This document shows, piece by piece, positions 1-64,000 of a stretch of DNA of 64,000 nt (positions are counted from its first letter, which is position 1; the number at the start of each line of letters is the position of its first letter). Under the pieces are notes generated by a model that was given only the letters and a program-made list of their open reading frames with translations, ran no database searches and was not told where the DNA came from. Source of the stretch: Psychromarinibacter sediminicola (GTDB lineage: Bacteria; Pseudomonadota; Alphaproteobacteria; Rhodobacterales; Rhodobacteraceae); contig NZ_JARGYC010000015.1 in assembly GCF_029168335.1 (NCBI RefSeq), forward strand, positions 1 through 64,000, given 5' to 3'. Both the position numbers and the translations under genes were made by a program.

Positions 1-4
1 GGAT

Positions 5-24
5 CGGACCGCGCAAGCGGTCCG
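5..24 (-). terminator. stem-loop after the ArgE-like gene
   Basis: Perfect 8-bp stem CGGACCGC/GCGGTCCG with a four-base GCAA loop, starting 8 bases past the stop codon. There is no T-tract on the minus strand, so it may be an mRNA 3' end structure and not a classic intrinsic terminator. Confidence 0.5.
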
Positions 25-32
25 AAACCCCC

Positions 33-1190
33 TCACAACCGGTCGCCCAGCCGGTCCAGCAGATCCAGACATTTCTGCAGCTGCGTGCGGCTGACGAACT
101 CGTCGGCCTTGTGCGCCTGCTCGATCGAGCCGGGCCCGCAGACCACCGTGTCGATCCCCAACGACTGGAACAGCCCCGCCTCCGTCCCGAAGGGCACCAG
201 GTCGGTCCCGTTGGCCCCGGTCAGCTCGCAGATCAGGTCGCGGGCCGCGTTGTGGTGCATCGGCTCCAGCCCCCGCACCTCGCCCAGCGTGTGGGTCACG
301 ATCCCCGCCTCCGGGTCCACGTCGTGCATCGCCGGCAGCAGCACGTCGTGGATGTACTCGTGCAAATCGTGCTTCACGTAATCGGCGTCGTCGGTGATGA
401 CCGGCCGCATCTCCCAGATGACCTCGGCCTTGGCGGCGATCACGTTGGGCGCGTGGCCGCCGGTCAGCGCGCCCACGTTGATCGTGGTCCAGGGCGGGTC
501 GAACTGGCTGCCCGGCGGCGTGCGCGCCTTCAGTCGGTCCTTCAGCTCCAGCAGGCGCGAGACGTAGCGCGCGGCGTATTCCACCGCGTTCACCCCGTGG
601 TCGGGGGACGAGCCGTGCCCCTCCAGCCCGGTGAACTCGGTCTGGTACTCGTAGCAGCCCTTGTGCCCCTCGATCACCCGCATCGAGGTGGGCTCGCCGA
701 TCAGGCACAGGCCGGGGCGCAGCTGGCGCGCCTTCAGCACCTCGACCAGCGACTGCGCGCCGAGACAGCCGATCTCCTCGTCATGGGTAAAGACGAAATG
801 GACGGGGCGCCCGTTCACCCGCTCGGCCAGGTCCGGCGCCGCCTCGACGCAGGCGGCGATGAAGCCCTTCATGTCGCAGGTGCCGCGGCCGTAGAGCAGC
901 CCCTCGTGCTCCACCATGTCGTAGGGGTCCGAGCTCCACGGCTGGTCCTCCACCGGCACGACGTCGGTATGGCCGCACAGCATCAGCCCGCCATCCGTGT
1001 CCTCGGGCCCGATGGTGGCGAAGAGGTTCGCCTTCAGGCCGCTCTCGTCCTGCAGCACCTCGCAGCGCGCGCCGGCCGACTCCAGCCGGTTGGCGAGATA
1101 GGCGATGGCGTCGAGGTTGGAGTCGGCGGAGACCGTTGGAAAGCCGATCAGGTCGGCCAGGGTCGCGACAGTGCGGTCGAGCGGTGTCAT
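33..1190 (-). CDS. argE: M20-family acetylornithine deacetylase-like protein
   Basis: A 385-residue M20 metallopeptidase-family amidohydrolase, expected to remove an N-acetyl group from acetylornithine or a related acyl amino acid in the cytoplasm. Metal-binding features are visible: GHTDVVP (His74, Asp76), RGTCDMKG, the Glu-Glu pair in HDEEIGCLG, and a C-terminal HKADE histidine typical of ArgE. The ATG at 1190 is preceded by AAAGGAGA about 12 bases away; a longer open frame upstream lacks homology-like sequence. It lies downstream of doeA on the same strand, so N-acetyl-diaminobutyrate or another ectoine breakdown product is a possible substrate, but the usual deacetylase of that pathway (DoeB/EutE) belongs to a different family. 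The exact substrate is uncertain. Confidence 0.85.
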   Translation of the reverse strand: MTPLDRTVATLADLIGFPTVSADSNLDAIAYLANRLESAGARCEVLQDESGLKANLFATIGPEDTDGGLMLCGHTDVVPVEDQPWSSDPYDMVEHEGLLYGRGTCDMKGFIAACVEAAPDLAERVNGRPVHFVFTHDEEIGCLGAQSLVEVLKARQLRPGLCLIGEPTSMRVIEGHKGCYEYQTEFTGLEGHGSSPDHGVNAVEYAARYVSRLLELKDRLKARTPPGSQFDPPWTTINVGALTGGHAPNVIAAKAEVIWEMRPVITDDADYVKHDLHEYIHDVLLPAMHDVDPEAGIVTHTLGEVRGLEPMHHNAARDLICELTGANGTDLVPFGTEAGLFQSLGIDTVVCGPGSIEQAHKADEFVSRTQLQKCLDLLDRLGDRL

Positions 1191-1410
1191 GCGCGGCGCG
1201 GTCTCCTTTCGTCTGCCTGCGGTAGTCGCAATCTGTGTGGCGGCATGGCCGAAGTCCCGCGCTGCGGCACGTCGGGGGGCGGCCGGCGGCGCGTCCCGGC
1301 GCGCTTTGGCCAACACTTCGGCACCTTGCACGTCCTTCGTGCGTTGGCGCGACCGCTCCGGTCAAGCCCTGTGGCACGCCCGACCGGCCGGCCGGGGCGC
1401 CCCTGTGGCA

Positions 1411-1429
1411 GCCGCGCCGGCGGCGCGGC
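1411..1429 (-). terminator. GC stem-loop just after doeA
   Basis: Perfect stem GCCGCGCC/GGCGCGGC with a three-base loop, beginning 5 bases beyond the doeA stop. No T-tract follows. The remaining 1191-1434 interval has no gene I can support. Confidence 0.4.
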
Positions 1430-1434
1430 GCCGC

Positions 1435-2622
1435 TCAATCCTTCACCAGCAGCCGCCGCGGCAGGTTGCAGAAGGTCTCGGCCGGGCCGTCCTCGCGGAT
1501 CAGGATCGACTCGGTGATCTCCAGCCCCCAGGTCTCCATCCAGAGCCCCGGCATGAAGTGGAACGTCATCCCTGGCTCCAGCTCGGTCTCGTCCTCGGGG
1601 CGCAGCGAGATCGTGCGCTCGCCCCAGTCCGGCGGATAGCTGAGCCCGATCGGATAGCCGCAGCGCGCGCCGCGCTGGATGCCGGCGCGGTCCATCGCGG
1701 CGCCGAGCGCGTTGGCGATGTCGCAGGCGCGGTTGCCGGCGCGGGCGGCTTCCAGCCCCGCCTCCAGCCCCTCGACCAGCGCCTCCTCGCCGCGCTTGAT
1801 GTGGTCGGGCAGGTCCTTGCCCAGAAACACCGACCGGCAGAGCGGCGCGTGATAGCGCCGGTAGCAGCCCGAGAGCTCGAAGAAGGTGCATTCGCCCTCG
1901 TTCATCGGTGCGCCGTTCCAGGTCAGGTGCGGCGCCGCGGCCGACGGGCCCGAGGGCATCAGCGGCACGATCGCCGGATAATCGCCCCAGGCGCCGTCGG
2001 CGCCCTCGATCCCGGCGGCCATGATCCTGGCCGCGATCTCGTTCTTCGCCACGCCCGGCGCGGCCATGTCCAGCGCGAGCTGGTTGATCCTTTCCGAGAT
2101 CTTCGCCGCCTTGCGCATGAAGGCGATCTCCTCGTCGGATTTCACCGCGCGCTGCCAGTTGATGAGGCCGGTCGCGTCGATCAGGTTCGAATCGGCCAGC
2201 TCCACCAGCAGCGTCGTGTAGGCGCGGGCGGAGAAATAGTAGTTCTCCATCTCGATGCCGACATTGGCCTCGCCGAAGCCCTGGCCGCGCAGGAGCGAGG
2301 CGAGGTGCTGCATCGGGTGCAACTCGGTCGACTGCACGAAATGGTCGGGATAGCTGTCTATGCCGGTGCGGTCGGTGTCGACGGTGCGGATCGCGCCGTT
2401 GGCGTCCTGGCGCCGGCCCCACCAGTAGGGGCGGTCTTCCAGCGGCAGGATCACGGCCTGGTGGACATAGAAGGACCAGCCGTCGTAGCCGGTCAGCCAG
2501 GCCATGTTCGACGGGTCCGTGACGATCAGCACGTCGAGGCCCTTGGCCTCCATCGCGGCGCGGGTCTTGGCCAGGCGGCGGTCGTACTCGGCCGCCGAGA
2601 ACGGGGGGATCGGGTCGGTCAT
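1435..2622 (-). CDS. doeA: ectoine hydrolase DoeA (EutD), M24-like fold
   Basis: A 395-residue protein of the creatinase/aminopeptidase-P fold. The characteristic N-terminal stretch around 'LTGYDGWSFYVHQ' and 'PDHFVQSTE' and the C-terminal 'GLSYPPDWGERTISL' and 'TFHFMPGLW' match what I remember of DoeA/EutD, which opens the ectoine ring to N-acetyl-diaminobutyrate. The two metal-binding aspartates of true M24 peptidases are absent (HLTWNGA and YHAPLCRS in their places), in keeping with the metal-free mechanism reported for EutD. The ATG follows a GGAGCGAGCG stretch. The deacetylase DoeB and the ectoine transporter are not in the window; only an ArgE-like gene follows. A DMSP lyase (DddP) was considered and is less likely because DddP keeps metal ligands. 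Confidence 0.85.
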   Translation of the reverse strand: MTDPIPPFSAAEYDRRLAKTRAAMEAKGLDVLIVTDPSNMAWLTGYDGWSFYVHQAVILPLEDRPYWWGRRQDANGAIRTVDTDRTGIDSYPDHFVQSTELHPMQHLASLLRGQGFGEANVGIEMENYYFSARAYTTLLVELADSNLIDATGLINWQRAVKSDEEIAFMRKAAKISERINQLALDMAAPGVAKNEIAARIMAAGIEGADGAWGDYPAIVPLMPSGPSAAAPHLTWNGAPMNEGECTFFELSGCYRRYHAPLCRSVFLGKDLPDHIKRGEEALVEGLEAGLEAARAGNRACDIANALGAAMDRAGIQRGARCGYPIGLSYPPDWGERTISLRPEDETELEPGMTFHFMPGLWMETWGLEITESILIREDGPAETFCNLPRRLLVKD

Positions 2623-2673
2623 CGCTCGCTCCGAAAAGTTTCCTGTGCAGCAAATCTGATTCCCGTGCGGGTT

Positions 2674-2702
2674 ACTATAGGGTTGCCGCCATTCTGTCGG
2701 AA
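2674..2702 (-). promoter_or_regulatory. candidate promoter of doeA
   Basis: On the minus strand a TATAGT -10 hexamer (2674-2679) lies 17 bases from a weak TTCCGA -35 (2697-2702), about 52 bases upstream of the doeA ATG. Only the -10 is a good match. Confidence 0.35.
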
Positions 2703-2770
2703 TTTCTTCTCCGCCGGTGCGTCGCGCGGCGCGCCATACCGGCGGCGGGCCGGCGGAGAGACCCGGCCAT

Positions 2771-2792
2771 GCGTATTTTCAACGAGAAGAAG
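2771..2792 (-). repeat. dispersed gene-end motif, copy A
   Basis: Copy of the CTTCTTCTCGTT-AAAATACGC motif (read on the minus strand), 29 bases past the truA stop. Five related copies occur in the window at 7076, 14791, 16923, 33799 and 45644. It reads GTATTTTCAACGAGAAGAAG on the plus strand. Confidence 0.75.
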
Positions 2793-2821
2793 TTGCTGGA
2801 GGCGCGAACGGGCGGCCGGGG

Positions 2822-3577
2822 TCAGGCGAAGGGATCGGCGGGGTATCCGACGCGGGTCAGATAGAGCCCGTCCGGCGGCGCCACCGGCCCGCAGGCGGCG
2901 CGGTCGCGCGCGTCGAGCGCCGCCTTCACCGCGTCCGGCGCCCAGGCGCCCGCGCCGACCCGTTCCAGCGTGCCGACGAAGCTGCGCACCTGGTTGTGCA
3001 GGAAGGATCGGGCGCGGACCGCGATCCGCACCTCGGCCTCGGCTGCCGTCACCTCTATCGCGTCCACCGTCTTCACCGGGCTCTTGGCCTGGCATTCCGA
3101 GGCGCGGAAGGTCGTGAAGTCGTGCTGCCCCACCAGGGCCGCGGCCCCGTCCCGCATCGCCGCGACGTCCATCGCCTGCGGCACCCGCCAGGCCAGCCCC
3201 CGGTCATGGGTCAGCGGCGCCCGGCGGCAGATCATTCGGTAGAGGTACTGCCGCTCCGTGGCCGAGAACCGCGCATGCCAGTCGTCCGCCACCCGCGCCG
3301 CGTCCACCACCGCCACGTGCTCCGGCTTGAGATGATGGTTCAGCGCCTCCGACAGACGGAACGGATCCCAGGCCCTGGCCATATCGCAATGCGCCACCTG
3401 GCCCAGCGCATGCACCCCGGCATCCGTCCGCCCCGCCGCGGCGATCGCCGGCGCGTCGGGCTCCAGCCGGCGCAGCGCCTCCTCGACGGCCTGCTGCACG
3501 GACGGGTGCGCCTTCTGCCGCTGCCAGCCGGAGAAGCCGCCGCCATGGTATTCGATCTTCAGCGCGTATCGGGGCAT
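2822..3577 (-). CDS. truA: tRNA pseudouridine(38-40) synthase TruA
   Basis: A 251-residue TruA-family enzyme that converts uridines 38-40 of the tRNA anticodon stem to pseudouridine. It starts [12 protein letters not shown], the usual first strand of TruA, and carries the catalytic motif [11 protein letters not shown] with the nucleophile Asp52. Length fits the family (about 250-270). The open frame continues upstream to 3640 but the added residues have no family character, so the ATG at 3577 is used. It is followed by repeat copy A and then the divergent-looking gap before doeA; it seems to be transcribed alone or after flp. Confidence 0.95.
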
Positions 3578-3626
3578 GGCGCTCCGATTACCGCGCGCGC
3601 CCGCCGCGGGCAAACCGGAAACGCAG

Positions 3627-3655
3627 GACGCCCCGGACATCCTGCCCGGGGCGTC
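3627..3655 (-). terminator. stem-loop between flp and truA
   Basis: A perfect 10-bp stem GACGCCCCGG/CCGGGGCGTC with a 9-base loop, 43 bases after the flp stop and 50 bases before truA. No clear T-tract on the minus strand. Confidence 0.5.
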
Positions 3656-3698
3656 GTCTTGTTCGGTCGAGAGGGCGGCCGAGGCCGCCGCGCCGACC

Positions 3699-3893
3699 TC
3701 AGTAGGTCGTCTTCACATCCTGCGAGGACAGGTGCGAGCCGATGGTCTCGCCGTAGTCGTTGGTGGCGCCGCCGACGGTGGTCAGCACGGCGATGCCGAG
3801 GCCGACGATGGCAGCGGTCAGCACGACCCAGTCGACGGTCACGGCGCCGTCTTCGTCACGCTTGAAGCGGTTGATCAGGTTGAACAGTTTCAT
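3699..3893 (-). CDS. Flp-family type IVb pilin-like protein
   Basis: A 64-residue protein with a short charged N-terminus ([16 protein letters not shown]) followed by [20 protein letters not shown], a single hydrophobic helix of the Flp/Fap pilin type. The glycine before the helix fits the prepilin peptidase site, although the usual Glu5 is replaced by an Asp in VDW. Flp pilins form adhesive fibres exported by the Tad system, but no tad gene is in the window, so this is an orphan pilin gene. A GGAGAGAG sequence precedes the ATG. It is divergent from the DUF1036 pair. Confidence 0.8.
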
Positions 3894-4093
3894 GTCTCTC
3901 TCCGTTACTCTTCGCTCGATCCGAGCTTCCTGCCGCCGTCCGGGTTTTCCGACTATTCGGCGGCGACATGATCGAAGTTAACGGCGTATCGGGGCGGGAA
4001 TTGGGCGTCCCATGGCCCATTTCCGGGAAACGCTGCGTTAATTGCGAGGCTTCCGCGGCGGCAGGCCAGGGCCACGGGGCGGGTATTAGATGC

Positions 4094-4123
4094 TTGTCCG
4101 GCGGCCCGCGGCGCGGCTAGACT
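4094..4123 (+). promoter_or_regulatory. candidate promoter of the DUF1036 pair
   Basis: TTGTCC (4094-4099) and TAGACT (4118-4123) with an 18-base spacer, 22 bases before the ATG at 4146. The rest of 3894-4093, upstream of both divergent genes, shows nothing else I can name. Confidence 0.45.
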
Positions 4124-4145
4124 GTCGTCATCAGTGGAGGAGTCC

Positions 4146-5762
4146 ATGACCGTTTTCAGACAGATCATTCTGGCGTTCGCCTTTACCACCGCGGCCGGCA
4201 CCGCCCAGGCGGCCCTGCAATTCTGCAACGAGACCGATGACATACAAAGCGTCGCCATCGGCTATCAGGGGGCCAGCGCCTGGACCTCCGAGGGGTGGTG
4301 GAACATCGACCCGGGGGCCTGCGCCACCGTGGTCGGCGGCGACCTGACCAAGCGCTATTACTATTACCGCTCCGAGGTGAACGGCGGCGACTTCCCGGGC
4401 GAGGGCTACATGTTCTGCACCACGCCGGAGGAATTCGAGATCGTCGGCGACACCGACTGCGCCAGCCGCGGCTATGACAGCGAATCCTTCCGCGAGATCG
4501 ACACCGGCGAGACCGCGACCGACTTCACCTTCACCCTGACCGCCGAGACGACCTCGCCGCCCAAGATCGGCGAGGGTCCGGCGAACGACACCCCCGCGAC
4601 CGACGAGACCGGCCTGCGCATCTGCAACTCCACCGGCGAGATCCAGAGCGTCTCGATCGGCTACGAGGGCGACGAGGGGTTCCTTTCGGAAGGCTGGTGG
4701 AACATCGACCCCGACGACTGCGCCAAGGTGCTCGCCGGCGAATTGCAGCGCCGCTACTACTATTACCGCGCCGAGGTCGAGGCCGGCCCGTTCGAGGGCG
4801 AGGGCTACATGTTCTGCACCTCGCCCGAGGTCTACACGATCGTCGGCGACAGCGATTGCGAAAGCCGCGGCTACGATACCGAGAGCTTCTCCGAGATCGA
4901 CACCGGGCCCACCGCGCGCGGCTACACCTTCTACATCACCGCCGACGGGGCCGCGCCGCCGCCGCAGCCCGACGAGACCCCGCCGGCGCCCACCGGCGAG
5001 GGCGCCGGGCTGGAGGTCTGCAACGATACCGGCGAGGTGCAGAGCGTCACCATCGGCTATGAAGGCGCCGAGGACTGGACGTCCGAAGGCTGGTGGAATA
5101 TCGACCCGGGCGACTGCGCGATGCCGGCGCTCGACGGCGTCAACCGGCGCTACATCTACTATCGCGCCGAGATCGACGGCGGGCCGTTCGACGGGCAGAA
5201 CTACTTCTTCTGCACCACGCCCGAGGCCTTCGTGATCGTCGGCGACAGCGAATGCGAGGCGCGCGGCTACGATCGCGAGGAATATGCCGAGGTCGATACC
5301 GGCGGCACCACCGGCCTGTTCACCCTGACGCTCGTCGACCCTGCGGGGACGGACGGGCCGCCCTCGCCCGAGGACGACCGCGATCCGTTCCCCGACGGGC
5401 CGAAACCGGACGACACGCCCGGCGAGGTGGTCGAAGAGAGTGTCCCGGAGGTCGACGGGCCGGAGGAACCCAGCTTCGACTTCGGCCTGCCCGATGAGGA
5501 GCCGGCCGAGGAGCCCGCCGAGGAGACCGAGTTGCCGGCCGAAGACCCCGACGCCGGACCGGGCGAGGCACCGGTCGAAGAGCCCATGGAGCCGGTCGAA
5601 GAGCCCATGGAATCAGTCGAGGAGCCGATGGAACCGGTTGAGGAGCCGATGGAGGAGCCCGACGAGGAGCTCGACTTCGATCTCGACCTGGACATGGACG
5701 AAATGCCGGCCGAGGACGACGACGAGCGCCGGATCCGTCGCGGCAGTACGCGCGGGAGCTGA
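4146..5762 (+). CDS. secreted protein with three tandem DUF1036 domains and an acidic repeat tail
   Basis: A 538-residue protein. Residues 1-22 are a signal peptide ending AQA. Three DUF1036 domains follow (about 24-133, 157-265, 288-397), each with the signature SEGWWNIDP, RY(Y/I)YYR, F/YMFCT and RGYD. Each holds four cysteines with identical spacing of 32, 32 and 14 residues (27/59/91/105, 160/192/224/238, 292/324/356/370), suggesting two disulfides per domain outside the cytoplasm. The last 130 residues are Pro/Glu/Asp-rich, with repeats of VEEPMEP followed by an Asp-rich run. Start ATG 4146 is preceded by GGAGGAG. The function of DUF1036 is unknown to me. It is 4 bases upstream of a second DUF1036 gene. 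Confidence 0.9.
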   Translation: MTVFRQIILAFAFTTAAGTAQAALQFCNETDDIQSVAIGYQGASAWTSEGWWNIDPGACATVVGGDLTKRYYYYRSEVNGGDFPGEGYMFCTTPEEFEIVGDTDCASRGYDSESFREIDTGETATDFTFTLTAETTSPPKIGEGPANDTPATDETGLRICNSTGEIQSVSIGYEGDEGFLSEGWWNIDPDDCAKVLAGELQRRYYYYRAEVEAGPFEGEGYMFCTSPEVYTIVGDSDCESRGYDTESFSEIDTGPTARGYTFYITADGAAPPPQPDETPPAPTGEGAGLEVCNDTGEVQSVTIGYEGAEDWTSEGWWNIDPGDCAMPALDGVNRRYIYYRAEIDGGPFDGQNYFFCTTPEAFVIVGDSECEARGYDREEYAEVDTGGTTGLFTLTLVDPAGTDGPPSPEDDRDPFPDGPKPDDTPGEVVEESVPEVDGPEEPSFDFGLPDEEPAEEPAEETELPAEDPDAGPGEAPVEEPMEPVEEPMESVEEPMEPVEEPMEEPDEELDFDLDLDMDEMPAEDDDERRIRRGSTRGS

Positions 5763-5766
5763 GGCG

Positions 5767-6969
5767 ATGCGGAACGCTATTCTGCGCACGCTCGCGGCAG
5801 GGGCGCTCTGGGCCGCTATGGCCGGGGGCGCCCAGGCCGGGCTGGACGTCTGCAACGACACCGATGTCGTCCAGACCGTCGCCATCGGCTTCAAGGGCGA
5901 GCGCGACTGGACCTCGGAAGGGTGGTGGAACATCGACCCGGGCGATTGCGCCCGCGTCCTGGGCGGCGACCTGACGCAACGCTACTATTACTACTATGCG
6001 GAGTCGGTGAACGAGAACTTCCAGGGGCAGGACTACTTCTTCTGCGCCTCCAACGAGGTGTTCTCGATCGTCGGCGACACCTCCTGCGAGCAGCGCGGTT
6101 ACGAGACCCTGTCGATGCGCGAGATCGACACCGGGGAAACCGCGCGCGAGTTCACGCTGACGCTGGTGGACGACGGCGGCAAGCCCACGGGCGGCGACAA
6201 GATCGCGCCGAAGCTGGAAGACGGCGACAATCCCGACAACACGCCGGGCGAGACGATCACCTCCACCGATACCGACACGTCCGGCCCCGGCGGCCCCGGC
6301 AGCGGCGAAGAGGTGAACGAGGTCGTGCAGGACACCACCGTGGTCCCGCCCGAGGACGTGCCGATGTCGGTCTCGATGGAGGATCTGAAGACCGAGATCC
6401 CGCAGGGCAACCACGGCAAGCCCTTCGAGACGGTCGCGCTGTTCCAGGGCTGCGAGCTGGAGGGCGGGCGCGAGTTCTGTTCGTTCCACGCCGGCGACTG
6501 GAAGATGCGGGTGTTCTACCGCGGCCCCACGCCCGAGCGGCTGATGTACGCGCTGGAGGAACTGGCGATCAACATGCCGGTGCTGCTGAAGGGCGACATG
6601 GTCGAGACCAAGGGCAACATCGCCGCCATCGTCGTGCGCGGGGTGGAGCCGCGCCCGGGCGAGGACGAGGAGTCTCTGCTGCGGGCCTATATCCAGGGCG
6701 ACTGGATCGACCAGGGCGACGGGCGGTGGGAGATGACGGTGCTGGGCTCCGAGGTCTACTACCGGCAGGACGGCGACTTCTCGACCCACCGCTTCCTGCG
6801 GCTCGCCAAGGAATGCGACGGCTCGAACGGGCAGGGGCCGGTGCTGGTGCAGATCAACGCCGACAACAACCGCCGCACCTGCTACCGCATCGACCGCGCC
6901 GAAGGCGGCGTGCTGGAACTGACCGACGTGCGGCGCGGGCGCAGCACGACCTACCGGCGGATACAGTAG
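5767..6969 (+). CDS. secreted protein with one DUF1036 domain and a C-terminal domain of unknown function
   Basis: A 400-residue protein with a signal peptide (1-24, ending AQA). One DUF1036 domain spans about 26-135 with cysteines 29, 61, 93 and 107, the same 32/32/14 spacing as in the preceding protein. A Gly/Thr/Asp linker leads to a C-terminal region of about 200 residues beginning near DLKTEIPQGNHG, which contains further cysteines and motifs GDWKMRVFYRG, GDWIDQGDGRWEM and CYRIDRAEGG; I do not recognise this part. The ATG at 5767 sits 4 bases after the previous stop, with GAGG overlapping that stop, so the two are co-translated or at least co-transcribed. The open frame extends upstream to 5440 only as a shadow of the first gene. 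Confidence 0.88.
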   Translation: MRNAILRTLAAGALWAAMAGGAQAGLDVCNDTDVVQTVAIGFKGERDWTSEGWWNIDPGDCARVLGGDLTQRYYYYYAESVNENFQGQDYFFCASNEVFSIVGDTSCEQRGYETLSMREIDTGETAREFTLTLVDDGGKPTGGDKIAPKLEDGDNPDNTPGETITSTDTDTSGPGGPGSGEEVNEVVQDTTVVPPEDVPMSVSMEDLKTEIPQGNHGKPFETVALFQGCELEGGREFCSFHAGDWKMRVFYRGPTPERLMYALEELAINMPVLLKGDMVETKGNIAAIVVRGVEPRPGEDEESLLRAYIQGDWIDQGDGRWEMTVLGSEVYYRQDGDFSTHRFLRLAKECDGSNGQGPVLVQINADNNRRTCYRIDRAEGGVLELTDVRRGRSTTYRRIQ

Positions 6970-6986
6970 GGCGGGGCCGTTCGTCT

Positions 6987-7008
6987 CGGACCGCCTTGCG
7001 GCGGTCCG
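6987..7008 (+). terminator. stem-loop after the DUF1036 pair
   Basis: Perfect 9-bp stem CGGACCGCC/GGCGGTCCG with a TTGC loop, 17 bases after the stop. No T-tract follows. The same arm sequence occurs at 5-24 and, with one mismatch, at 33706-33725. Confidence 0.5.
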
Positions 7009-7075
7009 ATCCGCCGGGGGCTCCGCCCGTCGCCATTGTCGCTCGGACCAATGGCGCACCAATGGCGACCCCCCG

Positions 7076-7097
7076 GCGTATTTTGAACGAGAAGAAG
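7076..7097 (-). repeat. dispersed gene-end motif, copy B
   Basis: TATTTTGAACGAGAAG-type copy on the plus strand; in minus-strand sense it reads CTTCTTCTCGTTCAAAATAC and lies 154 bases past the choV stop, with the 57-bp element in between. On the plus-strand side, CGCCATTG (7031-7038) can pair with either of two CAATGGCG copies (7049-7056, 7060-7067). Confidence 0.75.
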
Positions 7098-7148
7098 CAG
7101 GGGCGGGGTGTCGGCTGTGAGAGGTCATGTGTTGCAGCGGAACGGGGC

Positions 7149-7177
7149 CGGACGCCTCATCCGATGATGGGCGTCCG
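7149..7177. repeat. inverted repeat downstream of choV
   Basis: Arms CGGACGCC (7149-7156) and GGCGTCCG (7170-7177); the loop itself contains TCATC/GATGA, so an almost continuous hairpin can form. It lies between repeat copy B and the 57-bp element. Confidence 0.55.
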
Positions 7178-7186
7178 ACCGCACCT

Positions 7187-7243
7187 GTTAGCGCTATCTA
7201 CGGGAATATCAGCCGGTTACACCCCTGTCCAACCTTGGACACC
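7187..7243 (-). repeat. 57-bp gene-end element, copy 1
   Basis: One of three elements of exactly 57 bp (others at 43533-43589 and 58329-58385). It runs from GTTAGCGCTATCTA to a GTCCAACCTTGGAC palindrome (7227-7240) and ends GGACACC. In the sense of choV it begins 8 bases past the stop codon at 7252, palindrome first. It matches the copy at 58329 at about 44 of 57 positions. Confidence 0.8.
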
Positions 7244-7251
7244 CTCGGACA

Positions 7252-8280
7252 TCACCCGCCGCGCGGGTCCAGAAGGCGGGCCAGGACCGTGTCCTTCGTG
7301 ATCTGCCCGATCACCCGCCCGTCCTCGACCACCCCCACCGGGTTGCCCGTCGCCTTCACCCGCGCCATCACCGCGTGAATCTCGGTCTCCGGCCCCACCG
7401 TCTCCGCCGGCGCCCCGGCGGCCGGCTCCATCACGTCGCGGGCGCAGAGCACCCCCAGCGGGTTCATATGCGCCACGAAATCCGCCACGTAGTCGTTCGC
7501 CGGATGGGTGAAGATCTGCTGCGGCGTGCCCGCCTGCACGATCCGCCCGCCATCCATGATCGCGATCCGGTTGCCCAGCTTGAACGCCTCGTCCAGGTCG
7601 TGGCTGACGAAGACGATGGTCCGCTTCAGCCGCGCCTGCAGCTCCAGCAGTTCGTCCTGAAGCCGCGTCCGGATCAGCGGGTCCAGCGCCGAGTAGGGCT
7701 CGTCCATCAGCAAGACCGGCGCCTCCGTCGCGAAGGCGCGGGCCAGCCCGACCCGCTGCTGCATGCCCCCCGACAGCTCGCCCACCTTCCGGTCGGCCCA
7801 GTCCGACAGGCCCACCAGCTCCAGCTGCCGCTCCACCTGCGCGCGCCGCTCGACCCGCGACAGCCCGCCGATCTCCAGCCCAAGCCCGACATTCTCGCGC
7901 ACCGTCCGCCAGGGCAGCAGCCCGAAGGCCTGGAACACCATCGAGATGTGCTTCAGCCGCAGCTCGCGCAGCAGCTTCGCCGGCGCCTGCGTGACGCTGA
8001 CCTCGCGGCCGCCGTAGCGGACCGAGACCACGCCCCGCACCACCGGGTTCAGCCCGTTGACGGCGCGCAGGAGCGTCGACTTGCCGGAGCCCGACAGCCC
8101 CATCAGCACCAGGATCTCGCCCTCGGCGACCTCCAGCGAGCAATCGTGGACCCCCAGGACCTGGCCCGTCGCCTCCTGGATCTCTTCCCGCGACTGCCCG
8201 GCATCCATCAGCGGCAGCGCCTGCTGCGGCGTGTCGCCGAAGACGATGGAAACCCGGTCGAACCGAACCGCGACGCTCAT
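7252..8280 (-). CDS. choV: choline ABC transporter ATP-binding protein ChoV
   Basis: A 342-residue ATPase of the ProV/OpuAA type that powers choline/betaine import. Visible motifs: Walker [10 protein letters not shown], signature [14 protein letters not shown], Walker B VLLMDEP and the H-loop VSHDLDEA. A C-terminal region with a CBS-like end (RDVMEP... GVVEDGRVIGQITKD) follows the nucleotide-binding domain. The ATG at 8280 overlaps the stop of choW by 4 bases (ATGA), so translation is coupled. A repeat element starts 8 bases after its stop. Confidence 0.9.
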   Translation of the reverse strand: MSVAVRFDRVSIVFGDTPQQALPLMDAGQSREEIQEATGQVLGVHDCSLEVAEGEILVLMGLSGSGKSTLLRAVNGLNPVVRGVVSVRYGGREVSVTQAPAKLLRELRLKHISMVFQAFGLLPWRTVRENVGLGLEIGGLSRVERRAQVERQLELVGLSDWADRKVGELSGGMQQRVGLARAFATEAPVLLMDEPYSALDPLIRTRLQDELLELQARLKRTIVFVSHDLDEAFKLGNRIAIMDGGRIVQAGTPQQIFTHPANDYVADFVAHMNPLGVLCARDVMEPAAGAPAETVGPETEIHAVMARVKATGNPVGVVEDGRVIGQITKDTVLARLLDPRGG

Positions 8281-9191
8281 TTGCGGTCCACCCGCAGCAT
8301 CCGGTCCAGCATGATCGCCACCACCACGATGATGAACCCGCTCTCGAAGCCCAGCGCCGTGTTCACCTGGTTCAGCGCCCGCACTACCGGCACGCCGAGC
8401 CCGTCCGCCCCCACCAGCGCCGCGATCACCACCATCGACAGCGACAGCATGATCGTCTGGTTCAGCCCGGTCATGATCTGCGGGAAGGCGAAGGGCAGTT
8501 CCACCTTCCACAACACCTGCCGCGGCGTGGCGCCGAAGGCCCGCGCGGCCTCCAGCAGATGCGTCGGCGTCGAGACGACCCCCAGATGCGTCAGCCGGAT
8601 CGGGGCCGGCACCACGAAGATGACCGTCGCGATCAGCCCCGGCACCATGCCGATGCCGAAGAACACGATGGCCGGGATCAGGTAGACGAAGGTCGGCAGC
8701 GTCTGCATCAGGTCCAGCACGGGCCGGAGCCAGGCGTAAAGCCGGGGCCGGTGCGCCGCCGCGATGCCGATGGGCACGCCGATGGCCATGCAGACCACGC
8801 AGGCCGACAGCACCAGCGTCAGGCTCTCTGTCGTCTCCTCCCAGTAGTCCTGGTTCAGGATGAACAGGAACCCGACGGCCACGAAGAGCGACACCTTCCA
8901 GCTGCGCTGCAGCGCCCAGGTCAGGGCCACGAAGACGGCGATCACGATGAAAGGATGCAGCGGCTCGGGCCAGAGGTCGACCCACGGATCCTCGCCCGAC
9001 CCCACCGGCAGGCGCGGCGGCTCCTGCAGCACGCGCAGCACCGCGTCGATCAGCGTCTCCATCGCGTCCGACAGCCGGTCGAAGAAGAACGCCCCGTTCG
9101 TCTGCAGCCAGTCGAAGGCGTCGCCGGCGCAGGCGCCCAGCGGTATCTTTTCGGTTACCCAGCTGGCATCGGGCAAGCCGCAATCGGCCAT
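8277..9191 (-). CDS. choW: choline ABC transporter permease ChoW
   Basis: A 304-residue inner-membrane permease of the ProW/OpuAB family. The central region holds several hydrophobic helices and the conserved cytoplasmic coupling segment EAARAFGATPRQVLWKVELPFAFPQIMTG. ATG 9191 is chosen because GGGAG lies 6 bases upstream; a start 7 codons further up has no such site. It is upstream of choV but separated from choX by a gene on the other strand, so it needs its own promoter in 9192-9350. Confidence 0.9.
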   Translation of the reverse strand: MADCGLPDASWVTEKIPLGACAGDAFDWLQTNGAFFFDRLSDAMETLIDAVLRVLQEPPRLPVGSGEDPWVDLWPEPLHPFIVIAVFVALTWALQRSWKVSLFVAVGFLFILNQDYWEETTESLTLVLSACVVCMAIGVPIGIAAAHRPRLYAWLRPVLDLMQTLPTFVYLIPAIVFFGIGMVPGLIATVIFVVPAPIRLTHLGVVSTPTHLLEAARAFGATPRQVLWKVELPFAFPQIMTGLNQTIMLSLSMVVIAALVGADGLGVPVVRALNQVNTALGFESGFIIVVVAIMLDRMLRVDRK

Positions 9192-9213
9192 CGGTCGCTC
9201 CCTTCCCCCCAAG

Positions 9214-9246
9214 TGCGATCCACTATGCGATCCACAGTGCGATCAC
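9214..9246. repeat. three direct repeats of TGCGATC(C)AC at 12-bp spacing
   Basis: TGCGATCCAC at 9214 and 9226 and TGCGATCAC at 9238, spaced exactly 12 bp, in the divergent region between choW and the MBL gene. The spacing of about one helical turn suggests a protein-binding array. Confidence 0.5.
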
Positions 9247-9250
9247 TGTG
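9233..9250. promoter_or_regulatory. perfect palindrome, candidate operator between choW and the MBL gene
   Basis: CACAGTG-CGAT-CACTGTG, two perfect 7-bp arms around 4 bases, overlapping the third direct repeat. It does not resemble the BetI-type site at 11165, so a different regulator is implied if it is functional. Confidence 0.5.
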
Positions 9251-9350
9251 CGCCCAGCATGACGGCCCTGTGCGCAGAAAGGAAGGGTGACGCGGGGCCG
9301 GCCTGCACTACTCTTTCGCTCGGGACTAACTCGACAGGGAGAGACACGAA

Positions 9351-10142
9351 ATGCACTCCAGACGTACATTCCTGACCCGCGGCGCCGCCTGCGCCGGTGC
9401 CATCACCGTGCTGCCGTATCACGCGCTCGCGGCGGCCCATGCCAGCAACACGTTCCCGACCGACGGCGGCGAGATCGTGGTTCACCCGGTGGAGCATGCC
9501 TCGGTCGTGTTCGAGACGCCGGCCGGCACGATCTATGCCGACCCGGTGGGTGATCCGGGCCGCTATGCGGATTTCCCGGAGCCCGACCTGATCCTCGTCA
9601 CCCACGAGCACGGCGACCACTACAATGCCGACACGCTCTCCGCCCTGGCGGGCGAGGACACGCCGATCCTCACCAACCCGGCGGTCTACGACATGCTGCC
9701 CGAGGCGCTGAAGGCCCGGGCCAGCCGGATCGCCAACGGCGAGTCGACGGAGCTGGCCGGCGTCCCGATCGAGGCGATCCCGGCCTACAACCTCACCGAG
9801 GGGCGGCTGAACTTTCACCCCGAGGGGCGCGACAACGGCTATATCCTGTCCATCGACGGGATGCGCGTCTACATCTCTGGCGACACCGAGGGCACGCCCG
9901 AGATGCGCGCGCTGGAGGATATCGACATCGCTTTCGTGTCGATGAACCTGCCCTTCACCATGGCGGCGGAGCAGGCGGCGGACGCCGTGGCCGAGTTCGC
10001 GCCGACCTATGTCTACCCGTACCACTATCGCGGCCGCGACGGCGGCACGCAGGATCCGGAAGAATTCGCGCGGCTGCTGTCCGAGGCGGGCGCGGAGACC
10101 GAGGTGAAGCTGCACGACTGGTACAACGGCAACCTCGGCTGA
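9351..10142 (+). CDS. Tat-exported metallo-beta-lactamase-fold hydrolase
   Basis: A 263-residue protein. Residues 1-30 carry a twin-arginine signal (SRRTFLTRG, then a hydrophobic stretch and an Ala-rich cleavage region), so it should fold in the cytoplasm and act in the periplasm. The body shows the MBL metal motif THEHGDHYN and a later SGDTEGTPE aspartate, as in UlaG-like hydrolases. Substrate unknown. GGGAGAG precedes the ATG. It sits between choX and choW, on the opposite strand to both, converging on choX and diverging from choW. A link to quaternary amine metabolism is inferred only from position. Confidence 0.85.
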   Translation: MHSRRTFLTRGAACAGAITVLPYHALAAAHASNTFPTDGGEIVVHPVEHASVVFETPAGTIYADPVGDPGRYADFPEPDLILVTHEHGDHYNADTLSALAGEDTPILTNPAVYDMLPEALKARASRIANGESTELAGVPIEAIPAYNLTEGRLNFHPEGRDNGYILSIDGMRVYISGDTEGTPEMRALEDIDIAFVSMNLPFTMAAEQAADAVAEFAPTYVYPYHYRGRDGGTQDPEEFARLLSEAGAETEVKLHDWYNGNLG

Positions 10143-10165
10143 CGCCCGGGTGTACGCACGAAAAA

Positions 10166-10189
10166 GGGCAGGCGCCGCGGCGCCCGCCC
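10166..10189 (-). terminator. intrinsic terminator of choX
   Basis: Arms GGGCAGGCGCC and GGCGCCCGCCC with one mismatch, followed on the minus strand by TTTTT (10165-10161). It lies 23 bases past the choX stop and could also slow transcription arriving from the MBL gene. Confidence 0.75.
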
Positions 10190-10212
10190 GCAATGTCGCG
10201 CGTCGGCGCGGC

Positions 10213-11142
10213 TTACATCAGGCCCAGCGCGGCCTTCACCGCCTCCAGCCCGTTGCCGCCGTCCTTCGTCTCGACGCCGTCGAGCCAGGTGTCCAGCACC
10301 TCCGGGTTCTCCTTCAGCCACGCGGTGGCGGCCTCTTCCGGGTCGGTCCCGTCGTTCAGGATCGCGCCCATGATCTCGTTTTCCATGGCCAGCGTGAACT
10401 CCAGGTTCTGCAGGAACGTGCCCACGTTCGGGCATTCCTCGACGAAGCCGGCCGAGGTGTTGGTATAGACCGTCGCGCCGCCCAGGTTCGGCCCGAAGTA
10501 ATCGTCGCCGCCGGTCAGGTAGGACATCTCGTAGTTGGCGTTCATCGGGTGCGGCTCCCACCCCAGGAACACGACCGGCTCGTCGCGGCGGATCGACCGC
10601 TCGACCTGCGCCAGCATCCCCTGTTCCGAGCTTTCCGCCACCTCGAAGCCTTCCAGGCCAAAGGCGTTTTCGTCGATCATCGACTGGATCAGGCGGTTGC
10701 CGTCGTTGCCCGGCTCGATCCCGTAGATCGTCTCGTCCAGCGCCTCGGCATGTTCGGCGATGTCCGAGAAGTCCGCGATCCCGAGGTCGGCCGCGACCTT
10801 GTTGACCGCCAGCGTGTATTTCGCGCCTTCGAGGTTGGCGCGCACCGTGTCGACGGTCCCGTCCTCGCGGTAGGGGGCGATGTCGGCCTCCATCGTGGGC
10901 ATCCAGTTGCCCAGGAACACGTCCACGTCGCCCTCGGCCAGCGAGGTGTAGGTGACCGGCACCGACAGGACCTTCACGTCCGTTTCGTAGCCCAGCGCGT
11001 CCAGCACCACGGTGGTCGCCGCGGTGGTCGAGGTGATGTCGGTCCAGCCCACGTCCGAGAACACGATCGTGTCGCAATCGGCCAGCGCGGGCCCCGCCAC
11101 GGCCGCCAGTGCCAGCGCGGATAGAGTTGTCTTGAGGCTCAT
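10213..11142 (-). CDS. choX: choline-binding periplasmic protein ChoX
   Basis: A 309-residue solute-binding protein with a signal peptide (1-21, ending GPALA). It has the aromatic-cage features expected for choline binding: SDVGWTDI near the mature N-terminus, LGNWMP, and FLGWEPHPMN. It would deliver choline (and acetylcholine or betaine less well) to ChoW/ChoV. The ATG at 11142 follows AGGGAGAC. It is divergent from betI, sharing a short region with a BetI-like palindrome. Unlike the usual choXWV operon, an opposite-strand gene separates it from choWV. Confidence 0.92.
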   Translation of the reverse strand: MSLKTTLSALALAAVAGPALADCDTIVFSDVGWTDITSTTAATTVVLDALGYETDVKVLSVPVTYTSLAEGDVDVFLGNWMPTMEADIAPYREDGTVDTVRANLEGAKYTLAVNKVAADLGIADFSDIAEHAEALDETIYGIEPGNDGNRLIQSMIDENAFGLEGFEVAESSEQGMLAQVERSIRRDEPVVFLGWEPHPMNANYEMSYLTGGDDYFGPNLGGATVYTNTSAGFVEECPNVGTFLQNLEFTLAMENEIMGAILNDGTDPEEAATAWLKENPEVLDTWLDGVETKDGGNGLEAVKAALGLM

Positions 11143-11164
11143 CGTCGTCTCCCTGTTTTTCTTG

Positions 11165-11178
11165 ATTGACGAGTCAAT
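11165..11178. promoter_or_regulatory. BetI-type operator
   Basis: Perfect palindrome ATTGAC-GA-GTCAAT inside TTGATTGACGAGTCAATTA, resembling the E. coli BetI site as I remember it. It lies 23 bases from the choX ATG and 49 bases from the betI ATG, so one site could repress both directions and be released by choline. Confidence 0.7.
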
Positions 11179-11226
11179 TAGTATCCGGCAGCTTCGGCGC
11201 CGTATTCCCCCGAAGGAGACCGGACC

Positions 11227-11808
11227 ATGCCGAAACTCGGAATGGAGCCTATCAGGCGCGCGGCGCTGGTGAAAGCGACCATCGACGAGGTGGCCGCCGC
11301 CGGCACGCTCGACGTGACCGTGAACCGCATCGCCCGCCGGGCGGGCGTGTCCTCGGCCCTGGCGCATCACTATTTCGGCGCGAAGGAGGATCTGTTCCTC
11401 GCCGCCATGCGCCACATCCTGACGCTTTACGGGCAGGGGGTGCGCTCGGCGCTGGCCGGCTCCACGACGCCGCGCCAGCGGCTGGAGGCGATCGTCCGCG
11501 CCAGCTTCGAGGCCGAGCAGTTCAGCGGCCACGTGGTGAACGCCTGGCTGAACTTCTACGTCGCCGCCCAGAAATCGGTGCCGGCGCAGCGGCTCTTGAC
11601 CATCTATCAGCGGCGGCTGCGCGCCAACCTCGTCCACGACCTGCGCCCGCTGGTGGGCGACCGCGCCGCCGTCGCGGCCGAGACGGTCGCGGCGCTGATC
11701 GACGGGCTCTACATCCGCGCCGCCCTGAACCCCGGCGCGACCGATCCCCGCGGCGCCGCCGATCAGGTGCTGCGCATGATGGACCTGATGATCGCCGAGG
11801 TGACATGA
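11227..11808 (+). CDS. betI: choline-responsive TetR-family repressor BetI
   Basis: A 193-residue TetR-family regulator with an N-terminal helix-turn-helix (about 28-50: VNRIARRAGVSSALAHHYFGAKEDL) and the conserved start GMEPIRRAALVKATI of BetI proteins. It should repress the bet genes and choX when choline is absent. GGAGA precedes the ATG. It is first in the betI-betC-betB run; its stop overlaps the betC start (ATGA). Confidence 0.93.
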   Translation: MPKLGMEPIRRAALVKATIDEVAAAGTLDVTVNRIARRAGVSSALAHHYFGAKEDLFLAAMRHILTLYGQGVRSALAGSTTPRQRLEAIVRASFEAEQFSGHVVNAWLNFYVAAQKSVPAQRLLTIYQRRLRANLVHDLRPLVGDRAAVAAETVAALIDGLYIRAALNPGATDPRGAADQVLRMMDLMIAEVT

Positions 11809-13313
11809 CCCGCCCCAACATCCTGATCCTGATGGTGGACCAGCTGAACGGCACGCTGTTCCCCGACGGCCCCGCCGACTGGCTGCACACGCCGAACCTG
11901 AGGCGGCTGGCCGAGCGCTCGGTGCGCTTCGCCAACGCCTATACCGGCTCGCCGCTCTGCGCGCCGGGGCGGGCGTCGTTCATGTCGGGGCAGTTGCCGT
12001 ATCGCACCGAGGTCTACGACAACGCGGCCGAGTTCCGGTCCGACATCCCGACCTACGCCCACCACCTGCGCCGCGCGGGCTATCGCACCTGCCTGTCCGG
12101 CAAGATGCATTTCGTCGGCCCCGACCAGCTCCACGGTTTCGAGGAGCGGCTGACGACCGACATCTACCCGGCCGATTTCGGCTGGACCCCCGATTACCGC
12201 AAGCCGGGCGAGCGGATCGACTGGTGGTATCACAACATGGGCTCGGTGACGGGCGCCGGGGTGGCCGAGATCTCCAACCAGATGGAGTACGACGACGATG
12301 TCGCCTTCCAGGCGCAGCAGTGGCTCTACGATGCCGCCCGCGGGATAGACGACCGCCCGTGGTGCCTGACCGCCAGCTTCACCCACCCGCACGATCCTTA
12401 CGTCGCGCGGCGCCGGTTCTGGGATCTCTACGAGGATTGCGCGCATCTCGCCCCGGTCGAGGCCGCCTATGCCTACGAGGATCACGACCCGCATTCGCAG
12501 CGCATCTTCGACGCCAACGACTGGCGCAGCTTCGACATCACCGAGACCGACATCGCCCGGTCGCGCCGCGCCTACTTTGCCAACATCTCCTATCTCGACG
12601 ACAAGATCGGCCAGATCCTTCAGGTGCTGGAGGACACGCGGCAGGAGGCGATCGTCCTCTTCGTCTCCGACCACGGCGACATGCTGGGCGAGAAGGGGCT
12701 GTGGTTCAAGATGAGCTTCTACGAGGGCTCGGCGCGGGTGCCGATGATGGTCTCTGCCCCGGGGCTTGAGCCCGGCACCGTCACCGCGCCGGTCTCCACG
12801 ATGGACGTCTGCCCGACCCTGTGCAACCTGGCCGATGTCGACATGACCGAGGTGCTGCCCTGGACCGACGGCGAAAGCCTCGTGCCCATCGCCGAAGGGG
12901 TGAGCCGCAAGACCCCGGTCCGCATGGAATACGCGGCCGAGGCCAGCTATTCCCCGCTGGCCAGCCTGCGCGAGGGGCGCTGGAAACTGAACATCTGCAA
13001 GCTCGATCCGGACCAGCTGTTCGACCTGGAGGCCGATCCGCAGGAAAGGACCAACCTCGCCGATAGTTCGGATCATGCAAGCATTCTCGCAAGTCTGCGC
13101 AAAAAGGCCGACGAATTGTGGGATTTGGATAAGTTCGATGCAGACGTGCGCGCCAGTCAGGCGCGCCGCTGGGTGGTCTACGAGGCGCTGCGCCAGGGCG
13201 GCTACTACCCGTGGGACTACCAGCCCCTGCGCGACGCCTCCGAGCGCTACATGCGCAACCATATGGACCTGAACGTGCTGGAAGAAAACAAGCGCTTCCC
13301 GAGGGGAGAATGA
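11805..13313 (+). CDS. betC: choline sulfatase BetC
   Basis: A 502-residue type I sulfatase that hydrolyses choline-O-sulfate to choline and sulfate. The formylglycine motif is [10 protein letters not shown] with Cys52, and the N-terminal MVDQLNG supplies the metal aspartate Asp12; the second metal pair appears in [14 protein letters not shown]. Length and C-terminus ([21 protein letters not shown]) fit choline sulfatases. The ATG overlaps the betI stop by 4 bases; the open frame extending further upstream is a shadow of betI. betB starts 2 bases after its stop. Confidence 0.93.
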
Positions 13314-13314
13314 C

Positions 13315-14769
13315 ATGCGCGACGTGACCCCGAGGGGCAGCCACTACATCGCCGGCGCCTATGCCGAGGACGCGGGCGGCGCGCCGATCGACGTGATCTA
13401 CCCCGCCACCGGCGAGACGGTCGCGCAGGTCCATGCCGCCACGCCCGAGATCGTGGACAAGGCGCTCGCCGCCGCCGACGCCGCCCGCCGCGACTGGGCC
13501 GCGATGCCCGGCGTCGAACGCGGCCGGATCCTGCGCCGCGCCGCCGACCTGCTGCGCGAGCGCAACCGCGACCTGTCCGAGATCGAGACCATCGACACCG
13601 GCAAGCCGCTGCAGGAAACGCTGGTGGCCGACGCGGCCTCGGCGGCCGATGCGCTGGAATGGTTCGGCGGGCTGGCCGCCACCATCCGCGGCGAGCACGT
13701 GCAGCTCGGCGGCGACTGGGCCTATACCATCCGCGAGCCGCTGGGCGTCTGCGTCGGCATCGGCGCCTGGAACTACCCCACCCAGATCGCCGCGTGGAAG
13801 GCCGCCCCGGCGCTCGCCTGCGGCAACACCATGGTCTTCAAGCCGTCCGAGGAAACCCCGCTCTGCGCGCTGAAACTCGCGGAAATCCTCACCGAGGCCG
13901 GCGCGCCGCCTGGCGTGTTCAACGTCGTCCAGGGGCGGGGCGAGGTCGGCGCGTCGCTCGTCACCGACCCCCGCGTCGCCAAGGTGTCGCTGACCGGCTC
14001 GGTGCCCACGGGGCAGAAGGTCTATGCCGCCGCTGCCGAAGGCATCCGCCACGTCACGATGGAGCTGGGCGGCAAGTCCCCCATGCTGGTCTTCGCCGAC
14101 GCCGACATCGAAGCCGCCGTCGGCGGAGCGATCCTCGGCAACTTCTATTCCTCGGGCCAGATCTGCTCGAACGGCACCCGCGTCTTCGTGCAGAAGGGCA
14201 TCAAGGACCGCTTCCTCGCCCGCCTGACCGAACGCCTCCAGGGTATCGTAATGGGCGACCCGCTGAACGAGGCCACCAATTTCGGCCCGCTGGTCAGCGC
14301 GGCGCAGCTCGACAAGGTCATGGGCTACATCGCGCAGGGCAAGGCCGAGGGCGCCCGCCTCGTCGCCGGCGGTGCCCGCGTGAACCGCCCGGGATGGTTC
14401 GTGGAACCCACCGTCTTCGCCGACGTCACCGACGACATGACCATCGCGCGCGACGAGATCTTCGGCCCCGTCGCCGCGGTGCTCGACTTCGAGACCGAGG
14501 ACGAGGCGCTGGCCCGCGCCAACGCCACCCCCTACGGCCTGTCCGCCGGCGTCTTCACCCGCGACATCGACCGCGCCCACCGCGTCGCCGGCGGCTTCGA
14601 GGCCGGCACCTGCTGGATCAACACCTACAACCTGACGCCCGTCGAGGTCGGCTTCGGCGGCTCGAAGCTCTCCGGGGTCGGCCGCGAGAACGGGCTGGCC
14701 GCGATCGAACATTTCTCGCAACTCAAGACCGTTTACGTGGGCACCGGCCCCGTGGACGCACCCTATTAG
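13315..14769 (+). CDS. betB: betaine-aldehyde dehydrogenase BetB
   Basis: A 484-residue NAD(P)-dependent aldehyde dehydrogenase that oxidises betaine aldehyde to glycine betaine. Catalytic residues are visible: Glu250 in MELGGKSP and Cys284 in [11 protein letters not shown]; the cofactor region includes GIGAWNYP and [15 protein letters not shown] lies 7 bases before the ATG. It follows betC almost without a gap and is separated from betA by 120 bases containing repeat copy C. Confidence 0.93.
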
Positions 14770-14790
14770 AGCAATGCACTGCGCCATGCC

Positions 14791-14812
14791 CTTCTTCTTG
14801 TCAAAAATACGC
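14791..14812 (+). repeat. dispersed gene-end motif, copy C
   Basis: CTTCTTCTTGTCAAAAATAC followed by GC, 21 bases after the betB stop, in the sense of betB. A perfect stem-loop follows at 14820-14838 (CCGGGGGC/GCCCCCGG, AGC loop), making a motif-plus-hairpin unit between betB and betA. Confidence 0.75.
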
Positions 14813-14819
14813 CGGGGGC

Positions 14820-14838
14820 CCGGGGGCAGCGCCCCCGG
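14820..14838 (+). terminator. stem-loop between betB and betA
   Basis: 8-bp perfect stem with a 3-base loop, immediately downstream of gene-end motif copy C. No T-tract follows it. It could reduce betA expression relative to betB. Confidence 0.45.
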
Positions 14839-14889
14839 CGGGTCGGAGCGCGCCAGCGCTTCGAACCCCGGCGCGCAAGGCTACCGCTG

Positions 14890-16539
14890 ATGGAAGCCGA
14901 TTTCGTCATCGTCGGCGCCGGCTCGGCCGGCTGCGCGCTGGCCTACCGGCTGTCCGATGCCGGCGCCTCGGTGCTGGTGATCGAGCATGGCGGCACCGAT
15001 GCCGGCCCGTTCATCAAGATGCCCGGCGCCCTCAGCTACCCGATGAACATGGCGCGCTATGACTGGGGCTACTGGTCCGAGCCCGAGCCGCATCTCGGCA
15101 ATCGCCGTCTCGCCTGTCCGCGCGGCAAGGTGATCGGCGGGTCGTCCTCGATCAACGGCATGGTCTATGTGCGCGGTCACGCCCGCGACTTCGACAGCTG
15201 GGCCGGGATGGGCGCCGACGGCTGGGCCTATGCCGACGTGCTGCCCTACTTCAAGCGGATGGAGCACTGGCACGGCGACGGCCCGTCGCCCTGGCGCGGC
15301 ACCGACGGCCCGCTGCATGTCACGGTGGGGCAGGGCGGAAACCCCCTGAACCGCGCCTTCATCGAGGCCGGGCGGCAGGCGGGCTACCCGGTGACCGAGG
15401 ATTACAACGGCCATCAGCAGGAAGGCTTCGGCGCCATGGAGGCGACGATCTGGCAGGGCCGCCGCTGGTCCGCCGCCGAGGCTTACCTGCGCCCGGCGCT
15501 GCAGCGGCCGAACTGCGAGCTGATCCGCGGGCTGGTCACCCGGGTCGTCATCGAGGAGGGCCGCGCGACCGGGGTGGAGTACAAGCGTGGCGGAGCCACG
15601 CAGGTCGTCCGCGCCCGGCGCGAGGTGATCCTCGCCGCCTCGTCGATCAACTCGCCCAAGCTGCTGATGCTCTCGGGGATCGGCCCGGCGGCCGAGCTGG
15701 CGCGGCACGGCATCCCACTGGCCGCCGACCGGCCCGGGGTTGGACAGAACCTGCAGGATCACCTGGAAATCTACATGCAGATGCGGTCGAAACGGCCCGT
15801 ATCGCTCTATTCGTGGTGGAACCCGCTGGGCAAGGCGCTGGCCGGCGCGCAGTGGCTTTTCGCCCGCAAGGGGCCCGGCGCGTCGAACCAGTTCGAGGCC
15901 TGCGGCTTCATCCGCTCCGCCGCCGGCGTGGAATATCCCGACATCCAGTACCACTTCATGCCGCTCGCCGTGCGCTATGACGGGCATGCGGCGGTGCGCG
16001 GGCACGGCTTCCAGGCGCATGTCGGGCCGATGCGGTCGAAGTCGCGCGGCAGCGTCACCCTGCGCTCCGCCGACCCGGCGGCGGCGCCCGTCATCCGGTT
16101 CAACTACATGAGCCACCACGACGACTGGCGCGACTTCCGCACCTGCCTGCGGCTGACCCGCGAGATCTTCGCCCAGCCCGCCTTCGAACCCTATGCCGGC
16201 GACGAGATCCTCCCCGGCGCCGAGGTGCAGGACGACGCCGGCCTCGACGCCGCGATCCGCGAGCATGTGGAAAGCGCCTATCACCCCTGCGGCACCGCCC
16301 GGATGGGGCGGCGGGACGACCCCGAGGCGGTGGTCGACCCCGAGGCGCGGGTGATCGGCGTCGACGGGCTGCGCGTGGCCGACAGCTCGATCTTCCCGCA
16401 GATCACCAACGGCAACACCAACGCGCCCTCGATCCTGGTGGGCGAGAAGGTGGCCGACCACGTGCTGGGCCGCCCGCCGCTGCCCGCGGCGAACATGACC
16501 CCCTGGATCCACCCGGACTGGCGCACCGCGCAGCGCTGA
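14890..16539 (+). CDS. betA: choline dehydrogenase BetA
   Basis: A 549-residue GMC-family flavoenzyme that oxidises choline to betaine aldehyde at the membrane. The FAD-binding motif [14 protein letters not shown] is at the N-terminus, followed by the GMC signature [18 protein letters not shown] and the C-terminal catalytic region [12 protein letters not shown] with His465, then NGNTNAPSI. The start MEADFVIVG has a weak GCAAGG site. It completes the route choline sulfate to choline to betaine aldehyde to glycine betaine with BetC and BetB. Confidence 0.94.
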
Positions 16540-16550
16540 TCGTGCCGGGT

Positions 16551-16564
16551 TTGATCCCGGTCAA
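16551..16564 (+). promoter_or_regulatory. FNR/FnrL-type box
   Basis: TTGATCCCGGTCAA, one base from the TTGAT-N4-ATCAA consensus. Its centre (16557.5) is 41.5 bases upstream of the start point predicted from a TAGGCT -10 at 16587-16592, the position of a class II activator site. Confidence 0.6.
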
Positions 16565-16586
16565 GGAGCGGCGCGGGCCGGGCCCC

Positions 16587-16592
16587 TAGGCT
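16587..16592 (+). promoter_or_regulatory. -10 element of the DUF465 gene
   Basis: TAGGCT, 33 bases before the ATG; no good -35, as expected where a bound FNR-type activator replaces it. The same hexamer occurs at 33009 before the TerB-DnaJ gene. Confidence 0.45.
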
Positions 16593-16624
16593 CGACCGGA
16601 ACGATCAAGAAAGGAAGGCCGAGA

Positions 16625-16876
16625 ATGAGCCACGTCCCGCACGACCTTGCCAAGGAATTCCCGGAATATGCCGAGCGCATCCATGTGCTGAAGCAGGAGG
16701 ACAAGCACTTCGCCAAGCTGGCCAAGGACTATGACGAGATCAACCACGCGGTGCATCTCGCGGAAACCAATGTCGACCCGGTGGAGGAACTGGCCGAGGT
16801 GGAGATGCGCAAGAAGCGGATGGCGCTGAAGGACGAGCTGTACCGGATTCTGTCCACCACGACGGCGGAGGGCTGA
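16625..16876 (+). CDS. DUF465 (YdcH-type) small protein
   Basis: An 83-residue, highly charged, all-helical protein of the DUF465 family, with the typical HVLKQEDKHFAKLAKDYDEINHAVHLAE heart shortened here to its recognisable elements (LKQED, FAKL, YDEINHAV). The C-terminal half (EVEMRKKRMALKDELYRIL) is a predicted coiled segment. No enzyme activity is known. AAAGGAAGG precedes the ATG. It is monocistronic between betA and the converging pccR, and the FNR-type box upstream suggests induction at low oxygen. Confidence 0.85.
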   Translation: MSHVPHDLAKEFPEYAERIHVLKQEDKHFAKLAKDYDEINHAVHLAETNVDPVEELAEVEMRKKRMALKDELYRILSTTTAEG

Positions 16877-16922
16877 CCTCACGCCTTGTCGCTCCGCCTG
16901 CGCGGGATGGCGCGGGCGGAGT

Positions 16923-16944
16923 GCGTATTTGGAACGAGAAGAAG
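16923..16944 (-). repeat. dispersed gene-end motif, copy D
   Basis: In minus-strand sense it lies 13 bases past the pccR stop. It is followed in that direction by arms CTCCGCC and GGCGGAG that can form a stem across a GC-rich loop. Confidence 0.7.
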
Positions 16945-16957
16945 CCCCCGTTCCGCG

Positions 16958-18358
16958 TCAGCCGATCCGGTAGGGCAGACCCTCCCGCGTGTCGGGGTCG
17001 ACGCTGAGCGGTCGTTCCAGGGGCGGGACCGAGCGCTGGTGGCAGTCGCGCCGCTCGCAGATGCGGCAGGAGATGCCGATCGGTTCGTAGGCCTCGGGCC
17101 GGCTGAGGTCCATGTCGTCGGCATAGACCAGCGCCTCGGCATGGGCGATCTCGCAGCCCAGCCCGATGGCATAGCGGCGCACCGGCGCGTGGAAGCTGCC
17201 GCCCGATTTCGACACGTCCCGCGCCAGGCACAGGTAGCGCACGCCGTCCGGCGTCTCGGCCAGCTGCCGCAGGAAGCGGCCGGGCCGTTCGAATGCCTGA
17301 TGGACGTTCCACAGCGGGCAGGCGCCGCCGAAGCGGGCGAATTGCAGCCGCGTGGCCGAGTGGCGCTTGGTGATCGTGCCGGCCTGGTCGACGCGGACGA
17401 AGAAGAACGGCACGCCGCGCGCGCCAGGCCGCTGCAGCGTCGACAGCCGGTGCGCCACCTGCTCGATCGAGGCGCCGAACAGGTCGGCCAGCCGTTCGAG
17501 GTCGTGCCGGTGTTCCTGTGCGGCGGCGAGGAACCGGCGATAGGGCAGAAGCGCGGCGCCGGCGAAGTAGTTGGCCAGCCCGATCTTGGCGATGGCGCGC
17601 GCCTCGTCGGTCTGGAACCGGGCGAGGTCCAGTGTTGCCTCCAGAAGATCGTTCTGTGTCAGCAGCGCGATCTGGTGGAGAAGCTGGAACCGCTGGGTGG
17701 GCGCCGAACTGCGGGCCGACAGGACCAGCCGGCCGCCATCGGCGTCGTATGAGCGCAGGGCGTCAACCTTCTGTAGTTCCACCTGGATTCCCGACTTGGA
17801 CAGATGCGATATCGCCGCGGCGCGGATGTCGGCCTGCGCTGCCTCGCTCTGTGCAAAATGCTCGGCCGCGCGGTCCACCGCGTCGATGTAGTTGTCGCAA
17901 TAGTGAAAGAAGTCACGCACCTCGTCCCAGGGCGACGGGCGCACCTTGCTGTCGGAGCGGCCCAGCACCTCGTCCAGCGAGGCGAGCCGCTCGTGCGCCT
18001 GCCGGTAGGCGCGGTGCAGCTCCAGGAAGGCGCGCGCCAGCGTGGGGGCGTTGGAGGCCGCCAGCCGCAGGTCGGCGAGCGGCGGGACCGCCTCGGCGAA
18101 GACCGGGTCGGCCAGCGCCTCGCGCATGTCCACCACCATCCGCTCGGCATCGCCGGTCGACAGCTCGGTCACGTCCAGCCCGAACTCCTGCGCCAGCGCC
18201 AGCACCACCGCCGCCGAGACCGGGCGGTTGTTGTTCTCCATCTGGTTCAGGTAGGGCAGCGAGACGTCGAGCTTTTCCGCGAAGGCCTTCTGCGTCAGCT
18301 CCAGCCGCACGCGCAATTCGCGCAGCTTCGAGCCGGCATAGAGTTTGCGCTTGGACAT
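16958..18358 (-). CDS. pccR: ScfR-family regulator PccR
   Basis: A 466-residue regulator. The N-terminal XRE helix-turn-helix (about 10-62, LRELRVRLELTQKAFAEKLDVSLPYLNQMENNNRPVS region) is followed by a long C-terminal part with cysteines CRICERRDCHQR near the end, as in short-chain fatty acyl-CoA regulators such as RamB and R. sphaeroides PccR, which senses propionyl-CoA metabolism and controls pccB. ATG 18358 is chosen because the HTH starts right after it. Two TTTGCAGG-type repeats lie 13-27 bases upstream, implying self-control. pccB with similar sites lies on the far side of one MFS gene. Confidence 0.88.
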   Translation of the reverse strand: MSKRKLYAGSKLRELRVRLELTQKAFAEKLDVSLPYLNQMENNNRPVSAAVVLALAQEFGLDVTELSTGDAERMVVDMREALADPVFAEAVPPLADLRLAASNAPTLARAFLELHRAYRQAHERLASLDEVLGRSDSKVRPSPWDEVRDFFHYCDNYIDAVDRAAEHFAQSEAAQADIRAAAISHLSKSGIQVELQKVDALRSYDADGGRLVLSARSSAPTQRFQLLHQIALLTQNDLLEATLDLARFQTDEARAIAKIGLANYFAGAALLPYRRFLAAAQEHRHDLERLADLFGASIEQVAHRLSTLQRPGARGVPFFFVRVDQAGTITKRHSATRLQFARFGGACPLWNVHQAFERPGRFLRQLAETPDGVRYLCLARDVSKSGGSFHAPVRRYAIGLGCEIAHAEALVYADDMDLSRPEAYEPIGISCRICERRDCHQRSVPPLERPLSVDPDTREGLPYRIG

Positions 18359-18370
18359 GGCCGCCCCCGG

Positions 18371-18385
18371 TTTGCAGGTTTGCAG
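18371..18385. promoter_or_regulatory. PccR/RamB-like direct repeats before pccR
   Basis: TTTGCAGG directly followed by TTTGCAG, half-matches to the TTTGCAAA motif reported for PccR. They sit 13 bases upstream of the pccR ATG, compatible with autoregulation. Confidence 0.55.
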
Positions 18386-18392
18386 TCCGGGG

Positions 18393-18406
18393 TTAGCAGG
18401 TGCTAA
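18393..18406. promoter_or_regulatory. palindrome TTAGCA-GG-TGCTAA
   Basis: Perfect 6-bp arms around GG, overlapping the MFS stop codon and 35 bases upstream of the pccR ATG. It may be part of the pccR control region. Confidence 0.4.
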
Positions 18407-19635
18407 GCGCTGTCGGCAAGGCCCAGCCGCTGTTCGCGGCGGATCACCATGGCGATGGCCAGCACCCCGAGGATCGACACCACGATCTGGATGTAGAGCA
18501 GCGGGTAGGGGCCGGTCTCGACGCTCAGGATCTCGCCCGCAAGCTGCGCCAGCGCCGCGCCGCCGCCGATCATCAGCGCGCCGCCCAGCCCGCTGGCGGT
18601 GCCGGCGAGGTGCGGGCGCACCGACAGCGTGCCGGCGATGGCGTTGGGCAGGACCATGCCGTTGCCGAGCCCGACGAAGCACATGAACCCGAAGAAGGTC
18701 AGCGGCGTTCCGAACCCCGCCAGGAACAGCACCAGCGACGCCGCCACGCCGCCCGCGCAGATCAGCGCGCCGACGATAATCATCCGGTTGATCCCGACCT
18801 GGGCCGAATAGCGCCCGGTCAGGTAGTTGCCCAGGATGTAGCCAAGCGCCGGCGCCCCGAACATCACGCCCAGCATCGAGGGCGACAGGCCGAAGATGTC
18901 CGACCCGATCAGCGGCGCGCTGCCGACATAGGAAAAGAACGCGCCAGAGCTCAGCGCCGCCGCCAGCGCGTAGCCCCAGAACCGCGGCGAGGTCAAAAGC
19001 TCGGGGTAATCCCGGAACTGCTGCCGGAAGCTGGCGCTTTGATTGCGGTTCGTCTCGCCCTGGTCGGCCCAGATCAGCCAGAGCGTGGCGAGGCCGAAGA
19101 GCAGGAAGGCCCAGAAATTCGCGCGCCAGCCGAGCCATTCGTCCAGCAGGCCGCCAAGCGCGGGGGAGAGCATCGGCACGACGGCCATGCCCATGGTCAC
19201 GTAGCCGATCATCGAGGCGGCATTCGCCTGGTCGTGTGTGTCGCGGACGACGGCGCGGCTCAGCACCATGCCCACGACGATGAAGGCCTGCAGCATGCGG
19301 AAGGTCAGAAAGACCGTGACATTCGGCGCCAGCAGGCAGCCGATCGTCGCCACGACGAAGATCGCCAGGCCGCCCAGCATGACGGGCCGGCGCCCGAAGC
19401 GGTCCGCCACGGGGCCGATGAACAGCTGCAGGATCGCATTGCCCAGAAGGAACAGCGTGACCGACCGCGCGATCACGCCGTAGTCGGCGTCGAAATGCTC
19501 GGCCATGCTTGGCAGCGACGGCACGTACATGTTCATCGCCAGCGCCGAGGTGCTGGCCATGACGATGAGCGTGAAGATATGCGGCGGTGTGCTGCGGTCC
19601 AGGAAGCGGACCCCGGAATTACGTGTCATTGGCAT
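18403..19635 (-). CDS. Bcr/CflA-type MFS drug exporter
   Basis: A 410-residue membrane protein of the Bcr/CflA drug-resistance branch of the major facilitator superfamily, with about 12 hydrophobic segments. The family motif near helix 1 (MNMYVPSLPSMAEHF) and the loop-2 motif GPVADRFGRRPVML are clear, as is RAVVRDTHDQANAAS. Substrate unknown. No good ribosome site precedes the ATG at 19635; a start two codons later (19629) is equally possible. It lies between pccR and pccB and shares its upstream region, with TTTGCAAA-type sites, with pccB. Confidence 0.85.
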   Translation of the reverse strand: MPMTRNSGVRFLDRSTPPHIFTLIVMASTSALAMNMYVPSLPSMAEHFDADYGVIARSVTLFLLGNAILQLFIGPVADRFGRRPVMLGGLAIFVVATIGCLLAPNVTVFLTFRMLQAFIVVGMVLSRAVVRDTHDQANAASMIGYVTMGMAVVPMLSPALGGLLDEWLGWRANFWAFLLFGLATLWLIWADQGETNRNQSASFRQQFRDYPELLTSPRFWGYALAAALSSGAFFSYVGSAPLIGSDIFGLSPSMLGVMFGAPALGYILGNYLTGRYSAQVGINRMIIVGALICAGGVAASLVLFLAGFGTPLTFFGFMCFVGLGNGMVLPNAIAGTLSVRPHLAGTASGLGGALMIGGGAALAQLAGEILSVETGPYPLLYIQIVVSILGVLAIAMVIRREQRLGLADSA

Positions 19636-19699
19636 GTATTAAGGCGGCGCGTGCGGGTTGTCCATCGGTGGTGACGGATTCAGGACGGCCACCCGACAA

Positions 19700-19747
19700 T
19701 TTGCAGTTTCGCAATTCGCGGAACCCCTCTTGCCAAGTGTTTGCAAA
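19700..19747. promoter_or_regulatory. PccR-type sites upstream of pccB
   Basis: The divergent MFS/pccB region holds TTTGCAG (19700), TTTCGCAA (19707), the near-palindrome CTTGCCAAG (19729) and a perfect TTTGCAAA (19740), which is the reported PccR core. The perfect site ends 75 bases before the pccB ATG. Confidence 0.65.
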
Positions 19748-19821
19748 TTTACCGGAAAGTTCTTTCCCGAGCCCCGCGCGTGACGTAGGAACGCTGGCGA
19801 ACCGGATCGGAGGGACGCCGC

Positions 19822-21354
19822 ATGAAGGATATTCTGCACGAGCTCGAACGCCGCCGTGACATGGCTCGCATGGGCGGCGGCCAGAAGCGGATCGACAGCC
19901 AGCACGGCAAGGGCAAGCTGACCGCGCGCGAGCGGATCGAACTGCTGCTGGACGAGGGCTCGTTCGAGGAATTCGACATGTTCGTCGCCCACCGCTGCAC
20001 CGATTTCGGGATGGAGCAAAGCCGCCCCTACGGCGACGGCGTCGTCACCGGCTGGGGCACGATCAATGGCCGCATGGTCTATGTCTTCTCTCAGGATTTC
20101 ACCGTCTTCGGCGGCTCGCTGTCCGAGACCCACGCCCAGAAGATCTGCAAGATCATGGACATGGCGATGCAGAACGGGGCGCCGGTGATCGGGCTGAACG
20201 ACTCGGGCGGCGCGCGCATCCAGGAAGGCGTCGCCTCGCTCGCGGGCTATGCCGACGTGTTCCAGCGCAACATCGAGGCCTCCGGCGTGATCCCGCAGAT
20301 CTCGGTCATCATGGGGCCCTGCGCCGGCGGCGCCGTCTACTCCCCCGCGATGACCGACTTCATCTTCATGGTGAAGGACACCTCCTACATGTTCGTGACC
20401 GGCCCCGACGTGGTGAAGACCGTGACGAACGAGGTCGTGACGGCCGAGGAGCTGGGCGGCGCCACGACCCACACCCGCAAGTCCTCCGTCGCCGACGGCG
20501 CCTTCGAGAACGATGTCGAGGCGCTGGCCGAGGTGCGGCGGCTCGTGGACTTCCTGCCGCTCAACAACCGCGAGAAGCCGCCCGTTCGTCCGTTCTTCGA
20601 CGATCCAGACCGGCTGGAGAGCTCGCTCGACACGCTGATCCCGGATCACCCGAACACGCCCTACGACATGAAGGAGTTGATCCTGAAGGTCGCGGACGAG
20701 GGCGACTTCTACGAGATCCAGGAAGACCACGCCAAGAACATCGTCACCGGCTTCATCCGGCTGGAGGGGCAGACGGTCGGCGTGGTGGCGAACCAGCCGA
20801 TGGTGCTGGCCGGCTGCCTCGACATCGACTCGTCGAAGAAGGCGGCGCGCTTCGTGCGGTTCTGCGATTGCTTCGAGATCCCGATCCTGACCTTCGTGGA
20901 CGTGCCGGGCTTCCTGCCGGGGACCGGCCAGGAATATGGCGGCGTCATCAAGCACGGCGCAAAGCTCCTGTTCGCCTATGGCGAGGCGACGGTGCCGAAG
21001 GTCACGGTCATCACCCGCAAGGCCTATGGCGGCGCCTATGACGTGATGGCGTCCAAGCACCTGCGCGGCGACTTCAACTATGCCTGGCCCACCGCCGAGA
21101 TCGCGGTGATGGGGGCCAAGGGCGCGACCGAGATCCTCTATCGCTCCGAACTGGGCGATGCCGAGAAGATCGCCGCGCGAACGCAGGAATACGAGGACCG
21201 CTTCGCCAACCCCTTCGTGGCCGCCGAGAAGGGCTTCATCGACGAGGTGATCCAGCCCCGCTCCACCCGCCGCCGGGTCAGCCGGGCCTTCGCGTCGCTG
21301 CGCAACAAGAAGCTGTCCAACCCCTGGAAAAAGCACGACAACATCCCGCTCTGA
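19822..21354 (+). CDS. pccB: propionyl-CoA carboxylase beta (carboxyltransferase) subunit PccB
   Basis: A 510-residue biotin-dependent carboxyltransferase that transfers CO2 from carboxybiotin on PccA to propionyl-CoA, giving methylmalonyl-CoA. Recognisable stretches are [46 protein letters not shown] and [10 protein letters not shown], forming the N- and C-terminal crotonase-like halves. GGAGGG precedes the ATG. It is separated from pccA by about 2.95 kb of small genes, an arrangement I recall from other Rhodobacteraceae. Confidence 0.96.
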
Positions 21355-21361
21355 GCCGCCC

Positions 21362-21709
21362 GTGACCCGCGCCCGCTGGCATATCCTGGGTGGTGAGCCC
21401 CTGGTGCTGACCCGCCGTCTGCCGCCGCGCTTCGACGTGGTGGCCGAGACGGGGTTTCCGTGTGTCCCGCGCCGCCGCCTGGCGCATCAGGTGCGGCAGG
21501 ACGTGTGGCGCGCCCTGCGGCATGTACGGGGCTTTTCGCCGGTGGTGGAGGTCGCCGCGGACGGGTCCGCGCTGCGCCTGCGGGCCGGCGGGCGGATCGA
21601 CGGTGCTGCCGCGGACCGGGCCGGACTTCGGGCGCGGATCCACGAGCTGCTGCACGAACCGGCCCGCCGCGCCCGCTGGCAGCGCCATGCAGAGCGAGGG
21701 CAGGACTGA
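21362..21709 (+). CDS. small conserved-looking protein downstream of pccB
   Basis: A 115-residue Arg-rich soluble protein, not recognised. It starts with GTG 7 bases after the pccB stop and ends 3 bases before the next gene, so it looks like a co-transcribed member of the pcc operon. No signal peptide or membrane helix. The tight spacing supports a real gene; no motif suggests a function. Confidence 0.6.
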   Translation: MTRARWHILGGEPLVLTRRLPPRFDVVAETGFPCVPRRRLAHQVRQDVWRALRHVRGFSPVVEVAADGSALRLRAGGRIDGAAADRAGLRARIHELLHEPARRARWQRHAERGQD

Positions 21710-21712
21710 GCG

Positions 21713-22453
21713 ATGGGCACCGATGCGGACCGCATGATCGAGGAGCTCGACCTGTCGATGTTCGGGCGGCAGGACTTCGTGAACATCGTCCTGCAGCGCT
21801 CCGACGTGCTGGGCTACACGCGCGAGGCGAACCGGCTGGTGCGCAGTTGGGAGGCCGGCGATGCTGCGCCGCTGGAGGCGGCGGTGGATGCCGACGGCGA
21901 CCGCTACGCCCGCGAAGCGGCCCGGCTGATCCGGGACGAGTTCGTTGCGCTTCGCGGCCTGATGCAGCGCCTTGCGCCGGCCCGGATCGCCGATATCGGC
22001 TGCGGCTACGCGATCTTCGACTTGTTCGCCTACCGGGCGCTCGATTGCGACCTCCTGCTGATCGACATCGAAGAGACCGAATCGCGGCACTTCGGCTTTG
22101 CCAATGAAGGCGCGGGCTATTCCAGCCTGGCCAGGGCCACCGAGTTCCTGGTCGCCAACGGCGTGCCCGAGGCCCGGATTCGCACCTGGAACCCGAACCG
22201 GGAGGAGGCGCCCGGAGGCCCGCCCATCGACATCGCGGTCAGCTTCCTGTCCTGCGGCTTTCATTATCCCGTCGACATGTACCTGCCGTTCTTCCGCTAT
22301 GCCGTGGCGCCGCGCGGCGCGGTGATCCTGGATCTGCGCGGAAGCAGGGCCGACCGGATCATCGCCACGCTCGAAACGCTGGGCAAGGTGCGCGTGCTGC
22401 GCCGGGGCGGCGGCGTCAGGCGGGTTCTGCTGAAGAAGCGGGACGCCGAATGA
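21713..22453 (+). CDS. putative SAM-dependent methyltransferase
   Basis: A 246-residue protein with a class I methyltransferase core: motif I ARIADIGCGYAIFDLFAY (about 84-101) followed by the acidic strand end LLLIDIEE, and a later hydrophobic strand with VSFLSCGFHYPVD. Substrate unknown; the N-terminal helical part (LDLSMFGRQDFVNIV) is family-specific. GAGGG precedes the ATG. The stop overlaps the start of the next gene by 4 bases. It is part of the gene string between pccB and pccA. Confidence 0.75.
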   Translation: MGTDADRMIEELDLSMFGRQDFVNIVLQRSDVLGYTREANRLVRSWEAGDAAPLEAAVDADGDRYAREAARLIRDEFVALRGLMQRLAPARIADIGCGYAIFDLFAYRALDCDLLLIDIEETESRHFGFANEGAGYSSLARATEFLVANGVPEARIRTWNPNREEAPGGPPIDIAVSFLSCGFHYPVDMYLPFFRYAVAPRGAVILDLRGSRADRIIATLETLGKVRVLRRGGGVRRVLLKKRDAE

Positions 22454-22842
22454 TGCGCTGCGCCGGTCTTGCCGCCCTTTTGCTCGCCGGCCCCGCGGCG
22501 GCGGAGACGGTGGATGTGCCGTCCGGCCAGCCGGTCGAACTGGCCGAGGTGATCCGCGAGGCGCACGGTCCGAAAGGGGTGACGCTGCGCTTCCGATTCG
22601 TGGCGCCGCGCATCGCCGGCGGGGAAGACAAGCTGCCTTTCGCCGAGGTTGCGGCCGACATGGATTTTCTGTGCTCCGGCTACGCGCTTTCGCACCTTCC
22701 CGCGCCGGGGCCGCGCCCGGACCGCATCATCATCTCGCTGGCCGCTGCGCCGGTCGAATTTGGCGATATCCGGCCGGAAATCACCCAGTTTTTCGAGGCT
22801 TACGAGATCGACGGCGACGCCTGTATCTGGGAGGGGATATAA
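22450..22842 (+). CDS. exported DUF6497-type protein
   Basis: A 130-residue protein with a signal peptide (1-18, ending AAA-E). The sequence around VTLRFRFVAPRIAG and ADMDFLCSGYALSHL, with two cysteines, resembles the DUF6497 family found mainly in Rhodobacteraceae. Function unknown; periplasmic location expected. The ATG overlaps the methyltransferase stop. Confidence 0.75.
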   Translation: MMRCAGLAALLLAGPAAAETVDVPSGQPVELAEVIREAHGPKGVTLRFRFVAPRIAGGEDKLPFAEVAADMDFLCSGYALSHLPAPGPRPDRIIISLAAAPVEFGDIRPEITQFFEAYEIDGDACIWEGI

Positions 22843-23053
22843 TGCACACACCATATGTTGCGGCCCGTGCCGGCGCCGCTACCCCACTTGATGCAACGGT
22901 GCCACAAACCCGGCCGCAAGTTAGGGGCGAATTTCCTTTTCCTCACGAATGTTCTATCGTCACGGGAGGTTACCGGACAGTGACCTGTACCCTGAATGGG
23001 AGGCCCTGCGCGACACAGGCGTTCGGCCTCCGTCTTTACGACAGGAGACTAGG
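22843..23053 (+). other. 211-bp intergenic gap before the small lipoprotein gene
   Basis: No gene supported. Base composition is less GC-rich than the neighbours. AGGCC (23010) and GGCCT (23028) arms could form a small hairpin. A good AGGAG site at 23043 belongs to the following gene. A promoter is plausible but I cannot point to a convincing one. Confidence 0.4.
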
Positions 23054-23194
23054 ATGTCGAAGAGCATCAAACTGGTTCTCGCCTTTGGCCTCGTTGCCTT
23101 CGCTGCGGCCTGCGCCCAGCAAGAGGAAGAGCCGGTCTACATCGAGCCCGAACCGATTACCGTCGAGCCGGTTTACACCGGCAAGTACAAGTAA
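23054..23194 (+). CDS. 46-residue lipoprotein
   Basis: A very small lipoprotein: basic start MSKSIK, hydrophobic stretch, lipobox FAAAC with the lipidated Cys20, then a 26-residue acidic, Pro-rich tail (EEEPVYIEPEPITVEPVY). It starts with ATG behind AGGAG 6 bases upstream. Such a short mature part suggests a surface or periplasmic tag-like peptide; function unknown. It is followed by a strong stem-loop at 23204. Confidence 0.75.
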   Translation: MSKSIKLVLAFGLVAFAAACAQQEEEPVYIEPEPITVEPVYTGKYK

Positions 23195-23203
23195 TCGCCG
23201 GGC

Positions 23204-23230
23204 GGGGCGGGCGACCACGTCGCCCGCCCC
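23204..23230 (+). terminator. strong stem-loop after the 46-residue lipoprotein
   Basis: A perfect 12-bp stem GGGGCGGGCGAC/GTCGCCCGCCCC with a three-base CAC loop, 9 bases after the stop. No T-tract follows, so it may protect the 3' end of a short abundant mRNA. Confidence 0.6.
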
Positions 23231-23284
23231 GAACTGCCGGCCCGTCCGGGCCGCCGTAAGACCCCCTGTCCGGGAGGGGGACGC

Positions 23285-23635
23285 ATGCTGAAGCATCGCG
23301 GGTTTCCCGGCCGTCTCCCAGGCACCGATTTCCAGTTCACGATTCGCCGTGCGAATCCGCGCGGGGTGACGCCGATCATTCGGCGCGAACGCCATGCCGA
23401 CCGGCGCCCGGCCGACCGCGCCGCCGACGCCGCCTTCCTGCAGGCCCTCTGGGACCATTTCGGCGCCGAGCCGTTCGAACGCGGCAATCTCGACGCCGGC
23501 CGTCTGTCCTGGCTCTTCGGGAGAGAGGTCGTGCCCGCCGAAGACCCGTTCGACCCAGCCAGTTACGACGCGCTCTTGCGGGTCGATCCGGCCGCCGCCC
23601 GCGCCGCCTTTCCCGAGCTGGAGATCCGGCCATGA
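23285..23635 (+). CDS. small hypothetical protein in the pcc locus
   Basis: A 116-residue soluble protein not recognised by me. The middle (AFLQALWDHFGAEPFERGNL... LSWLFGREVVPAEDPFDPASYDALLRVDP) is regular and hydrophobic-patterned, unlike a random frame. GGGAGGGGG lies just before the ATG. No signal peptide. It is flanked by two stem-loops (23204, 23812), which suggests its own transcript. Confidence 0.6.
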   Translation: MLKHRGFPGRLPGTDFQFTIRRANPRGVTPIIRRERHADRRPADRAADAAFLQALWDHFGAEPFERGNLDAGRLSWLFGREVVPAEDPFDPASYDALLRVDPAAARAAFPELEIRP

Positions 23636-23702
23636 TCGGCGTGTTTCCGCGAGGCGGCATTCCATTTCGGCGGGAAACAGCGCATGCGGTTGTGTCCCAA
23701 TT

Positions 23703-23716
23703 CTTGCACTTTGCAC
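23703..23716. promoter_or_regulatory. tandem 7-bp direct repeat CTTGCAC-TTTGCAC
   Basis: Two abutting copies resembling half of the TTTGCAAA motif seen before pccB and pccR. Possibly a second PccR-type site serving the lipoprotein-pccA part of the locus; weak evidence. Confidence 0.3.
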
Positions 23717-23811
23717 GGCCCGGCAATGGCGTCAGGTTCGACCGCGAGACGCGGATCGCGAACCGGCGGTTCAAAGGTGCACGTCTCAACCGTTACCCTT
23801 CCCCTTATCGG

Positions 23812-23838
23812 CGGTCTGACCTTCCCCGGGTCAGACCG
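23812..23838 (+). terminator. candidate intrinsic terminator
   Basis: Perfect 10-bp stem CGGTCTGACC/GGTCAGACCG with a 7-base loop, followed by TCACCTTTT. It lies 176 bases after the 116-residue protein gene and 135 bases before the lipoprotein gene at 23973. Confidence 0.55.
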
Positions 23839-23972
23839 TCACCTTTTCCGGCCGAGCCCGGGTTTCGGCGACAACTTGCCGAGATGAAAGGGTTTTCCCG
23901 GCACGGCTTTGACTTGGGCCGCGGCTTGGCGCTTTCTGATCCAAGAGCAGTCAGACCCGAGGGGCACGTCCC

Positions 23973-24182
23973 ATGCGCATCCGTCTTTTCGCCTTCCTGG
24001 CCGTCGCGGCCGCCGGCCTCGCCGGCTGTGGCCAGACCCCGCTGGAACAGGGCATCTTCGGCGCCGGCTCCGGCGCCGGCGCCTTCGCGCTTACCGGCGC
24101 CGACCCGGTCACCGGCGCGGTCATCGGCGCGGCCGGCAACATGGCCTATTGCCGCTACGTCAAAGGCGCCAACTGCCGCTAG
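23973..24182 (+). CDS. 69-residue lipoprotein with a Gly-rich body
   Basis: Basic start MRIR, hydrophobic helix and lipobox LAGC (Cys19), then GQTPLEQGIFGAGSGAGAFALTG-type Gly/Ala-rich sequence resembling a glycine-zipper segment, ending with a short basic C-terminus with two cysteines. GAGGGG lies 9 bases before the ATG. Probably anchored to a membrane as a small structural lipoprotein; function unknown. It is the last small gene before pccA. Confidence 0.75.
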   Translation: MRIRLFAFLAVAAAGLAGCGQTPLEQGIFGAGSGAGAFALTGADPVTGAVIGAAGNMAYCRYVKGANCR

Positions 24183-24191
24183 GCCCACCGC

Positions 24192-24212
24192 CGAATTTTC
24201 GTCGAAAATTCG
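24192..24212. repeat. AT-rich palindrome upstream of pccA
   Basis: Arms CGAATTTTCG and CGAAAATTCG around a single T, standing out in GC-rich sequence, 9 bases after the lipoprotein stop and 93 bases before pccA. Could be an operator or an RNA hairpin with a small loop. Confidence 0.6.
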
Positions 24213-24305
24213 CTGCCGCTTCACCGCCCCGGCCCCGTGCCCGGGCGGCTTTCGTCGTTGTGCCCGGCCCGCGCGGCCGGGGCCAAGAACAAAAGGGAAC
24301 GGGAC

Positions 24306-26351
24306 ATGTTCAACAAGATACTGATCGCCAACCGCGGCGAGATCGCCTGCCGAGTGATCAAGACGGCGCGGAAGATGGGCATCGCCACCGTCGCCGTGTA
24401 TTCCGAGGCCGACCGCCACGCGCTGCATGTCGCGATGGCCGACGAGGCGGTGCATATCGGCCCGCCGCCTGCGAACCAGTCCTATATCGTGATCGACAGG
24501 ATCATGCAGGCGATCCGCGATACCGGCGCCGAGGCGGTGCATCCCGGCTATGGCTTCCTGTCGGAGAACCCGAAATTCGCCGACGCGCTGGAACAGGCCG
24601 GCGTCGCCTTCGTCGGGCCGCCTAAGGGCGCGATCGAGGCGATGGGCGACAAGATCACCTCGAAGAAGATCGCCAAGGAGGCGGGCGTCAACACCGTTCC
24701 CGGCTACATGGGCCTGATCGAGGATGCCGACGAGGCGGTGAAGATCGCGCAGGAGATCGGCTATCCGGTGATGATCAAGGCCAGCGCCGGGGGCGGCGGC
24801 AAGGGCATGCGCATCGCCTGGACCGACGAGGAGGCGCGCGAGGGCTTCCAGTCGTCGAAGAACGAGGCCGCCTCCAGCTTCGGCGACGACCGCATCTTCA
24901 TCGAGAAGTTTGTCACCCAGCCGCGCCATATCGAGATCCAGGTGCTGGCCGACCAGCACGGCAACGCGATCTACCTGAACGAGCGGGAATGCTCGATCCA
25001 GCGCCGCAACCAGAAGGTGGTGGAAGAGGCGCCCAGCCCCTTCCTCGATGCCGAGACCCGCAAGGCGATGGGCGAGCAGGCCTGCGCGCTCGCCAAGGCG
25101 GTGGACTATGCCAGCGCCGGGACCGTCGAGTTCATCGTCGACGGCGACAAGAACTTCTATTTCCTCGAAATGAACACCCGCCTGCAGGTGGAACACCCGG
25201 TGACCGAGCTGATCACCGGCGTCGACCTCGTCGAACAGATGATCCGCGTGGCCAACGGCGAGAAACTGAGCCTCACCCAGGACGACATCGGCATCGGCGG
25301 CTGGGCCATCGAGAACCGGCTTTATGCCGAGGACCCCTATCGCGGCTTCCTGCCGTCGATCGGCCGGCTCACCCGCTACCGCCCGCCGCAGGAACAGGCC
25401 GCCGGCCCGCTGCGCGACTCGGGCAAGTGGATGGACGAGGCGCCCGCCGCCGACACCGCCGTGCGCAACGATACCGGCGTCTACGAGGGCGGCGAGATCA
25501 GCATGTATTACGACCCGATGATCGCCAAGCTCTGCACCTGGGGCCACACCCGGGAGGAGGCGCTGGAGGGGATGCGCGTCGCGCTCGACAGCTTCGAGGT
25601 CGAGGGGATCGGCCACAACCTGCCGTTCCTGTCGGCCGTGATGGATCACCCGCGCTTCATCCGGGGCGACATCACCACCGCCTTCATCGCCGAGGAATAC
25701 CCCGAGGGCTTCGACGGCGTGGACCTCGGCGCCGACGCGCTGCGCCGCATCGCCGCCGCCTGCGCCGCGATGAACCGCGTGGCCGAGATCCGGCGCACCC
25801 GCGTCTCGGGCCGGATGGACAACCACGAACGCCGCGTCGGCGAGGACTGGAACGTCAGCCTGCAGGGCCACAGCTTCGACCTGACCGTCGCGGCCGAGAA
25901 GGGCGGCGCGACCGTCACCTTCTCCGACGGCCTGGTGCATCACGTCACCGGCGACTGGACCCCGGGCGACCAGCTGGCTCATGTCCACATCGACGGCAAG
26001 CCACTGGTGATGAAGGTCGGCAAGATCGTTCACGGCTTCCGCATCCGCTCGCGCGGGGCCGACCTGCGCGTCCATGTCCGCACCCCGCGCCAGGCCGAGC
26101 TTGCCGCGCTGATGCCCGAGAAGCAGGCCGCCGACACCTCGAAGATGCTGCTCTGCCCGATGCCCGGCATGATCGTGAAGATCCACGTCGACGCCGGCCA
26201 GGAGGTGCAGGAGGGCCAGGCGCTCTGCACCGTCGAGGCGATGAAGATGGAAAACATCCTGCGCGCCGAACGCAAGGCCACCGTGTCGCAGATCAACGCG
26301 GGGCCGGGCGACAGCCTCGCCGTCGACGACGTGATCATGGAGTTTGAATGA
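24306..26351 (+). CDS. pccA: propionyl-CoA carboxylase alpha (biotin) subunit PccA
   Basis: A 681-residue protein with biotin carboxylase N-domain (MFNKILIANRGEIACRV), ATP-grasp domain (KASAGGGGKGMRI, HIEIQVLAD, MNTRLQVEHPVTE), a linker/BT domain and a biotinyl domain with EAMKMEN, the biotinylated lysine being Lys647. It carboxylates biotin with ATP and bicarbonate and works with PccB. The ATG at 24306 follows AAAAGGGAACGGG. Its stop overlaps the start of a membrane protein gene by 4 bases. Confidence 0.96.
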   Translation: MFNKILIANRGEIACRVIKTARKMGIATVAVYSEADRHALHVAMADEAVHIGPPPANQSYIVIDRIMQAIRDTGAEAVHPGYGFLSENPKFADALEQAGVAFVGPPKGAIEAMGDKITSKKIAKEAGVNTVPGYMGLIEDADEAVKIAQEIGYPVMIKASAGGGGKGMRIAWTDEEAREGFQSSKNEAASSFGDDRIFIEKFVTQPRHIEIQVLADQHGNAIYLNERECSIQRRNQKVVEEAPSPFLDAETRKAMGEQACALAKAVDYASAGTVEFIVDGDKNFYFLEMNTRLQVEHPVTELITGVDLVEQMIRVANGEKLSLTQDDIGIGGWAIENRLYAEDPYRGFLPSIGRLTRYRPPQEQAAGPLRDSGKWMDEAPAADTAVRNDTGVYEGGEISMYYDPMIAKLCTWGHTREEALEGMRVALDSFEVEGIGHNLPFLSAVMDHPRFIRGDITTAFIAEEYPEGFDGVDLGADALRRIAAACAAMNRVAEIRRTRVSGRMDNHERRVGEDWNVSLQGHSFDLTVAAEKGGATVTFSDGLVHHVTGDWTPGDQLAHVHIDGKPLVMKVGKIVHGFRIRSRGADLRVHVRTPRQAELAALMPEKQAADTSKMLLCPMPGMIVKIHVDAGQEVQEGQALCTVEAMKMENILRAERKATVSQINAGPGDSLAVDDVIMEFE

Positions 26352-27934
26352 CGCAGAGCGACGCCGGCGGCTGGCGCCTGTCCCTTATCTCGGTCATTGT
26401 TTCTGCGGCAGCGTTTTACCTGCTGCAGGACACAGCCTACGATATTGCCGGCGGGCATTTCGACTATCCGCTGGACGACCCCTATATCCACCTCGCAATT
26501 GCGGAACAGATCCGTGCGGGGGGATACGGGGTCAACAGTAGCGAACCCGCGGCGGCGGCCTCGTCACCGCTTTATCCGCTGTTGCTGGTGCCCTTCGCGG
26601 GGACCGAGTGGCATCGTTACATGCCGTTGTTCTGGAACGTGTCCGGCCTGCTGCTCGCGGCGGCATTGTGGGGGCGTATCCTGTGGGCAGCGGGCTACGG
26701 GCGCGGCGTGGTCGGCTTGCTTTTCGCCGTCGCGGCGCCCGTCTGTTTCAACCTTGTCGGACTCGCCTTCGTAGGTATGGAACACATGCTGCACTTGGCG
26801 GCGAGCCTTGCCGTCGTACTCGGACTGCTGACTTTCGCCGATACGCGAAGGATAACCGCCCCCTTGGTGCTTGGCATTCTTTTCGCTCCGCTCTTGCGGT
26901 TCGAGGGGCTGGCGCTGGCCATCCTCGCTGCCGGGATGGTGAGCATTTCGGGCCGGTGGCGGGCCGGTGTCTCGCTCCTGGGTCTTGCGATCCTTCCGGC
27001 GCTCCTATTTGCGGCGTTCCTCATGTCGATGGACTTGGGGCCGCTGCCAAGCTCGGTCCGGGTCAAGCTCACGCCCCCGCCCGACGCCGAGGTTACGGGC
27101 GTATTCGACTTCCTTATGTTGAAGCTCACAAACGCTTTCACCGAAAGACACGAGCTCATCCTGACCCTGCTTTTGGTAGTGACGGGTATCTTCACCGCGA
27201 TTCGATCGTTGCGGACCTCGGCGCGCGGCCGGATCATACTGCCCGTCATCGCCGGTGCGGGGCTTGCGCATCTCTTGTTCGGCCGCTTTGGCTGGATGGA
27301 TCGCTACGAGGTTTATATCCTCTTGGTCATGGCCGCGGGGCTTCTGGCCGTCGCCGCCGTGGGCCCGGCATCTCGCTGGTGGCCTGCGCTGGTCGGGGCG
27401 CCGATGCTGTTCGCGGCCGCGCTCTACGTGCCGTTTGTGGTCGTCATCTACCCTCTGGCCCCGCGGGCTATCCATGTCCAGCAGGGCCAAATGGCCCGCT
27501 TCGCAAAGCAGTTCCTGGAAGAGCCTGTGGCGGTCAACGATCTAGGCTACGTCTCCTGGCAGAACCCGAATTACGTTCAGGACATCTGGGGCCTCGGAAA
27601 TGCCGAAGCCTACGAACTGCGGGTGAAACAGGGCGGGCCGCCGGGCTGGGTCGACAGGCTGGTCGACAACCAAGGTGTCCGTTTTGCCATGGTCTACGAC
27701 AGCTGGGTGCTGCCTGAGGATATCGGCGACGACTGGCGACTCCTGGGCCAACTCACCACAGCGGTCTCCACGTTCTATCTGGGCGGGCACATCGTGAACT
27801 TCTATCTGGTCGATCCGCAGGCCGAGGCTGCGCCGTTCATGGACAAGATCGGTCGCTGGGCGGAAGACCTGCCGCCCGGCGCACGTTTCCGCTTCACCTC
27901 GGACGACGTCGACCTGGCGGGGGAGGCGGGATGA
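26348..27934 (+). CDS. GT-C-like multi-pass membrane protein inside the pcc-mcm locus
   Basis: A 528-residue membrane protein with about ten hydrophobic helices. The first periplasmic loop carries DYPLDDPYIHLAIAEQI and GYGVNSSEP, an acidic-pair motif like that of GT-C glycosyltransferases and ArnT-like enzymes, so it may move a sugar from a lipid donor; no substrate can be named. The C-terminal 150 residues look periplasmic. Its codons are visibly less GC-rich than pccA and mcm, with more A/T at third positions, suggesting acquisition. It overlaps pccA by 4 bases, so it is read with it, and converges on the DUF4174 gene with a 4-base gap. Confidence 0.75.
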   Translation: MTQSDAGGWRLSLISVIVSAAAFYLLQDTAYDIAGGHFDYPLDDPYIHLAIAEQIRAGGYGVNSSEPAAAASSPLYPLLLVPFAGTEWHRYMPLFWNVSGLLLAAALWGRILWAAGYGRGVVGLLFAVAAPVCFNLVGLAFVGMEHMLHLAASLAVVLGLLTFADTRRITAPLVLGILFAPLLRFEGLALAILAAGMVSISGRWRAGVSLLGLAILPALLFAAFLMSMDLGPLPSSVRVKLTPPPDAEVTGVFDFLMLKLTNAFTERHELILTLLLVVTGIFTAIRSLRTSARGRIILPVIAGAGLAHLLFGRFGWMDRYEVYILLVMAAGLLAVAAVGPASRWWPALVGAPMLFAAALYVPFVVVIYPLAPRAIHVQQGQMARFAKQFLEEPVAVNDLGYVSWQNPNYVQDIWGLGNAEAYELRVKQGGPPGWVDRLVDNQGVRFAMVYDSWVLPEDIGDDWRLLGQLTTAVSTFYLGGHIVNFYLVDPQAEAAPFMDKIGRWAEDLPPGARFRFTSDDVDLAGEAG

Positions 27935-27938
27935 CCGT

Positions 27939-28469
27939 CTATCCCCCGAACCCCTGCGCGCGAATCTCCTCCTTGCGGAGGGGCCACTTGTCGATCGCCC
28001 GCGTGATCTCGCGCACGTCCCACGGCAGCGGCTTGCGCAGATTGACGTCGCCGTCCTTGCCGATCAGCGTCAGCTGGAACCCCCGCGGCCGCAGTTTCGT
28101 CCGGACGGCCGAATCCGCCTCGGGATCGGTGTCGGTGATCACCACCACGTCGCGGGCGATCAGCGGCTCGGGTCGCGAGGTCAGAAGGTTCATCTGCTCG
28201 CGAAACCGCGGGTCGGCGGGCGTGTCGGCGAAGACCACAACCGGGCGGTTCGTCCAGAGGAAATCGTCCAGGGTCACCTCGGTCGCGTCCACGACCAGAA
28301 GAACCGGCACATCGTCTTCGTCCATTTCGGCTCCGACGTCCTCTTCGGCCGCGTCCTCGACGACCTCCGCGCCGGTGACACCATCGTCCGACGTCATCAC
28401 GGTCGCTTCCTGCGCCGCGACGGACCACGCCGCCGTCGCCGCGACCAATGTTATCAACAGCCTGACCAT
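27939..28469 (-). CDS. exported DUF4174 protein
   Basis: A 176-residue protein with a signal peptide (1-20, ending VAA), an acidic stretch (EDAAEEDVGAEMDEDD) and a thioredoxin-fold-like DUF4174 domain (LDDFLWTNRPVVVFADTPADPRF... LIGKDGDVNLR). Without a CxxC pair it is unlikely to be a redox enzyme. The ATG at 28469 is set by CAGGAGG 5 bases upstream; 18 further codons are open above it. Transcribed opposite to its neighbours, divergent from mcm. Confidence 0.8.
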   Translation of the reverse strand: MVRLLITLVAATAAWSVAAQEATVMTSDDGVTGAEVVEDAAEEDVGAEMDEDDVPVLLVVDATEVTLDDFLWTNRPVVVFADTPADPRFREQMNLLTSRPEPLIARDVVVITDTDPEADSAVRTKLRPRGFQLTLIGKDGDVNLRKPLPWDVREITRAIDKWPLRKEEIRAQGFGG

Positions 28470-28532
28470 CAATCCTCCTGACCCTACGCATATAAGATGG
28501 GGCAGGGCAGATGCGAAGTGCAATCACGCCTC

Positions 28533-28549
28533 CGTCAGTTTTCCTGACG
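28533..28549. repeat. inverted repeat before mcm
   Basis: CGTCAG-TTTTC-CTGACG, 31 bases upstream of the mcm ATG. Possible operator or leader hairpin in the mcm/DUF4174 divergent region. Confidence 0.4.
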
Positions 28550-28580
28550 CCGGGGCACTCATCGGAAAGGAGCCGTCGCG

Positions 28581-30719
28581 ATGAGCGATTTCGACACCTG
28601 GAAGGCCCGCGCCGAGAAGGAATTGAAGGGCCGGTCGGTCGAGGACCTGACCTGGCACACCCTCGAAGGCATCGACGTCAAGCCGGTCTATACCGCCGAG
28701 GACACGGCCAAACTCGACCACATGGGCAGCCTGCCGGGGTTCGAGCCGTTCCTCCGCGGCCCCCGCGCCACGATGTATGCCGGCCGGCCCTGGACCATCC
28801 GGCAATATGCCGGCTTCTCCACCGCCGAGGAGTCGAACGCCTTCTACCGCCGGGCGCTGGCGGCGGGGCAGCAGGGCGTCTCGGTCGCCTTCGACCTGGC
28901 CACCCACCGCGGCTATGACAGCGATCACGAACGCGTTGTGGGCGACGTGGGCAAAGCGGGCGTCGCCATCGATTCGGTCGAGGACATGAAGGTGCTGTTC
29001 GACGGCATCCCGCTGGAACAGGTATCCGTGTCGATGACGATGAACGGCGCCGTCATCCCGATCCTCGCCAACTTCATCGTCACCGGCGAGGAACAGGGGG
29101 TGGAGCGCGCGCAGCTCTCGGGGACCATCCAGAACGACATTCTCAAGGAGTTCATGGTCCGCAACACCTATATCTATCCGCCCGAGCCCTCGATGCGGAT
29201 CATCTCGGACATCATCGAGTATACGTCCAACGAGATGCCCCGCTTCAACTCGATCTCGATCTCCGGCTACCACATGCAGGAGGCGGGTGCGAACCTGGTG
29301 CAGGAGCTGGCCTTCACGCTGGCCGACGGCCGCGAATACGTGAAGGCCGCGATCGAGGCCGGGATGGACGTCGACCGCTTCGCCGGCCGGCTGTCCTTCT
29401 TCTTCGCCATCGGCATGAACTTCTTCATGGAGGTCGCCAAGCTGCGCGCCGCCCGCCTGCTCTGGCACCGCATCATGACCGAGTTCGGCGCCCAGTCCGA
29501 ACGCTCCAAGATGCTGCGCACCCATTGCCAGACCTCGGGCGTGAGCCTCGCCGAACAGGACCCCTACAACAACGTCGTCCGCACCGCCTACGAGGCGATG
29601 TCGGCCGTCCTCGGCGGCACCCAGTCGCTGCACACCAACGCGCTGGACGAAGCGATCGCGCTGCCCACCGACTTCAGCGCCCGCATCGCCCGCAACACCC
29701 AGCTGATCCTGCAGGAGGAAACCGGCGTCACCAGCGTCGTCGACCCGCTGGCGGGCTCCTACTACGTCGAAAGCCTGACCGCGGAGCTGGCCGAGAAGGC
29801 GTGGGCGCTGATCCAGGAGGTCGAGGAGATGGGCGGCATGACCAAGGCCGTCGCCTCCGGCATGCCGAAGCTCAGGATCGAGGAATCCGCTGCCCGCCGC
29901 CAGGCGATGATCGACCGCGGCGACGAGGTGATCGTCGGCGTCAACAAGTACCGCCCCGCCGAGATGGAAGAGATCGACATCCTCGACGTCGACAACGTCA
30001 AGGTCCGCGACGGCCAGGTCCGGCACCTGCAGAAACTGCGCGCCGAACGCGACCAGCCCGCCTGCGACGCGGCGCTGGCCGAGTTGACCCGGCGCGCGAA
30101 GGAGGGGGGCAATCTCCTGGAGGCGGCGGTCGAGGCCGCGCGCGCCCGGGCCACCGTGGGAGAGATCAGCATGGCGATGGAAAAGGTGTTCGGCCGGCAC
30201 AGGGCCGAGGTGAAGACGCTCGCGGGCGTCTACGGCGCGGCCTACGAGGGCGACGAGGGCTTCGCCGCCATCCAGAAGGCGGTGGAGGACTTTGCCGAGG
30301 CCGAGGGGCGGCGGCCCCGGATGCTGGTGGTCAAGATGGGCCAGGACGGCCACGATCGCGGCGCCAAGGTCATCGCGACCGCCTTCGCCGATATCGGCTT
30401 CGACGTCGATGTAGGGCCCTTGTTCCAGACGCCGGAAGAGGCCGCGCAGGACGCCGTCGACAACGACGTGCACGTGGTGGGGATTTCCTCGCAGGCGGCG
30501 GGCCACAAGACGCTGGCGCCCAAGCTGATCGAGGCGCTGAAGGCGCAGGGCGCCGAGGACATCATCGTCATCTGCGGCGGCGTGATCCCGCATCAGGACT
30601 ACGAGTTCCTGAAGTCCGCGGGCGTCAAGGCGATCTTCGGCCCCGGCACCAACATCCCTGAGGCGGCGCAGGAGATCCTGCGGCTGATCGGGTCGGACCG
30701 GAAGGAAGCGGCGGAGTAG
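28581..30719 (+). CDS. mcm: methylmalonyl-CoA mutase
   Basis: A 712-residue single-chain, adenosylcobalamin-dependent mutase converting (R)-methylmalonyl-CoA to succinyl-CoA, the last step of propionyl-CoA assimilation after PccAB and the epimerase (not in the window). The N-terminal TIM-barrel part includes [15 protein letters not shown] and the C-terminal cobalamin domain has QDGHDRG with the cobalt-binding His591, then GISSQAAGH and [15 protein letters not shown] precedes the ATG. Length fits the alpha-type enzyme. Confidence 0.96.
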
Positions 30720-30858
30720 CGGCAGGGCGGTCGGGCGGCACGGCGCTTCCCCGCGCGGCGCCGCCGGCCCGCGCGCACCGCGTAACCCGAGAAAACCGAT
30801 ACCCCCTAACGCCCATCTCCCGTAGGCTCCCCGCCAACTGCACCAGGGGAGCACCCAT

Positions 30859-31218
30859 ATGACAGGCCACGTGACCGGCATCGGCGGCCTCTTCTTCCGC
30901 GCCGCGGATCCCGCCGCCCTGAAGGCATGGTACGCCACCCATCTCGGCATCGATTCCAGCCCCGTCTGGCCGCAGGCCGCCGGCCCCACCGTCTTCGCCC
31001 CCTTCGCCGCCGATACCGATTACTGGCCGGCCGACCGGCAATGGATGCTGAACCTGCGGGTCACCGGGCTGGACGCGCTCATCGCGTCGTTGCAGGCGTC
31101 GGGAATCGCGGTAGAAACTCGGCCAGAGGAATGGGACCACCCCGAGGTCGGGCGCTTCGCCCGGATCGTGGACCCGGAAGGCAACAACGTGGAACTGTGG
31201 GAGCCGCCCGAGGCATGA
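30859..31218 (+). CDS. VOC-family protein
   Basis: A 119-residue single-module vicinal-oxygen-chelate protein (glyoxalase/bleomycin-resistance fold) with the terminal motif RIVDPEGNNVELWEPP that supplies the metal glutamate. Likely to bind a small metabolite or toxin; activity unknown. GGGGAG precedes the ATG. Its stop overlaps the start of the MAPEG gene (ATGA). First of a run of small detoxification-type genes downstream of mcm. Confidence 0.85.
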   Translation: MTGHVTGIGGLFFRAADPAALKAWYATHLGIDSSPVWPQAAGPTVFAPFAADTDYWPADRQWMLNLRVTGLDALIASLQASGIAVETRPEEWDHPEVGRFARIVDPEGNNVELWEPPEA

Positions 31219-31712
31219 GCAAACAGAGAAAGATCCTGATCGGCATGGCCGGCGGCGTGGTCTGGAGCGTCCTGCTGATCTGGATCGGCAGCACCATGGT
31301 CAGCGTGCCCACCATGATGCGCCAGCTGGTCCAGCCGTTCTATGCCCTGGGCCCCGGCATCGCGCTCGTGGCGATCATCGGCACCATCGCCACCCGCCGC
31401 TTCCTGACCCCCGATCTGATCGACGGCGAGACGCCTCCGCCGGGCAGCCGCACCGAGATCGACCTGCGGGTGCTGCGCAACACGGTGGAACAGGCGGTCG
31501 TGGCGCTGTGCATCTGGCCGGCGATCTCGATCCTGCTCTACACCGACGGCCCCGGCGTGGTGCTGGCCCTGACGGCCGGCTTCCCGGCCGCAAGGCTGGT
31601 CTTCTGGTACGGCTACCACAAATCGCCGCCGCTGCGCGCCTTCGGGTTCGCGGCCACCGCCTATCCGACCGTGCTCGCCCTGCTCTGGGCATTGCTGCTG
31701 CGGGTCTTCTGA
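31215..31712 (+). CDS. MAPEG-family membrane protein
   Basis: A 165-residue membrane protein with four hydrophobic helices. The stretch EIDLRVLRNTVEQAVVAL and PAARLVFWYGYHKSPPLRAFGF match the MAPEG family (eicosanoid and glutathione metabolism type). In bacteria these are usually of unknown role, some with glutathione transferase activity. Translationally coupled to the VOC gene. Three tandem stem-loops begin directly at its stop codon. Confidence 0.82.
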   Translation: MSKQRKILIGMAGGVVWSVLLIWIGSTMVSVPTMMRQLVQPFYALGPGIALVAIIGTIATRRFLTPDLIDGETPPPGSRTEIDLRVLRNTVEQAVVALCIWPAISILLYTDGPGVVLALTAGFPAARLVFWYGYHKSPPLRAFGFAATAYPTVLALLWALLLRVF

Positions 31713-31779
31713 GCGCGGCCGCCGGCCGCGCGCCGTTTTCTTGCAAAGAAAACGGACCGGATCGTTCGCAACGATCCGG
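31713..31779 (+). terminator. three tandem perfect stem-loops
   Basis: Stem 1: GCGCGGCC/GGCCGCGC (31713-31731). Stem 2: CCGTTTTCTT/AAGAAAACGG (31733-31755). Stem 3: CCGGATCGTT/AACGATCCGG (31757-31779). Each has a three-base loop, no mismatches, and one base separates neighbours. They start at the base after the MAPEG stop and end 25 bases before the next ATG. None has a clear T-tract. Confidence 0.7.
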
Positions 31780-31804
31780 CACCGGACGACAAAGGACACC
31801 GCCC

Positions 31805-32425
31805 ATGCCCGACGCCTGCCGTCTCGATCACATCGCGGTCTCCGCTGGCGCGCTGGACGAAGGCGTGGCCTATGTCGAGGCCGCGCTTGGCCTGCCGCTC
31901 GCCCCGGGCGGGCGGCATCCGGCGATGGGCACGCAGAACCGGCTGCTGGGCCTCGGCGACATATACCTGGAGGTCATCGCCATCGACCCGATGGCCGTGC
32001 CGCCCGGCCGCCCCCGCTGGTTCGGGCTGGACGATTTCGCCGGCCGGCCGCGACCGACCAACTGGATCGCCCGCACCGACGATCTCGACGCCGCGCTGCG
32101 GCTGGCGCCCCCGGATGCCGGCACGCCCGTGGCGCTGGAACGGGGCGACCTGGCCTGGCGCATGGCGGTGCCGGCGGACGGCCGACTGCCCTTCGACGGC
32201 GCCTTCCCGGCGCTGATGCAATGGGACGCCGGCCGCCACCCGGCGAAACGCCTGCCCGAGGAACGCGCACGGCTCCGCGCGCTGGAGGTGCAGCACCCCG
32301 AGGCAGACGCGCTCCACGCCGCGCTGGCGCCGCTCTTCGACCCGCTGCCGATCACGCTCCACGAGGGGCCATTCGCGCTGCGCGTCGAGGTGGAGACGGC
32401 CCACGGCCGCCGCGTGCTCGAATGA
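31805..32425 (+). CDS. two-module VOC/glyoxalase-like protein
   Basis: A 206-residue protein beginning CRLDHIAVSAGALDEGVAYVEAALGLPLAPGGRHPAMGTQNRLLGLGDIYLEVI in outline, the pattern of glyoxalase-like (VOC) proteins with His and Glu ligands (His in LDHI, Glu in YLEVI). The second half is weaker. Substrate unknown. Its stop overlaps the GNAT start by 4 bases. No strong ribosome site; ACAAAGGACACC is the best candidate. Confidence 0.8.
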   Translation: MPDACRLDHIAVSAGALDEGVAYVEAALGLPLAPGGRHPAMGTQNRLLGLGDIYLEVIAIDPMAVPPGRPRWFGLDDFAGRPRPTNWIARTDDLDAALRLAPPDAGTPVALERGDLAWRMAVPADGRLPFDGAFPALMQWDAGRHPAKRLPEERARLRALEVQHPEADALHAALAPLFDPLPITLHEGPFALRVEVETAHGRRVLE

Positions 32426-32919
32426 GGATCCGCCCCGCCACCGCCTCCGACGCGCCGGCCATTGCGGCGCTGTGGAACCCGGTGATCCGGGACACGCTGA
32501 TCACCTTCAGCCCGGTGGAGAAGACCCCCGACGCCGTCGCCGCCGACATCGCCGCCCGCACCCGCGACGGCCACGCCTTCCTCGTGGCCGAGGCCGAGAC
32601 CGAGGGGGAGGGGCTCGCGGGCTTCGCCACCTATTTCCAGTTCCGCGGCGGCGAGGGCTATGCGCGCACGATGGAACATACCGTCATCCTCGCCCCCGCG
32701 GCGCGGGGCCGGGGCCTCGGGCGTGCCCTGATGGCGGCGCTGGAGGCGCATGCCCGCGCCGCAGGCGTGCACTCGATCATCGCCGCCGTCAGCTCCGCCA
32801 ACCCCGAGGGGCGCGCTTTCCACACCGCCATCGGCTACGAACCGGTCGCCATCCTGCCCGAAGTCGGCTACAAACGGGGCCGTTGGCTCGACCTCCATCT
32901 GATGCAGAAACGGCTCTGA
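32422..32919 (+). CDS. GNAT acetyltransferase, phosphinothricin-acetyltransferase-like
   Basis: A 165-residue GNAT-fold N-acetyltransferase. It starts MRIRPATASDAPAIAALWN and has the acetyl-CoA loop ARGRGLGRALM and the late SSANPEGRAFHTAIGYEPV with VGYKRGRWLDLHLMQ, the pattern of the Pat/Bar/MddA group that acetylates phosphinothricin, methionine sulfoximine or similar amino acid analogues. Overlaps the VOC gene by 4 bases. Confidence 0.85.
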   Translation: MRIRPATASDAPAIAALWNPVIRDTLITFSPVEKTPDAVAADIAARTRDGHAFLVAEAETEGEGLAGFATYFQFRGGEGYARTMEHTVILAPAARGRGLGRALMAALEAHARAAGVHSIIAAVSSANPEGRAFHTAIGYEPVAILPEVGYKRGRWLDLHLMQKRL

Positions 32920-32985
32920 CCGCCCGCCCGCGCGCAATTCTCCACCGCCGCACAGGCCGTGCGCATCCGCCACGGCATTTCCCCG

Positions 32986-33014
32986 TTAACGCGGCCCCCG
33001 TTACCCACTAGGCT
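32986..33014 (+). promoter_or_regulatory. promoter predicting a leaderless mRNA
   Basis: TTAACG (32986-32991) and TAGGCT (33009-33014) with a 17-base spacer. The start point expected about 7 bases further on coincides with the ATG at 33021, and no ribosome site is visible. Confidence 0.5.
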
Positions 33015-33020
33015 TCTCCC

Positions 33021-33701
33021 ATGTCGATCTGGACCCGCATCGCCCAGGCCCTCTCCGCACTCGCCAAGGGCGAGGGGCTGTCGGCCGTCTTCGACAAGCT
33101 GCGCACGCCGCCCGAACGCTCGGTCGCCTTCACCATCGCCGTGGTCGCGCTGGGCGCCAAGATGGCCAAGGCCGACGGCCGCGTCACCCGGCACGAAGTC
33201 TCGGCCTTCCGCCGCGTCTTCACCATCGCGCCGGAGGAGGAGAAGAACGCCGCCCGCGTCTTCAACCTCGCGCGCACAGACGTGGCGGGCTACGAGGATT
33301 ACGCCCGCCGCATCGCCCGCATGTTCCCGCCCGAATCGGGGGTGCTCTGCGACCTGATGGAGGGGCTGTTCCACATCGCCGTGGCCGACGGCAGCTACAA
33401 CGTCGAAGAGGACACGTTCCTGTCGAACGTCGCGCGCATCTTCGGGCTGACCGAGCGCCAGTTCCGCCAGGTCCGCGCCCGATTCGTGGCCGAGGCCGAG
33501 CCCGACCCCTACGAGGTGCTGGGCGTCGACCCCGACACGCCGATCCCCGAGATCCGCCGCGCCTGGCTGCAGATCGTGCGCGAGAGCCATCCCGACCGGC
33601 TGGTCGCGCGGGGTCTGCCGGAGGAAGCGGTGAAGATGGCCGAGAAGCGGCTGATCGACGTGAACCGGGCCTGGGAGGAGATCCAGGACAAGGCGGCGTA
33701 G
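33021..33701 (+). CDS. TerB-DnaJ (DjlA-like) co-chaperone
   Basis: A 226-residue protein with a TerB-like helical domain (about 35-155: ALGAKMAKADGRVTRHEV, then AVADGSYNVEE) and a C-terminal J domain (about 163-226) with the DnaK-stimulating HPD at 190-192. No membrane anchor, unlike E. coli DjlA. It probably modulates DnaK on a specific client. The promoter lies directly against the ATG. A stem-loop follows at 33706. Confidence 0.88.
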   Translation: MSIWTRIAQALSALAKGEGLSAVFDKLRTPPERSVAFTIAVVALGAKMAKADGRVTRHEVSAFRRVFTIAPEEEKNAARVFNLARTDVAGYEDYARRIARMFPPESGVLCDLMEGLFHIAVADGSYNVEEDTFLSNVARIFGLTERQFRQVRARFVAEAEPDPYEVLGVDPDTPIPEIRRAWLQIVRESHPDRLVARGLPEEAVKMAEKRLIDVNRAWEEIQDKAA

Positions 33702-33705
33702 GTTT

Positions 33706-33725
33706 CGGACCGCTTTCGCGATCCG
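33706..33725 (+). terminator. stem-loop after the TerB-DnaJ gene
   Basis: Arms CGGACCGC and GCGATCCG, seven of eight positions paired, with a TTTC loop, 4 bases past the stop. Same arm sequence as at 5-24 and 6987-7008. Confidence 0.45.
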
Positions 33726-33798
33726 ACCCGCCTTGGGGGATCGGCCCCGTCGTCCCTCAGGGTCGGACCGCCGGCGCCCCGATGGCCGCCGCCTTTGA

Positions 33799-33820
33799 GC
33801 GTATTTGGAACGAGAAGAAG
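33799..33820 (-). repeat. dispersed gene-end motif, copy E
   Basis: In minus-strand sense CTTCTTCTCGTTCCAAATAC, 13 bases past the soeC stop, the same distance as copy D after pccR. Confidence 0.75.
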
Positions 33821-33833
33821 CAGCGGGGGCGCG

Positions 33834-34736
33834 CTACCGGTGGCCGTAATAGGCGCCGACGGCGTGTTCGGCCTCGGCGAAGAACAGCCAGCGTTCGAAG
33901 AGCAGCCCGGCGAGATGCGACAGCAGGGCGGCAGGGGCCAGGCCCGGCGTGGCGGGGACGGCGGCCAGCAGGGCCAGGAGCAGCGCGGGGAGCGCGGCGC
34001 CGAGGCCTGCGGCGAGCCGGCGGACGGCCGTGGCGCGGCGGCGGGCGAGGCGGAAGATCATCTCGTCCTGCAGGTAATTGCGTCCCGTATGCGGCGGCTC
34101 GAACTGGCGGACGGTGCCGAGGGCGCCGAGGGCCGTGGTGGCCTCGGGGGACGGCCGGCGCGTGGCGTTGGCGCGGTGCCACCAGGCGGCCTTCAGCGCG
34201 GCGGCGGTGGCGAGGAGCGCGAGCGCCAGAAGCGTGAGGGGGCGCGAGGCGGCGCCGGAGAGGGACAGGACGGCCAGCAGCCCGCCGGTCGCCGCGAAGG
34301 CCAGAAAGCTGAGCGGGGTCAGCGGCGTGTGCCAGCGCGGCACCGTGCGCAGCTGGGTATAGATCATCGCGGTGGCCAGCACGGTGGCGGCGGCCAGCAG
34401 CGCCGACAGGAGGCCCAGCGCGGCGAGGCGCGTGCCGGTGACGATCCAGGTCAGGGCATAGGCGCCGAAGACGGCGGAGGTGGCCGCGGCCAGCACCGCT
34501 TCCCGCGACAGCCAGGACGAGCGCCACTGCGAGAACGCCCGCCACGCCCGGTCCGGCCGCCGCAGGTGCAGCGCCGAGGCGCCGAGCCCGCCCGCCACCA
34601 GCGCACCGGAGGCCACGGACACGGTCCAGGCGTACCAGATCCCGGCCGGCCCCAGGCCCAGCCCGGTCCAGGCGATCAGCCCGAAGCCCAGGCCGGACAG
34701 GACGGTGAAGAGGATCAGCGACGGCGCCGGGTGCAT
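33834..34736 (-). CDS. soeC: membrane anchor subunit of a molybdo-oxidoreductase, SoeC/DmsC-like
   Basis: A 300-residue protein with about eight hydrophobic helices of the DmsC type, which anchors the catalytic and iron-sulfur subunits to the inner membrane and exchanges electrons with quinone. MHPAPSLILFTVLSGLGFGLIAW and SWLSREAVLAA are family-like. It follows soeB by 4 bases. The complex is cytoplasm-facing because no subunit has a Tat signal, which fits SoeABC better than DMSO reductase. Confidence 0.8.
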   Translation of the reverse strand: MHPAPSLILFTVLSGLGFGLIAWTGLGLGPAGIWYAWTVSVASGALVAGGLGASALHLRRPDRAWRAFSQWRSSWLSREAVLAAATSAVFGAYALTWIVTGTRLAALGLLSALLAAATVLATAMIYTQLRTVPRWHTPLTPLSFLAFAATGGLLAVLSLSGAASRPLTLLALALLATAAALKAAWWHRANATRRPSPEATTALGALGTVRQFEPPHTGRNYLQDEMIFRLARRRATAVRRLAAGLGAALPALLLALLAAVPATPGLAPAALLSHLAGLLFERWLFFAEAEHAVGAYYGHR

Positions 34737-34740
34737 GCGG

Positions 34741-35490
34741 CTAGTCCAGAAGCGCCAGCGCCCGGTCGACCCAGCCGAGAAACCCGCCGGGCGCCTCTTC
34801 GGCGTCGGGGCGCGCGGGGGGCGGCGTCTCGCGGGTCTTGGGGCGCGGGGGCAGGTACTTGTTGACCGGCTTCGTCCCCTGCTCGGGCATCAGGTCGACG
34901 CCGCCGCGCGCCGCCACCATCCGCGACACGTCGCTGTCCGGATCGCCCAGGTCGCCGAAATGGCGCGCATTGGCGGGGCAGGTGCGCACGCAGGCGGGCT
35001 CGCGGTCTTCCTCCGGCAGGTTCTCGTTGTAGATGCGGTCGACGCACAGGGTGCATTTCTTCATCACCCCCTCGGCCGCGTCCATCTCCCGCGCACCGTA
35101 GGGGCAGGCCCAGGCGCAGAGGCCGCAGCCCATGCAGGCGTCCTCGTTGACCAGCACGATCCCGTCGGCGGCGCGTTTGTAGCTGGCGCCGGTGGGGCAG
35201 ACGGTGACACAGGGCGCGTCCTCGCAATGCAGGCAGGAGCGGGGGAAGTGGACGATCTGGGGCGGGGCGTTCTGGGGGGCGTCTTCCGGCGTCACCTCGT
35301 AGCTGTGGATGCGGTTCAGCCAGGTGCCAGAAGGGTCCGCGCCATAGGGATCCTGATCCGACAGCGGCGCGCCGTAGGCCGCGGTGTTCCATTCCTTGCA
35401 GGCCACCGCGCAGGCATGGCAGCCGACGCAGATGTCGAGGTCGATGACGAGGCCCAGCTTGACGCCGGACGGCTCGGGCAGGGTGGTCAT
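34741..35490 (-). CDS. soeB: four-cluster ferredoxin subunit, SoeB-like
   Basis: A 249-residue electron-transfer subunit with four cysteine clusters: CVGCHACAVAC, CLHCEDAPCVTVCPTGA, CMGCGLCAWACPYGA and CTLCVDR...CVRTCP, each expected to bind a [4Fe-4S] centre. It carries electrons between the molybdenum subunit and the membrane anchor. The ATG at 35490 overlaps the soeA stop by 4 bases; additional open codons upstream are a shadow of soeA. Confidence 0.85.
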   Translation of the reverse strand: MTTLPEPSGVKLGLVIDLDICVGCHACAVACKEWNTAAYGAPLSDQDPYGADPSGTWLNRIHSYEVTPEDAPQNAPPQIVHFPRSCLHCEDAPCVTVCPTGASYKRAADGIVLVNEDACMGCGLCAWACPYGAREMDAAEGVMKKCTLCVDRIYNENLPEEDREPACVRTCPANARHFGDLGDPDSDVSRMVAARGGVDLMPEQGTKPVNKYLPPRPKTRETPPPARPDAEEAPGGFLGWVDRALALLD

Positions 35491-38333
35491 GGCTTGCCCC
35501 CGTAGGTCAGGTCGTCCGGCCCGGTGCCGACCGGCGAACGTTGCGGCGTGCTCGCGGGCAGGCTCTCCGCCGGCGCCTCCGCCTTTTCGATCCGCACACG
35601 CAGGTCGAACCACGCCGCCTGTCCGGTGACCGGATCGGAATTCGTCCAGCGCCGCCCGTCGCCCTTCGGCGGCAGAAGCTCATGGATCAGGTGGTTCATC
35701 AGGAAGCCCTTCGTCGTCTCCGGTGCGCCGGGGCGCAGCGCCCAGGCCCCCTTGCGCTTGCCGATGGCATTCCAGGTCCAGAGCGTGTGGCCGTTGCAGG
35801 CCCCCGTCCGGCGCACCGGCACCACGATCTCGCCGTGATGCGAGGTGACGCGGGCCCAGTCTCCGTCGGCCAGCCCCGCCGCGTCCGCCACCTCGTTCGG
35901 CACGTAGAGCGGGTTTTCCCCGTGGATCTGGCGCAGCCAGGCGTTCTGCGAGCCCCAGCTGTGATACATCGCCGCCGGCCGTTGGGTGATGGCGTGGAGC
36001 GGATACGCGGCCGGGTCCAGCGCCGCCTCCTCGAAGGGCGGGTACCAAGCGGGCAGCGGCGAGAAGCAGTCGCCGATCCGCGCGCGCAGGTGGTCGGGCG
36101 GCTGATGCTCGCCGTGCCCCTCGGCGGCCAGCCGGAACTTCTGTAACGGCTCGGACCACAGCTGGAAGACATAGGGCTGCGGCCGGTCGATCAGCCCCAT
36201 CTCGACGGCCCAGTCCTGGTAGGCCGCGTTCCACGGCTTGAAGAACTGCGCCTCCTCGGGGATTTCCGCCGTGAAGAACCCGCCGTTCTCGCGGTACCGC
36301 GCCACCTGGTCCGGGTTCGGCGCCCCGCGGCCGTGCTGCGTCCCGTCGCCGCGCCAGCCAGCCAGCGGGCCGATACCGGGCCGCCGCTCGTGCCGGGCCA
36401 TGTAGTCGGCATAGTCGCGGTACTTCGGCCCGCCCTCCGCGTCGCAGAACGCCGGCAGCCCCAGCCGCGCGCCCAGCTCGATCAGCACGCTCTGGAACCC
36501 GCGCACGTCGCGGTCGGGGTCGACCACCGGCCAGCGGATCGCGTCCGCCAGGCTGTCGGGCTCGGAAATCGGCCGGTCCAGCAGGCTGATGCAGTCGTGC
36601 CGTTCCAGGTAGGTCGTGTCGGGCAGCACCAGGTCGGCATAGGCGACGGTCTCGGACGAATAGGCATCGGCGTAGATGATATGCGGGATCACGTAGTCGC
36701 CTTTGTCGTCCGCCCGCGTCAGCATCTCGGCCGTGCCGCCCGTGTTCATCGACGAGTTCCACGCCATGTTCGCCATGTAGAGAAACAGCGTGTCGATCCG
36801 GTACGGGTCGCCCTCGGCCGCGTTGGCGATGACCATGTGCATCATGCCGTGGACCGCGAGCGGGGCGTCCCAGGTGAACGCCTTGTCGATGCGCTGGGCG
36901 CTGCCGTCCGCCTCCAGCAGCAAGTCCTCCGGCCCGGCCGGAAAGCCCAGATGCGGGCCGGGCAGCGGGGCGCAAGGGTGGGTGTCGCCGTGCGGCTTGG
37001 GGTGCGCTTCGACCGGCTTGGGGTAGGGCGGCTTGAACCGGAAGCCGCCGGGGCATTCGACCGAGCCCAGAAGGATCTGCAGAAGGTGGATCGCCCGGCA
37101 GGTCTGAAACCCGTTGGAATGCGCGGAGATGCCCCGCATCGCGTGAAACGCCACCGGCCGGCCGACCATGCGGTCGTGCCGGCGGCCCAGCCAGTCGGTC
37201 CAGGGCCGCTCAACCACGATCTCCTCCTCGAAGGCCACCCGCGCCAGCTCCGCCGCCAGCCGCCGGATCGTCGCCGCGGTCACGCCGCAGCGCGCCGCCA
37301 CCGCCTCGGGCGCGTAGTCCTCCGCCAGATAGGCCGCTGCCATCCGCTGGAAGACAGGCCGCCCTGTCCGCCCGTCCGGCAGGGTCACGTCCACCGTCAG
37401 CTCCGGCACCGCGCCGGGCGTGTCCCATGCCACGAGCTTACCAGTCTTCCGGTCCAGGATCAGCGCCTTGCCGTCCGCGTCCCGCGCGAACAGCCCGTGC
37501 TTCGCCGTCCCGGGCGCGTCCACCAGCAGCCAGCCCGCGTTGGTGTAGCGCGCCAGATACGCCACATCCACGCGCCCCGTCCCGAACAACTCGTGCACCA
37601 GCGCCAGCACGAACAGACCGTCGGTCCCGGGCGTGATGCCGACCCACTCGTCGGCGATCGCGTTGTAGCCCGTGCGCACCGGGTTCACGCCCACGATCTT
37701 CGCCCCGCGCGCCTTCAGCCGCGACAGCCCCAGCTTGATCGGGTTGGAATCGTGGTCCTCGGCCACCCCGAAGAGCATGAACATCTTCGCCCGCTCCCAG
37801 TCCGGGGCCCCGAACTCCCAGAACGCGCCGCCCATCGTGTAGATGCCGGCGGCGGCCATGTTGACCGAGCAGAACCCGCCATGCGCCGCGTAGTTCGGCG
37901 TGCCGAATTCCTGCGCCCAGAGCGAGGTGAGCGATTGCGACTGGTCGCGCCCGGTGAAGAAGGCGAGCCGCTTCGGATCCGTCTCCCGAATGCCGCCGAG
38001 CCACTCGGTAGCCAGCGACAGCGCCTCCTCCCACTCGATCTCCTCGAATTCGCCCGACCCGCGCGGGCCGTTGCGGCGCAGCGGTTTCCGGAGCCGGGCG
38101 GGAGAGAGGTGCTGCATGATCCCCGCCGAGCCCTTGGCGCACAGCACGCCGCGGTTCTTCGGATGATCCCGGTTGCCCTGGATATAGCTGACCTGCTTCC
38201 GCCCGTCCGCGCCTTGCTTCAGGAACACGTCGATCCCGCAGCGGCAGGCGCACATGTAGCACGTCGTCTGCGCGACCTCGTCGGCCATGTGCGGCGACAG
38301 ATCGGGCGCCGGCTCATCCCTCCGGCGTGTCAT
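35487..38333 (-). CDS. soeA: molybdopterin oxidoreductase, probable sulfite dehydrogenase SoeA
   Basis: A 948-residue bis-MGD molybdoenzyme. An N-terminal [4Fe-4S] site is formed by CYMCACRCG and GVLCAKG, followed by the catalytic and C-terminal molybdopterin dinucleotide-binding domains. No twin-arginine signal is present, so it acts in the cytoplasm, as known for SoeA, which oxidises sulfite to sulfate. Gene order A-B-C and subunit sizes match soeABC of roseobacters and purple sulfur bacteria as I recall them. ATG 38333 is used; a start at 38288 (MADEVAQTT) is also possible, and neither has a clear ribosome site. A formate- or polysulfide-type role cannot be excluded from sequence alone. 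Confidence 0.8.
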   Translation of the reverse strand: MTRRRDEPAPDLSPHMADEVAQTTCYMCACRCGIDVFLKQGADGRKQVSYIQGNRDHPKNRGVLCAKGSAGIMQHLSPARLRKPLRRNGPRGSGEFEEIEWEEALSLATEWLGGIRETDPKRLAFFTGRDQSQSLTSLWAQEFGTPNYAAHGGFCSVNMAAAGIYTMGGAFWEFGAPDWERAKMFMLFGVAEDHDSNPIKLGLSRLKARGAKIVGVNPVRTGYNAIADEWVGITPGTDGLFVLALVHELFGTGRVDVAYLARYTNAGWLLVDAPGTAKHGLFARDADGKALILDRKTGKLVAWDTPGAVPELTVDVTLPDGRTGRPVFQRMAAAYLAEDYAPEAVAARCGVTAATIRRLAAELARVAFEEEIVVERPWTDWLGRRHDRMVGRPVAFHAMRGISAHSNGFQTCRAIHLLQILLGSVECPGGFRFKPPYPKPVEAHPKPHGDTHPCAPLPGPHLGFPAGPEDLLLEADGSAQRIDKAFTWDAPLAVHGMMHMVIANAAEGDPYRIDTLFLYMANMAWNSSMNTGGTAEMLTRADDKGDYVIPHIIYADAYSSETVAYADLVLPDTTYLERHDCISLLDRPISEPDSLADAIRWPVVDPDRDVRGFQSVLIELGARLGLPAFCDAEGGPKYRDYADYMARHERRPGIGPLAGWRGDGTQHGRGAPNPDQVARYRENGGFFTAEIPEEAQFFKPWNAAYQDWAVEMGLIDRPQPYVFQLWSEPLQKFRLAAEGHGEHQPPDHLRARIGDCFSPLPAWYPPFEEAALDPAAYPLHAITQRPAAMYHSWGSQNAWLRQIHGENPLYVPNEVADAAGLADGDWARVTSHHGEIVVPVRRTGACNGHTLWTWNAIGKRKGAWALRPGAPETTKGFLMNHLIHELLPPKGDGRRWTNSDPVTGQAAWFDLRVRIEKAEAPAESLPASTPQRSPVGTGPDDLTYGGKP

Positions 38334-38416
38334 CGGCAAAGGTCTTCTGCAGCGGTCATCGGGCGCATGGTCTCCCGCGCCCGCCCTTCGAGCAAACGAA
38401 TAATTCTTCTCGCTTC

Positions 38417-38433
38417 AATCGAGTATTCCGATT
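38417..38433. promoter_or_regulatory. LysR-type binding site between soeA and its regulator
   Basis: AATCG-N7-CGATT inverted repeat containing a T-N11-A core (38419/38431), 13 bases before the LysR ATG and 84 bases from soeA. Typical place for autoregulation with divergent activation. Confidence 0.5.
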
Positions 38434-38445
38434 AATCCTGATGCC

Positions 38446-39324
38446 ATGACCCTCGACCAGCTCCGCGCCTTCGTCGCCGTCGCGGAACGCGCCCATGTCA
38501 CCCGCGCCGCCCGCGCCATCGGCCGCACGCAATCGGCCACTTCCGCTGCGATCTCGGCGCTGGAGCGGCAGTCGGGCGTGCAGCTCTTCGACCGCGTCGG
38601 CCGCGGGATCGAGCTGACCGAGGCCGGCCGACGGTTCCTGCCCGAGGCGCGGCGCGTGCTGGAACAGGCCCGCGTCGCCCGCGCCGTGCTGGAGCAGGCC
38701 TCGGGCACCGTCACGGGCCGCGTCTCGGTCGGCGCCAGCCAGACCATCGCCAACCACTGGCTGCCGCGCCGGCTGGCCGCCTACAGCGCCGCCTATCCCG
38801 GCATCCGGCTGAACATCACCATCGGCAACACCCAGACGGTCGAGTCGGCGGTGCTCGACGGTACGGTCGATATCGGGCTGGTGGAGGGGCCGACGGGGCC
38901 GGGCGCGCTGACCCGGCAGGTGGTGGACACCGACCGCCCGATGCTGGTGGTCTCCGGCCGTGGCCCCGTGCCCCTGCCGGCGGGCGGCCGGATCGACCTG
39001 CAGGCGCTGCCCTGGGTCCTGCGCGAGCCCGGCTCCGGCACCCGCCACGTGCTGGAGGAGTTGTGCGAGCGCGAGGGGATCGACTTCGAGACCCTGCGCA
39101 TCGTGCTGGTCCTGCCCAGCAACGAGGCGGTCTGCGAGGCGGTCGAGGCCGGCGCTGGCGCCACGGTGATCTCCGAACAGGTGGCGGCGGCAGCGGTGGC
39201 CGAGGGCCGCCTGCGGGCGGTCCCCGTCGCCCTGCCGGAGCGCGACTACGTCCTGATCCGCCACGCCGAGCGGACGCCCACGGCGGCGCAGCGTGCGCTG
39301 GTGGCGGCGCTGGCGGGCGGGTAG
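38446..39324 (+). CDS. LysR-family regulator divergent from soeABC
   Basis: A 292-residue LTTR: N-terminal winged helix-turn-helix (MTLDQLRAFVAVAERAHVTRAARAI, then SAISALERQSGVQLFDR) and a two-lobed effector domain (about 90-290). Its position, divergent from soeA with an inverted repeat between, suggests it controls sulfite oxidation; a CysB-like sulfur-related effector is only a guess. The downstream frame continues after its TAG with a gene remnant. Confidence 0.88.
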   Translation: MTLDQLRAFVAVAERAHVTRAARAIGRTQSATSAAISALERQSGVQLFDRVGRGIELTEAGRRFLPEARRVLEQARVARAVLEQASGTVTGRVSVGASQTIANHWLPRRLAAYSAAYPGIRLNITIGNTQTVESAVLDGTVDIGLVEGPTGPGALTRQVVDTDRPMLVVSGRGPVPLPAGGRIDLQALPWVLREPGSGTRHVLEELCEREGIDFETLRIVLVLPSNEAVCEAVEAGAGATVISEQVAAAAVAEGRLRAVPVALPERDYVLIRHAERTPTAAQRALVAALAGG

Positions 39325-39672
39325 GGGCGCGTCGACACCGCCGAAAGCGCGACACCGCTCGGACTGGGGGAGGTGGTGCGCACCAACATCCTGCCGCGCG
39401 AGGATGCCGATTTCTACCGGATCGCGTTTGCCGAGCGCGGCGTCGTCAAGGTCCGGATCCCGGCGATGCCCGAGGAACTCGACATGAGCTTCCGGGTTCT
39501 TGCGCCGGACGGCACCGAGGTGTCCGGCTGGACCTCCGCCCCCCGCGCCGGCGCCTCCTGGGAGGGCGAGGCCGACATCCCCGCCGCCGGAACCTACATC
39601 CTGGAGGTCCGGGACCGTTACAACAATGCGCGGTCGGCGGCGAGCTACACGATGCAGGTCGTCAGACAGGGC
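39325..39672 (+). pseudogene. remnant of a secreted-protein domain (beta-sandwich, PPC-like)
   Basis: Directly after the LysR stop and in the same frame, coding-quality sequence reads VDTAESATPLGLGEVVRTN, then EDADFYRIAF, VVKVRIPAMPEEL, FRVLAPDGTEVSGW and AGTYILEVRDRYNN, ending MQVVRQ. It resembles a pre-peptidase C-terminal (PPC) or similar beta-sandwich domain of a larger exported protein. There is no proper start or signal peptide, only in-frame GTG codons at 39373, and after about 39672 the frame loses character. I read it as the 3' fragment of a deleted gene. Confidence 0.55.
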
Positions 39673-39811
39673 ACAGCGCCGTCCGCCGTGTCCGCTCGCC
39701 AGGCGGCGCGCGGAGGCGTGGCGGCCGAACGGCGCGTCGTCACCCGGGACCGGCGCGGCTTAGAAGACGGCAATACCCCCCGCAACCGTCGCGACCTCGC
39801 GCGCGGGGGGA

Positions 39812-40891
39812 TCAGGCGCTCGCCCGGTGGCGCATCCCGCCTTCCGAGGCGCTGGTCGGGACCAGTGCGCGCATGAGATCCTGCATGTCGAGTACGCCGA
39901 TCTGCCGGCCCTGATCGCGGACGACGAAAGTCTGTCCGAGATCGCCATGCGACACCGCGATCACGTGCTCCAGATTGTCTTCGGGTCCGATCTCGGGCAT
40001 GTCGTCGGGCTGCGGCTCGTTCGTGCGCCGCATCACCGAGCGCACCCGCAACACGCGCGCGCGATTGATGTCCGACACGAAGTCGACGATGTAGTCGTCC
40101 TGCGGGTCCATCAGGATCGTCTGCGGCTCGCCCTGCTGCACCACATAGCCGTCCTTCAGGATTACCAGATGGTCGGCCAGCCGAAGCGCCTCGTCCAGGT
40201 CGTGGCTGATGAAGACGACGGTCTTCGACAGTTCCGCCTGCAGCTCCAGCAGCAGATCCTGCATGTCCGTGCGGATCAGCGGGTCGAGCGCCGAGAACGC
40301 CTCGTCCATCAGCATGATCGGCGCGTTCGAGGCCAGCGCGCGCGCCAGCCCGACGCGCTGCTGCATGCCGCCCGAAAGCTCGTTCGGATACTGGTGGCCG
40401 TTGCCCTTCAGGCCGACCCGGTCGAGCCAGTACTCCGCCTGATCCTCGTATTCCGAGCGCGGCTCGCCCCGGACCACGAGCGCCAGCGCCACGTTCTGCC
40501 GGACGGTCCGGTGCGGCAGCAGCGCGAAGTTCTGGAACACCATCGACATCCGGTGGCGCCGCAGCCGCCGCAGCGCGTTCTCGTTATAGGCCAGGATGTC
40601 CTCGCCATTGACCAGAATCTCGCCCGCCGTCGGGTCGATCAGCCGGTTGAGGTGGCGAATGAGGGTGGACTTGCCCGAGCCGGACAGGCCCATCATCACC
40701 GTGATATCGCCTTCCTTCACGTTGACGTTGATATCGTTCAGACCGATGACGTGGCCGTGATGCTGCAGCAGGTCGGATTTGCTGACCCCCTGCTTGACGT
40801 GTTCGAGCGCATTCACCGGATCCTCGCCGAACACCTTGTAGAGGTTGCGGATCTGGATGGCGGTGGTCTTGTCGTCGCGATCGCCGACCAT
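39812..40891 (-). CDS. proV: betaine/proline-type ABC transporter ATP-binding protein (ProV-like)
   Basis: A 359-residue ATPase of the glycine betaine/L-proline uptake family: Walker [11 protein letters not shown]-loop [15 protein letters not shown], signature [14 protein letters not shown], Walker [13 protein letters not shown] and [11 protein letters not shown]-terminal CBS-like region ([14 protein letters not shown]... [13 protein letters not shown]) may sense ionic strength as in OpuA. GGGAG lies 7 bases before the ATG. Third gene of a proX-proW-proV string; distinct in sequence from choV. Confidence 0.9.
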
Positions 40892-40901
40892 GCTGTCTCC
40901 C

Positions 40902-41939
40902 TCAGGTCTTCTGCGTCGTGTTGATGCGGGCGAGCGAGGCCTTGGTCACGCGGTCCAGGATCACCGCAAGCAGCACGATGCCGAGACCGGCCACCAGGCC
41001 GACGCCCAGTTCGAGGTTGCGGATGCCGCGCAGCACCAGCACCCCGAGGCCCGGCGCCGAGACCAGGCTGGCGATCACCACCATGGCGAGGCTCATCATG
41101 ATCGTCTGGTTGACGCCGGCCATGATGTTCGGCAGCGCCAGCGGGATCTGCACGCCGAACAGCTTCTGGCGGTCGGTCATGCCGAACGCCTCGGCGGCCT
41201 CGATCACGTGCTTGTCCACCATCCGGATGCCCAGATCGGTCAACCGGATCACCGGCACGATGGCATAGAGGATGATGGCGATGCCGTAGAGCTTGGGCTC
41301 GGTCACGCTGAACAGGAAGATCAGCGGGATCAGGTAGACGAAGGGCGGCAGCGTCTGCAGCATGTCCAGGATCGGGATCGTGGCGTTGCGCATCGTGTCC
41401 GAGCGCGACATGGCGATCCCGATGGGCACGCCGAAGAGCACGCATATGAAGGCGCAGACGAAGATGATCGCCAGCGTCTGCATCGCATAGTCGTAGTGGT
41501 CGATGAAGGCGAGCCCCATGATGCAGAGCGCGACGAAGCTCACGAGCTTCCACGACTTCGACACTGCCCAGGTGATCAGCAGCAGGATCGGGATCACGAT
41601 CCACCACGGCGTGTTCAGGATGGCATAGAGCGCGCCCTCCAGCGCCCAGGACAGCGGTTGCGTGATCGGGTCGAGCACGACCGACATCGCGTCCTTCACG
41701 TCGAGAAACCCCTGTTCCAGGCCGCGCGTCAGCTGGCGCGACTGGGGAAAGGCGGGGCAGGCGTCGTTGAGCGCATCCATCGATGGGAACGGCAGTTCCC
41801 ATGGATCGAAGCCCTCCGTCCCTTCGGTGCCGCGCGTCTGCGCGGACAGGTCCGCAAGCGAGGTCGGGGCGCTGCTCCCGCCGGCATCGCACCATCGGTC
41901 GAGCCCGAGCCCGCTGAACACCCAATCATAGGTCGCCAT
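40902..41939 (-). CDS. proW: betaine/proline-type ABC transporter permease (ProW-like)
   Basis: A 345-residue permease with a long N-terminal cytoplasmic part (about 100 residues), then six or so helices and the coupling motif [34 protein letters not shown]. Same family as ChoW but longer. Ten bases separate it from proV. It is preceded by a strong stem-loop at 41991-42019 that separates it from the binding-protein gene. Confidence 0.9.
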
Positions 41940-41990
41940 GTCTGTGTCCCGTCAGCCCCGGCAGGGGGCCGTCATATCGTGTCAAAGAAA

Positions 41991-42019
41991 CGGCAGGGTC
42001 CGCAAGCCGGACCCTGCCG
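41991..42019 (-). terminator. strong stem-loop between proX and proW
   Basis: A perfect 12-bp stem CGGCAGGGTCCG/CGGACCCTGCCG with a five-base loop, 27 bases after the proX stop, followed on the minus strand by TTTCTTT. Likely limits read-through to proWV and stabilises proX mRNA. Confidence 0.7.
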
Positions 42020-42046
42020 CGGCGCGTCGTCGCTATGGCCGGGCGT

Positions 42047-43042
42047 TCAGCCCTCGCCGAGCAGCGAGGACAGGTTCTCGCGCGCGCTTTCGTTCAGCCA
42101 GCCGGACCACTCGTCCTGGTAGGTCTGCAGGAAGTGGGCCGCAGTCTCGTCCGCCGAGGCGCTGTTCTCGTCCTGCCACGCGAGCAGGGCGCTCATCGTG
42201 TCCGTCTGGAAGCTCATGTTGCTGAAGAACTCGGTCACTTCCGGATTGGACTCGGCGAACTCCGTGGTCACCGAGGTCAGGATCGGCGCCGCCGGGAAGT
42301 CGGAGACCTGCGGATCCGGGGTATCGGGGTTCTGCAGGTTGGCGAAGGCCTCGTCCTTCACCGGCCCCAGGTCGACGCGGGTCATGTCGTACTTGCCCAT
42401 CGGCACGGTCGGACCCCAGTAATAGCCGAACCACGGCTCCTCGTCCTCGACGGCCGAGCCCATGGAACTGGCCAGCGTCTCGCCCGAACCGTGGTTGAAC
42501 ACCTCGATGCCCGCGCCTTCCAGATCGAGCGCGCGGACGAGGTTGTCGCTCACCACGCGGCAGCCCCAGCCGTCGGGGCAGTTGTTGAACCGGGCGCCCA
42601 CCAGCTCGGGGTTCTCCATGACGCCCTCGATCGTGGTCAGCTCGGGATGCTCTTCCGCAAGGTAGGTGGGGATCCACCAGCCCTCGACGCCGCCGGGCTG
42701 CAGCACGTTGTTCACGCGGGTCATGGTGCCGCGATCCTCGAGCTTGCGATAGGCGTCGCCGGCCGAGTTGAGCCACAGGTTGGTCACGACGTCCGGCTCG
42801 CCGTTCTCCGAGACCGAGGTCACGGCCGGGATCGTATCGGACGGCACCAGGGTAACGTCGCAGTTGTAGCCTTCCACCAGCAGGAAGCGCGCGATCTCAG
42901 TCGTCACGTTGGCCGCGGCCCAGTTCATCTGCGCGATCGAGACTTCGCCGCATTCGCCGGCGTCCTGTGCCGTTGCGGGCAGGGCCGCGGCGAGCGGTGC
43001 GGCGAGTGCGGTCGCGCCGAGCAGCATGGATATGCGTGTCAT
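42047..43042 (-). CDS. proX: betaine/proline-type solute-binding protein (ProX-like)
   Basis: A 331-residue periplasmic binding protein with a signal peptide (1-25, ending ATA-Q). Tryptophans suited to a quaternary-amine cage are visible (QMNWAAAN, TNLWLNS, GWWIPTYL, PWFGYYWGP). It is expected to bind glycine betaine, proline betaine, carnitine or a similar compound. GGGAG lies 6 bases before the ATG. First gene of the transporter operon and separated from proW by 107 bases with a stem-loop. Confidence 0.88.
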   Translation of the reverse strand: MTRISMLLGATALAAPLAAALPATAQDAGECGEVSIAQMNWAAANVTTEIARFLLVEGYNCDVTLVPSDTIPAVTSVSENGEPDVVTNLWLNSAGDAYRKLEDRGTMTRVNNVLQPGGVEGWWIPTYLAEEHPELTTIEGVMENPELVGARFNNCPDGWGCRVVSDNLVRALDLEGAGIEVFNHGSGETLASSMGSAVEDEEPWFGYYWGPTVPMGKYDMTRVDLGPVKDEAFANLQNPDTPDPQVSDFPAAPILTSVTTEFAESNPEVTEFFSNMSFQTDTMSALLAWQDENSASADETAAHFLQTYQDEWSGWLNESARENLSSLLGEG

Positions 43043-43412
43043 TGTTTCTCCCTCACATCCTCTTGACTGCGTGCCGCCCGCCCGTGGCTTCGCGCCCCGG
43101 CGCGCGCACGCAAGATTTGCCTTTTTGCAGCGCGCCGGGACGACGCATGCCCCCGCTGCGCTAATGGGCCTCCATTTGGTCTTTCCTTCGCCTCGGCGAA
43201 GAGTTGACAGGCCCAGAATCAGGCAAGCTAATGATAAAACTTGTAAATTTCTTTCGGCCCCGGTGCAACCCGATGGCCCGAGACCGTCCGTCACACCCCG
43301 GGGACGCCGCGATGTCCACCCGCATCGCGCGGCGTTCCGCTCATTCCGGGCCGCTCTCCGGCGAAGCCGAAGACGTCATGCCCCTGTCACGAGGACAGGC
43401 CGTCATACTACA

Positions 43413-43458
43413 CGACACTGGATTTGCCGTGGGACATTTCCACCTGCGTCGCGCGGCG
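43413..43458 (+). repeat. 46-bp repeat, copy 1
   Basis: Shares GCCGTGGG(A/G)CATTTCCACC and TCGCGCGGCG with 58409-58454, the same length, about eight differences over 46 positions. Confidence 0.65.
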
Positions 43459-43480
43459 CTCCGTTCGACCGGGGCCGCTA
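43451..43480 (+). repeat. 30-bp repeat, copy 1
   Basis: GCGCGGCG(C)TCCG and TCGACCGGGGCCGCTA; matches 58648-58677 at 26 of 30 positions. Confidence 0.6.
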
Positions 43481-43532
43481 AATGGCAAAAGCCGTGGAGG
43501 TCGTGTCGTGTAGTGCGGACAGGCCATGGGCA

Positions 43533-43589
43533 GTTAGCGGTATCATGAATGAAAACAAAAACTTGACCCCCCGTCCAACCTCGGACACC
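43533..43589 (-). repeat. 57-bp gene-end element, copy 2
   Basis: Runs from GTTAGCGGTATCA to GGACACC, with GTCCAACCTCGGAC at 43573-43586 (one mismatch in the palindrome). In the sense of the AbrB-type gene it starts 14 bases after the stop, palindrome first, as in the other two copies. Confidence 0.75.
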
Positions 43590-43603
43590 CCCGGGCGGCC
43601 CGG

Positions 43604-44632
43604 CTATTTCCCCGTCATCCGGGCGAAGACCGGCGCCAGCAGGATCACCACGGCCACCCGCAACAGGTGATGGGTCACGACGAAGGCCAGGTCCGCCCCC
43701 ACCACCAGCGCGATCACCACCATCTCGCCCTGGCCGCCGGGCAGGAAGGACAGCATCACGTCCAGCGCGGGCGCCGGGCTGATCCACATCACCGCCTCGA
43801 TGAAGACCAGGCTGATTGCCGCCAGCATCAGGCTGAAGGCCAGCCCCGCGCCGACATCCACCCGAAGCTCGCGCGCCGTGATCCCGGTATAGCCGGCGCC
43901 CACCCCCAGCCCGATGAAGAACTGCGCCGCCCAGATCATTTCCGCGGGCGGCCGCGCCTCGATCAGCCCGGCCAGCGACAGCCCCGCCGTCGCCACCAGC
44001 GGCCCGATGATCGACGCCCCGAACAGGCGCACGCGCTCGGCCAGCTTCCAGCCGCCCAGCCCGGCCACGACCATCAGCGCCAGATCCCGCAGCGGCACCT
44101 CGGCCGCCGATTGCCCCGGCGGCGCGGTCAGGTCGAACCCGTACCACCAGGTCAGCAGGAACGGCGCCACCGTCACGATCACCAGCACCCGCGTGGCATG
44201 CACCAGCGACATCGCCCGCACGTCGCCGCCCGCCTCCTCGCCGAAGATCAGCATGTCCTGCAGGCCACCCGGCATCGCCGAGTAGAAGGCCGTCGGGTGG
44301 TCGAACCCCATCACCCTGCGAAAGAACGGATAGCCGATGCCGCCGATCACCGCCACGAAGACCGGGATCAGCGCCAGCGTCGGCGCATAGCCGGGCAGCT
44401 CGGCCACCAGCTCCGGCGTGATCGAGGCGCCGATGGCCACGCCCAGGATCGTCCGCATGGCGGTGCCCAGGACGCCCATCCCCTGCAGCCGCTGCCCTGC
44501 CAGCGCCGCCACCAGGCATCCCAGCATCGGCCCCAGCAGCAGGGGAAGCGGCAGCCCCAGCACCACGAAGACGGCCGATCCTGCGGCGGCATAGATCACG
44601 GACCGCAGGCGCGCGGCAGTCAAAACACCCAT
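43604..44632 (-). CDS. AbrB-family (ammonia monooxygenase-like) membrane protein
   Basis: A 342-residue membrane protein with about ten hydrophobic segments in two similar halves, each with an LLGPMLG or IIGPLVA type motif and a following Gly/Ala-rich helix. This is the membrane protein family PF05145 (labelled AbrB or putative ammonia monooxygenase), not the AbrB DNA-binding family. Role unknown; a transporter is likely. Its start faces the coxD-like gene, with about 100 bases between. Confidence 0.8.
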   Translation of the reverse strand: MGVLTAARLRSVIYAAAGSAVFVVLGLPLPLLLGPMLGCLVAALAGQRLQGMGVLGTAMRTILGVAIGASITPELVAELPGYAPTLALIPVFVAVIGGIGYPFFRRVMGFDHPTAFYSAMPGGLQDMLIFGEEAGGDVRAMSLVHATRVLVIVTVAPFLLTWWYGFDLTAPPGQSAAEVPLRDLALMVVAGLGGWKLAERVRLFGASIIGPLVATAGLSLAGLIEARPPAEMIWAAQFFIGLGVGAGYTGITARELRVDVGAGLAFSLMLAAISLVFIEAVMWISPAPALDVMLSFLPGGQGEMVVIALVVGADLAFVVTHHLLRVAVVILLAPVFARMTGK

Positions 44633-44729
44633 GCCGTCCCCTTATCCAGCTTCGCGGGCCGGGGACAAGTGGCCCTTGACCCCGCCCGCGCCCCGTGCCC
44701 CCATGGCCGCGCTTCAACGGAGGACCGGC

Positions 44730-45641
44730 GTGACCGACGACATCACGACCATCGACGACGTGCAGCGCCTGCTGGCCGGGCAGGACTATGTCTGCGGCCG
44801 GCCGCTCGCCACCGTCGTATTCCTGGCCCTCAGGCTCGGCCGGCCGCTGTTCCTGGAGGGCGAGGCCGGCACCGGCAAGACCGAGATCGCCAAGGCCGTC
44901 GCCGCCGCGCTCGGCCGCCGGCTGATCCGCCTGCAATGCTACGAGGGGCTCGACGCCGCCGCGGCGGTCTACGAGTGGAACTTCGCCGAGCAGATGATCG
45001 CCATCCGCACCGCCGAGGCCGCCGGCGGCGCCGATCGCGACGCGCTGAAATCCGAGCTGTTCACCGAGGACTACCTGATCGAGCGGCCGCTCCTGCAGGC
45101 GATGCGCCCCCAGGCCGGCGGCCCGCCGGTGCTGCTGATCGACGAGCTCGACCGCACCGACGAGCCGTTCGAGGCGTTCCTGCTGGAGGCGCTGTCGGAC
45201 TACCAGGTGACGATCCCCGAGCTGGGCACGGTCAAGGCCGAGCACCCGCCCATCGTCATCCTCACCTCGAACCGCACCCGCGAGGTCCACGACGCGCTGA
45301 AGCGCCGCTGCCTCTATCACTGGGTCGATTACCCCTCCTTCGACCGTGAGATCGAGATCCTGCACGCCCGCGCGCCGGAAGCGGCCGAAACGCTCAGCCG
45401 CGAGGTCGTGGCCTTCGTCCAGCGCCTGCGCGGCGAGGATCTGTTCAAGAAGCCGGGCGTGGCCGAGACCATCGACTGGGCCAAGTGCCTTCTGGCGCTC
45501 GACGTCATCGCCCTGTCGCCCGAGGTCATCGCCGACACGATCGGTGCCATCCTGAAATACCAGGACGACATCCAGCGCATCCAGGGCAGCGAGGCCAAGC
45601 GCCTCCTCGACGAGGTGCGCACCGAGCTGGAAACCGCCTGA
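44730..45641 (+). CDS. MoxR/CoxD-type AAA+ ATPase
   Basis: A 303-residue AAA+ ATPase: Walker A GEAGTGKTE, Walker B LLIDELDR, sensor LTSNRTREVHDALKRRC. The MoxR branch, especially CoxD, partners with a VWA protein (next gene) to mature metalloenzymes such as carbon monoxide dehydrogenase or other molybdenum hydroxylases. The GTG at 44730 is preferred because GGAGGACC stands just upstream; the open frame starts earlier but the added residues are non-family. Repeat copy F begins 2 bases after its stop. Confidence 0.87.
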   Translation: MTDDITTIDDVQRLLAGQDYVCGRPLATVVFLALRLGRPLFLEGEAGTGKTEIAKAVAAALGRRLIRLQCYEGLDAAAAVYEWNFAEQMIAIRTAEAAGGADRDALKSELFTEDYLIERPLLQAMRPQAGGPPVLLIDELDRTDEPFEAFLLEALSDYQVTIPELGTVKAEHPPIVILTSNRTREVHDALKRRCLYHWVDYPSFDREIEILHARAPEAAETLSREVVAFVQRLRGEDLFKKPGVAETIDWAKCLLALDVIALSPEVIADTIGAILKYQDDIQRIQGSEAKRLLDEVRTELETA

Positions 45642-45643
45642 TG

Positions 45644-45665
45644 CTTCTTCTCGTCGCAAATACGC
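45644..45665 (+). repeat. dispersed gene-end motif, copy F
   Basis: CTTCTTCTCGTCGCAAATAC, 2 bases past the stop of the AAA gene, in its sense. Followed by a stem-loop at 45673-45691 as in copy C. Confidence 0.75.
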
Positions 45666-45672
45666 CGGGGGT

Positions 45673-45691
45673 GTGGGGGTGGAACCCCCAC
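45673..45691 (+). terminator. stem-loop between the AAA and VWA genes
   Basis: Perfect 8-bp stem GTGGGGGT/ACCCCCAC with a GGA loop, ending 9 bases before the GTG of the VWA gene. It may lower the yield of the VWA protein or mask its start. Confidence 0.5.
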
Positions 45692-45700
45692 GAGCCATAG

Positions 45701-46963
45701 GTGCCCGATCACCCCCCGCTCGACATTCCCGAGGACGGGAAGCTCACCCACAACATCGTCTGGTTCGCCCGGGCGCTGCGCAAGGCGGGCCTGCCGGCCG
45801 GGCCGGGGCGCACGCTCGACGCGATCCGGGCGGTGGAGGCGGCCGGCTTCTCCTCGAAGCAGGATTTCTACTGGGCGCTGCACGCCTGTTTCGTGACCCG
45901 GCCCGAGCACCGCGCCGTCTTCGCCCAGATCTTCCGGCTCTACTGGCGCGATCCGCGCTACATGGAGCACATGATGGCGATGATGCTACCCGCGATCCGC
46001 GGCGTGCAGGACGAGCGGCAGAGCCAGGCGGCCGAGAAACGCGCGGCCGAGGCGCTGCTGGACGGGGTGGAGCGGGACGTGCCCGAGGAGCGCCCGCAAG
46101 GGGGCGACGAGGTCGAGATCGACATCGACGCCAGCCGCACCGCCTCGGCCGAGGAACGGCTGCGGACGCTGGACTTCGAGCAGATGAGCACCGCCGAGGC
46201 CGAGGCGGCCAAGCGGATGCTGGCGCGGCTGACGCTGCCGGTGCGGCCGCTGCAGTCGCGCCGGACGCAGGCCGCGCGGCACGGCCGGCTGCCGGACTGG
46301 CGCGGCACGATGCGCGCGGCGATGCGGCGCGGCGGCGACCTGCGCGAATTCGCCACGAAGACCCGCAAGACGCGCTGGCCCAACCTGGTGGTGCTCTGCG
46401 ACATTTCCGGGTCGATGTCGCAATACTCGCGGGCGATCCTGCAGTTCCTCCATGCGGTGGCGAACCACAAGGGCGCGGGCTGGGCCAAGGTCCACGCCTT
46501 CACTTTCGGGACCCGGCTGACCAACATCACCCGCCACCTCGCCACGCGGGACGTGGATGCCGCGCTCGCCGCCGCCGGGGCGGAGGCGCAGGACTGGGAG
46601 GGCGGCACCCGGATCGGCGAATGCCTGCACGCCTTCAACCGCGACTGGAGCCGGCGCGTGCTGGGGCAGGGGGCCGTCGTGCTGCTGATCACCGACGGGC
46701 TCGACCGCGACGACCCGGAGCTTCTGCGCCGCGAGACGGAGCGGCTGCACCTGTCGGCCCGCCGGCTGATCTGGCTGAACCCGCTTCTGCGCTGGGACGG
46801 CTTCGCGCCGAAGGCCCGGGGCGTGGCGGCGATGCTGCCGCATGTGGACAGCTTCCGCGCCGGCCACAACATCGCCTCGCTGGAAGGCGTGGCCGCCGCG
46901 CTGTCCGATCCCAAGGACACCGGCGAGAAGGCGCGGCTCATGCAGCAGATGCGCGCCGGCTGA
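45701..46963 (+). CDS. CoxE-type VWA-domain protein
   Basis: A 420-residue protein with a C-terminal von Willebrand A domain. The metal-ion-dependent adhesion site is DISGS (Asp234, Ser236, Ser238) in VVLCDISGSMSQYSR, with later TFGTRLTN and LITDGLDRDDPE. The N-terminal part is helical (KLTHNIVWFARALRKAGLP). CoxE proteins act with CoxD ATPases in metallocentre maturation. It begins with GTG and has no visible ribosome site, only a stem-loop just upstream, so an alternative start is possible. Confidence 0.85.
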   Translation: MPDHPPLDIPEDGKLTHNIVWFARALRKAGLPAGPGRTLDAIRAVEAAGFSSKQDFYWALHACFVTRPEHRAVFAQIFRLYWRDPRYMEHMMAMMLPAIRGVQDERQSQAAEKRAAEALLDGVERDVPEERPQGGDEVEIDIDASRTASAEERLRTLDFEQMSTAEAEAAKRMLARLTLPVRPLQSRRTQAARHGRLPDWRGTMRAAMRRGGDLREFATKTRKTRWPNLVVLCDISGSMSQYSRAILQFLHAVANHKGAGWAKVHAFTFGTRLTNITRHLATRDVDAALAAAGAEAQDWEGGTRIGECLHAFNRDWSRRVLGQGAVVLLITDGLDRDDPELLRRETERLHLSARRLIWLNPLLRWDGFAPKARGVAAMLPHVDSFRAGHNIASLEGVAAALSDPKDTGEKARLMQQMRAG

Positions 46964-47078
46964 GCGGAAATCCGCCGGAACTCATTCCGTTTCAGGGCGT
47001 TATCGCTCAGACGGGCGTGGCGCCGCACGGCACCCGCAACCTGCGCCGTCCCCGCCGACTGACCGGAAAGGAATGGAC

Positions 47079-49010
47079 ATGACGCATCGCAAACGGTTCC
47101 TCGGGGCCTCGACGGCCCTCGTCACCCTGATCGTGGCCTTGCCCCAGCAGGTGGCGGCGCAGACGATCCCCCCCTGCAACGACGCCGCCGAAGCCCGCGA
47201 CGCGGCCGAGGTGGACGATCTGGGCGGCGTGACCCTGGATCGGGTGCCCGCGCTTCTCGAAAGCGGCGCCATCTGCATGTTGCCGAACGGCAAGGTGCGG
47301 GTGACCGGAAACGCCGAGGCTGGTGTCGGGGCCGCGCCCGAGGCTGCGGGCGACTCCGAGGGCGACGCGGCTGCCGAGGCCGAAGCTGAAGGTGAGACCG
47401 AGGCGGAGGGCGAAGCCGAAGCTGCGGCGGAAGCCGAAGCCGAAGCCGCAGCCGAAGCCGCGGCCGAGGCCGAAGCTGAAGTTGAGGCCGAAGCGGAAGC
47501 GGAAGCCGAGGCTGCGGCTCCCGACCCGGAGGCCGAGGGCGCGGCATCCTCTGCCGTCGACGATGTGGCCGACACCGTCGAGGGCCTGGCCGACGCGCTG
47601 GGCGAAGACGGCGACGGGTCCGGCGAGGCACCCGCCGAGGCGCCGGCGGACGAGGCCGAGCCGGACCGGGATACCGCGGATACGGAGCCGGACGCCGCAC
47701 CGGAGCCCGAACCCGAGCCCGAACCAGAGGCCGAGCCGGAGCCCGATGTCGCGGAGACCGCGCCCGAGTCCGACACCGCGGAACCGGAGCCCGAGACGCC
47801 CGAGGCGCCGCAGGACGACGAGGGCGGCGGCGATGACATGCCGCTGGAGACCTTGACCGACACGCTGGACGAGGCGGTGCCGGGCGTGGATATCGACGCC
47901 GATACCGAGGTGACCGCCGAGACGCCGGAGGGCGCCGCGCCGTCCGGCGACGACGACCCGGGCCGCCCGGCCGATGTCGCCGCTGCCGAGAACGAGCAGC
48001 CGGTCGAGACGACCGAGACGGTCATGACCGAGGAGAACACCCGCTCCAGCGACGAGGACTTCGCCGAGGACACCCCGGCGCCGGACGCCGAAGCCTCCGG
48101 CGACGGTGACCGTGACGGCGGCGGCCTGTCGGCCTTCGAGAAGTTCGCGGTCGGCGCCGCGGGGATCGCGGTGCTCAGCCAGATCATCGGCGACGACGAG
48201 GAAGTCGTCAGCAATACCGGCGACCGGGTCGTCGTGCAGCGTGACGACGGCAGCTACTATGTGCTGAAGGACGACGACGAGCTGTTGCGCCGCCCCGGCG
48301 CGGATGTCCGGACCGAGACCTTCGCCGACGGCTCGACCCGCACCACGGTGACGCGCCAGAACGGCGTGCAGGTGGTGACGATCTCGGCCGCCGACGGCAC
48401 CGTGCTGCGCCGGACCAAGGTGTTCCCGGACGGCCGCCAGGTGGTGCTGTTCGACGACACCCAGACCTACGAGCCCGTCGATGTCAGCCGGCTGCCGCGC
48501 CCCGCGCAGTCCGAGCGCGTCGAGGCCGACAATTCCGCGGCGCTGCGGGCCGCGCTGCAGGCGGAGCGGGCGCGCGACGTGGACCGGACCTTCTCGCTCG
48601 CGCAGGTGCGCCATATCCGCGAGGTGCGCGAGCTGATGCCGGAGATCGACATCGACGCGATCAACTTCGCCACCGGTTCGGCGGCGATCCGGCCGGAGGA
48701 GGCGGAAGACCTCTATGCGCTGGGCGAGGCGATGAGCGAATTCATCGCCGAGAACCCCGACGAGCTGTTCCTGATCGAGGGCCACACCGACGCGGTGGGC
48801 GGCGCGGCGATGAACCTCGCCCTGTCGGACCGCCGGGCCGAGAGCGTGGCGCTGGCGCTGACGGAATACTTCGACGTGCCGCCGGAGAACATGGTGGTGC
48901 AGGGCTATGGCGAGCGCTTCCTGAAGGTGCCGACCCAGGAGGCCGAGCGTATCAACCGCCGCGCCACGGTCCGCCGCATCACGCCGCTGGTTCAGGTGGC
49001 GTCGCGGTAA
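47079..49010 (+). CDS. OmpA-family protein with a long Glu/Ala-rich region
   Basis: A 643-residue envelope protein: signal peptide (1-28, ending AAQ), a small domain with two cysteines (33 and 66), then a low-complexity Glu/Ala stretch (about 98-152) that should form an extended charged helix, an acidic Pro/Glu/Asp linker, a middle region with the short hydrophobic segment FAVGAAGIAVLSQIIG, and a C-terminal OmpA/MotB peptidoglycan-binding domain (about 535-640; INFATGSAAIRPEE, IEGHTDAVGG, LSDRRAESVALALTEY, GYGERF). The ATG at 47079 is 6 bases after GAAAGGA; an ATG two codons earlier is too close to that site. Followed by a strong terminator. Confidence 0.9.
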   Translation: MTHRKRFLGASTALVTLIVALPQQVAAQTIPPCNDAAEARDAAEVDDLGGVTLDRVPALLESGAICMLPNGKVRVTGNAEAGVGAAPEAAGDSEGDAAAEAEAEGETEAEGEAEAAAEAEAEAAAEAAAEAEAEVEAEAEAEAEAAAPDPEAEGAASSAVDDVADTVEGLADALGEDGDGSGEAPAEAPADEAEPDRDTADTEPDAAPEPEPEPEPEAEPEPDVAETAPESDTAEPEPETPEAPQDDEGGGDDMPLETLTDTLDEAVPGVDIDADTEVTAETPEGAAPSGDDDPGRPADVAAAENEQPVETTETVMTEENTRSSDEDFAEDTPAPDAEASGDGDRDGGGLSAFEKFAVGAAGIAVLSQIIGDDEEVVSNTGDRVVVQRDDGSYYVLKDDDELLRRPGADVRTETFADGSTRTTVTRQNGVQVVTISAADGTVLRRTKVFPDGRQVVLFDDTQTYEPVDVSRLPRPAQSERVEADNSAALRAALQAERARDVDRTFSLAQVRHIREVRELMPEIDIDAINFATGSAAIRPEEAEDLYALGEAMSEFIAENPDELFLIEGHTDAVGGAAMNLALSDRRAESVALALTEYFDVPPENMVVQGYGERFLKVPTQEAERINRRATVRRITPLVQVASR

Positions 49011-49036
49011 GGCCGGCTCTTACCGACGCTTTTGCT

Positions 49037-49066
49037 GGCGCGCCCCGGACCGGGGCGCGCCTTTTT
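49037..49066 (+). terminator. strong intrinsic terminator of the OmpA-family gene
   Basis: 10-bp perfect stem GGCGCGCCCC/GGGGCGCGCC with a GGACC loop followed by TTTTT. 26 bases after the stop codon. Confidence 0.9.
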
Positions 49067-49125
49067 CGTTCTTCGTCCGCGGCATGTCGCGGGCTGCCGG
49101 GGCCGGAGAAGTGGGTCCCGACGGC

Positions 49126-49593
49126 CTAGCCTGTCCGCTCCAGCCAGCAGTTCACCAGCGCGGCCTCGTCGTCGAAGGACCGGGTGTGCCACAACTCGGA
49201 GAACGGGGTCCGGCGCTCGGAATCGGCCAGGACCATGCGCTGCGCAACCCTGCCGCCGTCGCCGCCCGAGACGGTCTGGTCGACCTCGACCCGCGCGTCG
49301 TGGGCGAAGGGGGCGCTACGGCGGATCCAGCCCAGCAGTCTCAGCTGGTCCAGGGTAATCTGCCCGGTGTCGCGGTTCAGTTCGATCCGTTGCCGGAAGT
49401 CGAGCTTGCGCAGCAGCGCGATGCAGATCGCGGCGCAGAACAGCACGACGAAGATCATGGCCCAGGCGCGATCGGCGAGCATCCAGGCGATCAGACCGAG
49501 GGGCACGAGCGCCAGGACCGCACCGACGAAGAGCGCCGGGATCTTCCACCCGCCCAGGACCAGCCGGCGGTCCGTTTCCTCGACGATCTTCAT
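49126..49593 (-). CDS. small two-helix membrane protein
   Basis: A 155-residue protein, not recognised. A short N-terminal part is followed by two adjacent hydrophobic helices (IPALFVGAVLALVPLGLIAWML and MIFVVLFCAAICIALL in outline) and then a soluble beta-rich tail (RIELNRDTGQITL... FAHDARVEVDQTV). The pattern resembles bacterial PH-like (YdbT-type) membrane proteins but I am not sure. GGAG lies 5 bases before ATG 49593. It stands alone, convergent with the OmpA-family gene. Confidence 0.7.
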   Translation of the reverse strand: MKIVEETDRRLVLGGWKIPALFVGAVLALVPLGLIAWMLADRAWAMIFVVLFCAAICIALLRKLDFRQRIELNRDTGQITLDQLRLLGWIRRSAPFAHDARVEVDQTVSGGDGGRVAQRMVLADSERRTPFSELWHTRSFDDEAALVNCWLERTG

Positions 49594-49738
49594 CGCGTCT
49601 CCGTTGACTGGGGGACGTGTCCCGGGAACCTGTCCGGGGGAAGGTGCATGGCGCATGGCGCGGTGTCAAACCGGCGGCAATCGCGTCTGGCCCTCGGGCC
49701 GTGCAGCCCCCATATTGCGCGCAGAGGAGGCCGGAGCC

Positions 49739-50727
<989 letters not shown>

Positions 50728-50731
<4 letters not shown>

Positions 50732-51717
50732 GGTTCGGGCCGGTTCCGCTGGACGCAGCCGAGGGCGCCGTGATGGCGCATTCGCTGCAACTGGAGGGCC
50801 AGCGGCTGCGCAAGGGGCGGGTGCTGTCGGCCGAGGACGTGGCGGCGATGGCGGCGGCCGGGCTGGACGAGGTGATCGTCGCCCGGCTGGACGAGGGCGA
50901 CATCGGCGAGGACGCGGCGGCCGGGCGCATCGCGCAGGCGATGGTGCCGGACCCGGACGCGGCGCATCTGCGGATGACCGCGGCCAAGACCGGGCGGGTG
51001 AACCTCTACGCGACGATGCCGGGGGTGCTGGCGCTGGACGTGGCCGCCATCGAGGCGGCGAACCGGGTGGACCCGATGGTGACGGTCGCGACGCTGCCCC
51101 CGTTCGCACGCTGCGTGGAGAAGACGATGACGGCGACGGTCAAGATCATCTCCTACGGCGTGGCGGAGCCGGCCGTGGCGCGGGCGGCGGAGCTGATCGC
51201 CGGCGCGATGCGGCTGCGGCCGGTGGTGCTGAAGACGGCGACGCTGATCCAGACCGATATCGGCGGCGGGCCCGGCAAGGGCGAGAAACCGATGCGGGCG
51301 CGGCTGGAGGCGCTGGGGATGGACCTGGTGGGCGTCGAGACGGTGCCGCACCGGACGGCGCCGTTGTCGGAGGCCGTGGCGGCGGCCGACGGCGACCTGG
51401 TGCTGATCCTGACGGCCTCGGCCACCTCCGACCCGGGCGATGTGGGGCCGGAGGCGGTGCGCGCGGCGGGCGGCGACGTCACGCGGTTCGGGATGCCGGT
51501 GGATCCGGGCAATCTGCTGTTTCTGGGCCATCAGGGCCGGCGGCCGGTGATCGGGCTGCCCGGCTGCGCGCGCTCGCCGGCGCTGAACGGCGCGGACTGG
51601 GTGCTGGAGCGGGTGGCCTGCGGGCTGGACGTGTCCGATGCCGACATCGCGGCGATGGGGGTCGGCGGGCTTCTGAAGGAAAGCCCGGCCCGGCCGCATC
51701 CGCGCGAAAAGCGGTAG
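50728..51717 (+). CDS. molybdopterin-binding protein, MoeA-like in part
   Basis: A 329-residue protein with the pattern of molybdopterin-binding proteins next to XdhC: an N-terminal stretch with HSLQLEGQRLRKGRVLSAEDV, and a MoCF-type fold with PHRTAPLSEAVAAADGDLVLILTASATSD (compare the GGxSxG loop of MoeA/MogA) ending GHQGRRPVIGLPGCARSP. In many genomes this protein is fused to a MobA-like nucleotidyltransferase; here it is not. Coupled to the XdhC gene. Confidence 0.8.
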
Positions 51718-51741
51718 CGCCGGCCGGGCCGCGCCGGGCGG

Positions 51742-52890
51742 CTACATCGCCGCGACGAAGCGTTCAAACAGGTAGTAGCTGTCCTGCGGGCCGGGGCTCG
51801 CCTCCGGGTGGTACTGGACCGAGAAGATCGGGCGCTCGCGGTGGCGGATGCCGCAATTCGAGCCGTCGAAGAGCGACACATGCGACTCTATCACGTCGGC
51901 GGGCAGCGACTGGCTGTCGACGGTGAAGCCGTGGTTCATCGAGGTGATCTCGACCTTGCCGGTCTCCAGGTCCTTTACCGGGTGATTGGCCCCGTGGTGG
52001 CCGTGGTTCATCTTGATCGTGTTGGCCCCCATGGCGCGGGCCAGCATCTGGTGGCCGAGGCAGATGCCGAAGACCGGGATCTCGGATGTGTCCAGGATGT
52101 CGCGGATCATCGGCACGGCGTATTCGCCGGTCGCCGCCGGGTCGCCGGGGCCGTTCGACAGGAACAGGCCGTGGGGTTCGTGCGCCAGCACCTCTTCGGC
52201 GGTGGCGGTGGCCGGCAGCACGGTCACGTCGCAGCCCGCCGAGGCGAGGCAGCGCAGGATGTTGCGCTTGGCGCCGTAATCGACCGCGACCACGCGGCGG
52301 CCGGGCTCGGCGCGCCTCCTGTAGCCGTCGGGCCAGGCCCAGCGCATCTGGTCCCACCGGTAGGACTGGGCGCAGGTGACCTCCTTGGCGAGATCCAGGC
52401 CGACAAGGCCCTTGAAGCCGCGGGCGGCGGCGACCAGCGCCTCGATGTCGAATGCGCCGGACGGCTCGTGCGCCATGGCCACATGCGGCGCGCCCTGCTG
52501 GCGGATGGCGCGGGTCAGCCGGCGGGTGTCGACGCCGCCGATGCCGACCCGGCCGCGCTTGCGCAGCCATGCGGTGAGCGGCTCGGCCGCGCGCCAGTTC
52601 GACGGCTCGGTCGGATCCCACTTGACCACCATGCCCTCGGCCACCGGATCCTGGGTCTCGTCATCCTCGGGGTTCACGCCGACATTGCCGACATGCGGGA
52701 AGGTGAAGGTCACGATCTGGCCCGCATAGGACGGGTCGGTCATGATCTCCTGATAGCCGGTCATGGCGGTGTTGAAGCACAACTCGGCCGTGGTCTGGCC
52801 CGTCGCCCCGAAGCCGCGGCCGTAGAACAGGGTGCCGTCGGCGAGCGCGAGGCACGCGGTTGCATTGTCCGGTCCGCGCGAGAGGGGCAT
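51742..52890 (-). CDS. carA: carbamoyl-phosphate synthase small (glutaminase) subunit
   Basis: A 382-residue class I glutamine amidotransferase that supplies ammonia to CarB for carbamoyl phosphate (arginine and pyrimidine synthesis). The N-terminal CPSase small-chain domain includes MTGYQEIMTDPSYAGQIV, and the glutaminase triad is seen as Cys277 in GICLGHQM and a His-Glu pair in YHPEASPGP. Divergent from the GatB/YqeY gene; carB is not in the window. Confidence 0.97.
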   Translation of the reverse strand: MPLSRGPDNATACLALADGTLFYGRGFGATGQTTAELCFNTAMTGYQEIMTDPSYAGQIVTFTFPHVGNVGVNPEDDETQDPVAEGMVVKWDPTEPSNWRAAEPLTAWLRKRGRVGIGGVDTRRLTRAIRQQGAPHVAMAHEPSGAFDIEALVAAARGFKGLVGLDLAKEVTCAQSYRWDQMRWAWPDGYRRRAEPGRRVVAVDYGAKRNILRCLASAGCDVTVLPATATAEEVLAHEPHGLFLSNGPGDPAATGEYAVPMIRDILDTSEIPVFGICLGHQMLARAMGANTIKMNHGHHGANHPVKDLETGKVEITSMNHGFTVDSQSLPADVIESHVSLFDGSNCGIRHRERPIFSVQYHPEASPGPQDSYYLFERFVAAM

Positions 52891-53074
52891 GGGGGCGACT
52901 CCTTGGTGCTGATCGCGGCGAACCTATGGCGCGGCACGGGGGGAATCAAGCCTCTCTCGCATTTGTGTTGCGCAGTAAAAACAATACGTTAGCCGAAGCG
53001 ACCGCGGTTGCGCGGCCGCGCGGGGAGGAGTATGTTACGATTTCGCGAAACCTCATGGGGAGAGGACGCCCGAG

Positions 53075-53539
53075 ATGGACATGCGCACCAGGGTCAGCAC
53101 GGCGCTGAAGGATGCGATGAAGAGCAAGGACGCCGCGCGCCTGTCGACGCTGCGCCTGATCAACGCCGCGATCAAGGACAAGGACATCGCGCAGCGCGGG
53201 GAAAGCGAGGGCGACACCGGCGGCGTGAGCGATGCCGAGGTGCTGGCGATCCTCGGCAAGATGGTCAAGCAGCGCCAGGAAAGCGCGCGCGCCTACGAAG
53301 AGGGCGGGCGGCTGGACCTGGCCGAGCGCGAACGCGACGAGATCGCGGTGATCGAGGAGTTCCTGCCCAAGCAGCTGTCGGACGACGAGGTGAGGGCCGC
53401 GGTGGACAAGGCGATCCGCAAGACCGACGCGAACTCGATCCGCGACATGGGCCGGGTGATGGGCGCGCTGAAGGCGCAATACACCGGGCAGATGGATTTC
53501 GGCCGCGTCGGGCCGATGGTCAAGGAACGGCTGGCCTAG
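53075..53539 (+). CDS. GatB/YqeY-domain protein
   Basis: A 154-residue helical protein of the YqeY family, related to the tail of GatB that binds tRNA. Typical segments are ALKDAMKSKDAARLSTLRLINAAIKDKDI in outline, EEFLPKQLSDDEVRAAV and DMGRVMGALKAQYTGQMDFGRV. Its cellular role is not settled. The ATG follows GGGGAGAGG at some distance. Commonly next to carA in alphaproteobacteria, with the same divergent layout here. Confidence 0.92.
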   Translation: MDMRTRVSTALKDAMKSKDAARLSTLRLINAAIKDKDIAQRGESEGDTGGVSDAEVLAILGKMVKQRQESARAYEEGGRLDLAERERDEIAVIEEFLPKQLSDDEVRAAVDKAIRKTDANSIRDMGRVMGALKAQYTGQMDFGRVGPMVKERLA

Positions 53540-53686
53540 CGGGTTTCGAAATGCGCCGCTGACGCGGCACTCTTATTCTCTCCTCCTCGGCTTCGCCTGC
53601 GGGGGAGTCCGCTCGTGGCGGCGTGTCGCAGTCGTGGGACGTTGCGCGCGTGGCGATGGCGGGTCTGCCGAGACGGCCGCGGGGCG

Positions 53687-54370
53687 CTACAGGTACTTGG
53701 CGGCATCCTTGCGGGCGAAGGGCTTCATGTCGGCGCCGTGGGCGTCGAGGAAGGCGCGGGTGCGGTCCGGGTCGTGTTTCGACAGCTCGCGCAGCCACCA
53801 CGCAATGGCCTTCTGGATGAACCAGGCGCGGTCGGGGACATAGCCCGCCGCCCAGCCGAGCACGCGGTCGCGGATCGCTTCGTCCTGCGGCGTGGGGTGG
53901 GTCTGTTTCGTCCAGGGCAGCGTCATCACCAGCGCGGCGCGGCGGGTCCACATGTGGTCCGAGGCGGTCCAGCGCTCGACCTCGTCCAGCCGGGACGGCT
54001 CGGCCACCAGGCGCCGGCCGCCGGCGCTCGCGGCGTGGTCGGCGATGGCCCAGGCGTCGAATTGCGGCACCCATGACGCGATCAGCCGCCAGGCGGCGTC
54101 GTCGGCGGCCGCGGGGCGCATGCGGGCCTGGGTCAGCAGCTTGGCGGCGGCGATGCGGGCCTCGTGGATGTCGGTCGCCCAGAGCGCGTCGGCCAGGGCG
54201 ACGCGCTCCGGAACCGGCAGCGCCTTGCGCCAGTCGGCGGTCAGCGCGTTGACCTCCGGCATCGCCACGCCGAGATAGCGGCGGGGCACCTTGTGATAGG
54301 CGGCCATGCCCTCGGCGCGGTCCGGGTCGGCCGCGGCCTCCAGCGCGGCGAGCGCCGCGTCGGGCGTCAT
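53687..54370 (-). CDS. AlkD-like DNA alkylation repair protein
   Basis: A 227-residue all-helical protein with HEAT-like repeats of the AlkD/DNA alkylation repair family, which flips or excises alkylated bases. Markers are YHKVPRRYLGV, LWATDIHEARIAAAKLL, WAIADHAAS, WTASDHMWTRRAALVMTLPWTK and WFIQKAIAWWLRELSKHDP. Coupled to glmS by a 4-base overlap, so it shares the glmU-glmS transcript. 53540-53686 shows no gene. Confidence 0.9.
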   Translation of the reverse strand: MTPDAALAALEAAADPDRAEGMAAYHKVPRRYLGVAMPEVNALTADWRKALPVPERVALADALWATDIHEARIAAAKLLTQARMRPAAADDAAWRLIASWVPQFDAWAIADHAASAGGRRLVAEPSRLDEVERWTASDHMWTRRAALVMTLPWTKQTHPTPQDEAIRDRVLGWAAGYVPDRAWFIQKAIAWWLRELSKHDPDRTRAFLDAHGADMKPFARKDAAKYL

Positions 54371-56181
54371 TCCACGGTGACGGACTTCGCCAGGTTGCGC
54401 GGCTGGTCGACATCCGTGCCTTTGGCGATGGCGGCGTGATAGGCCAGCAGCTGCGCCGGAAGCGCATAGAGGATCGGCTCGAACAGCGCGGGGCAGTCCG
54501 GCATCACCAGGGTCCGCCAGGTGCCGTCGCTGGCCGTCTTGGCGCCTTCGCTGTCGGTGATCAGCAGCACCTGACCGCCGCGGGCCATGACCTCCTGCAT
54601 GTTCGACACGGTCTTGTCGAAGAGATGGTCGTGGGGCGCCATGACGATCACCGGCACCGTCTGGTCGATCAGCGCGATGGGGCCGTGCTTCAGTTCGCCC
54701 GATGCATAACCTTCGGCGTGTATGTAGCTGATTTCCTTGAGTTTCAGCGCGCCTTCCATCGCCAGCGGATACATCTGGCCGCGGCCCAGGAACAGCACGT
54801 CCTCGGCCTCGGCCACGGCGCGGGCGGCGGCGGCGATCTGGGGCGCCTGGCCGAGCGCGAGGTTCAGCCGGCCCGGCAGGTTCCGAAGTTCCGCCAGCCG
54901 CGCGGCGAGCGTGGCGTCGTCGATCCGGCCGCGGGCATGGGCCGCCTTCAGCGCCATCAGGACCAGCACCGTCAGCTGGCAGGTGAACGCCTTGGTGGAG
55001 GCGACGCCGATCTCGGCGCCCGCGTGGATCGGCAGGTTCACGTCCGATTCGCGGGCGATAGAGCTGGTCTCGACATTGGTGACGGCGGCGATCTGCGCCT
55101 TCTCGGCGCAATAGCGCAGGGCGGCCAGCGTGTCGGCCGTCTCGCCCGACTGGCTGACGAAGACGGCGAGGGTGTTGGGCCCGATCGGCGGCTCGCGGTA
55201 GCGGAACTCGGACGCGATATCGACCTCGACGGGCAGGCCGGCGAGCTGTTCGAACCAGTATTTCGCCGTCAGACAGGCGTAGAAGGCGGTGCCGCAGGCG
55301 ACCATGACGATCCGGTCGAGCGCGGCGAAATCCAGCGTCTGGGGCAGGTCGATGCCGGCGTCGTGGACGTAATGCGACAGCGCCTCGCCGATCACCGTGG
55401 GCTGCTCGGCAATCTCCTTGGCCATGAAATGCTTGTGCCCGGCCTTGTCGATATGGGCCGCGTCGATCTGGATCGTGCGGACCTGGCGGTTGGCGCGGCG
55501 GCCGTCGGCGTCGTAGATCTCAACGCTGTCGCGGGTCAGCACGGCGCGGTCGCCCTCCTCCAGATAGGTGATCTGGTCGGTCAGCGGCGCGAGCGCGATG
55601 GCGTCGGAGCCGACGAAGACCTCGCCCTCGCCATGGCCGATGGCCAGCGGCGAGCCCTTGCGGGCGGCGATCATCAGGTCGGGCTCGTTCTCGAACAGAA
55701 GGCACAGGGCGAAAGCGCCCTCCAGCCGGGCGATGGCCTGTTCGGCGGCGTCGCGCGGCGCGAGCCCCTGGTCGAGGAAGGAGCGGGTCAGCGCCACGAT
55801 GGTCTCGGTGTCGGTCTCGGTCTCGAAGACGGTGCCCTGGGCCGCGAGGTCTTCGCGCAGGCTGCGGAAGTTCTCGATGATGCCGTTATGGACCACGGCG
55901 ACGGGGCCGCATTGATGCGGGTGGGCGTTGGACACGCTCGGCGCGCCATGCGTTGCCCAGCGGGTGTGGCCGATGCCGGCGCGGCCGGACAGCGGCTCGT
56001 GCACCAGAAGGTCCGACAGGTTCACCAGCTTGCCCACGGCGCGGCGGCGGTGGAGTTGTAGACGCTCGTCGATGGTCGCGATGCCGGCGCTGTCATAGCC
56101 GCGGTATTCGAGCCGCCGAAGCGCCTCGACCATGATCGGGGCGACTTCGTGCTTTCCCAGGACGCCTACAATTCCACACAT
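54367..56181 (-). CDS. glmS: glutamine-fructose-6-phosphate aminotransferase
   Basis: A 604-residue enzyme making glucosamine-6-phosphate, the first step of UDP-GlcNAc synthesis. The N-terminal glutaminase nucleophile is Cys2 in MCGIVGVLGKHEV, followed by two SIS domains (VACGTAFYACLTAKYWFE, FVSQSGETADTLAAL, FLGRGQMYPLAMEGALKLKEISYIHAEGYASGELKHGP). It follows glmU by 2 bases, so amino-sugar genes are read together. No ribozyme leader is expected or seen. Confidence 0.97.
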   Translation of the reverse strand: MCGIVGVLGKHEVAPIMVEALRRLEYRGYDSAGIATIDERLQLHRRRAVGKLVNLSDLLVHEPLSGRAGIGHTRWATHGAPSVSNAHPHQCGPVAVVHNGIIENFRSLREDLAAQGTVFETETDTETIVALTRSFLDQGLAPRDAAEQAIARLEGAFALCLLFENEPDLMIAARKGSPLAIGHGEGEVFVGSDAIALAPLTDQITYLEEGDRAVLTRDSVEIYDADGRRANRQVRTIQIDAAHIDKAGHKHFMAKEIAEQPTVIGEALSHYVHDAGIDLPQTLDFAALDRIVMVACGTAFYACLTAKYWFEQLAGLPVEVDIASEFRYREPPIGPNTLAVFVSQSGETADTLAALRYCAEKAQIAAVTNVETSSIARESDVNLPIHAGAEIGVASTKAFTCQLTVLVLMALKAAHARGRIDDATLAARLAELRNLPGRLNLALGQAPQIAAAARAVAEAEDVLFLGRGQMYPLAMEGALKLKEISYIHAEGYASGELKHGPIALIDQTVPVIVMAPHDHLFDKTVSNMQEVMARGGQVLLITDSEGAKTASDGTWRTLVMPDCPALFEPILYALPAQLLAYHAAIAKGTDVDQPRNLAKSVTVE

Positions 56182-56183
56182 TA

Positions 56184-57539
56184 TTACGACTCCTTTTGGC
56201 GGTTCGCCTTTGAATTCTTATACATTTCGAACAATCTGGATGCGACACCGTCGCGGTTCACCTGCTCGGCGCGGGACACGGCGAGCGCCTCGGCGGGCAC
56301 GTCGCGAGTGATGACCGAGCCCGATCCGGTGATCGCGCCGTCGCCGACGCTGACGGGGGCGACGAGCATGGTGTCCGAGCCGATGAAGGCGCCGGCGCCG
56401 ATCTCGGTGTGGAATTTCTCCACCCCGTTGTAATTGCAGGTGACGGTGCCGGCACCGATATTGGCCGCCTCGCCGATGGTGGCGTCGCCGATATAGCTCA
56501 GGTGGTTGACCTTGGCGCCCGGGCCGATCCGGGCGTTCTTGATCTCGACGAAGTTGCCGATGCGGGCATCGCCAGACAGCTCGGCGCCGGGCCGCAGGCG
56601 GGCATAGGGGCCGACGACGGCGCCGCCGCCGACATGGGCGCCTTCGAGATGGGAGAAGGCGCGGATGCGGGCGCCGGTCTCGACAGTGACGCCGGGGCCG
56701 AAGACGACGTTCGGCTCGACCACCACGTCGCGGCCCAGCACCGTGTCGGCGGAGAAGAACACCGTGTCGGGCGCGGTCAGCGTCACCCCGGCCTCCAGTG
56801 CGGCGGTGCGGGCGTTGGCCTGGAACAGCGCCTCGGCCGCGGCCAGTTCGGGGCGGGAGTTGATGCCGACCGTCTCCGCCTCGGGGCAGGTGACGGCGGT
56901 GGCCGACAGGCCCCGGTCGCGGGCCAGGCCGACGATATCGGTCAGGTAGTACTCGCCGCTAGCGTTGTCGTTCGACACCGCGTCGATCAGCTCGAACAGC
57001 GTCGCGGCGTCGGCGCAGACCACGCCGGAATTGCACAGGGTGATGGCGCGCTCGTCCGCGGTCGCGTCCTTGTATTCGACGATGCGCAGAAGCTCCTGCC
57101 CCTCCATCACGAGGCGGCCGTAGCGGGCCGGGTCGGCGGCCTCGAAGCCGAGGATGACGACCGCGTGGCCGGCGGCGCGGGCGGCCTGCATCCCGGCCAA
57201 TGTCTCGGGGCGGATGAAGGGCGTGTCGCCGTAGAGAACCACGGCATCGCCCTGGAACCCCTCCAGCGCGGCGCGGGCCCGGGCGACGGCGTGGGCCGTG
57301 CCCTTCTGCTCGGTCTGCTCGGCGATGGCGATGGTGGGGTCGCGGGTCAGCGCGGCCTTGGCCACCTCTTCGCCGCCATGGCCGACGACGAGGACGACGC
57401 GGGCTGGGTCGAGCGCGGCGCCGGCGGCGAGGGCGTGGGTGAACAGCGGCGCGCCGCCCAGCTCGTGCAGCACCTTCGGCCGGTCGGAGTTCATCCGGGT
57501 TCCCTGGCCCGCGGCCAGGACGATCAGCGCGGTGGACAT
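56184..57539 (-). CDS. glmU: bifunctional UDP-GlcNAc pyrophosphorylase/GlcN-1-P acetyltransferase
   Basis: A 451-residue two-domain enzyme. The N-terminal uridyltransferase has LAAGQGTRMNSDRPKVLHELGG and YGDTPFI; the C-terminal left-handed beta-helix acetyltransferase has LRPGAELSGDARIGNFVEIKNARIG in outline and NYNGVEKFHTEIGAGAFIGSDTM. It makes UDP-GlcNAc for cell-wall and lipid A synthesis. Divergent from gph with about 127 bases between. Confidence 0.97.
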   Translation of the reverse strand: MSTALIVLAAGQGTRMNSDRPKVLHELGGAPLFTHALAAGAALDPARVVLVVGHGGEEVAKAALTRDPTIAIAEQTEQKGTAHAVARARAALEGFQGDAVVLYGDTPFIRPETLAGMQAARAAGHAVVILGFEAADPARYGRLVMEGQELLRIVEYKDATADERAITLCNSGVVCADAATLFELIDAVSNDNASGEYYLTDIVGLARDRGLSATAVTCPEAETVGINSRPELAAAEALFQANARTAALEAGVTLTAPDTVFFSADTVLGRDVVVEPNVVFGPGVTVETGARIRAFSHLEGAHVGGGAVVGPYARLRPGAELSGDARIGNFVEIKNARIGPGAKVNHLSYIGDATIGEAANIGAGTVTCNYNGVEKFHTEIGAGAFIGSDTMLVAPVSVGDGAITGSGSVITRDVPAEALAVSRAEQVNRDGVASRLFEMYKNSKANRQKES

Positions 57540-57666
57540 GACGGTGCTCTGGTTCCCTCGGTCCTTCCGCTTCTATCGCATGAATTCGGCCTTGCAAGGG
57601 TCGGGGCTATCAAATGGCATGTCAGGCGGTTACAGAGCACGGCGGAATGGCGCCGGAGGACAGATT

Positions 57667-58329
57667 TTGCGCACGGTGATCTTCGATCTGGACGGGACGC
57701 TGGCGGATACCAGCGGCGACCTGATCGCGGCGGCGAATGCCTGTTTCCGGCGGCTGGGGCATGGCGATGTGCTGAACCCGGCGGCGGATGCGCGGACGGC
57801 GTTCCGAGGCGGGCGGGCGATGCTGCGGCTGGGGTTCGAGCGGCTCGGGGCGCCCGATGCGGCGGCGGTGGAGCGGGCCTATCCGGAGCTGCTGGCGTGG
57901 TACGGGGAGAACCTGGATGCGACCACCCGGCTCTATCCCGGGGCGGCGGCGGCGGTGGAGGCGCTCCGGGCCGGGGGCTACCGGGTGGCGGTCTGCACCA
58001 ACAAGCCGGAGGCGCTTGCGGAGCGGTTGTTGGTGCGGCTGGGGGTGCGCGATCTGTTCGGGGCGGTGATCGGGGCGGATACGCTGCCGGTCAGAAAGCC
58101 CGACCCGGCGCCCTACCGGGCCGCGGTCGAGGGCGCCGGGGGGCTGGTCGGCGCCTCGTTCCTGCTGGGCGATACCGAGACGGACCGGGCGACGGCGCGG
58201 GCGGCGGGGGTGCCCTGCGCGCTGGTGACTTTCGGGCCGGACGGGCGGGGCGTGGCGGCGCTGGAGCCGGAGGCGCTGCTGGACGAGTATGCGGGGCTGG
58301 GAGAGGTCGCGCGGCGGCTGATCGGGTAG
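57667..58329 (+). CDS. gph: HAD-family phosphoglycolate phosphatase
   Basis: A 220-residue HAD hydrolase: motif I FDLDGTLADT, motif II VCTNKPEAL, motif III KPDPAPY and motif IV LLGDTETDRATA. It should dephosphorylate 2-phosphoglycolate, although related substrates are possible. Translation probably starts at TTG 57667, with GGAGG 7 bases upstream, giving LRTVIFDLDGT; the next start, GTG at 57676, lies too far from that site. The 57-bp element begins at the last base of its stop codon. Confidence 0.88.
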   Translation: MRTVIFDLDGTLADTSGDLIAAANACFRRLGHGDVLNPAADARTAFRGGRAMLRLGFERLGAPDAAAVERAYPELLAWYGENLDATTRLYPGAAAAVEALRAGGYRVAVCTNKPEALAERLLVRLGVRDLFGAVIGADTLPVRKPDPAPYRAAVEGAGGLVGASFLLGDTETDRATARAAGVPCALVTFGPDGRGVAALEPEALLDEYAGLGEVARRLIG

Positions 58330-58385
58330 GTGTCCAAGGTTGGACAGGGTGGTAAGTATTTGATTTTGTTATAGATAGCGGTAAC
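58329..58385 (+). repeat. 57-bp gene-end element, copy 3
   Basis: Begins GGTGTCCAAGGTTGGACAG at the gph stop and ends TAGATAGCGGTAAC; the palindrome GTCCAAGGTTGGAC is perfect. Relative to gph its orientation equals that of copies 1 and 2 relative to choV and the AbrB-type gene. It matches copy 1 at about 44 of 57 positions. Confidence 0.8.
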
Positions 58386-58408
58386 GGTGTCGGGCGTCCG
58401 ACGCGACA

Positions 58409-58454
58409 CGGCACCGGGTCAGCCGTGGGGCATTTCCACCTGCATCGCGCGGCG
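58409..58454 (+). repeat. 46-bp repeat, copy 2
   Basis: Same-length partner of 43413-43458, sharing GCCGTGGGGCATTTCCACC and TCGCGCGGCG. Confidence 0.65.
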
Positions 58455-58479
58455 GAACGCCGTGCAGCGCCGCCTCTCG

Positions 58480-58498
58480 GCGATTGCCCTGCAATCGC
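58480..58498. repeat. perfect hairpin
   Basis: 8-bp stem GCGATTGC/GCAATCGC with a CCT loop. Confidence 0.6.
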
Positions 58499-58507
58499 CT
58501 GTCGGCA

Positions 58508-58530
58508 GGGCATTTCGAGACGAAATGCCC
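58508..58530. repeat. perfect hairpin
   Basis: 10-bp stem GGGCATTTCG/CGAAATGCCC with an AGA loop, 9 bases after the previous hairpin. A further CCGCC/GGCGG pair follows near 58537-58555. Confidence 0.6.
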
Positions 58531-58647
58531 GAGAGACCCGCCCACCACCGGGGCGGCGCTTCTGGCGATGACGGTGCCAAGTGTCCGATCTATATGCTTA
58601 TTTCTCCGGAATCGCGAAGTTCGACCGCGCCCCGGCGGGTCGGCGCC

Positions 58648-58677
58648 GCACGGCGTTCCGCTCGACCGGGGCTGCTA
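58648..58677 (+). repeat. 30-bp repeat, copy 2
   Basis: GCACGGCGTTCCGCTCGACC followed by GGGGCTGCTA; 26 of 30 positions match 43451-43480. Confidence 0.6.
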
Positions 58678-58836
58678 TCTGGTAAGGATGAGGATCGGAG
58701 CGGCTTTCTGGCAAGCCGAGGAAGCCCGGTGCGTGTGGAAGAAATATCACTTTTCGAATAAAAACTGACGTGAGATCGGCTTGTGACCAGCCGAAACATT
58801 CACTCCACGAACAAAACGCCATTCCGGCAAAGAAAA

Positions 58837-58863
58837 GGGCGCGGCCGATCCCCGGCCGCGCCC
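58837..58863 (-). terminator. intrinsic terminator of katG
   Basis: 11-bp perfect stem GGGCGCGGCCG/CGGCCGCGCCC with a five-base loop, followed on the minus strand by TTTTCTTT. It begins 18 bases past the katG stop. Confidence 0.88.
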
Positions 58864-58881
58864 CCCGCTGTCGCCGCTGGT

Positions 58882-61089
<2,208 letters not shown>

Positions 61090-61229
61090 TCAGACCGGCG
61101 CGTCGTCGCGGCGCCGGCGGGACGGGTCGGAGGGTGCGGAACGACGGCCGCGCATCGGGGCGGCGGACCTGCCGCTGCCGGGGCCGAGGGCGCTCTGCAT
61201 TCTTCCTCCCGTCCAGTCGTTACTTTAGA

Positions 61230-61258
61230 ATCATACCAAACTGTGCGGATTAGTCGAA
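61230..61258 (-). promoter_or_regulatory. candidate katG promoter
   Basis: On the minus strand TATGAT (61230-61235) and TTCGAC (61253-61258) with a 17-base spacer. The -10 is good and the -35 is weak, as in activator-dependent promoters. Confidence 0.4.
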
Positions 61259-61272
61259 TTGGTTTTTGACGT

Positions 61273-61287
61273 ATCCGGTGATAGGAT
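61273..61287. promoter_or_regulatory. LysR-type site before oxyR
   Basis: ATCC-N7-GGAT with a T-N11-A core, ending 7 bases before the oxyR ATG; likely OxyR autoregulation. It does not match the full four-part OxyR consensus. Confidence 0.4.
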
Positions 61288-61293
61288 TTTCTT

Positions 61294-62238
61294 ATGACGA
61301 GCCTGACCATGAAGCAATTGCGCTATTTCCAGGCCCTGGCGCGTTTCGGCCATTTCGGGCATGCGGCCGGGGCCTGTTCGGTGTCGCAGCCGGCGCTGTC
61401 GGTGCAGATCAAGGATCTCGAGGAAACGCTCGGCATGGCGCTGTTCGAGCGCGGCGCGCGGCAGGTGCGGCTGACGAGCTTCGGCGAGGTGTTCGCCGAG
61501 CGCGCCCGCGACATTCTGCGCGCCGTCGACGATCTGGGCGACCTCGCGCGCGCGGCGCGCGAGGGGCTGGTGGGGCCGCTCAGGATCGGGGTGATTCCCA
61601 CCATCGCGCCCTATATCCTGCCGCGGATCATCGCCGAGCTGACCGCGCGCCATCCCGGGCTGGACATCCGGGTGCGCGAGACGCTGACGCCGCGGCTGAT
61701 CCAGGAACTGGAGGACGGCCGGCTGGACGCCGCCATCGTCGCGCTGCCGCTGTCGGAGCCGGCGCTGACCGAGGTGGCGCTGTTCTCGGAGGAATTCGTG
61801 CTGGTGCGGCCGGCGGAGGATGCGGGCAAGCCGGTGCCGGGGCCGGAGAAGCTGCGCGAGATGCGGCTTCTGCTGCTGGAGGAGGGGCACTGTTTCCGCG
61901 ATCAGGCGCTGGCCTTCTGCGCGATGCACACGACGCCGCGGGAATTGCTGGACGGAAGCTCTCTGTCGACGCTGGTGCAGATGGTGGGGGCCGGCATCGG
62001 GGTGACGCTGATCCCGGAGATGGCCCTGCCGGTGGAGACGCGGTCGGCTGCGGTCTCGGTCGCGCGGTTCCGCCGCCCGGCGCCGTCGCGCACCATCGGG
62101 ATGATCTGGCGCAAGAGCAGCCCGCTGGCGCGGCAGTTGGGCGAGGTGGCGGAGATCGTGCGGGACAGCGCGACCGTGTCGCGGGAGCGTGACGGGGCAG
62201 GCGGCGCCGCGCCTGCGGCGGGCGGCGCGGACGGGTAG
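61294..62238 (+). CDS. oxyR: peroxide-sensing regulator OxyR
   Basis: A 314-residue LysR-family regulator with N-terminal helix-turn-helix (MKQLRYFQALARFGHFGHAAGACSVSQPALSVQI in outline). The peroxide-sensing pair is present as EEGHCFRDQALAFC with Cys200 and Cys209, matching E. coli OxyR C199/C208. It should form a disulfide on oxidation and activate katG. Divergent from katG. Confidence 0.94.
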   Translation: MTSLTMKQLRYFQALARFGHFGHAAGACSVSQPALSVQIKDLEETLGMALFERGARQVRLTSFGEVFAERARDILRAVDDLGDLARAAREGLVGPLRIGVIPTIAPYILPRIIAELTARHPGLDIRVRETLTPRLIQELEDGRLDAAIVALPLSEPALTEVALFSEEFVLVRPAEDAGKPVPGPEKLREMRLLLLEEGHCFRDQALAFCAMHTTPRELLDGSSLSTLVQMVGAGIGVTLIPEMALPVETRSAAVSVARFRRPAPSRTIGMIWRKSSPLARQLGEVAEIVRDSATVSRERDGAGGAAPAAGGADG

Positions 62239-62318
62239 GGGGCCGGGCCGCGGGCCGCGGCAGACGCGGGTTGCGAAGACGGGCGCGGCATGGGGCGCCC
62301 GCTCCTGTGCGGCCGGAT

Positions 62319-63101
62319 CTAGTCCGTCCAGGCCGGCGCGCGCTTTCCGAAGAAGGCCGCGATGCCTTCGGCGGCCTCGTCGGTCTCCCATTGGTCGGCA
62401 AGCGCGTTCGCGGTGCGGTCGAGAACGGCGTCGTCGATCGGCGGGGCGAAGGACCGAAGCAGCGCCTTGGCGGCGGCGACCGCGCCGGGAGCGCAGTCGC
62501 GATAGGCCTCGGCCGCGTCGCGGACGGTGAACTCCAGCGCATCGGCCTCGACGCAGTGGCTCAGCAGCCCGAGACGCAGCGCTTCGTCGGCGCCGAACCG
62601 CTGCCCCGACATGAAGACGGCGCGGGCGCGGGCGGGGCCGACGCGGGCGGCGACATAGGGCCCGATGGTGGCCGGGATCAGGCCCAGCCGGGTCTCGGTC
62701 AAGCCCATGCGGACGGCGTCGGTCCCGATGGTCATGTCGCAGACGCAGGCCAGCCCGACCCCGCCGCCGAAAGCGTTGCCGTGGATGCGGCCGATCAGCG
62801 GCTTCGGCAGCGTGTCGAGCGCGCGCAGCATGCCGGCCAGCTTCTTCGCCTCGGCGATCCGCTGCGCGCGGGTCGCGTCGGCCTGCGCCCGCATCCAGTT
62901 GAGATCGCCGCCGGCGCAGAAGGTCGCGCCGTCCGCGGCCAGGATGACGGCGCGGACGCCCGGGTCGGCGCCGAGCGTCGCCGCGGCCTCGGTCAGCTCG
63001 GCGATCATCTCCGCCGACATCGCGTTGTGCTTTTCGGGCCGGGCGAGCGCCAGGGTCGCGATCCCGCGGTCGTCGGTTTCGATCCGGATCGTATCGGTCA
63101 T
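62319..63101 (-). CDS. liuC: methylglutaconyl-CoA hydratase-like enoyl-CoA hydratase
   Basis: A 260-residue crotonase-family protein with oxyanion-hole segments ILAADGATFCAGGDLNWM and GNAFGGGVGLACVCD and a following TETRLGLIPATIGPYV. Similarity pattern and position directly after an HMG-CoA lyase gene point to 3-methylglutaconyl-CoA hydratase of leucine degradation. Overlaps the lyase stop by 4 bases. Confidence 0.85.
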   Translation of the reverse strand: MTDTIRIETDDRGIATLALARPEKHNAMSAEMIAELTEAAATLGADPGVRAVILAADGATFCAGGDLNWMRAQADATRAQRIAEAKKLAGMLRALDTLPKPLIGRIHGNAFGGGVGLACVCDMTIGTDAVRMGLTETRLGLIPATIGPYVAARVGPARARAVFMSGQRFGADEALRLGLLSHCVEADALEFTVRDAAEAYRDCAPGAVAAAKALLRSFAPPIDDAVLDRTANALADQWETDEAAEGIAAFFGKRAPAWTD

Positions 63102-63964
63102 GCCGCCCCCCGTCCGCCGGTCAGGCCGCGCGCCGCCGCTTCGGCCCGCGCCAGCGCCTGTGCGTCCAGCCCGGTTTCGAAGCCCATCGCCTCCAGCCGC
63201 TCGCGCACCTTGCCGGTGGCCACGTTGCCCGCGGCGCCGGGCGCGAACGGGCAGCCGCCGAGCCCGCCCGCCGCCGCGTCGAAGACCCGCAGGCCGGCGG
63301 CGACCGAGACCTCGATATTCGCCAGCGCCTGCCCGGAAGTGTCGTGGAAATGCCCCGCCAGACGCTCCGGCGCGACCCTCGCCGTCACCGCGGCCAGCAT
63401 GTCGCGCACCGCCTCCGGCGTCGCGCGGCCCAGGGTTTCGCCGAGGCTGACCTCGTAGCAGCCCATCTCGCTGAGCGCCTGCGCCACATGCGCCACTGCA
63501 TCGGGCGGCGTCGCCCCGTCATAGGGGCAGACCGCGACGCAGGAGACATAGCCGCGCACCGGCACCCCCGCTTCGCGTGCCGCCGCGGCGACCTCGCCGT
63601 AGCGGGCCAGGCTGTCGGCGACCGAGGCGCCGATATTGGCGCGGCTGAAGCCTTCCGAGGCGGAGGCGAAGATCGCGATCTCGTCGACCTCCGCCGCGCG
63701 CGCGGCCTCCAGCCCGCGCAGGTTCGGGACCAGGGCCGCATAGGACACGCCGGGCGCGCGGGTCATCCGGGCGAAGACCTCGGCGCTGTCGGCCATCTGC
63801 GGCACCCGCTTGGGATTGACGAAAGAGCCCACCTCGATGCGGCGGAAGCCGACCCCGGAGAGCAGGTCGACAAGGGCGACCTTGTCGGATGTCGGGATCG
63901 TGCCCGGCTCGTTCTGCAGCCCGTCGCGCGGGCCGACCTCGAATATCTCGGCGCGGTCGGTCAT
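63098..63964 (-). CDS. liuE: hydroxymethylglutaryl-CoA lyase
   Basis: A 288-residue TIM-barrel lyase cleaving HMG-CoA to acetyl-CoA and acetoacetate, the last step of leucine breakdown. Markers: EVGPRDGLQNEPG, VGSFVNPKRVPQMADS, GYVSCVAVCPYDG and the active-site cysteine loop GGLGGCPFAPGAAGN near the end. AAGGAAGAGG precedes the ATG. The rest of the liu operon lies upstream, outside the window. Confidence 0.93.
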   Translation of the reverse strand: MTDRAEIFEVGPRDGLQNEPGTIPTSDKVALVDLLSGVGFRRIEVGSFVNPKRVPQMADSAEVFARMTRAPGVSYAALVPNLRGLEAARAAEVDEIAIFASASEGFSRANIGASVADSLARYGEVAAAAREAGVPVRGYVSCVAVCPYDGATPPDAVAHVAQALSEMGCYEVSLGETLGRATPEAVRDMLAAVTARVAPERLAGHFHDTSGQALANIEVSVAAGLRVFDAAAGGLGGCPFAPGAAGNVATGKVRERLEAMGFETGLDAQALARAEAAARGLTGGRGAA

Positions 63965-64000
63965 TCCTCTTCCTTCGTCCTTCCCTTTCGAGCGTGGCGA

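Follow-up and report, generated by a model that had tools for sequence, protein, structure and literature searches.

What might two adjacent genes for exported DUF1036 proteins do in Psychromarinibacter sediminicola, and does their position bear on the answer? The DUF1036 domain (PF06282) is widespread in Alphaproteobacteria and has almost no published function; a literature search was nearly silent, returning a single paper that names it, for a Candidatus Liberibacter asiaticus hub protein listed as reported essential in L. crescens (PMC10687234). The two genes, here named P1 and P2, lie on the same strand (+), separated by four bases, in a 64,000-nt stretch of contig NZ_JARGYC010000015.1 (hereafter, the window). 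Translation showed the coordinates and the four-base gap given in the original prediction to be exact.

4146-5762 (+): P1, exported protein (predicted from its signal peptide), 538 aa; PF06282 in three stretches, 300 bits, E 1.3e-90 (Pfam)
4146-4211 (+): putative Sec signal peptide of P1, 22 aa, ending in GTAQA↓A, assigned by eye; helix at residues 2-14 in the AlphaFold2 model
4203-4541 (+): DUF1036 domain 1 of P1, PF06282, 114.7 bits; overlaps the end of the signal peptide
4608-4922 (+): DUF1036 domain 2 of P1, PF06282, 101 bits
5004-5315 (+): DUF1036 domain 3 of P1, PF06282, 96.6 bits
5767-6969 (+): P2, exported protein (predicted from its signal peptide), 400 aa; one PF06282, 110 bits, E 1.5e-31 (Pfam)
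5767-5838 (+): putative Sec signal peptide of P2, 24 aa, ending in GGAQA↓G, assigned by eye; helix at residues 2-18 in the AlphaFold2 model
5830-6162 (+): DUF1036 domain of P2, PF06282, 113.1 bits

A whole-genome PF06282 search returned four domains only, all of them in P1 and P2, at 97-115 bits each, full-length and well over the gathering score of 23 bits; this confirms the three domains read in the first protein and the one in the second. The claim that both proteins are exported agrees with the predicted Sec signal peptides. Comparisons between members of the genus for which synonymous changes were unsaturated gave dN/dS values of 0.08-0.19 for DUF1036, 0.07-0.38 for the C-terminal domains of P2 and 0.28-0.40 for the P1 tail. 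P1 and P2 are thus real, constrained proteins under purifying selection. Pfam matches to Rhv, cNMP_binding and ZinT were sub-threshold or scattered and were discarded. No solved homologue was found by sequence, a ubiquitin match of <5 bits per stretch being attributed to chance.

The four domains share a cysteine spacing of 32/32/14, from which it had been argued that the domain was multiplied in place. The same spacing was found in 95 of 132 DUF1036 domains from many genera; it is the norm of the family, and therefore provides no evidence of local multiplication. The multiplication of the P1 domains is instead supported by a tree of 131 DUF1036 domains, built from few columns and with many forks unresolved, in which the Rhodobacterales P1 domains formed one supported clade (96/87), indicating a single origin. 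Within it, the first and last P1 domains mostly clustered by position across genera. The P2 domains clustered with single-domain long proteins. The multiplication seen in Rhodospira/Roseospira was a separate event. In the window, a 399-nt tandem period runs through the DNA across the P1 domains. The last two domains of the P1 of the four-domain species of the genus (locus L041, the same as L080; L-numbers label the loci compared) were nearly identical by eye, which suggests that domain copy number is still changing.

The DUF1036 genes of relatives were taken from open frames, the loci being GC-rich. Each of the five genomes of the genus had the P1-P2 pair, with 3, 3, 4, 3 and 3 domains in P1. 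In the wider family, DUF1036 was found in 71 of 395 genomes, most of which had one single-domain gene. P1 and P2 were found again in Rhodobacter-like MAGs, in Candidatus Rhodobacter lobularis and in others (L060-L062, L065, L082-L087). The second gene, whose frequent absence would have counted against the original prediction, was present throughout: P2 lay directly downstream of a three- or four-domain P1 in 11 of 11 loci (the window, L080-L087, L105 and L111), with short gaps or overlaps at most of them. One of these loci, L081, is from Pseudoruegeria sp. HB172150. In some marine bacteria, P1 and P2 constitute a genuine and conserved pair. L063 (the same as L116) has a two-domain protein and a one-domain tailed protein, and the P2-type gene lies on another contig. 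DUF1036 proteins had been described as mainly single-domain and unstudied; the near silence of the literature bears out the second point, but multi-domain members are not unique to P1, since other Alphaproteobacteria commonly have proteins with two domains, and proteins with three occur in Rhodospira/Roseospira.

A mobile-element origin was rejected: there was no phage match, and the 29 plasmid records with DUF1036 matches were all below 60% identity, none covering 80% of P1. A DUF1036 gene was seen on a contig labelled Mesoflavibacter (Bacteroidota; L142:8001-8408, +), reflecting either a transfer or a mislabelled MAG. In one species, three similar-looking genes of ~315-340 aa lie in a row after P2 (L043:3297-6769, -), and the one tested had a Hint_2 domain.

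The AlphaFold2 model of P1 showed three sandwiches and a disordered tail. Its best Foldseek match was the VAB (Vps13 adaptor-binding) domain of 7u8t (E 7e-7; next match, 6e-4), spanning several domains. Each VAB repeat carries an invariant Asn, and the repeats bind PxP motifs (PMC7999203); DUF1036 has an invariant CN, a possible counterpart. A VAB-like reading of P1 is a lead of low probability: with single domains, the Z of 6-7 was tied with that of transthyretin-like proteins and others, and no sequence-level match to VAB models was found among 17 members. DUF1036 also has invariant aromatic residues (GWW, a Tyr and a Phe); one may speculate that these would suit the binding of a quaternary amine.

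Beyond its DUF1036 domain, P2 has ~200 residues that the original prediction had marked as unrecognised. No Pfam or NCBIfam family covers them, and they were modelled as two further domains.

6175-6366 (+): P2 linker, mostly disordered (pLDDT <50 at residues 137-190)
6409-6657 (+): P2 OB-fold domain, residues 215-297, with conserved Cys pair C229/C238 (AlphaFold2 model, structural matches, Cys columns)
6676-6966 (+): P2 small lipocalin-like barrel, residues 304-400, with conserved Cys pair C350/C372 (AlphaFold2 model, Z ~11 matches, Cys columns)

The predicted architecture is thus a beta-sandwich (DUF1036), a linker, an OB-fold and a small barrel. The AlphaFold2 model had a mean pLDDT of 81.6, with values >90 for most of residues 200-400; the linker was the poorly modelled part. 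The OB domain matched engineered OBodies, the OB domains of aspartyl-tRNA synthetases and potempin A (Z about 7-8), while the barrel matched lipocalin-like proteins of Bacteroidota and potempin E (Z ~11); folds merely missing from the structural-match lists were not counted as excluded. Each of the two domains has a Cys pair that is almost invariant among relatives, and the DUF1036, OB and barrel domains of P2 are probably all disulphide-stabilised. As modelled, the P2 C-terminus is a new, previously unnamed module composed of an OB-fold and a small lipocalin-like barrel. It was found in 36 of 296 genomes of the family; in a sample of 240 genomes of the class, no genome outside the family had it, although a contig scan detected it in some relatives, a few of them Rhodospirillaceae.

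Both folds, lipocalin-like and OB, are widespread and in themselves show no function. The resemblance of both domains to potempins nevertheless raises the idea that P1 and P2 might be a secreted protease-inhibitor pair like those of Tannerella forsythia: potempin E (8ehc) matched the barrel with Z 11.2 (2.1 A over 83 residues) and potempin A (8b2n) matched the OB domain with Z 7.0. Other lipocalin-like proteins, however, matched the barrel equally well. Potempins are small lipoproteins whose genes lie immediately in front of that of their protease (PMC7296668), whereas neither P1 nor P2 has a lipobox Cys, their signal peptides ending in AQA↓A and AQA↓G, respectively, and no protease gene adjoins the pair, the next gene being choV. 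An inhibitor role is very unlikely.

P1 differs from P2 in what follows its DUF1036 domains.

5349-5735 (+): P1 acidic Pro/Glu tail, predicted disordered (pLDDT <50; charge and composition)
5736-5759 (+): conserved basic C-terminal end of P1, RRGSTRGS in the window (cross-genus alignment of P1 proteins)

The VEEPMEP-repeat tail of the original prediction was recovered as a 21-nt tandem repeat at 5570-5653, coding for VEEPME(P/S). This repeat is particular to the species of the window, and the P1 tails of relatives have other acidic repeats. The tails compared were Pro-rich, 63-137 residues long and had a net charge of -13 to -52 before the basic end; they were alike within the genus, and between genera their likeness was no higher than that of shuffled sequence. 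The last residues, in turn, were RRGGSRG(G) in nearly all P1 proteins, RRGSTRGS in the window and RAGGSRLR in L086. That a conserved basic motif ends an otherwise unalignable, fast-changing acidic spacer suggests a docking end. The idea that RRGGSRGG is a sorting tag common to other proteins was examined in a pattern search of eight genomes and rejected, the matches being scattered and at, or somewhat above, the level of the reversed-pattern control. One stretch outside P1, identical in two sister species (G001:C36:99046-99072 and G004:C1:3202493-3202519), would be translated as RRGGIRGG followed by a stop.

A choline/betaine island begins ~280 bp downstream of P2; like the basic end of P1 and the fold of the P2 C-terminus, it had gone unnoticed in the original prediction.

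7252-8280 (-): choV, choline ABC transporter ATPase (TIGR03415 equivalog over cut-off); convergent with P2
8277-9110 (-): choW, choline ABC transporter permease (TIGR03416 equivalog over cut-off)
10213-11139 (-): choX, choline-binding protein (TIGR03414 over cut-off)
11161-11180 (no strand assigned): putative betI box CTTGATTGACGAGTCAATTA, from a matrix scan; between choX and betI
11227-11808 (+): betI, choline-responsive repressor (TIGR03384 equivalog over cut-off)
11811-13313 (+): betC, choline-sulfatase (TIGR03417 equivalog over cut-off)
13315-14769 (+): betB, betaine-aldehyde dehydrogenase (TIGR01804 equivalog over cut-off)
14890-15999 (+): first part of betA, choline dehydrogenase; best matches to choline dehydrogenase models, below cut-off

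The betA matches fell below the cut-off because the query was a partial piece. Between choW and choX, on the opposite strand, lies a gene (9351-10142, +) whose product has a beta-lactamase fold and a Tat-like start (SRRTFL).

Genes of the cho/bet set were found within 8 kb at 26 of 48 loci with the P2-type module, compared with one of 29 DUF1036 loci without it (Fisher p 3.7e-6, a value that overstates the association since the loci are related by descent and are not independent). The one exception was the two-domain P1-type locus L116. The distance between the module and the cho/bet genes was usually 14-160 nt. Thalassovita gelatinovora (L088) is one species with a P2-type gene in this position. 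Modules standing alone, without DUF1036, also lay beside cho/bet genes (L187, L188, L190 and L191, plus L189 by genome search). At several loci, a 402-aa open frame sits between the module gene and the bet genes (L191:3477-4685, -; open frames of the same length at L049, L050, L051 and L054); the one tested had no NCBIfam match, and some of the frames are perhaps mis-called. The pair may be an exported (periplasmic or secreted) accessory of the Rhodobacterales locus that takes choline and choline-O-sulfate to the salt protectant glycine betaine. This is our best explanation, held tentatively and with somewhat less than even confidence.

Its main rival, possible if doubtful, is that P1 and P2 are general cell-envelope scaffold or stress proteins of Rhodobacterales, their position beside cho/bet being inherited synteny without functional meaning. 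LysE and EamA, which have no evident link to choline, are an equally frequent neighbour pair (30 of 48 module loci), and 22 of the 48, including four P1 loci, have no cho/bet genes within 8 kb. P2-type genes occur away from cho/bet genes, several as tandem pairs, in Maritimibacter-type genomes (L104, L108, L113 and L124), and the tandem genes of L108, L113 and L124 speak for this rival. An envelope role would agree with the two-domain relative at L010, which has a peptidoglycan-binding match (PF01471), just under the cut-off, between its domains. Regulation points the same way. The betI box footprinted in Ruegeria pomeroyi is ATTGACG*CGTCAAT (PMC12442346), and the window box agrees with it; the matrix scan found this single box in the window, before betI, and P1 has none in front of it. 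BetI regulation of P1 was therefore set aside, and co-regulation of P1-P2 with the bet genes is unsupported; what recurs is the position. Against inherited synteny, the module keeps its adjacency to cho/bet when the other flank changes (LysE/EamA, the topA side, or P1/Flp) and when DUF1036 is missing.

The other side of P1 suggested a surface adhesin or an accessory of a Flp-type pilus: a 64-aa Flp-pilin-like gene (3699-3893, -) is divergent from P1, and each of the five genomes of the genus had one or two copies there. This reading is highly improbable, as no Flp-like gene was seen beside P1-P2 in other genera and the gene had only sub-threshold Pfam matches.

Under the favoured reading, an accessory pair of the choline/betaine locus, P2 would be the older part, in which a DUF1036 beta-sandwich became joined to the OB-fold and lipocalin-like barrel. 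P1 would be an offshoot in which DUF1036 was amplified to three or four copies and extended by a long spacer, acidic and unstructured, that presents an RRGGSRGG-type end. P1 would supply several copies of a binding domain, and its basic end, or its domains, may join it to P2. Joint action is suggested by Rhodospira/Roseospira, where the parts of P1 and P2 form a single polypeptide: three DUF1036 domains followed by a P2-type OB and barrel at L114, and multiple DUF1036 domains fused to a P2-type barrel only at L126 and L119. Gene fusion is a classic sign of separate proteins working together. The pair would work outside the cytoplasm during choline/betaine handling or salt stress, possibly binding a ligand or serving as a scaffold alongside ChoXWV; we infer this functional link to osmolytes, beyond position. 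A more specific scheme, unlikely as a whole, is a two-protein periplasmic device of choline/glycine-betaine osmoadaptation, in which the aromatic-rich DUF1036 array would capture quaternary amines or a partner peptide, the RRGGSRGG end would dock on the OB/barrel of P2, and cargo would be handed to ChoXWV, or ChoXWV regulated. The original prediction had proposed an undescribed secreted system with a metal-binding or scaffold role; nothing found supports metal binding, and the choline-betaine context takes its place. The recurrent cho/bet context is the first testable one for the unstudied secreted DUF1036 proteins, and together with the unnamed OB and barrel module, the natural fusion and the conserved C-terminal end, it makes them testable in cultured Roseobacters.

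Choline catabolism is widespread in marine Roseobacters (PMC4744692), and the window holds the same bet/cho locus as that described there and in PMC12442346, with a box of the published type before betI; P1-P2 differ in having no such box. A term search of these two papers found no mention of DUF1036 or of the module gene. The lipocalin-like proteins of Bacteroidota and the T. forsythia potempins resemble the P2 C-terminal domains in predicted fold; no sequence relationship was found, and anchoring and gene context differ. The typical short DUF1036 form shares with P1 and P2 the domain, the signal peptide and the four cysteines, but it is a single-domain protein of ~140 aa, while P1 has three domains plus a tail and P2 has one plus the OB and barrel. 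In other Alphaproteobacteria (L077, L079, L141-L156), 12 of 20 loci had its gene near one interpreted as pyruvate kinase, whereas P1-P2 lie beside cho/bet. The two-domain proteins of the L010 type are, like P1, exported and have more than one DUF1036 domain. Unlike in P1, these lie on either side of a middle region, which in L010 has the weak PG_binding_1 match, and no acidic tail, RRGGSRGG end or partner gene was seen. The Rhodospira/Roseospira proteins (L114, L126 and L119) combine two or three DUF1036 domains with a P2-type barrel, and in L114 also with the OB domain, in one polypeptide rather than two.
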